This document shows positions 1 through 64,000 of a stretch of 64,000 nucleotides of DNA, one piece after another (position 1 is the stretch's first letter; the number at the start of each line of letters is the position of its first letter). The notes below the pieces were generated by a model. That model worked only from the letters and a program-made list of their open reading frames with translations. It was not told the DNA's origin and searched no databases. Location of the stretch: contig JASANE010000608.1 in the NCBI GenBank assembly GCA_030248225.1, positions 1 to 64,000 of the forward strand, given 5' to 3'. Position numbers and translations under genes: made by a program. The DNA is from Trileptium ribeirensis (Eukaryota; Nematoda; Enoplea; Enoplida; Thoracostomopsidae).

Positions 1-945
1 TTTAGTCGCTACTGGTTTTACGGTGATAGAACATTTCGCGACCGCTTTAGTGTATAAAACGGTCGATATATTTTGTCTGGATCTGCGCTTAATTACATCA
101 AAATATCCGCTGTATTGATCCGATAAACCGCGATTATTCCGCATTACTGCCAAGTGAGGGCCGATTTCCAATGAATTTCGCGGCGTCACTGGCATTTTGA
201 GGTCACGGAATATTATGACACTAAGGTGTTATCAACTTCAATAATAAATAATGCTAAATTTAGCAAAATACGGTTTATACCATAAAGAACTGAAATCATT
301 AATAAGAGTAAATTAATATTATTTTAACGTTTACAAGTGTTACAACCTCAGGCCTCTTCGGCCTAGTACAAAGAGCCATGAATATTATTTCTAACGTTTA
401 CAAGTGTCGCAACCTCAGACCTCTCCGGCCTAGTAGAAACAGACCTCTCTAACCGTCCCATTGCAGCTAAGTAGTGGTATATGTTAACAATCACCAAAAT
501 AGATTATACACGTTTCATGATTCATCGAACAGTCAAAATGGATTGGTCTACAGCACTCTAAATATTCGGATGTTGAGAGGAATCTTCGGCCAATGCCGAA
601 TGGCCTCTTCGGCCAACATTGCCTACCACTACTCGGTACGTACATGAATCGTTGAACATCAGAAATAAACAGAGAACTACCATGGAAATCGTTTAATTAA
701 AACATCGGAAGAACATATTTTTGTTGTGACTACGAACTCAGCTGCGCTGGTTTGTAGATACAGGAACTGCACGAGTTGCAAAGTTCTTACCAAGAATTAC
801 AAAGAAACTGCAAATAATACATTATATATTATTGAAAAGGGCCCAGATAATGTTAAAATTTATAGAAGTGCAACATTATTTATTTTTTTTAAATATTACA
901 AGAAGTTGTTGTATATATAACTGACTAATTACGTTTGGAATTGGT
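1..945. other. Left flank: repeats and hairpins, no gene
   Basis: No coding potential is visible. Two tandem related blocks (about 324-366 and 391-433) both read taacgtttacaagtg, then a C-rich segment, then a palindrome ending in ggcctagta. Good 5-bp-stem hairpins with a TCTTC loop lie at 350-364 (stem AGGCC) and 601-615 (stem TGGCC), and a mismatched one at 417-431. The 3' LTR of the retroelement to the right would be expected here, but I cannot align this flank to the sequence on the other side of the element. Confidence 0.5.
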
Positions 946-3900
946 TTAACAACGAGTACGTAACTGATATCTATCCAATCCTGGTCGATATGTGGTAGGC
1001 GCTGATCGACTTGGAGATGCCCTTCCCTTTTGATTGCCGCTCAGGGTTTGGTCTCCATGATCACTTAAAACTGATTCGTGATTTTTACCCGTGTCTTCGA
1101 CTTCGACCCAACCAGCGGCGTCGTCTACATCTAGAACATGATCTAGCTCGCCCGGCTCATTCCTCACGTCCTGATCATCATTACGTACCGCTTTTAAACG
1201 ACGCACGTTCACGCGCTTGCTTACAACACGCGTTGATTTCTGTACAGGTTCAATCCACGCTCCGGTTCCATCTGGAGACAGGTTGATTACTCGATAAGGA
1301 CCACGCCAATGTCGACTAAACTTTTTGGACTTGTCAGTGGTTACCGGTACATGCAAATAAACTCTGTCACCCTCCAAGAACGGAAGCCCCCTACTCTTCC
1401 GATCGTGCACACGCTTCTGTCTTGCCTGCGATTTACCGGTCGTTTGAGACGCTATATCCCATGCTGTAGTCAGTTTCAGCGCTATTTCATTTGCGCCACC
1501 ATCACCATGTGATTCTTTCGGACTTTGCATCCACACATCGAGTGGTAGCACAGGATCACGGCCAAAATTAAGGAAGAATGGCGACTCACCAGTAGATTCA
1601 TGTACGCTGGTTCGATAGGCGAAACATATGTACGGCAAAATTTGATCCCAATTATCCTGATTTTGATTAACATACAAACTAACCATGGTTTTCATCGTTC
1701 TACTAAACCGTTCAACCATGCCGTCGCCAGCAGGATGATAAGCTGTGGTATTTAACTTCTTGACACCAAGGAGGCGACAAGTCTCCTGCATAATATTCGA
1801 AACTAAGTTTGAACCTTGGTCTGTCAAAAACCGTGCCGGAACACCAAACCGGCATGCCACCTCTTCAACAAAAATTTTTGCTATAGTGGTTGATACAGTG
1901 TTTGGTAGCGCAAAGCATTCGACCCATTTTGTAAAATAATCCATAAAAACGATTACATGAGTGTTGCCAGACTTTGATTTCGGAAGTGGTCCAACAATGT
2001 CGCACGCGATTTGATACCACGGTGCTATAACTGGAATGGGATGCAATGGTGGTACTGTGTAACGTGCAGGAGCTTTTCGAGTTGCACAGGCTTCACAGCT
2101 ACTACACCATTTTTTGACATCATAGTACATTGATGACCAGTAATATCGAACTGCTACTTTTTGGTATGTCTTCCGAATGCCTAGGTGGCCGCCAAATAAA
2201 TGGTCGTGACACGCATTAAGCACTTGTTTACGTAATTCCTTTGGTACGTAAAGCTGCTTCTGGCCACGAACACTTGACGTTCGAAACAGTATTCCATCCT
2301 TCAAGAACCACGGCTGCTTAAAAGATGGATCCCGAGCAATACAGTCCATTAGCATTGCAGTTTCAGGCTCAGCAAGCTGCAACTGGCGCAGGTCAATGGA
2401 CTGTGCCTGCTGGTCCATCTGCAGTGGCACCAATTCAAGTGTTGACACTGGAGCCAAATATATTTCTTGTTCTTCACCTCTTGTTTTCAACACCTTGTTG
2501 CATACGTCGCACACGACTGTAGTGCCGTCCATCACTGGGAAATCTGCAGAATCTGGTCGTCGAGATAGCGAATCAGCATTAGCATTATCCTTTCCAGCCC
2601 TGTGCACAATTTCCATGTCATATTCTTGCAGCAGCAGAGACCATCGGCTGAGTCTCACATGCGGATCCTTCACCGTTAGAAGCCACTTCAAAGGTTGATG
2701 ATCGGTTATTATGAGAAATTTTCTACCGTATAAATATGGTCGAAAGTGCCGAATTGCCCAAACTACCGCCAATGTTTCACGTTCGATTACTGAGTAGCGT
2801 CGTTCAGCTTTAGTGAGCGTCCTGCTTGCAAAAGAAATAGGATGTTCTTTGTTATCGTCATTCCTTTGGCTCAATACTGCACCAATTGCATCATCACTAG
2901 CATCAGTCTGCACAACAAATTGAGCTGAAAAATTTGGAAATGCCAAAACAGGTGCATTTGACAATAACTGCTTTAATTTGTCAAAAGATTTTTGTGCAGC
3001 CGTTGACCACTGAAATTTTACATGTTTCTTTACCAACGCATGAAGCGGAGCAGCCAATTTTGAAAAACGCCAGATAAACTGACGGTAATAAGATGTCAAT
3101 CCAAGCAAGCTCTGCACTTCCTTAATTGATTTAGGCACGGGCCATTGAACGATTTTTTCCACTTTTGCGCATTCCGGAAACATCCCATCTTTAGATAACA
3201 CGTGACCTAGGAACGGCACCGTTTGTCGACCAAACTGGCATTTTTCGAGTGTTAGCTTCAGATTTGCTAATCGAAGCCGTTCGAATACCATTCTGAGTCG
3301 ATGCAACAGTTCAGTTGGTGTAGAGCCGACTACCAAAATGTCATCCAAATAAACTAAACAAATTTTCCAGTCAAGACCAGCCAAAACATTTTCCATCAGC
3401 CTCTGGAATGTCGCAGGCGCGTTTGTCAGCCCGAAAGGTAACTTGTTATATTCGTACAGTCCTTCAAATGGTACGAAAGCTGTTTTATGTTTACTGCCAG
3501 GGTCCATTGCTATCTGATGATATCCGCTTTTCATATCCAGCGTACAAAAATATTTGGCTTTATCCAGTGTCCCCATTACGTCGTCAATTCTTTTCATGGG
3601 GTAGCTGTCACGTCTAGTTACAGCATTCAATTTCCGGTAGTCAATGCAATATCGCCATTTCCCATTCTTCTTTCTGACTAGCACAGTTGGAGATGCCCAT
3701 TCGCTTGTGGACCGTTGTATTATACCATTTTTTAGCATTTCTTGAATTTGGTTAGCAACTTCTTCCCGCATGGCGAAGGCTGTTCTGTATGGTTTCTGTT
3801 TTATAGGAGTCGCAGATCCTGTATCGATAGTATGGTATATCTTTGTAGCGCAGCGAAGATCATGGTCTCCTTCTGAAAATAAATCTTCGTATTCGAATAA

Positions 3901-4374
3901 TAACGCCTTTAGCTGAAACTTATAGTCATCGTCAAACTCGCACTGATCCAAATTGAGGTTAGCAAATTTCGCATCCGATTGTCGACATGTGGGAGGGCAA
4001 ATTGTTGTTTTCGCTGTGCTACTTGAATAGACTTGTACGTCCATATTCATAACATCTTGGCTATCTATGGCTGACACTTCAGCCACCCTTAGACCATTTC
4101 GTAGAACAACAGGGGCCGTAGTAGGATTGAAGATTCTAACTGGTACAGTATGCTGGTCACCAACCTGGGTTACGGATGGTGCAACGACAGCACCGCACTT
4201 TTCAAATACTTGTGCTAAAGGCTCTAGGAATATTGGTTCAGTTTTCGATGATGAAACCTTTCCTTGTACCACGATTTCAGTTCTTGGAGGCACGTTGACC
4301 GTATCCAACAGTGTTACGTAACCGACTTCAGCGGACCGGCTTCCTATTTTAACTACGTCGCCATTCACGTGCAT
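946..4374 (-). CDS. pol: Pol: reverse transcriptase-RNase H-integrase
   Basis: An uninterrupted 1142-residue ORF. Residues 1-150 look like the region after a retropepsin. Reverse transcriptase spans ~190-390 (first Asp at D280 in TLDMKSGYHQI, YLDD at 342-345). RNase H spans ~480-605 (D491, E531, D558, D601). Integrase has an H-H-C-C zinc finger (~723-760; C757, C760), a DDE core (D792, D852, E888) and a WRGPY motif at ~1023. It would copy the element RNA into DNA and insert it in the host genome. The start ATG overlaps the end of the upstream ORF, which lies in the other frame. A run of six A's (plus strand 4379-4384) just upstream makes a -1 frameshift possible; reinitiation is the alternative. 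All expected catalytic residues are present. This is the best-preserved gene of the element. Confidence 0.96.
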   Translation of the reverse strand: MHVNGDVVKIGSRSAEVGYVTLLDTVNVPPRTEIVVQGKVSSSKTEPIFLEPLAQVFEKCGAVVAPSVTQVGDQHTVPVRIFNPTTAPVVLRNGLRVAEVSAIDSQDVMNMDVQVYSSSTAKTTICPPTCRQSDAKFANLNLDQCEFDDDYKFQLKALLFEYEDLFSEGDHDLRCATKIYHTIDTGSATPIKQKPYRTAFAMREEVANQIQEMLKNGIIQRSTSEWASPTVLVRKKNGKWRYCIDYRKLNAVTRRDSYPMKRIDDVMGTLDKAKYFCTLDMKSGYHQIAMDPGSKHKTAFVPFEGLYEYNKLPFGLTNAPATFQRLMENVLAGLDWKICLVYLDDILVVGSTPTELLHRLRMVFERLRLANLKLTLEKCQFGRQTVPFLGHVLSKDGMFPECAKVEKIVQWPVPKSIKEVQSLLGLTSYYRQFIWRFSKLAAPLHALVKKHVKFQWSTAAQKSFDKLKQLLSNAPVLAFPNFSAQFVVQTDASDDAIGAVLSQRNDDNKEHPISFASRTLTKAERRYSVIERETLAVVWAIRHFRPYLYGRKFLIITDHQPLKWLLTVKDPHVRLSRWSLLLQEYDMEIVHRAGKDNANADSLSRRPDSADFPVMDGTTVVCDVCNKVLKTRGEEQEIYLAPVSTLELVPLQMDQQAQSIDLRQLQLAEPETAMLMDCIARDPSFKQPWFLKDGILFRTSSVRGQKQLYVPKELRKQVLNACHDHLFGGHLGIRKTYQKVAVRYYWSSMYYDVKKWCSSCEACATRKAPARYTVPPLHPIPVIAPWYQIACDIVGPLPKSKSGNTHVIVFMDYFTKWVECFALPNTVSTTIAKIFVEEVACRFGVPARFLTDQGSNLVSNIMQETCRLLGVKKLNTTAYHPAGDGMVERFSRTMKTMVSLYVNQNQDNWDQILPYICFAYRTSVHESTGESPFFLNFGRDPVLPLDVWMQSPKESHGDGGANEIALKLTTAWDIASQTTGKSQARQKRVHDRKSRGLPFLEGDRVYLHVPVTTDKSKKFSRHWRGPYRVINLSPDGTGAWIEPVQKSTRVVSKRVNVRRLKAVRNDDQDVRNEPGELDHVLDVDDAAGWVEVEDTGKNHESVLSDHGDQTLSGNQKGRASPSRSAPTTYRPGLDRYQLRTRC

Positions 4375-6014
4375 TGTATTTTTTCGTAATTCAGTTTTAT
4401 GTCACCCATTTGTTCCATATCATCGCGTCCGATGATCAGAGAATACGGCAAGCTGGGTGTAATGTGTAAATTACCAGCGAAAGTAGAATTTCCTAACCGA
4501 AGTTCTGCCTCCATTTTTCCCACCGTCGGCATCAAGTGACCCGATGCGGAACGAACTGTTTTGTGCATTCTACTAGAAGGATTCGGTTGTTGTGTGGTCA
4601 ACTTTTTAGCAGCTTCAATTGTTATCAATGATATCTCAGCACCCGTATCGACGAGTGCGTGCAATGGCATACGGTTAACATAAACAATAATTGCACCCTC
4701 GATCACCTTCCCTAGTATAGAATTTACTGTCAGATTGAATGGTTGAAATTCGGTTAATTCGTCACGCATTTGTTGTGTATTAACTATAATTTCTGGATCC
4801 TGACAAGTTCCCACATTCCTAGAGATTTCGTTGAAACGTGGTGAACAACGAGATAAAACGATTTGTTGAGGATTGTAAAATCCCTGCATTTTAGTAGCGA
4901 GTCGCTGCCCATAGGAGTTCAGCTGTGTAGCCGAGATCCAGCGACGGAAGCATGTCTTCCACATCACAACTGATGTAACATAGATGCAGCATCCGAAAAT
5001 CCATAGTTGCGTTGGGTCAACGCTGAAACCATATAAAAACCCGAATAGTCCAGTGTCCACTATATTTGTTGCTGCTTTAGATGCCGCATATTTCGAGTGT
5101 CGACCATCTGTCCGTACCCCCAGAAGTTTAAACACTTTTTGCTGATTATTGTATGTGTGCCATAATTCGTTTAGCGATATATGACTACGCATTTCTTCCA
5201 TTCGATACATGATAACTGGGTGGAACAAGAGTTTAGGCAAGGTTAAGATTTTAGGTGTGGACATGAGTTGTGGCAGGCGATTAGCTTTTTGAACTTTATT
5301 TAGCGTTCCAGATCGTTGATAGTAAAATTCTCCTTTGGCTAGTGCGAGTGGAATATCTTCGTGATACCGACAATCTACTTCTCTTGTATGTTGGTGTATT
5401 ATATTTGTCGTGGTATCTAGGTAACCAGTATGATAATTTCCCGTTGCATTAAATCGTATTGGAATTCCTGATGTGCAAGTATCGTTCATTGGTAGAATTT
5501 CAAATTCATGTATCTCATTACAAGGCCAGACCTCGATCAGGTCGCCCCCAGTTGATGCAATAAGGTTGTTGTAGCCCAGAAGGATACGCATTGCTAATGT
5601 AGGATTAGACATAATGTATGATTCGATTAGATCAGAAACTGTTTTCATTCGGTTGCGTGTGGACGACATTGCGTGGTCAAAAGAGAAGGATATCACTTCC
5701 CTTATATGTATTTCTAGCGCTTGCAAGCCGGACGCTAACATTTCCGGAGTTATTATACCCACTGTCTGGTCACGTTTCATCCGTGTCGCAGGACTATCTA
5801 TCTCGTTTGGACTTGACTGCTTATGTGCTTTGAAGTCCGTGTTAACACCGTACTGTTGCTGCAACTCCACTTTCAAGATTTTAAATGGGATTCCTTGATC
5901 ACTCAAGCGAATTTGGTTGCGTTTACAGTCCGTTGCTTTCTTGTTTTGCTCAAATGTGAGCGCTAGAGACGCTTCACTGGACAGCCATTGCCGTCCACGA
6001 AGTTTCCCTTCCAT
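4365..6014 (-). CDS. Envelope-like C-terminal part fused to aspartic protease
   Basis: 549 residues from the first ATG; the frame is open up to the amber codon at 6060-6062 and is the same frame as the preceding ORF. Residues 1-330 are a Cys-containing, mostly extracellular-looking continuation of the envelope-like domain. A membrane segment lies at ~336-352 (LWIFGCCIYVTSVVMW), followed by basic residues. From ~430 comes a retropepsin-type domain with the active-site motif DTGAEIS (D456) and a late LIIGRD motif (~526-531). The protease would cleave the polyprotein. Protease downstream of a membrane protein in the same ORF is unusual. The ORF ends 10 nt inside the pol ORF, in a different frame. 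I could not assign the envelope-like part to a named glycoprotein family. Confidence 0.85.
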   Translation of the reverse strand: MEGKLRGRQWLSSEASLALTFEQNKKATDCKRNQIRLSDQGIPFKILKVELQQQYGVNTDFKAHKQSSPNEIDSPATRMKRDQTVGIITPEMLASGLQALEIHIREVISFSFDHAMSSTRNRMKTVSDLIESYIMSNPTLAMRILLGYNNLIASTGGDLIEVWPCNEIHEFEILPMNDTCTSGIPIRFNATGNYHTGYLDTTTNIIHQHTREVDCRYHEDIPLALAKGEFYYQRSGTLNKVQKANRLPQLMSTPKILTLPKLLFHPVIMYRMEEMRSHISLNELWHTYNNQQKVFKLLGVRTDGRHSKYAASKAATNIVDTGLFGFLYGFSVDPTQLWIFGCCIYVTSVVMWKTCFRRWISATQLNSYGQRLATKMQGFYNPQQIVLSRCSPRFNEISRNVGTCQDPEIIVNTQQMRDELTEFQPFNLTVNSILGKVIEGAIIVYVNRMPLHALVDTGAEISLITIEAAKKLTTQQPNPSSRMHKTVRSASGHLMPTVGKMEAELRLGNSTFAGNLHITPSLPYSLIIGRDDMEQMGDIKLNYEKIQCT

Positions 6015-6059
6015 CTCTTTCCATGGAAGAATGGCACAATGTTCAGTTTCATTTGGCTT

Positions 6060-9000
6060 CTATATCAGCACTTTCCCATCCTCGAGCGCACATGCACCTG
6101 AGTGGTAGTCACATTGTGATACGTCGCCAGCAGTGGACTCCGGCATCGATTCGGAATGCCTTTTATATATCTTAGCAGGCATTAGAAAACAGTTAGTTGC
6201 GCGAAATATTTTCCAACGGCAGCAGTGTATGCCACCGCCGGGGTACCACCATTTCAATTTATGATCAGTTGTCCACAAATTGCCGCGCTGCACCAGTGGT
6301 TCATTACCACATTGCTTGTATTGTTTCATCCTGCGACAATCTTCAGCAGTCACGGTTTCCACAATCGTAGTTTCTTCCTTCAAATTTTCATCATTGAAAA
6401 AATACGTAAAGGCTTTAACTTGGTTGGTGATCTTATGACAAAGCCATGCCTCGCTCACGAACTTAATAATATTGTGTTTATACATCCGTACCGTTGCCTC
6501 AACTGGGCGCTGCAATTCGCTACGATTAGATAATTCACAATCTGCTGCTTGCGATAGTCTCCAAATCTGCTTATGCTGTATTGTCTGGCAGACAAGAGGA
6601 TTGGGGAACTTCATCTCGCCCGTTGCACCCATACTGGCGTTTAGGGTTATTAAAAATATGTACCATATTATAATTAAAAGTAAACTGCTAATGCGGTGCT
6701 TAATGCCGCTGCCGGATCGTCGTTGTAGTGATTGGTCCCCAGCTGACACTTGGTTACATGCGTGGTATTGTAGATTATCTGTGCTTTGAGAATTATGGTT
6801 GATAGGAGCATTGATACTTTGATTTCCAGCCTGTTGATTTACTTGACTATCACTTAATGTTCGTTTCCTTTCTATCGTGGCAAGTTCATTTTGTTCACTG
6901 TTTTTGTAGTCTTCTCCAAGTAATTCCAACAGTTTGGATCTAATACGTGCTTCGGCTACATGGCTGATTTCTACTGCTGGCTTTACGAAAGGCTCTACTG
7001 GTTGCACTTGTGATCGGGTTCCTGTTTGCCTTCGTATTTGCCGTAATCTTTCCTGTTCAAATTCGGCTTCAAGCGTTTGCTCTCTTTCTTCGCGAATTTC
7101 GTCAACTAATTGTCGTTGCCTGATTTCACGCTGAGTTATTGGCTGGTATAGCTCAGGCGGATGCTGGTCAGCTTCCGGTAATGCACCATAATCGGGGCTA
7201 GTATTTCCAAATGCAATTCGGCGCCTCACCATAGCTGCCATCATGGCGGAATTTATCCTTTCTTCTACTGGCAGGTGGTTATGTTCTCGCATTTCCGATG
7301 AAGCAAAGCCGAGCACGCGGAATGAAAACGACTCTCCTAGTCGAAACATCCCTTGATCCGTTAAATAGGGGCTGATCGAAATAACTTCCTCCGAGTTTGG
7401 TCCGAACAGGTTATCGTTCTCCAGCATCACACATGTTGTGCCCAGGGGATTTGTTCGTTGCACTACGTTTTCAAGCGTGTGTCGAAAACAGTCCCAAATA
7501 TCTGGTGGCACATCACGACGGTAGGTTATATTTGACCAATAGACACGATCAACTGAGTACGCTATGTTATTCAGCAGGGAGACAACTCGACGTATCGCGC
7601 GCTTTATTTCTATATACAGCCGCTGGTGATGGGACCATCCGATTGCATTCAAGTTGGTCAAGTTGTATGTACCAGCATGTATTATGACACTAACGGGGCC
7701 GTTATCTTGAGGCAAGGACTGCAAAGCCCCTTCTAGTAGTTCATCGACACATTCGATTCGTAGTCCGGAGCGCCACTGTCTTATAGACCCAGGTGTATCC
7801 GTCATCCGTTGTAACTGGTCATCTCCCACAAATATATATTCAATAGGTATATCGGGTTCAGAACCTTGGCGCATCTGGGCCGCCTCCAGGACGTTATTGT
7901 TATGATCATTGTCAAAATGTTCGCCCTCGTTGTCTGTCGGCTCAATAGTCTCCGCTGGTTCCGTGTTTTCCACTTCTTGTTGCACCGACAACGCTGGCAC
8001 CATAGGTGCCGAACCTGGCCCAACTGCTTCCTTCTTCGAATTGCGTTCCTCAATTCGATTTGTAGCGTGCAGGCATTGTATTTGTTCACTAGGGACGGGA
8101 AACCGTTCAGAGCCCGGTTGTACGCGGCGCCATAAATCTGAATTATCGCGACCTACAACAGTGCCCACGAATGCTTCAGCCACAGAGCCACAGGGTTCTT
8201 CATTTTGATTGCAGCGAACCACCGTATTGGTACTGCTATCCGGAATGGTATTACACTGAAAATGAGCCAATGTTGCCGAAGAGGTGTTTCGCGCTGATCG
8301 CCTTGTAGTGCCAGATTCACCAGTAACTCTGGCTTGGTTGCTAAACTGTGAGGCGTTGCCAACTAGTCGTCTACTTAAGGAAACGCCGTGGGTTTGGTTG
8401 GCTCGACAATCACGAGTGTTATGAGTGCTGGTTCGATGAAATTCACAGTACATGCTGCGAACTCGATTACCGTTGCAGGAAATTGCCGTGTGCCCAGCAC
8501 GACCGCATATTTGACAAACCGGTCGATTGTTCAACGTAAAGTGTTGTCGGTCATACATAGGTGAATCGGCATAGGTTTGAGACTGATAATTATTGTGACT
8601 TGCTTCCCGATTGGAACCATGAAAGTTATTACTGGTTCTGCGTGTGATAGCCTGCGATTCCTCAAGTCTACGAGTTGCTTGACGTAACTGTGCGACCTGG
8701 CTCACTAAATCACGAGCCCAATCGCGTGGAGCTGATGAAATAGGTAGCGGCTGTGTAACATCTCTTGCAATTGCTGACACTCCGACTATGGGCGATCCCC
8801 GTCGACCAACGTTAAGTTTCGTCTCAATGCGTTCTGCTGCCAGAATTGCTTCCGCCATAGACTTTGGTCCCATTACTTTAACTTCTTCCCTAATTTCAGG
8901 CTTTAAGCCAGCAATAAATTTATTCCGCAAATTAGTTTGCTTCTCTGAGTCAACAGTCATATAACTAAGTGCTGACTGTGCAAGCTCAGTGAGAGACCGT

Positions 9001-9083
9001 GCGTAGCAGCTCACCGATTCCGTGGAACCCTGGCTCCGTATGTCATATTTGTCGCTCATGTATCTTTTCCGATTATCAGTCAT
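6060..9083 (-). CDS. gag: Gag zinc knuckles + SGNH-like domain + membrane/Cys-rich region
   Basis: 1007 residues from the first ATG; the frame is open back to ~9131. Residues 1-100 continue Gag capsid. Nucleocapsid knuckles are CX2CX4HX4C at 190-203 and a variant CX2HX4HX4C at ~213-226. An acidic linker follows. Residues ~414-600 resemble an SGNH/GDSL hydrolase: YIFVGDDQL (block I; Asp where the nucleophile Ser is expected), VIIHAGTYNL (block III) and TDQGMFRLG (block V), so catalytic residues look degenerate. A charged coiled-coil-like stretch spans ~650-690. A hydrophobic segment at ~798-818 could be a signal or anchor. After it comes a Cys/Trp-rich region with a GGGIHCC motif (~949-955). 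It ends at a TAG codon (6060-6062); the downstream ORF continues in the same frame, so this is read-through or a nonsense mutation. Confidence 0.85.
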   Translation of the reverse strand: MTDNRKRYMSDKYDIRSQGSTESVSCYARSLTELAQSALSYMTVDSEKQTNLRNKFIAGLKPEIREEVKVMGPKSMAEAILAAERIETKLNVGRRGSPIVGVSAIARDVTQPLPISSAPRDWARDLVSQVAQLRQATRRLEESQAITRRTSNNFHGSNREASHNNYQSQTYADSPMYDRQHFTLNNRPVCQICGRAGHTAISCNGNRVRSMYCEFHRTSTHNTRDCRANQTHGVSLSRRLVGNASQFSNQARVTGESGTTRRSARNTSSATLAHFQCNTIPDSSTNTVVRCNQNEEPCGSVAEAFVGTVVGRDNSDLWRRVQPGSERFPVPSEQIQCLHATNRIEERNSKKEAVGPGSAPMVPALSVQQEVENTEPAETIEPTDNEGEHFDNDHNNNVLEAAQMRQGSEPDIPIEYIFVGDDQLQRMTDTPGSIRQWRSGLRIECVDELLEGALQSLPQDNGPVSVIIHAGTYNLTNLNAIGWSHHQRLYIEIKRAIRRVVSLLNNIAYSVDRVYWSNITYRRDVPPDIWDCFRHTLENVVQRTNPLGTTCVMLENDNLFGPNSEEVISISPYLTDQGMFRLGESFSFRVLGFASSEMREHNHLPVEERINSAMMAAMVRRRIAFGNTSPDYGALPEADQHPPELYQPITQREIRQRQLVDEIREEREQTLEAEFEQERLRQIRRQTGTRSQVQPVEPFVKPAVEISHVAEARIRSKLLELLGEDYKNSEQNELATIERKRTLSDSQVNQQAGNQSINAPINHNSQSTDNLQYHACNQVSAGDQSLQRRSGSGIKHRISSLLLIIIWYIFLITLNASMGATGEMKFPNPLVCQTIQHKQIWRLSQAADCELSNRSELQRPVEATVRMYKHNIIKFVSEAWLCHKITNQVKAFTYFFNDENLKEETTIVETVTAEDCRRMKQYKQCGNEPLVQRGNLWTTDHKLKWWYPGGGIHCCRWKIFRATNCFLMPAKIYKRHSESMPESTAGDVSQCDYHSGACALEDGKVLI

Positions 9084-9121
9084 TAATGCAGAATTGAGAC
9101 TGGCGACTAACGCATCGTAAT

Positions 9122-9805
9122 TCAGTTTGTCTGATCCAACCCGTTGTAGACGAACTTGGCGTTTTCAGCTAAATATACACCGAGAAGAAATGGTTTGTTT
9201 TCCTGATTCCAAGCATTGGCCAAAAATTTCACTTCAAATTCGTGTATTCGCCAACTTTCAAAATCATCCCCTTTTTCCCCGCTAAATATAGTTATTGGGA
9301 TGTTTGGTCCACGGGAAGACGTGATCGAATGGATGGTAGCCGTATCCGTTAGCGACTCACTTGCGGCAGCGTTCACAACTGAACCGCCCGTAATCACAGT
9401 TTTAGCTTGAAGTTTCTGTGATTCACTAAGATTGTTATTTAATGTGACTAACGACTCTGTATTTTCAGTGACGATTGTGTTAATATGTTTGAGATAGTTT
9501 AGTATCTCAGTGTTAGCCGATAGCTGTGTCGGAATATCTAGGCGCAGGAGGATATCGTCCTGTTTTTTCGCGGAATTCTGTATTGTCGTTAAAAGTTTGC
9601 TTTCTAATTTTAACTGGTTTTGTGCTAAATGTTCCAATCGATGCTGTTGCTGCTCAAGGTGTGATATGACAGTGTCTAGCTCAGTTGATAGCTTGTTTTG
9701 TACCGCGGCAAGTTGGACATCTAGTTGTATTAATGTGCGCTGTTGTCCACGTGCGTCGCGAGCACTGGCATCAGATCCCCGTCTAGGTTGATTGGTGGCC
9801 GTACT
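9122..9805 (-). CDS. gag: Gag N-terminal part (no ATG)
   Basis: The frame is open from a TGA at 9806-9808 to a TGA at 9122-9124. It contains no ATG at all; the nearest candidate initiators are an ACG at 9800-9802 and a TTG at 9635-9637. The first ~75 residues are Gln/Leu-rich and look like a coiled coil. The last ~55 have the look of a retrotransposon capsid N-terminus (PITIFSG, DDFESW, LLGVYL, YNGL). The capsid continues in the next ORF, which is in the -1 frame; the switch point lies at about 9120-9135. Translation must start at a non-ATG codon or on a spliced leader exon, or this copy is damaged. Confidence 0.7.
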   Translation of the reverse strand, partial: STATNQPRRGSDASARDARGQQRTLIQLDVQLAAVQNKLSTELDTVISHLEQQQHRLEHLAQNQLKLESKLLTTIQNSAKKQDDILLRLDIPTQLSANTEILNYLKHINTIVTENTESLVTLNNNLSESQKLQAKTVITGGSVVNAAASESLTDTATIHSITSSRGPNIPITIFSGEKGDDFESWRIHEFEVKFLANAWNQENKPFLLGVYLAENAKFVYNGLDQTN

Positions 9806-9846
9806 TCACTTTATAAAATTGTTAACCAGTATCTAACGTATCCGTA

Positions 9847-9864
9847 ATCCCTCCGTTGCCACCA
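9847..9864 (-). promoter_or_regulatory. Primer-binding site for reverse transcription
   Basis: On the element strand the site reads TGGTGGCAACGGAGGGAT. Its complement ends in ...GTTGCCACCA, which has the shape of a mature tRNA 3' end: CCA, discriminator A and an acceptor strand CGTTGCC. It sits one base after a TTACA that would close the 5' LTR (9866-9870). The tRNA species was not identified. Confidence 0.7.
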
Positions 9865-9865
9865 A

Positions 9866-10560
9866 TGTAACGCCTCCGAATTGGATTTCACGTTCGGGTT
9901 ACTGGTACTGCTAAATCGGTGCGTCCTCTTCGGACGGTTCAGTAATGCCTTCTGCAGGCAGGGCTTGTCCTCTGCGGACAGCGAGCTACGCGTCCTCTTC
10001 GGGCGGTTCTGTTATGCCTTCTGCAGGCAGTTCTTGTCCTCGGCGGACAAATAGTTCCGATTGGTTTTACTGCTTTCTGCAAGCAATGATGCGCACATGT
10101 AACAAGCTAGGAGTAGTTTGTTTTATTTCAGAACGCCAAAGATTAAATGATACAATATATCAAAACTGCTTTCTTCAAGCAGGGTAATATCGATGCAGCA
10201 AAACAGCGATGCTTCGTAATTAAAACTAGCTGGATGTATGAGTGGCTAATTAGCAAAATTATTGCTGCACCGATTATTTTATACCACAATTACTAAAATG
10301 TCAAGAACACAAAAACTTCACATGCAAAGGGCAACAATTTTACCAATAGTCAAAACAACAAAATTTAAGAAGCCCTGACATTTAAATTTCAAGGAATCGC
10401 ATAAAGCGAAGCGATAGTTCACAGTTACAAAGCGTCTAACAAATTACAATCGTTCAACTACAATTATTCAGCAAGATAGGGATTGTTACAATAAACAGCC
10501 ACAACTGATGAAATTACAGTTTTGGAAAAATTTCTACTGACGGAGCCGCAAGAATTAATC
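9866..10560 (-). repeat. Presumed 5' LTR/leader of the gypsy element
   Basis: Placed next to the primer-binding site. On the element strand its inner end is GGCGTTACA. It contains the hairpin array at 9922-10181. The outer end is a guess, as no second copy is recognisable at the other side of the element. It has no ORF of interest. Confidence 0.35.
9922..10181 (-). repeat. Array of eight 15-nt hairpins with pentaloops
   Basis: Hairpins lie at 9922-9936, 9946-9960, 9966-9980, 9991-10005, 10015-10029, 10035-10049, 10071-10085 and 10167-10181. Each has a 5-bp stem and a 5-nt loop. Stems differ (plus strand CGTCC, TGCCT, TGTCC, TGCTT), always with matching partners or a G-U. Loops are constant: TCTTC, TCTGC or TCGGC, that is GAAGA, GCAGA or GCCGA in element RNA. 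The first three form a 69-bp block repeated as the next three. Confidence 0.85.
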
Positions 10561-10724
10561 AGAACGTAGTGGAGAATGTGCGTTGCAGGGGTGAAATCTT
10601 TTAAATTCCGTGTGTGTGTGTGATCGGCCATAACTCGGGAACGACTTAACCGATTATTCTTGGGCTCATTCGAACCGGCATAGTCGATTTACCGTGTAAT
10701 CCCTTAGCGTTTTTAGATTTGGGG

Positions 10725-11860
10725 TCTGGTTCCGGGATCAGGGGTCAAAATGTGGGTTTTCTGCCCCATTTTACCCCATTTTAGTGCCATTCACGGAAGT
10801 TATTAATGTTATTCTTACCGTAACTTTCGAGTTTTTTCTCTGGATGGGTTTTTCATAGTAAAATGATAAATGCCGATTCCTCCTTTTTTTGTTTTTCGAT
10901 TAAGGCTCCGGTACTGGATTTATGGGGTTTGAGGTACGGGGGTATGGTTCCACGACCCAAAATATGGAAATTTGTTCTGACGTGTTGCATGGCTGATAAG
11001 TTTTGGGATTTTTGGGCATGGGAAAACTCATTGCCGATGCTGGTTTCGCTCTGTGACCCACGGTTTCATGGGTACGGGTGTATGACGCCCCATGGTTCGG
11101 GGTTAGAGGTGAAAATGAGGGTTTTTCACCCTATTTTAGTACTTTCCACGGAAGCAAGGTTATTTTCATCGTAACTTTCGAATTTTTTCTCTGGATGGTT
11201 TTATTTCATAGTGAAATGATAAATGCCGATGCCTGTTTTTTTGCTTTTCGATTAAGGCTCCGGTTCTGGAGTTATGGGGTTTGAGGTATGGCACCATCGT
11301 GGTTCCTCGGCCCAAAATTAGAAAATTTGTTCTGACTTCCTGGACGGCTGAAAAGTTTGACTTGGGGGTTTTCGGGCATGGGAAACTCATTGCCAGCGTT
11401 GGTTTTACTCTGTTTCCCATGGTTCCATGGGTACGGAGGTATGGCGCCCCCATGGTTCGGGGTCAGGAGTCAAAATGAGGGTTATTTCACCCCATTTTAT
11501 TACCCTTCACGGACCAAGCATATTTCTATTTTAACTTCCGAATTTTTTCTTTGGTTTGTTTTATTTTATAGTAAACTGATCAATGCCAATGCCACTTTTT
11601 TTTGTTTATCGATTAAAGCTATGGTTGGGGAGTTATGGGGTTTGAGGTATGACACCCTTGTGTTTCTCCGACCCAAAATTCGAATATTTGTTGTGACGTC
11701 CTTGGCGGCTGAAAAGCTTTCTTGGGTGTTTTCGCGCATGGCAAACTCATTGCTGGTGTTGATTTTGCTCTGCGATCCATAGTTCTATATGTACGGGGGT
11801 GTGGCGCCGCCATAGTTCATTGACCCAAAATTCCTAATTTTACGTTACGTCCAGTAACGT
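10725..11860. repeat. ~355-bp tandem repeat, about three copies
   Basis: The segment aaatgataaatgccgat recurs at 10861, 11214 and (diverged) 11573, giving periods of 353 and ~359. Each unit has a tttttcgattaaggctc stretch, a mtggggtttgaggta stretch and a GGGTACGG stretch. The first and last units are partial. Long open frames here are by-products of the repeat, not genes. Confidence 0.85.
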
Positions 11861-14800
11861 TGCTGACAGCTTGCTTTTGAGGGGCTTTGACATGAGAAAC
11901 TTATTGCCGGTGTTACTTTTGTTCTAACTTGTGCGGTCTTGTGTGATATCCACGTATAGCATATGCTATCGAGAGCTCATTAGCTGTGTACGCAAAAGGC
12001 GTAAGTGTACCTATGCTTTACTACGTTCTTCAATCTCGATAGAGTTACTAGTCATTGATTGTATTTAACATAGAGCCGAACTGACAGAGCCGAACAAAAG
12101 TCCGAGCACAAAGAATTTTTATCAACCGTGATATTCATTAAAATCGCAGGCACGACCCTCACCCTTGTTCTTGGACTACTGACTTGGACCTGACCCATGT
12201 TCATCGACTACTAAATTTATACCCCATCCATGTTTATGTCTATCACAAAGTAGGTCATAACACTGGGATGGATGCCATAACTAAGCATGTTTTAGAATGT
12301 TGTTTTTAAGTGTACTACGATTATCGTGCAGGTACGGCTATCTTGTTTTCAACAGTTCTGGTCTATGTCATTTAGGCACAAATCGAAACAACGTTTCATT
12401 CTTTCTAAGGCTTTTCATATTGTTTGTTGGGTTTCCTTGGTTACATAACCGTCGATTTGTGTACTGTGCGATTGCACTAAGACGGTAATGCCTTTAAATT
12501 GTATTATATGTAACAGCGCCTTTACGCTGCTGTATTGTGTACTTCGAAAACGCAATACCATACAACCTCGGCTATCGTAAGCTCAATTGGTTTTACAATT
12601 ACAATACACGAACAGAGTGGTCAGGGTTCGGCTAAAAGGGTTAGTGTAAATCTTGGGTCATTGCCGTCCTAATTGAACGTTCACAACTGTATGTTCAGCT
12701 GATCTTTTCGATTTTAGCGAATACTCTAACCACATCTGAGCTTACCATGCTATATACAGATGTGTCGCGTAGGCTAGTTAACTGGGCACCAAAGGAAAAC
12801 TTTCATACCACGGCAATAAGAGTACAGCAATAACAAAACATCATTCGGCTTGTTCGGGTAAGCAGTAGGCGGCTAACACCATTGAAAAGGTTGGGCCTAG
12901 GGTCGAGACAAGCTCCAGGAATGTGGAAGTTAAAAATGCGAATGGACTACACCTATCCTATCCTACGTAAAGTCGAATGCAATGATAAATCGAATGCAGT
13001 GATATAGTAATCAATAATTATAATCATTATCATCAATAATCATTAATAATGCAAAGTAGAATCATACATTGGTAACAACGAAAATGGTATCATACAAGAA
13101 AATTGTATATACAACAATACAATGGCAAGGTACGACTGCTAAGCAGTGCGACTTATTCGAATGTAATGACAATAAAAATAAGGTTCTGGTTCAATTTATT
13201 ACAGATGCTCTTTCATCCTGGAATCTTTAAAGAGTTGTACTTGATCTACTAATGCAACACAGATTAAGGTAATACAGTTGAATTGTTCATGGCTCGGCAT
13301 TTGGTACTTCCGGGGAAACAGAAACACACACTCGTAATTTTGCAGGGAAGTTTTAAACGGCAATATGGTGTTAACGGTCGCTCTACTCAGACTTATCCGA
13401 TGGCCAGTTCACTTAATATACCAAGTGTGACTGGCTAAGCGTACCGGTACGGCAGGTCTCCCAGCAAACAAAAATGCGGTTACCGACTCGGAGGGAATCT
13501 GGAAAGTGAGGTGGATTTGACGTCCACTAGTATTGATTTCGACGGAGTTGCAAATGGGTCGCATTCGCTAACGTCATCCTTGCTCGACATAGATACAAAT
13601 AGAAATAGATATATATTTGAGTATATATTTTAATGCTCAATCTCGGCTCAGTTGTGACTCAAAAATATGCTGTTTGCGCCCATTTCGATGGTTAAACTCG
13701 TGAACCATTGCGAACCAGGACTGCGCCGAAATTTTGTCTTAATTTGTACAGCTTTACGAGCCGGATCCAGGTAAGATTATTAAGTTGTAAGATTTGAACC
13801 TACTTGAGATTCATTAGTGAACCGAGGATTATATTCCTAACAAAGCCGAGTACTGCAAGTATCCTGAAGGGCAGAGAGTTGGATAGGATTTTATTTAGAA
13901 AATCAATTTCTTTTCTCGGTGTGATTCACTTGTATAGTCCCACGAAGGGAGGGTAAAATTATAAGGCTTTTTAGCAGAAAAAGGGCGGGATCTCATTAGT
14001 CCATGCTGACTTTAGTCTAATTCCTAGCCTTTCGTTTCAGGGGCACGACGGTGATGTTACTGCGTCAACTCTTCAAAAGAGTCTCAGGGCCATTCTCGCT
14101 AAGGGAAAGTCGGAATTAAATATGATCCTAAATCATTGTATGGTACAGATAATACTGATAATGAATCACTGCTATTGTACAAATTAGTCGTTCGGATAAC
14201 TAAATTTTACTCCAGGCTAAAGCCAATTAAATCCGACCTTTACGCCTATCTGTAGTAAATTTCTTCTCTTGTTGCCGCACTCGAGACACTTAGGGCATAA
14301 AATTATAAAGTGAACATTGACTTGAACCGTCCCAGCTATTTTGCTAGGGATAGGCATAATGCATTTTGCTAGGAATAGGTACCGGTATCGACGGCCTAAT
14401 CAGCACTACAAATATTCCATGCTCCTCGTTAGCAATTTATTAAACGGCTGAGGCGTTGCATCAGCTCTTTCATTCGTCATTCTGGTTCAAAATAAGGTTC
14501 CTGTGATAATGCAACTTAACATCGTAGTAAGTTTAACCTAAATAAATTGAGGATAATTTAAGGATTACTTCGATCCCTACGTTCAGTGCACCATTTACAA
14601 ATTTTGTATCCAACTTCGCCAAGAAGGTCTTCGCATTAGCGCAATTATTGGCGGCCCAGTGCGGAAACACTAAGTACGGGTCGTCAAAAGGCGTATTTGG
14701 TTCGTCTTTGTGTGATTTTTCAGCTTAACTATTGAGCTCGTGAGTGGGCCAGAGCCGAAGCAATGAATTATACTGGGGCTATCCCCAATTGTCACGAGCT

Positions 14801-17800
14801 CTGCCGGGTTCTTAGTATTTTGTATGTCTTAACTCTTTTAAAACTTAACCATTTTAGTTAGTTTGGTCGTCATCGCAGCGCAACGATGGTATTAGTGCAG
14901 CTTAGGCACCCTCGTAAGCTGACGAACTGCTTGTCACGGTCAACCCAATGTGGCATTTTAAGCAGGTTCTGTTCACCAGTTGCTTTAGGTAAACTGTATA
15001 GATATATCACACAAATGCATAAATTCAAATCATTTTCGGGGCATGGAGCTTGGGTTAAAATTCAGTTTAAAAGACTTGGGGTCCTTGGCTTAACCTAGCA
15101 TAATGGTGGGGCAAATACACATTTTTGAATTTCTGAAAATTGTGCTAGGTTTCTCTGTAAAAATTTGCACAGAGCCAGGACTTGAGTTGCCAGTTCGATT
15201 TTTGAGGGCCGGGTTGCCTATCCTATCAAAAACTGATCCGTCGGGTCAAGATCCGACATCTCGCTTCGCCATGATGCAAAAATTTAGTCGTTTAATTTTG
15301 CCGTTTGCTATCAAATTTACCACATCTGGTAAATTTGATAGTTCATTTGCAGTGGTGGCGTTTCGGAGATTGGTAACTCTGATACAGCCGTGCTGCACTA
15401 GTGAAATATAGACAGAGGGAGAGAAATGAAACTTTTGCTATAATGAAACAGAATCAGAAATCTACCTATGAAAGTACTTATACTCTAGCTTCATATATCT
15501 ATGTAAAAAAACCTGAGCGGCTTTTGCTCCGCTCGGGTTTAAGTTTGCTATAATTTTTAACGAACTAGGCTCAATAACTCATATGGGAGGCTTAACGGGT
15601 CTCCAGTTGTAAAATAAAAATCATCAAAATTCCTGGACAAAGTTTTGTTTATTAACGATTGAATTTTTAGGTGGGGGCAATCCCTTTTGTGTCACTGGGC
15701 GAACGAATCCGCTTGAATCCGTTCAATTCTAAGGTCTTACGTGAAAGACTAGATGAGGATCTATAACTCATAAAAATTTGAACAAAATTCATGGAATGAA
15801 TTCTGAGTTATACTAATTTTAGCTCAAAGTGGGTGTCCCACTTTCGAGTCATCGGGTTCATAGAACCGATTAAACTTTGTCTAATTCTAGGGTTGTTTGA
15901 AAGATTTTAGTCTATTGTGTGATACAACGAAATTTTAGCAAAATTCTTTGATGAAATTTATTTTGCACAACAAAAATCAGCCAATCTTTCTCTCTTAGAA
16001 ATGGGCATTCCAGTTACAACTCCGGAATTATATTATGTTACCGTAAAGTGTATGCCTGATTCGTGTATCAGATCTCCTAATCGTGCTCGAAATACAACAC
16101 AGGCAAGGATAAGCAGGGCTTCTTTGTTGTAAATATATTGCTAGAAAGTTTTGTTTAATCTCGGTCAACTCACGTTCAAGTTCCTACCTCAACTCAGGGA
16201 ATCATGCAAGTTTATTCTTCGCGAGTATCGCGATTGTTTGTGCCTTAATTCATGACCGAGGGTGTTCAGAATGACTTCGGCTAGGGTCACAATGAAAAGC
16301 AGTGCCGGCAGGCAGGCGCATAGTTCTATATACAAATTATGTTTAACCAACTACCACTAGTCGGTCTGTAAAATCGACGGAACTCCGTGCTTCTGAAGTT
16401 ATACCTAACTGGACGTCTGACCCCGACTATTTTTTTACTATCGGACCTTTCGGAGACGAATTCAGACAGCATTTCCGGTCTCTTTTGTAATTATCCAATA
16501 AACTTTTGATTTGGGGCGGCTACCGTAAACCGATAGCGGTCCCAGTACAAGGGACATTCCTGTTAAATTTTAATGGCCCTGTCTGGTGATCCCAAGTTTT
16601 AACAACCCTTCCGGCGTCCCATACTTTAGTCAGCAAAATCGTCTCATTTCCATATTCTCTGTTTCCCGGACTGTTTAATCCATGAGCCGTCAGCGCGTCC
16701 GAGCTTTTCCTTATCTCCCCTATTTTGGACCTAAATCATTCCTAAATTATGGGTTTTTATTAATAATATTAATAAATGTAATATTAAATTAATATTTGCT
16801 TAATTAATATATTAATGTAAATAACCCATATTAAGTTTGGTAAGTCTATTATTTCATTATCAATTCCCTCCAGACGTACATATTAATAACCCTATACTCA
16901 CATGCAATTAAATTGTCGGATTTAATAAGGAGAACACAACAATGGGTGACATGCCCATCTGCAAAATTTTCCTAATTTCACAAAGCTACTGTACGCGACG
17001 TGTGCACAGCGGACTTCCTCGGGTCCGCAGAACCTAGATATGATATTTAATATACATAATTATAAATTAAAGTAACTAAATTTATTTAAGTCAATTACCT
17101 AGTTTTCGAGGGTTCTCCCAATTAAACCTTTATAGGTCTTTGGATACTGATCGCATTTACGCAACTGTCTCGTTGAAAGGACCGAAGAATTCTATACCAG
17201 AAAAATAAGCACCCATTAACGATTTCTCAACGCCTCCGGAATTGGGGCCGGAAAAGCCAAGGCCCTCAATTCAGAGGATTCGAAATTTCCATTTTAAAGG
17301 TAGTTTTATCTATTAATGTTTTCCAGTGACCACAGTGAAAATGAACATTGAGGAAATTTATATGTTATACTAATGTTTTTTCAGAATAACGTCTAATTGC
17401 TGTTCGCTACACGACGAACAGCCACATTTTGGAGCAACTCTCATGGGCGAGGGCCGTTGGGACGGTTTCCCTAAAATACAGTATTTTCCCTCCATAAACT
17501 AACTAAATTTTTTAATCCTAACACGAGTGGTTATGCCAAAGTTTGCTCACATAAGATAAGTTCGGGAGTCACACGTTTCTACAGACAATTCGCGGGTCGG
17601 GAATTGTGGAGTACCTTCGAATGGTAAAGCACCACAAAATACCTCACAAAACCCGGCCGACCATATGCGTATATATAAGCACACGAAAGAATATTGGTGG
17701 TATGGCTCGACAATCATACAATTATAATAAAATATATAATAAATAGTATCAAGAGTCAAACTCAACAGGGTCTTCTTTCCCCGCCGACTTCACGGTGCCC

Positions 17801-17809
17801 GTTCCCACC

Positions 17810-17842
<33 letters not shown>

Positions 17843-17874
17843 TAGGAATCTCGTTAATCCATTCATGCGCGTCC

Positions 17875-17914
<40 letters not shown>

Positions 17915-18883
17915 GATAGTTACTCCCGCCGTTTACCCGCGCTTGGTTGAACTTCTTCACTTTGACATTCAGAACACTGGGCAGAAATTAAATAGTGGGT
18001 CGGGGCCAATAAGCTACTGCGAAGTACCTCTCCAAACCCAGCCGACCGGTTACAACTTATTGATATACGCAGAAATGACAAAGGTCTTGCGAGTTTCACA
18101 TGGCCTACAATAGGATCAACAATTTATTAATAAAGGATTGCCAATGATCAAATCAATATGGCACAAGTAATATACGGCAACAAAGGTAAAGTTACGTGGT
18201 TGTATAATACATAATTGTAGACATTTTCAATTACTGATCTCATAACAATAGTTAACGCGGACATAACGGCAAATTAATCAAGAAAGCGACAAAGGGGTTT
18301 TAGAACAATGAATTGTACCTTTATGGCAACAATGAATAGTACAATGGGGTATGCAATAAGGGTAACAATGAACAATAATGGACAACAGGGTACATAATAG
18401 TAATAGCGATGAACGGAATTGGACCAACAGATTATACAATGATAATAACGATGAATGGTACATCATTTGCAATTCGTACAGGTATAACAAGATACTACAG
18501 CACCAAATTATACACACATACTCGTTTGGGAAAAGAACATCTGATATTCATTCAAAACCGTTGAGTTAAACAGTCAATTTCGGTGGCGGTCCGAGGCTGA
18601 AATTCATATGTTGCCCATTGTACTGTGCTAAGGATTAATGTATCTCGTAACGACCCAGAATGGATCTGTTACAATATTTTGATGCTTATTAAGCTTTTTT
18701 GCACAGTAATTTCGGTTGTTCTTTCACAGCTGTTTACGTCAATTTAAGTTTAAACGATAACGATAGCGAAAATCATTTTATATAGTCTTACAGATTGTAA
18801 AGGTTATTGGTAACCCACTATTCTATCTAATCACATCCGGCTGCAAACAGCCTAATATATGATTTATTTTCAAATTGATATAG
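11861..18883. other. No gene recognised
   Basis: Stop codons are dense in all frames. I searched for exons of the N-terminal EFTUD2 GTPase domain and saw none. A weak two-copy tandem similarity (about 15,568-15,925, shared 'ataactcata' and 'gaaagact/gaaagatt' words) and AT-only palindromic sequence near 16,760-16,850 are present. Diverged exons could be hidden here. Confidence 0.5.
15509..15540. other. Strong 12-bp stem hairpin
   Basis: The arms aaacctgagcgg and ccgctcgggttt pair over 12 bp with one G-U, around an 8-nt loop. It is flanked by AT-rich sequence. In bacteria this would be read as a terminator. Here its role is unknown; no gene ends nearby. Confidence 0.6.
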
Positions 18884-43181
<24,298 letters not shown>

Positions 43182-43711
43182 TACATAATTGTGTTTTTCT
43201 GCATATTTTTCGCTAGTATTTTGGCGTTGAAGATATTGAACTACATGAAATGTGATGACAATATTGTGTAAAAAATTTTGAGTTACTTGCACTTTACTAC
43301 AGTCCATGCCAAATAATCTGCTTAACCGTTTAAATGTTGCGATGAACTTTTCTACAATGACAGCACTGTGTGAGTAGCTTGCAAACCAATTATTATAACT
43401 CGTAAGCGAAGATGCTAAAATCACGATATCGTGGAACATAGCGTTAGAACGTTAATTTACAAACGAATGTTGTATGTACAAACAAACATTGCATACATTC
43501 CTTTTTTGTACAGTCAGTTCTATGTGCGACTGCACCTCTTGCATTTGATTCATGCTGCCACAGCCAGATCGGACACAACAGACTTCCGCTTGTTTTCTAT
43601 GATCCAGCTGAAAGTGGCGTGTGTGTACCAGCGTACGCTGTTTAACTGTTGGGTGTTTTTTAAATTGCTGTTGACGACAACATTTTGAGTCAGCATGTAA
43701 CGTAGACTTAG

Positions 43712-43863
43712 CAATGGTTGTTTAATTTGGTTCCGCTGTCATTTCTGGAATCACGAGCAAAGGTGCCCGGAACTGCATTTCAATTAGGTCCACGAGAACC
43801 TACCCGTGCATTTCCCATACCCTATCAGAATATCTCTTATGGCATCCGCCGAGGATGCAACAG
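43712..43863 (+). CDS. Orphan candidate exon downstream of EFTUD2
   Basis: An open stretch runs from an acttag acceptor to a good gtatgt donor. It would encode QWLFNLVPLSFLESR and GTAFQLGPREPTRAF, then PIPYQNISYGIRRG. Composition is protein-like, with richer GC than its surroundings. I recognise no family and see no partner exon. It could be chance. Confidence 0.3.
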
Positions 43864-44583
43864 GTATGTATATATTCCTGCAAAGTCATCCTTGTCTGAC
43901 ACAGGACCTAGATTCTGATAGCATTGGCCACTATAATGTTCTAGTTAACTATAGTGCTTAAACTGACCCCATCAGTCATTGTATAAAAATTGTTACCGTT
44001 TGTAAGTTAAAGCAGTAATCCAAGTTTTTTCAGTCTATAGCTGCATTTGGTTTATATTGTTTGCTTTCGAATCTTACTCCTTGTTGGTCACCTGTTTCTG
44101 CTCATCGCGTTCGGTGTCGAGAACGGGGTTCCGAAGCTTCTCAAAAACCCAGGGTCAGATGTGACCCGGGAGGGGGCGTTTGGCGCGCCAAGGTCGGTGT
44201 CAATCATGGTGTAAGCCGATTATTTGTTATAAATTATATTTGATTTATACATAAATTCAAACCGGAACCTGAAACAAAATTTAAAATTTTAGGAGAAAAT
44301 CTAACATCTATCGAAATTAAAATCTAGCGGTCTGTGAATTCATAGGGAAATTCAATTGGGTGAGGACAAGTTGTATTTTTGCGCTAGGGATTTCTTACCT
44401 TTTAACTACCACCCATCGCTGAGCCTAAATACTACAACGTATAATGTATACAATTTGCATGTATATAATGCTAGTTTTGCAAAATACTGAGCACACATGA
44501 AATAAAATTCACAGACCAGAATGGTCGTAAATTGTTTACTCAATATGCTTATACATCACATTTTAATGCGTAGCTCAAAGTTA

Positions 44584-45007
44584 TGCAGCGTTTATGTTAT
44601 AAAGGACCCTCCATGTGAAAGTTTTGTCCACCCTCAGTGTCTTTGCCACCATCAAATATATGGTGTCCTTGACACCATGGTGTTTGTTATTGTATGTTCA
44701 GATAGTATACATAGGTAGTGTAGTGTTAATAGTATGGTGTAGACCACACCATAAAATTTATATGGTGTTTAGCTACACCATGCTGTTATTTACACGCTTT
44801 ATATAATGTGTTTGTGGATGGTGTCCTTGACGCCGTCAGCAATAAATAATAGGTAAATTTACCTACTATAACTAAGTTGATGGTGTGTGGTACACTGTTT
44901 GTTGTATTGTATAGTGTAGGTATATACCGTATACCACTGGATGGTGTGGACTAGACCATTGGGGGACAACTTTCACACGAGGGGTCCTTTATAACGTAAA
45001 CGCCGCA
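44584..45007. mobile_element. 424-bp MITE with TTA duplication
   Basis: Inverted ends of ~48 bp: TGCAGCGTTTATGTTATAAA at the left, and TGCGGCGTTTACGTTATAAA on the other strand at the right. TTA flanks both sides (44,581-44,583; 45,008-45,010). The interior is made of atggtgt/acaccat palindromes. The ends resemble the 2.6-kb transposon (TGC-GCGTT, same TTA target). Confidence 0.88.
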
Positions 45008-45010
45008 TTA

Positions 45011-48000
45011 TTCCCAAGAAGACGGGCATAATGTTTATATAAGCTACATAGATACGGTAAGGATTTTGTAATTTTTGCTAAACCTGTTTAATTTTTTGTT
45101 ATGAATAAAAATATCTGTGTTTATTCCTGGGTGCACTGTAACATTGGTTTACCCTAGGTAATACTGAATACATAGTGGGTTATACCGTCTCGTTCTCGTA
45201 ACCGAGCAGTGGTTTCAACATTATTTGGATTAACTCTTTTGCTTTTGACAGTGTTTCGTACAATCCTAGCCAAGCTTTTGCCGAAGCGGCGGACTACCAT
45301 TAGATTGTTTGGTTCAGAGCGTTGTACACTGATCTATATGCTATTTCCCAGCTTATTGTAAGGGTCGTTAAGGATCTTCGCAAGGCGAACATACCAATGG
45401 TGGTGCAAACGCATAGCAATCTCAGTAAATAAATCCGTACGAGTGAGAATGATATTTCGTTTGTGCTTGTCCGTGTTTTGAACACCCACATTATTGATAT
45501 TTGAAGGAAGTTGCCAGTTGTGTACATGCTTGAGTTTATTGAACACCGGTGGGATAATGCTATGGTTTTCATGTTTGTTTCCACAAGTGTTCGATGAGTA
45601 CTGGCGTGAATAATGTTTTGCTGGGCGGCGAGCTTTATCTTCGTGAGTTGACCTATAAACACAGGTGATAATGATATTTTTGCTGGGGAATGTATTTTTG
45701 TACCGCTTGAAGGACTAGACACCAGGGAAACGGAAGTTGGTTGTTCAGATTCTCCAAACCTAAAGAGTCCTTGCCATTGGAGGTGACCCTAAACGTGGCG
45801 GAATTGATAAAGGTAGTCCCTTTATACCCGAAAGGGCTGCGTGCCCCAGGCAACGTGTAGAGCGTCCTTTCATTTTCAGGTCAGACAAGTTTTTTGAAAG
45901 GTCACCCCGAGTTTCCTGTTGTCTATCCCGAGTGGCTGCCTCCTCACCGGACGCCCACTCGCCAAAATAACCCATAGTCCCTAAGCTGGACCCGCCCTTA
46001 AGAATAAGTATTCTTAAGTCACTAAGAGTTCCGCCGGTCATTCGATTCTGCTAGCTAACTGTGACGCCTGTCTCACTTATGTATAGAATTAATTTAACGT
46101 CGCGGAAAAAATACGGTTATTTCAAGGTTCGCCTCGGAGCTGTTTCCAAGGCCCGCTACCTGGTCTGCATTTCGATGGGATTTCGTCAAATCTTAATGCT
46201 GGAACTCGTCAAATGTTTTGTCATTGCTAACAGTACCCGATGGTTTCATCAACTACCCTGCGTCAGTGCACTAGCCCTAAATTTTAATGCGACCGTAGTC
46301 TTTCGAAATGGCACAGCCTAGCTGGCTACAACAACATTTTATCGTAACATATTTGGCACTGTCATAGTATGAAATTACATATATTTAAATTTACATGTAT
46401 TAACACGTGTGCAGAGCTCTACTCCCCTGTGGGAACCTTCGCGCATACCCAATGTTTAAATGCCGACTCGGCACATCGCCTAGTTCTTAAACCTAGTGGG
46501 TTAGCGTATGAACAATATTTTGGAATGGTTTCGCGACTTTTATGGTATGGCTTACCCACAACGTCATTCAATTCTTTCGAAAAAAATTCGCAGAGTCGGA
46601 CGGAAGGCGCCTCAGGTCAGTATCTAAGCTTCGTAACCACAGGGACCGTACATAGTGGTCAAGATTCTCTCCATTGGGACGAAAGGAGATAATTCGACGA
46701 GAAAACAAAACAAGGAGTACGCAAAGCCCATCTAGCGGGTCCCTCACCGTGTATCGAAGTTTCCTTTGACAAGGGGTTACCTAATACGGTGTCAGTAAAT
46801 TACGCGTGCTGCATGCTCGGAACAAACTCCTCAACTTTTGAGCATTATAACGAGATCTATGCACCACTCGCAGGACTTTCGGGTCACTGAGTCTCAATCG
46901 ACATCATGCGGGTTTCCGATTAAGGACACATGCCCCTTGTCATACAAAGATGGGTGACGGGAATTCGGGTTAGGGTGCGTGACGTTTTTTGGTTGAAAGA
47001 AGGCTCGAACTCTGTTCTAGAAATATTGCTTTGCCTACAATATGTGCTTAACTAAAACTCGGATCGTTAATAAATTGGCGGTGTTTTCAATGACTTCATG
47101 AAAGCGATGGGACGATACATAGATTACTCAGCACCAGATAATACTAATAGCAACTTCGTATTCGCGCAAACAAACTGAGGTTCGGAGTGACTTCGACTTT
47201 TCAAGGATAAACAAAACACATTTTTCTGGAGGCCAAATCCTGTTTTCGTCAGAAATTAAGGTGTCACCTCAACGTTCTCCGCTTGGAACTTTACGCATTT
47301 CCTCCGACCGTCGCTTTAAGTCATAATAAAACACCATTGATTTCTCTCGGATAACGTTTTCGTCCTGAATTGCCACTGCTTCTTTCCTACATGTGTAGAC
47401 GTTCATTTGCACCAGTCTATACTGAAGCGACTCCTATGCCCTCTAGATTCTCCTTAGCTTTTGGAATGCCCAACTATAGGAACGGACAGACCTTTTTCCT
47501 ATGCTGAAGGGACAGGAAGTACCAGCCGAGCACTATTGTTGACAGCAAAAATTACATTCAAAGGGAGCAAATAACCAGGTGCAGCTCAAAATTTTACACG
47601 CCGTGCTTTTCCACAATTTTTATCTGACATAGGGCGTGATCAGTATACCAAGTATATTCGCGTCCAGAAATATCAAGAAACATCCATAAAACCCCTACTT
47701 TACCGTAATAGAGCAGTACTCAATCCCGCTAATCAGACCAAAGACAAACAATCAAGGTCTCGTTGGAGGGCTGGGCGAGCCAGTCTACGTTTCAAATCAA
47801 AAAAGGCACAGCTTAGCAATTAAACCTCCTTCGTTTTGCCAGGCTTCAAACTCCACGGAGCGATATGAATCTATCCTTACCCCCATGCTGCATGGAAGGG
47901 GAAGCCTCAATTGAAACTCGGAAGACAGGAAGTTAGCAAAATTTTAAAGTGAAAATCAAAAGAAAAACCGACGAATTTCTAAAACGAAAAACCAATTGTA

Positions 48001-51000
48001 GAGGGACAACCGCTCTGAGTAAAATTTACTTTAAACTTTACCAATGCTCCATTCCAAGACTATATTTTATACCCTCTGCCTACCCCTCATTCTTTATCGG
48101 TACCGGGAGCTATATATATATTTTCAAAATTTTAACTTAACACCGTCCGATAATTCCTCGGACAAACGGGTCCTTCTACTGCTTAACGGTAACGTCAAGA
48201 AAATTCAAACTTCCAACCAAGCGCACATATATGTCTGATCAAACAACTATATATATAAATATATAATAAAACAACGACCGCGTAAGCGCCACGGTACGCA
48301 CTGGTCGCTAATGCCGCTCTGGGTCCAACACCAGAAACATTACGTAAACAAACTTCCATAAACTCGCGCTGTTCCGGAAACTTTCTCCCAGCATCTAAGT
48401 AATTGGCAGCACGAGGAAAATATTTTACTAAAAATTCGCCTAATGTTGATTCTTTTGGAGTTTAGAAGGCGCAGGCGGGCGGGAGCGGAGTCGGTCTTTC
48501 GTTCTGGCTGATCGCCTACCCGTGAAAATAAAAATTTCCAAAAGTTGCTTAATTGCTGAACCGTTGGGGGCTAATTTGTGCATCAGCGAGGTTATCTGCG
48601 TCGCTCAACTATCCGCGGGGCCGGTTGTCATATGATTCCCAGACATCTGGGGAGTTGTAAGGTTCTTGATATCGCCCTGAGGGATTGAAGATAGGGTTTA
48701 TAGATTTAAAATGGGGCATTTTGGTAAATATTGCTGAGCCTTTGGTGGGCCCGATGGAACTTTTTGGAAGACTTAGGGTCCATATTTGATGGTTATATCA
48801 CTCTATGTCTCCGGGGATAGTTTAAACCTGAAAATTTTGCTTCAGAAAATGTCCCTTTATTTTGGGTCAATGAAATTTGTTATTGGGCCTTATTAAAGTA
48901 TTGATTCGATGGTTCCAGGGCGGTAACACCCTTCCTCTGAAATTTTATACGTATATAAATCAAATAATGATTGTCATTATAATATTACTGCACTATTTCA
49001 CGACTGATACGTACTCTGGTCGGGACCGTCGGGACGCTAATCCTACGCGAAATCAGGCCTATACCCTTAGTTGATTATTCCACCCGATGTCTCGAGCGTT
49101 ATCCAAGCACTCATTAATCAGCCACATGCGAACTATATTTATGTACACTTCACGGCTATACTTCTATCCCACGCATTTCAATATGATACACACGATTTAC
49201 CTGAGCTGGTGCCACACCCAGGCCAAATTATATTTCCACCTCCATCGATAATTCTAATTTTAATGCTTTTTATTGCGAAATTGCACGAAGTTTTTGACTC
49301 GGCCTACCAATGGAGTGTGAACAGACAATAGCATAACACAAACATTTGTTTTATAAACATTACTATATATTCTTTATTATGGGATAAATTACAGTGTACC
49401 GGATCACGCTCCAATGGTGCACGGGTATCCTCCAAAAATTTTGAGATTAATTTGAAAGTACTTTTAAAAGTTTCTACAAAATTTGGGCTGTTACAATATA
49501 ACTATGTTAACATTAAAAAACATTGGTCAACTTTGGAAAAGAATTTCGAGTCAGTACAATGCCCAAACAGTACAAAATTCCGTTATAAACTTACCCGGGA
49601 GATTAACCCAAGTGTAAAAGTCTTTGGATCGACATTTTGGTGCCACGTAGCCAAGCAATATCGTAAAAATGGGCCGAACACCACGCCGTTAAGGCTCTTA
49701 GCATAGAGAACGGCATGCATTTCACTTCCGCGTCTAAAAGTTATTCTCGACTAATGGTAGGTCCAAGCTAAGTTCTAAATGGTTTGCCGGGCTGATACCA
49801 TTATGAATGCCTTGTAAAACTATAAGAGTACTACTGAAATAAAAATTAGCGAACGAGTTTTATGCAGACCGTATATCGATCAAGTATTGTGCAGATAATA
49901 TCCAAATCTTCAATATCACCGTCTATGGCACCTGTGGATACTCTCAGAGTACAAGAGATACACAAGTTTGGTCAAATTATGAGTTTTCATTGTACTTGAA
50001 TATTTTATGCAAAAAAGTGTCGAACTGCGGCTGAACAAGTGCGCTTGTTTTCATACGTTACATTTTGGCGAAAGCGGCTACAGTACAATTAGGGTAAGCT
50101 GGAAAGTTCGATAATTATCTGAATCCTAGGAACTCTGGGTTTGAAAGCTAACTCAGCGTGAGGTAGTTTTACCTAGCTCAGAGATCCTGAGTAAGATTAG
50201 TACCTCAAAAAATTATAAGTCACATCTGAGCTAGAATGCTTAACACAGAACTCTGAGTTAACTGTTGAACTCAGCATGAGATAGTTTGAACTCTGGAGAA
50301 TTTAATTCAGAGCGCTGAGTTAAAATTTAACTCAGGCAATTTTGCTGTTTACCATGTTTAGCAATAGGAAAATTGGAACAAATTACGCTTTCTTATTATG
50401 TCGTGGAAGATAATAGCAAAATTCGGAATGAGTTGAAAATATGGGTATTTTTCAACCGGATCAAGCCGAGATCCAACTGACGACGGTAAAAGTTATTTTT
50501 GTGACTTCGTAAAAATTTCATTTTATCTATCGCGTTAAACTCATAAATCAGCTTCGGGTAAATGGATTTCGACAAGTTTTTTTTGTTTGAAAGCAAAACG
50601 ATGTATTCTCTAATGGCCTTTTATACAATGTGCGTGCTTGCTTTTTGTCCTTTTATGCAATGTACGTGTTTGTTTCTGTTACATTTATCTTTCTCAGAAC
50701 TGTCGGGCCTAGCTTTGGCTTTGCTTCAAAATAGTGGGCACGGCCGGGCTGAAATTTTCACGACAGGCCCGAAGTCCATCCCGGACCGAGCGAAAGCCGG
50801 GCTGGGCTTCGCGCCTAACTTCTCACCTACATCCACCAGTTTTCTGTGTGATGATAAAAAGCCCAGCTACTGAACATGTGTAGCTTATCACCTCCACTTT
50901 TTTGGCCGGTTTCTATGTGGTGAACATAGTTAAAATTTTATTGATGTATAATAGTATAGCGCTCTTGCGGGAGAAACCCTTTGTGCTCCCGCCGCCCTAA

Positions 51001-53730
51001 AAAAATAGAAAATATTTATCCCTCACCCCAATAAAGAAAACTAGCGGACTCGCTCTGGCCGTTTAGGCCTCAAACCGAGCGAGTGCAAAACCCTTTTTTC
51101 TTTTTGAAGCGAGTTGATCGCTGAGTTTAGCCAGGTTTCACTATTTATCCTGAGTTGCCCGTTAGGCTATGTACTACGTATGCCTAGATTCAGTTCTCTT
51201 TCCGCAGTTTCAGTGCTTAACTTTTATTTACCAGCGTCATGAGTTGATCCTGCACGGGGAATTCAAGCCCGCTGCAGAATTATGCATCTTAACCATTCAG
51301 CCATAGAGACATCGACTATTAAGTCGATGAGAACTCAACTATCAACAGCATAGTTGAGACACTGCGACAACGCAGTGTAGTAAGGCAATAGGGTGAGCGT
51401 TAGAGAGAGGCAACGAAACACCAACAAAAGGGAAAACAAAAGACGCGGATGCGTCCGGGGCCGAACGCCCCTGGCCCGACCATTCAAAACGGCCCCAAAG
51501 GTAGGAAATAAGGCCGATTCACCCCTCGGTTAGGTGCGTTCAGCCCGTAAAACTTGCCCCCAACAAAATTCCAGCGAAGGAATCAAATTGATATCTACCA
51601 GGCTCGCCCCTGGGGGCAGCCCAAAGATTGTTTAGGAAATCGCCTAGTGCTGCTTTTACGCTACGACCAACCCCCACTGCTGTTAATTTGATGAATTATT
51701 CCGCCCCCCTTTCTCTCGTTTCCCCGTTCGGTCAGTCGTACCTTTGATAGACAAATTGATCGGAGACGATAGCGAAAATAATTCTCTCGGCATAACAATC
51801 GGATCCATATCGAATAACCACCGGACCACCGTATTGGTAGTGTTGCTAGAGTAGAGCTCGCCCGACCAAATCCCGCCTTCACTCTTTTCTTTCCCTTAAC
51901 CTAGTCTAATGTCCGTCACCGTATGTTTGAGATGGTATGTTAAGGAGCATTTTCTGAAGCACTCTAGGGCCCCTGCTTGCTGTGCCCCATAGCTGAAATA
52001 ATCGCTAACATTGGGCTAAAGCAGGGATAACCGCCCCTAGACCGCGCACGCGCGGGTATCCGCACGCTCCGTTAATGTTTTCCTTTTTTCCGTCTTGTGC
52101 CCCATAGTCTTTCGGACTGAAGCAACTACCACGCGCTACTACTAGGCTTCCCTGATTCGACTAACCTAGTCCGCCCTGATACTTGTTCTCAAACACTCGT
52201 GCCCAAAATAAAATTTGATCGTGTAAATAAACGTGCATCATTGACACCGAGTACAGCCTTACTTCTTATCGAGACGATAAGGGGTTTTTGGTTTGTCCTT
52301 AAGGACGAGCAGGCACTGCCCGAAATGGCTTGTGTGCGAGAGTATCACAAGCACTGGCGTGCATGGCTTTCTAGCTTAATTATTCCGTTTCACGACCGGA
52401 ACTAAGGAATAAAATACCAGGAGTATACCAGCAAAATTTAACTCGTTTCCGACATTGACTTAAAATTCATCAAGGACATACTCTATTCTAAGGAGTCAAA
52501 ACTGCTACTGGTCCAGGGACCAGCACGCTCGCATAGAATTTATTAAGGAAGCAGGCCACGCCATTGAGCATCCGACATTAAACACTCAGGCCTCGTCGAA
52601 ACCCTGTGGGGGCCACATAGGCTACAATGCTCTAGCACGGAGCATATCAAGATCTTAATTAGGCAATCAACTTGAGTCTTAAATTTCTAAGGACATTTTC
52701 AACTTTTATTCTAGCATTTAACACAACTAATTAGAACCCAACAACTTCCGATGAGTCTATGATAGGGAATAGCGGCTAGGCTCCATGACCTGTGAGCAGG
52801 TGTCGGTGTTAGCCTCCCTGGGGGGACCTCAGAAATCATACCAGAAACTAAACACGTGCGCAACCAATCGGGCGGGGTCCGAACACACCCCGTGAAGCGC
52901 GCCTACGGCCTGCTAAGCTCCGTAGCTTCTTGGGTCTGACCGAGAATAGGGTCAAACTTTTAGCATCCACGTTCCGCCCTTGAGGTTACGATAGCCGGGG
53001 TCGTATGGGCATGGTGTTAGGAAGTTACGCCATGCAGCTGCGTCACCGTTATTACACTAAATATATGACAATAGAAAATCACGGAAAAATGGAAATTGGT
53101 GACACATATGGTCACGTATTCGTAAAACATCCTTCCAGTTACTATAGCATAATGTTCATCTTTTGCATAGCTACTAGGTTGGCCTGTAAAAGGGGTTTCA
53201 ACAAAAATTTTGAAAATAACGATATTTGTGTTTATTGTACCTGCATTTATGCGCCTTACTTTAATTACTACTGTTACCTTTTTTGGGTTCTAGAGCTAAA
53301 TATTTTCGCTATCTATAATACAAATTGCTAAACCAAATGGAATAAATTTTTCAGTAGTCCGTCCCGGCTATCAAACCTTAAGATATAGCAGCTTCCGGCT
53401 AGTATAAACATGCTACCATAGCTTAGCAATTTATTTGTGAAGGGATGTGGCCGCGCCTTTCTGTCACGAGCCGGAATTGACTCTGTGACTGCATCCGGCC
53501 CTAAGTGCATACATCTTAAGGTAAATGATGCATTATGTTACACAAAATTAAGACTTTACCTCGAATAACCCTTTTCCGTAGTGTGCCACGTATGCAACAG
53601 CGTACATTGTGACATGATGCACTTTAATCAAGTTTCACATGGCCACCTTGCGCGTGCGATGTTGTTCGCTCACTTTGAGAAGTTCCAAGCAATGGCAATG
53701 TTAACTTTAGGGTCCGAAGTATAATTCATG
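45011..53730. other. No gene recognised
   Basis: More mixed composition than the introns, and locally GC-richer. The longest frames (45,300-45,722 minus; 46,369-46,692 plus; 53,005-53,331 plus) match nothing I know and show no linked splice signals. A cluster of ACTCAG/CTGAGT words lies at 50,140-50,335. A hairpin with 8-bp arms ACTCGCTC/GAGCGAGT lies at 51,048-51,084. Confidence 0.5.
51110..51312 (-). mobile_element. Possible tRNA-like SINE head
   Basis: The minus strand has a perfect A box TGGCTGAATGG (51,293-51,303) and a B-like box GCTTGAATTCC (51,258-51,268). The spacing (24 bp) is shorter than usual, so this is tentative. Confidence 0.4.
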
Positions 53731-53832
53731 CCATGCCGTTCTCGATATACTACGCCTAAGTCGGGGGGCTGCCGCCCCTCGAACCCCTCGCTCTAAGCTT
53801 TTTTCCTAACGTTATAACGTCCGGCCCCTAAA
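53731..53832 (+). repeat. Dispersed CTAAGTCGG repeat, copy 3
   Basis: Contains ccatgccgttctcgatat, gcctaagtcggggg, a C-rich stretch, cgctctaag and taacgttataacgtccgg. The most compact of the three copies. Confidence 0.65.
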
Positions 53833-54167
53833 GTTGACATAGGCCGCTTAATGGATAAAAGTCAATGCAACACTTTTAAACACTAAGCAGTCCGGGTATT
53901 TTTGGCGGTACCCAGTACCCGGAATTTTCTGCATTACCCAGACCCGGAATTATTCGTCAGAAACACCAGGAGTATTAATCGGAATACCCATACGTGGATG
54001 CAACTCTAGCACGATCAATGCAATGAACTCAGTGTTGAAATCATATTGGACAAAGTATAAACTAGACTATTAAATATTTAAGTTTTTGGCAATTTTGGTT
54101 AATCCTGTCGATCTTGAAAGCATAAACTATGTGATAAAACAGTTTTCGTATGGTAGTATAATTAGTT

Positions 54168-54593
54168 GTGGCAGTAAGAAGGAAAACCGAAAACGCTATT
54201 ATCATTAGTCAATATTTCAAAGGCTGTGCCGAAATATATACATTTTACATGGTATCCTGTATATTATATCTTATATTAAACACAAAGAGATATGATTGTC
54301 ATTTTGTATACAGAATCTGGAATATCGCTGAATTCCAAGTATGTGCAAAAAAACGTTATACAGTACCGTTTATATTCCTTATATCCACTCCAAAGTATGA
54401 TGGTGATGCAGACATTCCAGCAGAAGAGTATGGTACTTGTAGCTTCGACTCAGAGTTAGTAATTAAAGCGAGGTTGGGTTTCTGGCTTTCAAAACACAAC
54501 AGTCATTTATTACTAAATAAATCATTTTACGAAAAGAAAATAGTAAACGATCTAATACATACAATAATATATACCAAATATAAAACCATCTAA
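54168..54593 (+). other. 141-codon open frame, unrecognised
   Basis: Open from a GTG, with the first ATG ~28 codons later; AT-rich codons, no family recognised. A hydrophobic segment (FYMVSCILYLIL) lies near residue 26. Could be an exon of an unseen gene or chance. I would not annotate it as a gene. Confidence 0.15.
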
Positions 54594-54616
54594 CAAACGT
54601 ACGACTCTGCATCTAA

Positions 54617-54662
54617 TGCAACGTTTACGCTATAAATGCCCCATGTGGAAGTTTTTTGTCCG
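54617..54662 (+). mobile_element. Isolated terminus of the TTA-target MITE family
   Basis: After a TAA (54,614-54,616) comes TGCAACGTTTACGCTATAAA, then tgccccatgtggaagttttt and tgtcc, closely matching the 44,584 MITE end. The opposite end was not found, so the copy is truncated or diverged. Confidence 0.65.
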
Positions 54663-54949
54663 CGTATATCCCGCGCAACATCGTCACCGATGCGTTTGTA
54701 CGCGTACAGCACAAGATCACTATTTTTTGAATAATTTTGTATTGTGTCAAGAAAGAGCTGTGCGGCAGTACGGGTACCCGCAGGCTGGGCAGGGTATGGG
54801 CTCAAATTTCGAGCCTGCCGATAGTGGTAATGTTTACAATCTTACATGTTCACAAGTGAGTGTATCGTAATAACTAGGTGATTTACTTTAGCTTCCGTTT
54901 CGCGGTCCCCTTAATTGGACAGTAATAGTTACCACTGACTTCTTTATAT

Positions 54950-55113
54950 TACCGTAGACACAGTCTAACCAGCCATATTTAATTAACCCTTTGTTTCTTA
55001 AACTAAAGCGTAATTCTACAGTCTTGAACAAACTGTTGTTCCAACCGCGGATTGACCCTAGATCGCCAAAGTGCAGATCATGTACGCTAGCCACTAGGCT
55101 ATATAGGAGCTGT
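54950..55113 (-). mobile_element. tRNA-derived SINE
   Basis: The minus strand has a perfect A box TAGCCTAGTGG (55,091-55,101) and a B-like box GGGTCAATCCG (55,048-55,058), 32 bp apart, followed by a non-tRNA body. Confidence 0.6.
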
Positions 55114-56415
55114 TGCTCGATTCGTTAAGGAACCTTACAAGGCGAACGAATAACAATGCACGTACCAAAGCACGCCGAACGACAAAAAATCGACACGCAA
55201 GTTAAATCGAAATTTCTAGGATTTATTCGACATTATATACAGTGCAATGACATTATTAAACATTAGCCGAATTCCACAAAAACTAAACAAATTCTAATTT
55301 TTTATGGTGACGTCGTTTCTACTAGAACTGATTCTGTCTAGAATTGACTCGAGCATATATTTTTTACTATATTCTCACTGCACGCATCTTATAGTAGTTG
55401 CCTGAAGTGACGATAGAATCATTCGTCAAAGACTATTTTTGGCATCACAATACAATACAGAGCATATTTTTTATCCAGCCAACCTCGCGCAATTCTTATT
55501 AACGATGTGTACAGGATGCATGAACATGACTATTGAATTTTTACTGTAAAAATTTCAGCCACTTTTAAAAACTGTTTAAAATTTAAGGTGTCCACGTATG
55601 TGACACTGCTGTTTATAATATGACAGATATAGTACGACATTTTGAGTGCTGTACACCGCGGTGAGTTGGTAAAAGTTACACCCGGCCCGCAATTTACATC
55701 ATAAAAGCCGCATAATCATATTATATGCCGATATAATATATAGGTAAATATATACATATCTAGTTTTATGTATGTACATTTATAAATTAAAATATCAACA
55801 ACAGAGGAATTCGGCAACAGATGGTGGCCATGATGACACCCTGCGACTACAGGGTAAGGTAATGCGGTAATTAAAATATATTATTGTACACATATACTTA
55901 CGGACACATACAGTCATATATATGTATATTATAGGTATTCGATGTATGCCGGCTTTGAGTGATTGTAGATGGTTCCAGCCGCTGGGGATGGGGTTAAAAG
56001 GCATGTGGTTCCAAAAAGTTTTCACATGTTCTGCAACTTTCCTCTTAATTTTCAACGATTTTCCCTTAAAATTTTTGTATGCACGTAATTGCTAAAATCT
56101 TCCGAGCGCCTTCTGCGGACGGGGGTCACAAAGTCATAAAGATCATACAGGCTGAAGCAGGGGTCCAGGTGGGCTACCTCTCCTGAGTGTTCGGACCCCT
56201 ACCCAGTCGAGGGCCTGGTCTACCCGCTCCTTAGAGTACCACCCTACCCCCTAAAGGCGTTGGATGACCACCCAATCATACCTCGGAGCGTCAGCATGTA
56301 TGCATATAGATATATTATGCAGCCTTGATAGACAAATGTGTGCATCCACTACTTGCGGTGGCAATTTTTTGACAAAATGCTATAAAACTTGTCAATTAAA
56401 AATTGCTATAAAAAT

Positions 56416-56735
56416 TGAGCAACTTTTCTGAAAATGACACATTTGAAAATATAGCTAGAAATGTTGCCGTTTTTCAATATCTGCTAAATAAATTTTGTGT
56501 TGCGGTAAGATTTTCTTAGAATAATAACGTAAAGCAAATTTATATATAAAACCTTTGTGCAGTAAAAATATATATTGAAATATTAAATATTATAAATTTT
56601 TGGTAATGTCACTTTTTGAAAACCTGCTTCATAAATTGAGTACCTTTTTTGCAAATGAAAACTTTGAAAATATAGCTGCGCATGCTGTTCTCTCAAAATC
56701 TCATGCATAAATTGTGTGTAGCAATAAAAAATTTA
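56416..56735 (+). repeat. Two-copy tandem repeat, period ~220 bp
   Basis: Units at 56,416-56,512 and 56,637-56,735 share ttgag-acctttt, tttgaaaatatagct and aaattttgtgt/aaattgtgtgt words. A third fragment is at 58,305-58,350. Confidence 0.55.
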
Positions 56736-56770
56736 TTGCTACAGATTTTGTAACAAATTGCTTCAGAACA

Positions 56771-57270
56771 TCTATAGCAGAGGTGAGAATTTAGGCTCGT
56801 AGCTCGGCTCTAGCGCCGAGCCAAATCTGTCCTAATGGCTGAAGAGATGAACCAAAGCCTAGCATATGTCTGTAACACCCAAGCCGTGCTGAGTGAGTCT
56901 TGAAAAGCCGCAGCCGGGTCTTAAAAGCTGTTTTACAAAAACAAAAACTTAATTGTAACAGATGCCAACAGCAATAATTACTGAGATTACTTCGAGTATG
57001 ATCTCAAAAGCACTGAAAGCAACAATACATAATTCCTTTAGTGGTTCCTTTATTACATTATGTCTTTCTACTATTATTAAATCGTGAACTACTATTATTA
57101 GGAGCATAAGAACTGAGTCGAGGTTGGCTTTTCATCGGATGACCAGAGCCGGACATGGTTCATGAAGAACCGACCCGAGTCAAAGCCTAGGATCGGTCTG
57201 CGAGAGATGCTTCAGGAAGAGCCGAGCCAGAGAATGAAAATCGGCTCTATCTCAAATATAATCTATACTA
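56771..57270. mobile_element. Possible hAT-like element with 'gagccgag' repeats
   Basis: Begins CAGAGGTGAGAATTTAGGCT; CAGAGGTG is a typical hAT terminus. Both ends of the stretch are rich in gagccgag/ctcggctc words. I could not find a matching right terminus or an 8-bp duplication. Confidence 0.35.
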
Positions 57271-57849
57271 CTAACATAATCGGCTGCTCTTGTTAACGCT
57301 GCCGTGTATATCATTTTGAAAATATTTGTTCTTTGCGTTTGTTCTAATTTTAGAACATTATTTATAGTGATTTAACCCCGTTTTCCCTGTAAATTGTGAA
57401 TGGTCCTGATCAGGCTGATTCTTACATCGAGCCAAATCGATTACATTCAAGACGACAAAATTAACATTTAATAAATGAAATACTGTTTTTTGCCAAAGTC
57501 GCTACGGCTCATCCGAAGTATTGCCCAAATGCATCAGTAAGAATAATTGAAAAATTTTAAAACATTTGGAAAAATAAAAAATATTTAAATTATTCTGCTT
57601 CCCCTGTAACTTTTAAACAGACTCAATTTTAGACTATTCGATTTGCGTCAACAAGTCAAATGACGGCCAATAAGACTATATCAAAAACAATATTAATATT
57701 TTAATTTTTAAAAAATTAAAGCAAATTTAAAATTTGATACTTTGTGCGAAATCATTACGTCACATCGCTAAGGATTCAGAAATTTCATTAAGAACTGTTA
57801 ACTTATTCTCCTGCTTCACAAATCAGCTTTTATTTCTAAGAGTGTTGAA

Positions 57850-57935
57850 CACATTGTTGCTGGTGCGCGAATACCAAACCTTATTGTTTGGCTTCGAGTC
57901 GTGCTAGTTAACCGTTGAACTATGACAACGCTGCT
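57850..57935 (-). mobile_element. tRNA-like SINE head
   Basis: Perfect A box TAGTTCAACGG (57,912-57,922) on the minus strand. It shares AGCCAAAC and AAGGTTT with the head at 62,815-62,890. The B box is degenerate. A related A box TAGTCCAACGG occurs on the plus strand at ~58,241. Confidence 0.45.
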
Positions 57936-59434
57936 ACTCAGATCCATACTACGTGAGCGAACGGCAACAGGCAGCCAAACGCGCGCCATGCAACAAACTG
58001 AATTATCGCACTTTTTCTTACAGTATAAAGGTGTCGTAGAAAAATCACATGCGTAGAAGGGCTAAAATTTGTAAATTTAAAAAATATGTTTAAAATGTTT
58101 AAAAATTGGATATAATCGCATGACATTATCATTAAGAATAACAAAAGGCTAGAGACTTGAACAAAACTCACATGAAGGAACGGACTTAAATGTTTGAAAT
58201 TAATAATTATTAATGAAATTGTATTGTAAAGCTCGAGTGGCATAGTCCAACGGTCTACTGAACTAGTTTGTAACAAAAAACTGTATTGTTTCAGAAATTA
58301 CTATTTTTTTCGACCATCTGCTAAAGAAATTTTGTGTAGCAAAAAAATTATGCAGCAGCAAGTTAGGTCATCTACGTGATTGAAGATTTATTGTAACGGC
58401 CACACTTTAGGATAACATTGATAAATCTCTGATTTTCTGCATTTTGTGTGCTTAAGGATTGGCACATGTATCTAGGAAGTCATTTTGGCAGTAATTTGCA
58501 TACGAAAAAAGCCAAAAGCGAACACACTCTGTCGTCCATGTCAGTATATCCTTTTCCTGCTCAGTGATAAAAACGTGCTCAATATTACAGCCTACGACTC
58601 TTCCTTAACTTCCCACCTTTGTGATCGGCTTATCTAATTATAAATTAAAAGCAATCGTTGTCGCAGAGCTTGGTTAACCACAATTTGAGTGAGATTCGAC
58701 TGTCACAATGGGAACAAAGAAGAAGACAAATCCCGGTCTTCGATGATAAATTCACGGCTGTTTTGTTTTCTTAACGATTTCCCCTTTTTTATAAGCAAAA
58801 TTTCCGGTTTCTACCAATTTCGCGTATTATTATGCTTTTGTGGCAACCTAGAGTAAGGGACACAGAGTTTACTTGCGCTGTTTACACACCAGGCAATTTG
58901 TTTTATGTGCTTGTTACGGAAATTCGGAAAATTTTAAGCAAAATTTTTTACCAGAATTCCGGTTCTGTTATAACTTTTTGTTATTGTCGATAATGAAATT
59001 CTGCTAACTCCCAGATATATATATATAGTTATATATATTTTTATATATGGTTATAAATATATATCAACAGGAGTACGTAGAACAATGTAAAGGCAATACT
59101 GTTAGCTTTGTGATGCAGAAACGGCACAGAAGTGCCAACGTATATCGCAAATGCTAATGTTCAAAATCCGCAACGATCTCGGCTTTCTCAAAAAAATCAA
59201 CTAAAATTAAATCTCATATGACGTATTAATCATGTTGTTCCAGCATGCACATATTTATTTGGTCTTGGTTAGAACCAGAGATGGAACTGGGTCACCATTT
59301 TGTCACCCGACCGTGCTAGTGCCCCGAGATCCGCCCGTCGTAGTGACAGCAGGACACGCTCATGCTAATAACCAAGCGACAAGACAATTTCCAAGGCAGC
59401 CAATATATACTAATTTTGCGAATTCATAAAAACA

Positions 59435-59566
59435 ATGTCGGAAAACAGCAATATCAGTAATTTGCTTGGCAAGCCGCTGTTACAGACGGATTACTATTGC
59501 GTTTTGGATAAGGTGTTAGCCAGAGAGCATAGTCCTGTTAAATGTATGCAGGTGCTCCAGTTCAAT
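59435..59566 (+). CDS. Candidate first exon of an unknown protein
   Basis: ATG in context aacaATGtc, then 44 codons beginning MSENSNISNLLGKPLLQTDY and ending CMQVLQFN at a good gtaagc donor. A second open stretch just upstream (59,267-59,429, after a ggttag acceptor) ends at TAA six bases before this ATG. No family recognised and no following exon found. Confidence 0.3.
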
Positions 59567-60704
59567 GTAAGCCATTTGGATGTGTCTTGGATGCAGTTTT
59601 TTTATCCTGTGAAAGCGCTTGTGTTTAAATTGCATGCAACTAGGAAGTATATATATATCCTGGCATAAGAAACGGATGTTAAAAAGAACACATTTGCGGA
59701 CCAGCCCTTTAAACTCTGTTTTCATGCTGCATAGCATGAACATGTCCCAAAAGCAGCTCAACACCCTTCCATCGGCGTTCCTTGTTCCACCCTTCCGGTA
59801 GGCGTCGGTAATTATTGTCGGAGAGCTTGGTTTACGTGCAGTTGTTTCCGCTGCGTCGCAGAGGAAGAGCGAAGTACACAAAATAAGACAAAACCCTGCT
59901 CAGTTATGTGGAGCACAGTACAGAGGACAGTGCGTTTGGCTTTTGAATTATATAAGGTCATTATCAGGCCACTCACAGTGACCCGGTCACAAATGTGAGC
60001 CGACATGATCCGGTGACCCAATCCCATATCTGATCAGAACTTTTTAATGAAACGTGCTCTATGCTGTATAACTCAGTATTATTTAATCAAAATATTACAA
60101 ATGATGTGCGTTTCGACGAAAAATCGCAATTCCGTCGCATATAGGGATACTCGTGTTAACGATTCTAAATATATATTAAAAAACAAAATTTGAAAAATTC
60201 TTTGGCTTCGCGTACAATAAATTTTTGTCTACTTGCAACATCGCTGAACATTTTCCAACTCAACTAATACAGTAAACAGAAATATATCAAGACAAATATG
60301 ATGGACGTAAAACAACTTATCGTGGCACAATCAACGTATCACATGTGAACTATACTTAGGTAAAATTATAGATATATATATATACAGTTCATATGTTACT
60401 CGGAGATAATTTTTTATACAAAATAAATACAGTCACAGAATAAAAATAATTCTATTTCGAACTTTCTGGTAAGTTATAAAACAACAAACATAGAAATGAC
60501 ATGAGAAGGAATAACAAAAAAGCACCGATAGACTCATCGCCGTGACCAATAGGGAGGCGCTCCAAATATTGCTATCTCTGTTCAATATTTAATAAATCGT
60601 CAGTAATTGTTGCGACGTATTCGATGTCTGTCATTAAAGCCTGTCATGTCGTACCAACTCAAAACGGTAAACAGGACATGGTTGGAAACACGGGCTTCTT
60701 TAGG

Positions 60705-61345
60705 ACCAAGTCATATCTACGCCCCAAGTGTACCACGTAAAGCTTTCCGCTTCAAGTAGTCATATGTTTTGTCTCAAGGCTAACTAAGCCTAATCCAAAG
60801 GTTAGCATTTGCCCGTAATTAATCTAATTAACCAAGTCATATCTACGCCCCAAGTGTATATACCACGTAAAGCTTTCCGCTTCAAGTAGTCATATGTTTT
60901 GTCTCAAGGCTAACTAAGCCTAATCCAAAGGTTAGCATTTGCCCGTAATTAATCTAATTAACCAAGTCATATCTACGCCCCAAGTGTATATACCACGTAA
61001 AGCTTTCCGCTTCAAGTAGTCATATGTTTTGTCTCAAGGCTAACTAAGCCTAATCCAAAGGTTAGCATTTGCCCGTAATTAATCTAATTAACCAAGTCAT
61101 ATCTACGCCCCAAGTGTATATACCACGTAAAGCTTTCCGCTTCAAGTAGTCATATGTTTTGTCTCAAGGCTAACTAAGCCTAATCCAAAGGTTAGCATTT
61201 GCCGTAATTAATCTAATTAACCAAGTCATATCTACGCCCCAAGTGTATATACCACGTAAAGCTTTCCGCTTCAAGTAGTCATATGTTTTGTCTCTAGGCT
61301 AACTAAGCCTAATCCAAAGGTTAGCATTTGCCCGTAATTAATCTT
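60705..61345 (+). repeat. Five-copy ~130-bp tandem array with 18S-like segment
   Basis: Units start at 60,705, 60,831, 60,961, 61,091 and 61,220 and are nearly identical. The first lacks 4 bp (tata), the fourth lacks one C, and the fifth has one substitution (ctctagg). Each unit contains agtagtcatatg, two bases, ttgtctcaa and then taagcc, matching the 5' end of eukaryotic 18S rRNA. The rest of the unit is not rRNA-like. Confidence 0.92.
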
Positions 61346-64000
61346 TACATTTTTGTTCTAATATGCTCGTGTGAAGTTCGCTGTTTTGTTATAGGGGAAA
61401 ACTTGAAATGATCTCTTAGTTATCTGTCCTGCTTCCACACATGCACAGCATCGTCATGCTTTTAAAATAGAGCAACAACACACACCAGCGGTATAGATCT
61501 TTTTCGCGCATGTCATTTTCGCAAGATTACGGTGATCAGTGTCTAATTAAACGTTGTTCATTGCCACCGTCATGTACGCTGAACCAAACAGCAGGCTGAA
61601 CTAGGAATGGATACTAAAGCTCTTACATACTGTCCAGCATACCCCTATTTCTACGAGCATGGATGTCTAATTTAAATGTAGGTGTTGCACCAATACACAT
61701 ACTCTGGCGTGTATCACGACTGTAAGATATATTTTAATGCGACAAGTACGTTTTTACTGCAAAACAAATCGTACAATATTCTGTAGCATAAAAGCTTAAT
61801 TTAGCTGTGTATAGCATATTTGAAAAAAGCCATGCTTAACTCATGTTCATATATTTTTGACGCTAACGTTATAGTCAGCCGAACAATTATAGACATAAAA
61901 ATGGTTGTAACAGGCGGCGTAACTAGCAACATAATATATATTATATAAATATTGGTAAACTCGCGCGGCGACCGGAAACGGAGCGACTGTGGCTAATCGG
62001 CGCTAAGTCACTAAGTTTACAATAGAAAAAAATTAGTCTGAGCCCTTTCACTCTTCAAAGTTAAAAAAATAAAATACATCAGCAATACATTCAAAGTAAC
62101 ATTACGGACGTTATATTCAGCACATTTCAAAGTCACGAAACTGTAAAGTCAACCAAGAAAAAGCCAGGTACTGTCGAAAATTAGGAATAACAAACTTCAA
62201 AAACAGCAAAATTTTTCGCGTCATTTTTCACCTTATCTCAAAACCTTAGCACTTGCCCTATTTCATACACTGCACATAAGTGCTTTCAATCTTTTCAGCA
62301 AGACCGAAACCCAATAAATCCATACTAGCACATAGTTCATGATTTCTGCTGTAAACGATTTCCATTTTTTAATCTATGTAATTACTCACAGGAATAGCGA
62401 TATACGTGTCGATTAGGTTTAAATTATACTATAAGACATTGTTCACTACCAAAGATTTTTAAAATATCATTTGGATATTTTTAACTTTGGTTTGTAGGTC
62501 GAATGTGACAATAAGTGTTATATAGCAAAGTTGTAGTTCCTAAGATGATTCTTTTTACGCCCACGATTTGATCCGATGTCTGTGAGTGGAGTTATAGAGA
62601 AAATTGTTATAAAACTAATGTGTCAGAGGTAAAATAGTGGTCCGATTTGGCGGTGAAGATGTCTTCAAAACCAACCATACAATATATTATTATTTGAAAG
62701 TTCATCATACAATCACAGCTCACCTGGCACAAAACCAATTTTTTAATTCAACCATTTCCTTTAAGAATTTGAATGGATTTCAGGTAGCGTTGAACAACAA
62801 AATGTTGCCTGTGCTGTAGATCGAAACCTTGCCGTTTGGCTTAGGGTCACGTTCGCTAACCACTGAGTCATTACGACGCTGTTACACGGATGTTTAACAA
62901 TACTCACAGCGGGAGGGGATAATGCCACATTGCCTAACGTACGCTACGCAACGAACACAGCTAAAGAACTACTCCATTTTTTGTAAAAAGTTGCCGTACC
63001 ACCGTAACCAAATGTGTGAAAGTTTTGTAGACAGATGTAGCTTTATAGATGCACTGCCTGTGTAAATTTTCAAGTACGAAAATTAAGAAATATCCACAAA
63101 CACTTAATTCACCTCAGACAATTGCGCGCCAATATTGTTTTAACTTAAAACCATAACATACTACACAAAAACAAGGTAGACAAATAGACAATAGAGCTGA
63201 GCTGGTTTTTGTGTCTGCTATTAGTCTGTGACGTTACTTACCACCATAGCCACAATACTATGTAGATTATATCGTGGCATTACTTCCGTATTAGAGATGT
63301 TTTTGATTTCTCCCGCACCCAGACTGAAAATCGTGAGTTTGTATATATACAGTATAGCTAGTGTGAGTACCAGCTTACCTAATCAAGGCGGTTTATGAAA
63401 CAACCATTTTAGTACGCAAGTCATAAAAACACAAGTTAATTCACTAAATAAACTACGTTTGGATAATGAGAAATTTTTCGAGTCATTATCCCGAGATCTC
63501 TCAAAGATATACAGAGCCTAACGATATGCCTCAAGCAACTTGTCTAAGATGTACGTGTGACGTTCCCGTGCTCTTGTACGCAGTATATATTTCATTATCC
63601 GTATATATGAATTTTACAGAAAATTCCTCTTTAGTTTTAATTTTTTTCAAATAAACCCTTTAGAAATTATTGCTAAACCGAACGTCCTATTCACTACGGT
63701 ATTTTTGAGAAATTTCAACGATAAATCAATAAACAAGGCAAAGCCAATGGGAAGCACATGACCTGCAAGTTAGACATACACGGGTATAACTATGGCTTCC
63801 GCTATCACAAAAATCTTCTCCGTAATATCCCCAGACGACGAGAAATTCGTAAAATAATTTCACGACAATCGAATAAGTGTTAGAAATATGGCCCATATGT
63901 ATATTTTCTGAACAGTTACTACTAGCTGAGCCAAATGTTATAAATTTTTTATAGTTTTATAATAAGCATTTCGATGACAATTTCAACTGAATGTTTCACT
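61346..64000. other. No gene recognised
   Basis: AT-rich with dense stops. Only the SINE-like head near 62,850 stands out. Confidence 0.5.
62815..62890 (-). mobile_element. tRNA-like SINE head
   Basis: The minus strand has an A-like box TGACTCAGTGG (62,860-62,870) and a B-like box GGTTTCGATC (62,819-62,828), 31 bp apart. Related to the head at 57.9 kb. Confidence 0.5.

Follow-up and report, generated by a model that had tools for sequence, protein, structure and literature searches.

The window, that is, the whole stretch of 64,000 nucleotides that was analysed, forms the start of contig C400 in the 687-Mb assembly of Trileptium ribeirensis and carries a Ty3/gypsy-type retroelement on its minus strand. 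The order of the Pfam domains on that strand (protease, reverse transcriptase, RNase H, integrase) fits the Ty3/gypsy elements (Metaviridae), as do a pair of long terminal repeats (LTRs) with TG..CA ends and a primer binding site (PBS) that is placed by position only. The window holds the 5' LTR, while its own 3' LTR falls beyond the contig start; both LTRs are present on the sibling contig C433, where the 5' LTR is cut by the contig end. The parts of the element are as follows.

946..4374, minus strand: pol open reading frame with reverse transcriptase, RNase H and integrase of the Ty3/gypsy type (Pfam)
4365..6014, minus strand: open reading frame with a retroviral-type aspartyl protease at its C-terminus (Pfam)
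6060..9083, minus strand: gag-containing open reading frame with CCHC-like knuckles, read by eye (translation; no Pfam family)
9122-9637, minus strand: N-terminal part of gag, in another frame than 6060..9083 (translation)
9845..9865, minus strand: probable PBS TTGGTGGCAACGGAGGGATTA, directly inside the LTR (sequence position)
9866..10490, minus strand: 5' LTR of 625 bp, in RNA sense TGTAACAATCC...GGCGTTACA, with the terminal inverted repeat TGTAAC/GTTACA (unit common to five other places in the genome, 98-99% identical)
10122..10127, minus strand: AATAAA, possible poly(A) signal at LTR position 364 (pattern only)
10277..10283, minus strand: TATA-like box TATAAAA at LTR position 208 (pattern only)

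The gag-containing frame resembles pieces of relatives at the same place. Besides gag and its knuckles, this frame holds several hundred residues, including a hydrophobic stretch, for which neither a Pfam family nor a database homologue was found. A protein search with the gag frame gave no match at 1e-4 among 7987 scored candidates. With pol, the best 120 of 5023 candidates were distant Ty3/gypsy-type proteins with a top identity of 45%, and a pol search of viral contigs found no relative. Many relatives have an open frame of 2800-3400 aa around pol.

A genome search with 9880-10200 returned six places including the window's own, at 98-100% identity, and the ends of the repeated unit are sharp in three of the five other places. 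As C433 contains two copies of the unit 11.3 kb apart, one adjoining gag and the other beyond the stretch that matches the 3' UTR of the window, the unit at 9866-10490 is identified as the LTR. This mapping rejects an array internal to the element. A preliminary sequence-only reading of the window had assigned its hairpins to the leader of a retroelement; their place is the LTR and not an internal leader, but the assignment holds for the RNA if the TATA-like box at LTR position 208 is used, in which case all eight would belong to the RNA leader. The box reads CATAAAA in two of the six LTR copies. If the AATAAA at position 364 serves as the poly(A) signal, hairpin 1 would lie in R and the rest in U5. 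All eight hairpins are downstream of the TATA-like box and the last of them stands 56 nt before the probable PBS, a near-identical sequence to which also follows the LTR of the relative C2379.

The eight hairpins were found where the sequence-only reading had put them and with the RNA-sense loops GAAGA, GCAGA and GCCGA that it had described. They span LTR positions 310-569, and three more (350-615) sit in the 3' UTR between pol and the 3' LTR. In RNA sense they read as follows.

10167..10181, minus strand: hairpin 1, TGCTT-GAAGA-AAGCA, perfect
10071..10085, minus strand: hairpin 2, TGCTT-GCAGA-AAGCA, perfect
10035..10049, minus strand: hairpin 3, TGTCC-GCCGA-GGACA, perfect; the sole non-GNRNA loop of the eight
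10015..10029, minus strand: hairpin 4, TGCCT-GCAGA-AGGCA, perfect
9991..10005, minus strand: hairpin 5, CGCCC-GAAGA-GGACG, A.C mismatch at pair 3; the same in six LTR copies
9966..9980, minus strand: hairpin 6, TGTCC-GCAGA-GGACA, perfect
9946..9960, minus strand: hairpin 7, TGCCT-GCAGA-AGGCA, perfect
9922..9936, minus strand: hairpin 8, CGTCC-GAAGA-GGACG, perfect
601..615, minus strand: 3'-UTR hairpin TGGCC-GAAGA-GGCCA, perfect
417..431, minus strand: 3'-UTR hairpin AGGCC-GGAGA-GGTCT, G.U at pair 3 in RNA sense; G-C in the sibling C433
350..364, minus strand: 3'-UTR hairpin AGGCC-GAAGA-GGCCT, perfect

Seven of the eight LTR hairpins are perfect, and the eighth, at 9991, contains a G.T pair on the plus strand that corresponds to an A.C mismatch in the RNA sense of the element. 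The loop is GNRNA in seven of the eight, one of these being the hairpin with the A.C pair. Such a density is not equalled in shuffled sequence: between 9880 and 10220 there are seven perfect hairpins with the loop TCNNC (GNNGA in RNA sense), where 5000 dinucleotide shuffles average 0.004 and never reach seven, and after removal of the second duplicate described below there are still five against 0.004, again reached by no shuffle. In the stretch 1-945 two perfect hairpins are found where 0.011 are expected, and none of 5000 shuffles reaches two. The loop size is equally restricted, as the perfect 5-bp stems in 9880-10220 comprise eight with 5-nt loops, two with 7-nt loops, and none with any other loop size in the range from 3 to 11. 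Both of the 7-nt-loop stems coincide with two of the eight hairpin places, and one of the 5-nt-loop stems (10148) has a different loop and stands outside the family.

Six of the eight hairpins are a set of three and its duplicate, contained in a 69-nt tandem duplication (9921-9980/9990-10049, 90% identical). Tandem duplication seems to be the way in which the arrays expand. In the 3' UTR, the hairpins at 350 and 417 fall in a 67-nt tandem duplication of their own (322-375/389-442, 87%). The leader RNA as a whole folds with a z-score of -2.45 relative to shuffles in sense and of -0.93, hardly more stable than the shuffles, in antisense; its minimum-energy fold omits some of the hairpins and merges them into longer pairings. 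A scan of the window with Rfam 15 at the gathering score found no hairpin family and returned solely a eukaryotic 28S rRNA fragment (17857-17988, minus strand).

Among the six LTR copies, private uncompensated stem changes are present in C12824 (three), in C20004 (one, besides a loop change) and in the 5' LTR of C433 (one), and the 3'-UTR hairpins of the relative C16760 are broken. This goes against the sequence-only reading, which had taken sibling copies with uncompensated stem mutations as a refutation of its claim, and here the closest LTRs, at 98-99% identity, do carry them. Since diverged families do compensate, these mutations are read here as the probable neutral decay of single insertions.

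More distant copies were reached through pol, with a search that gave 40 scored matches among 10,315 candidates at 53-100% identity, the window's own included. Twenty of the 3' flanks (61,156 bases) were examined, chosen without regard to hairpins; no LTR was located in several of them. The relatives are of the Ty3/gypsy type and from the same genome, with pol 61-83% and gag 54-76% identical where measured. GC-rich GNRNA hairpins occur in five of the 20 flanks (C3385, C433, C16371, C10784 and C15173, the last with a single hairpin in a short, cut-off flank), and four other flanks contain one lone perfect AT-rich hairpin each, which was counted as background. Over all 20 flanks, perfect GNRNA hairpins number 32 in element sense and 5 in antisense.

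The loop rule changed with these relatives. C3385 (pol 74%) gave a first impression of having no hairpins, but it has six; their loops GAATA, GGAAA and GGATA rule out GNNGA and lead to GNRNA. The constant GNNGA loop of the sequence-only reading thus fits the eight hairpins of the window but is not the general rule in its relatives. In the LTR of C16371 the loops are GAATA, GCACA (three times), GAACA and GAGCA, and once the pentaloop is replaced by a GAAA tetraloop on the same stem. The fourth loop base is G in the window, C433, C10784 and C12384 and is not G in the LTRs of C3385 and C16371. The idea that it forms a family-specific code is weakened by C2379, whose array aligns with that of C3385 and has T, C, G, T, T and T there, and by C5084, with mixed bases as well. 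Across six stretches picked for bearing hairpins (11,545 nt, window pieces included), 30 of the 45 perfect hairpins with 5-bp stems and 5-nt loops have GNRNA loops, compared with a mean of 0.45 and a maximum of 4 in 500 shuffles, while 2 fall in the mirror class TNYNC. In the LTRs of C3385 and C16371 the first hairpins, TGCTT-GAATA-AAGCA, include AATAAA within loop and stem (sense positions 2421 and 2467 in C3385, locus L037, and 3120 in locus L046), which gives the impression of a poly(A) signal concealed by the hairpin.

Genome-wide, the pattern TGCYTGNRNAARGCA has 380 matches, its mirror 119, and the pattern with an identical stem but swapped loop ends 82, so that the GNRNA form is enriched. 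Among the first 100 of the 380 places, 69 stems are matched and 31 mispaired (C/A or T/G). Another place lies within 500 nt on the same strand for 37 of the 69 matched stems, which include the window, C433 and C3385 themselves as well as satellite-like, evenly spaced repeats on C942 and C2074, and for 3 of the 31 mispaired ones. The count for a further pattern, TGYCCGNRNAGGRCA (268 vs 39), was set aside, many of the listed places being other repeats (TGCCCGTGTAGGACA, TGCCCGTAAAGGGCA). When the window and 43 of 70 loci (259,846 bases) were scanned with a covariance model of the hairpin, there were 62 matches at E-values up to 0.5, all inside such arrays and in element sense; 41 of these are training rows and 11 of the other 21 come from the sibling C433.

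The stems covary. In a set of 41 hairpins (39 distinct) from five families, with rows picked to have at least four of five pairs, 95.9% of the cells are paired, a value inflated by this choice of rows, as compared with 27-47% in slid controls. Shuffles that ignore relatedness give 13.3 cells changed on both sides and a covariation score of 0.276, where the hairpins give 50 and 0.695; none of 500 shuffles reaches either value. By contrast, both-side change is seen in four of the five stem pairs, no more than the 3.4 of the shuffles (reached by 245 of 500).

Individual hairpins were also matched between arrays in four comparisons (C3385/C5084, C16371/C3092, C3092/C6823 and C10784/C12384, with C3092 in two of them), which gave 22 hairpin pairs and 110 stem pairs. 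The matching by order, spacing and alignment was judged by eye, a C5084 hairpin that has a broken pair was included on the basis of the alignment and not of the detector, and four TGCCT hairpins of C16371 and two of C3092 were omitted because they have no one-to-one match. The 110 stem pairs divide into 81 that are the same, 15 that changed on both sides and are still paired, 5 that changed on one side to or from G.U, and 9 that fail to pair in one or both rows. Changes on both sides thus number 16, of which 15 keep the pair, where 6.3 would be expected if the two sides varied independently within each comparison. C3385 with C5084 contributes 11 both-side changes against 4.8 expected, and this one comparison accounts for 11 of the 15 compensated changes. 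In the 22 matched loops, positions 1 and 5 are unchanged in all, position 3 in 21, position 2 in 18 and position 4 in 16, which is the pattern of drift of a GNR(N)A loop. Selection on the RNA structure of the hairpins, as the sequence-only reading had claimed, is therefore well supported, most strongly by the covariation across families.

Arrays of different motifs occupy the same place in some other LTR families that lack GNRNA arrays, two clearly and one weakly. In that part of its LTR, C15270 has a CGCCGT..ACGGG type in five copies, and C20159 is 98.6% identical to it there; C19557 and C5670 have eight and nine copies, respectively, of CGGAC..CGKYTG or near it. The motifs of C15270, C19557 and C5670 do not occur on the opposite strand and reach at most 1 in shuffles; the LTRs used for the counts of these other classes (B, C and D) had also served to draw their patterns by eye. 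C14712 may carry an array of a GCGC type (class D), weakly supported by a palindromic pattern that scores 9 on both strands, and C2769/C9688 show an LTR-like unit in which no clear array was found. Genome-wide, the CGCCGT..ACGGG-like pattern has 16 matches vs 2, eight of the 16 being in C15270 and C20159, and the CGGAC..CGKYTG-like pattern 1647 vs 444, a count swollen by tandem repeats such as that on C1202. There, at 1262-2209, a long tandem array of CGGACGCAATGTCGTCTG with a spacing of mostly 26-30 bp is seen among the listed matches to the other LTR motif.

The class of hairpin does not follow the pol tree, which makes a fixed match of Gag to hairpin doubtful: the pol sisters C16371 and C19557 carry GNRNA and another motif, respectively, and pol is near-identical in C10784 (GNRNA) and C14712 (perhaps another motif). 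C10784 and C12384 are about 97% identical in 3' UTR and U3, 54% in gag and widely different in pol. Their identity stops no more than a few bases from the first U5 hairpin, and beyond this point each has five hairpins with unlike spacers; an earlier view that C10784 took over the LTR of C12384 whole was corrected accordingly. In reverse transcription, U5 is derived from the 5' end of the RNA, together with gag, and U3 from the 3' end. As U5 and U3 stem from opposite ends of the RNA, the pattern is the expected trace of template exchange and is consistent with a recombinant lineage in which U5 was kept with gag. The shared stretch extends over sense 1325-3511 of L057 and 1325-3511 of L058, and a further copy lies on C11970.

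The lambdoid phages (lambda, P22) provide the closest likeness in shape, as their boxB also consists of a 5-bp stem with a 5-nt GNR(N)A loop. GAAGA is a lambda boxB loop. The geometry noted by the sequence-only reading is thus borne out, with GNRNA in the related arrays in general and the one GAAA tetraloop mentioned above, while the arginine-rich-peptide mechanism that it drew from boxB finds no support of its own. boxB pentaloops are described as GNRA-like, and in the GACAA loop of P22 the looped-out base touches the N peptide (PMC12550061). In contrast to boxB, the fourth loop base drifts between matched hairpins here, and the hairpins come in eight copies plus three, with no N protein or antitermination to be expected. 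The phage context with its N protein is absent: as the hairpins belong to a eukaryotic LTR element with RVT_1/rve genes, they are boxB-like in shape and not a boxB. The Csy4 repeat hairpin has a similar stem length and GNRNA loop. CRISPR repeat hairpins, the targets of Cas6-type nucleases, differ from the present ones in that these lie in an LTR and lack a repeat-spacer architecture. A GNRA-like pentaloop is reported for a CRISPR RNA in which the looped-out base, between n4 and n5, contacts Cas6 (PMC12550061). No paper combining two of Csy4, pentaloop and GUAUA was found in the open-access literature.

Retroviral and Ty packaging signals (Psi) are elements of the 5' leader, where the present array is predicted to lie, and are bound by Gag, in MMTV with a purine loop and the PBS domain (PMC8096270). 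Unlike the present arrays, many near-identical copies of one U5 hairpin are not described in the parts of these accounts considered here. For long R regions of retroviruses, conservation has been linked to stem-loops (Benachenhou et al. 2013, PMC3601003); the relevant portion of that work, on conserved LTR modules of Ty3/gypsy elements and retroviruses, describes no arrays of repeated hairpins. Among the titles listed in searches of the open-access literature, none concerned repeated GNRA-type hairpins in LTRs.

Calculation establishes the hairpins, their bias towards element sense, their place in the LTR, the conservation of loop positions 1, 3 and 5, and the compensated stem changes. A role in protein binding, for Gag packaging or regulation, is plausible, as had been suggested from the window alone. 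RNA synthesis would start at the TATA-like box, bringing the array in R-U5 of the LTR into the 5' leader of the genomic RNA of the element, with the smaller set in its 3' UTR. Each 5-bp stem with its GNR(N)A pentaloop would fold like a GNRA tetraloop from which one base points outwards, as it does in phage boxB, and copies would multiply by tandem duplication inside the LTR. The array would then offer a protein multivalent docking; the most likely partner is the nucleocapsid part of the Gag encoded by the element itself, and docking would mark the full-length genomic RNA for packaging; we give this proposal an even chance of being correct. Gag or its nucleocapsid is favoured by the position before the probable PBS with copies in both LTR and 3' UTR, by the knuckle-bearing gag and its apparent linkage to U5, and by the precedents of MMTV Gag and Ty3 nucleocapsid. 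In MMTV, Gag binding and packaging depend on the purine loop (PMC8096270), and Ty3 nucleocapsid is required for RNA packaging (PMC4974528). The 3' UTRs bound by PEG10, a Gag of Ty3/gypsy origin, share no sequence motif, and PEG10 also binds its own mRNA (PMC6450627).

The hairpins might instead be read by a host RNA-binding protein acting on the stability, export, localisation or translation of the element RNA, without Gag as the reader. A shared host protein would explain how one loop rule persists although the gags are only 54% identical, and why the hairpin class is not tied to pol, yet other families in the same host have other motifs at the same place, and one host protein would not serve them all; this reader is on the whole unlikely. 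Lower still in probability is a role in leader translation (ribosome shunting or internal entry) or in reverse transcription (U5 pausing or strand transfer). The array does lie between the predicted cap site and the PBS, in the stretch that is copied first, but neither of these roles alone predicts constant GNRNA loops with drifting stems, and the hairpins in the 3' UTR are not predicted by them.

LTRs hold promoter elements and tandem duplication is evident here, which could suggest that the repeats have no role in RNA and are palindromes to which a transcription factor binds in the DNA, or a by-product of slippage at inverted repeats. This is very improbable, as the half-sites vary around a constant spacer, the reverse of a palindrome bound by a dimer; the spacer is also asymmetric and biased 32 to 5 towards element sense in the 20 flanks, and the U5 arrays of C10784 and C12384 keep their five hairpins each between dissimilar spacers. 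Chance, or the recent duplication of one neutral hairpin, would account for the six of eight hairpins that belong to the 69-nt duplication, but the five that are left without the second duplicate, where shuffles give 0.004, the arrays in other families and the compensated changes reduce its probability to almost nothing.

The docking of Gag could be part of a wider arrangement, in which U5 hairpin arrays are a general and exchangeable recognition module of the Ty3/gypsy elements of this host and serve as family-specific RNA address labels read by the matching Gag. Each LTR family would have about 5-9 copies of its own motif, be it GNRNA, TGCgCCGT..ACGGGCA with a bulged G, CGGACG..CGKYTG or perhaps the GCGC type. 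This extension is speculative and rather improbable as it stands. If the arrays are Gag-binding sites, they represent a natural and many-times-repeated experiment on the labelling of retroelement genomes, with dozens of hairpin variants and known tolerated changes in families that recombine. It would also mean that the pentaloop found in phage boxB, GNR(N)A, is put to use by eukaryotic elements, probably independently. The hairpins are simple, and each can be tested separately for protein binding.

Two further repeats were observed in the window. A 355-bp tandem repeat is present just outside the LTR, at 10769-11818, in about three copies that are 75-80% alike, and a tandem array with a unit of roughly 129 bp and 96-99% identity occupies 60705-61344.
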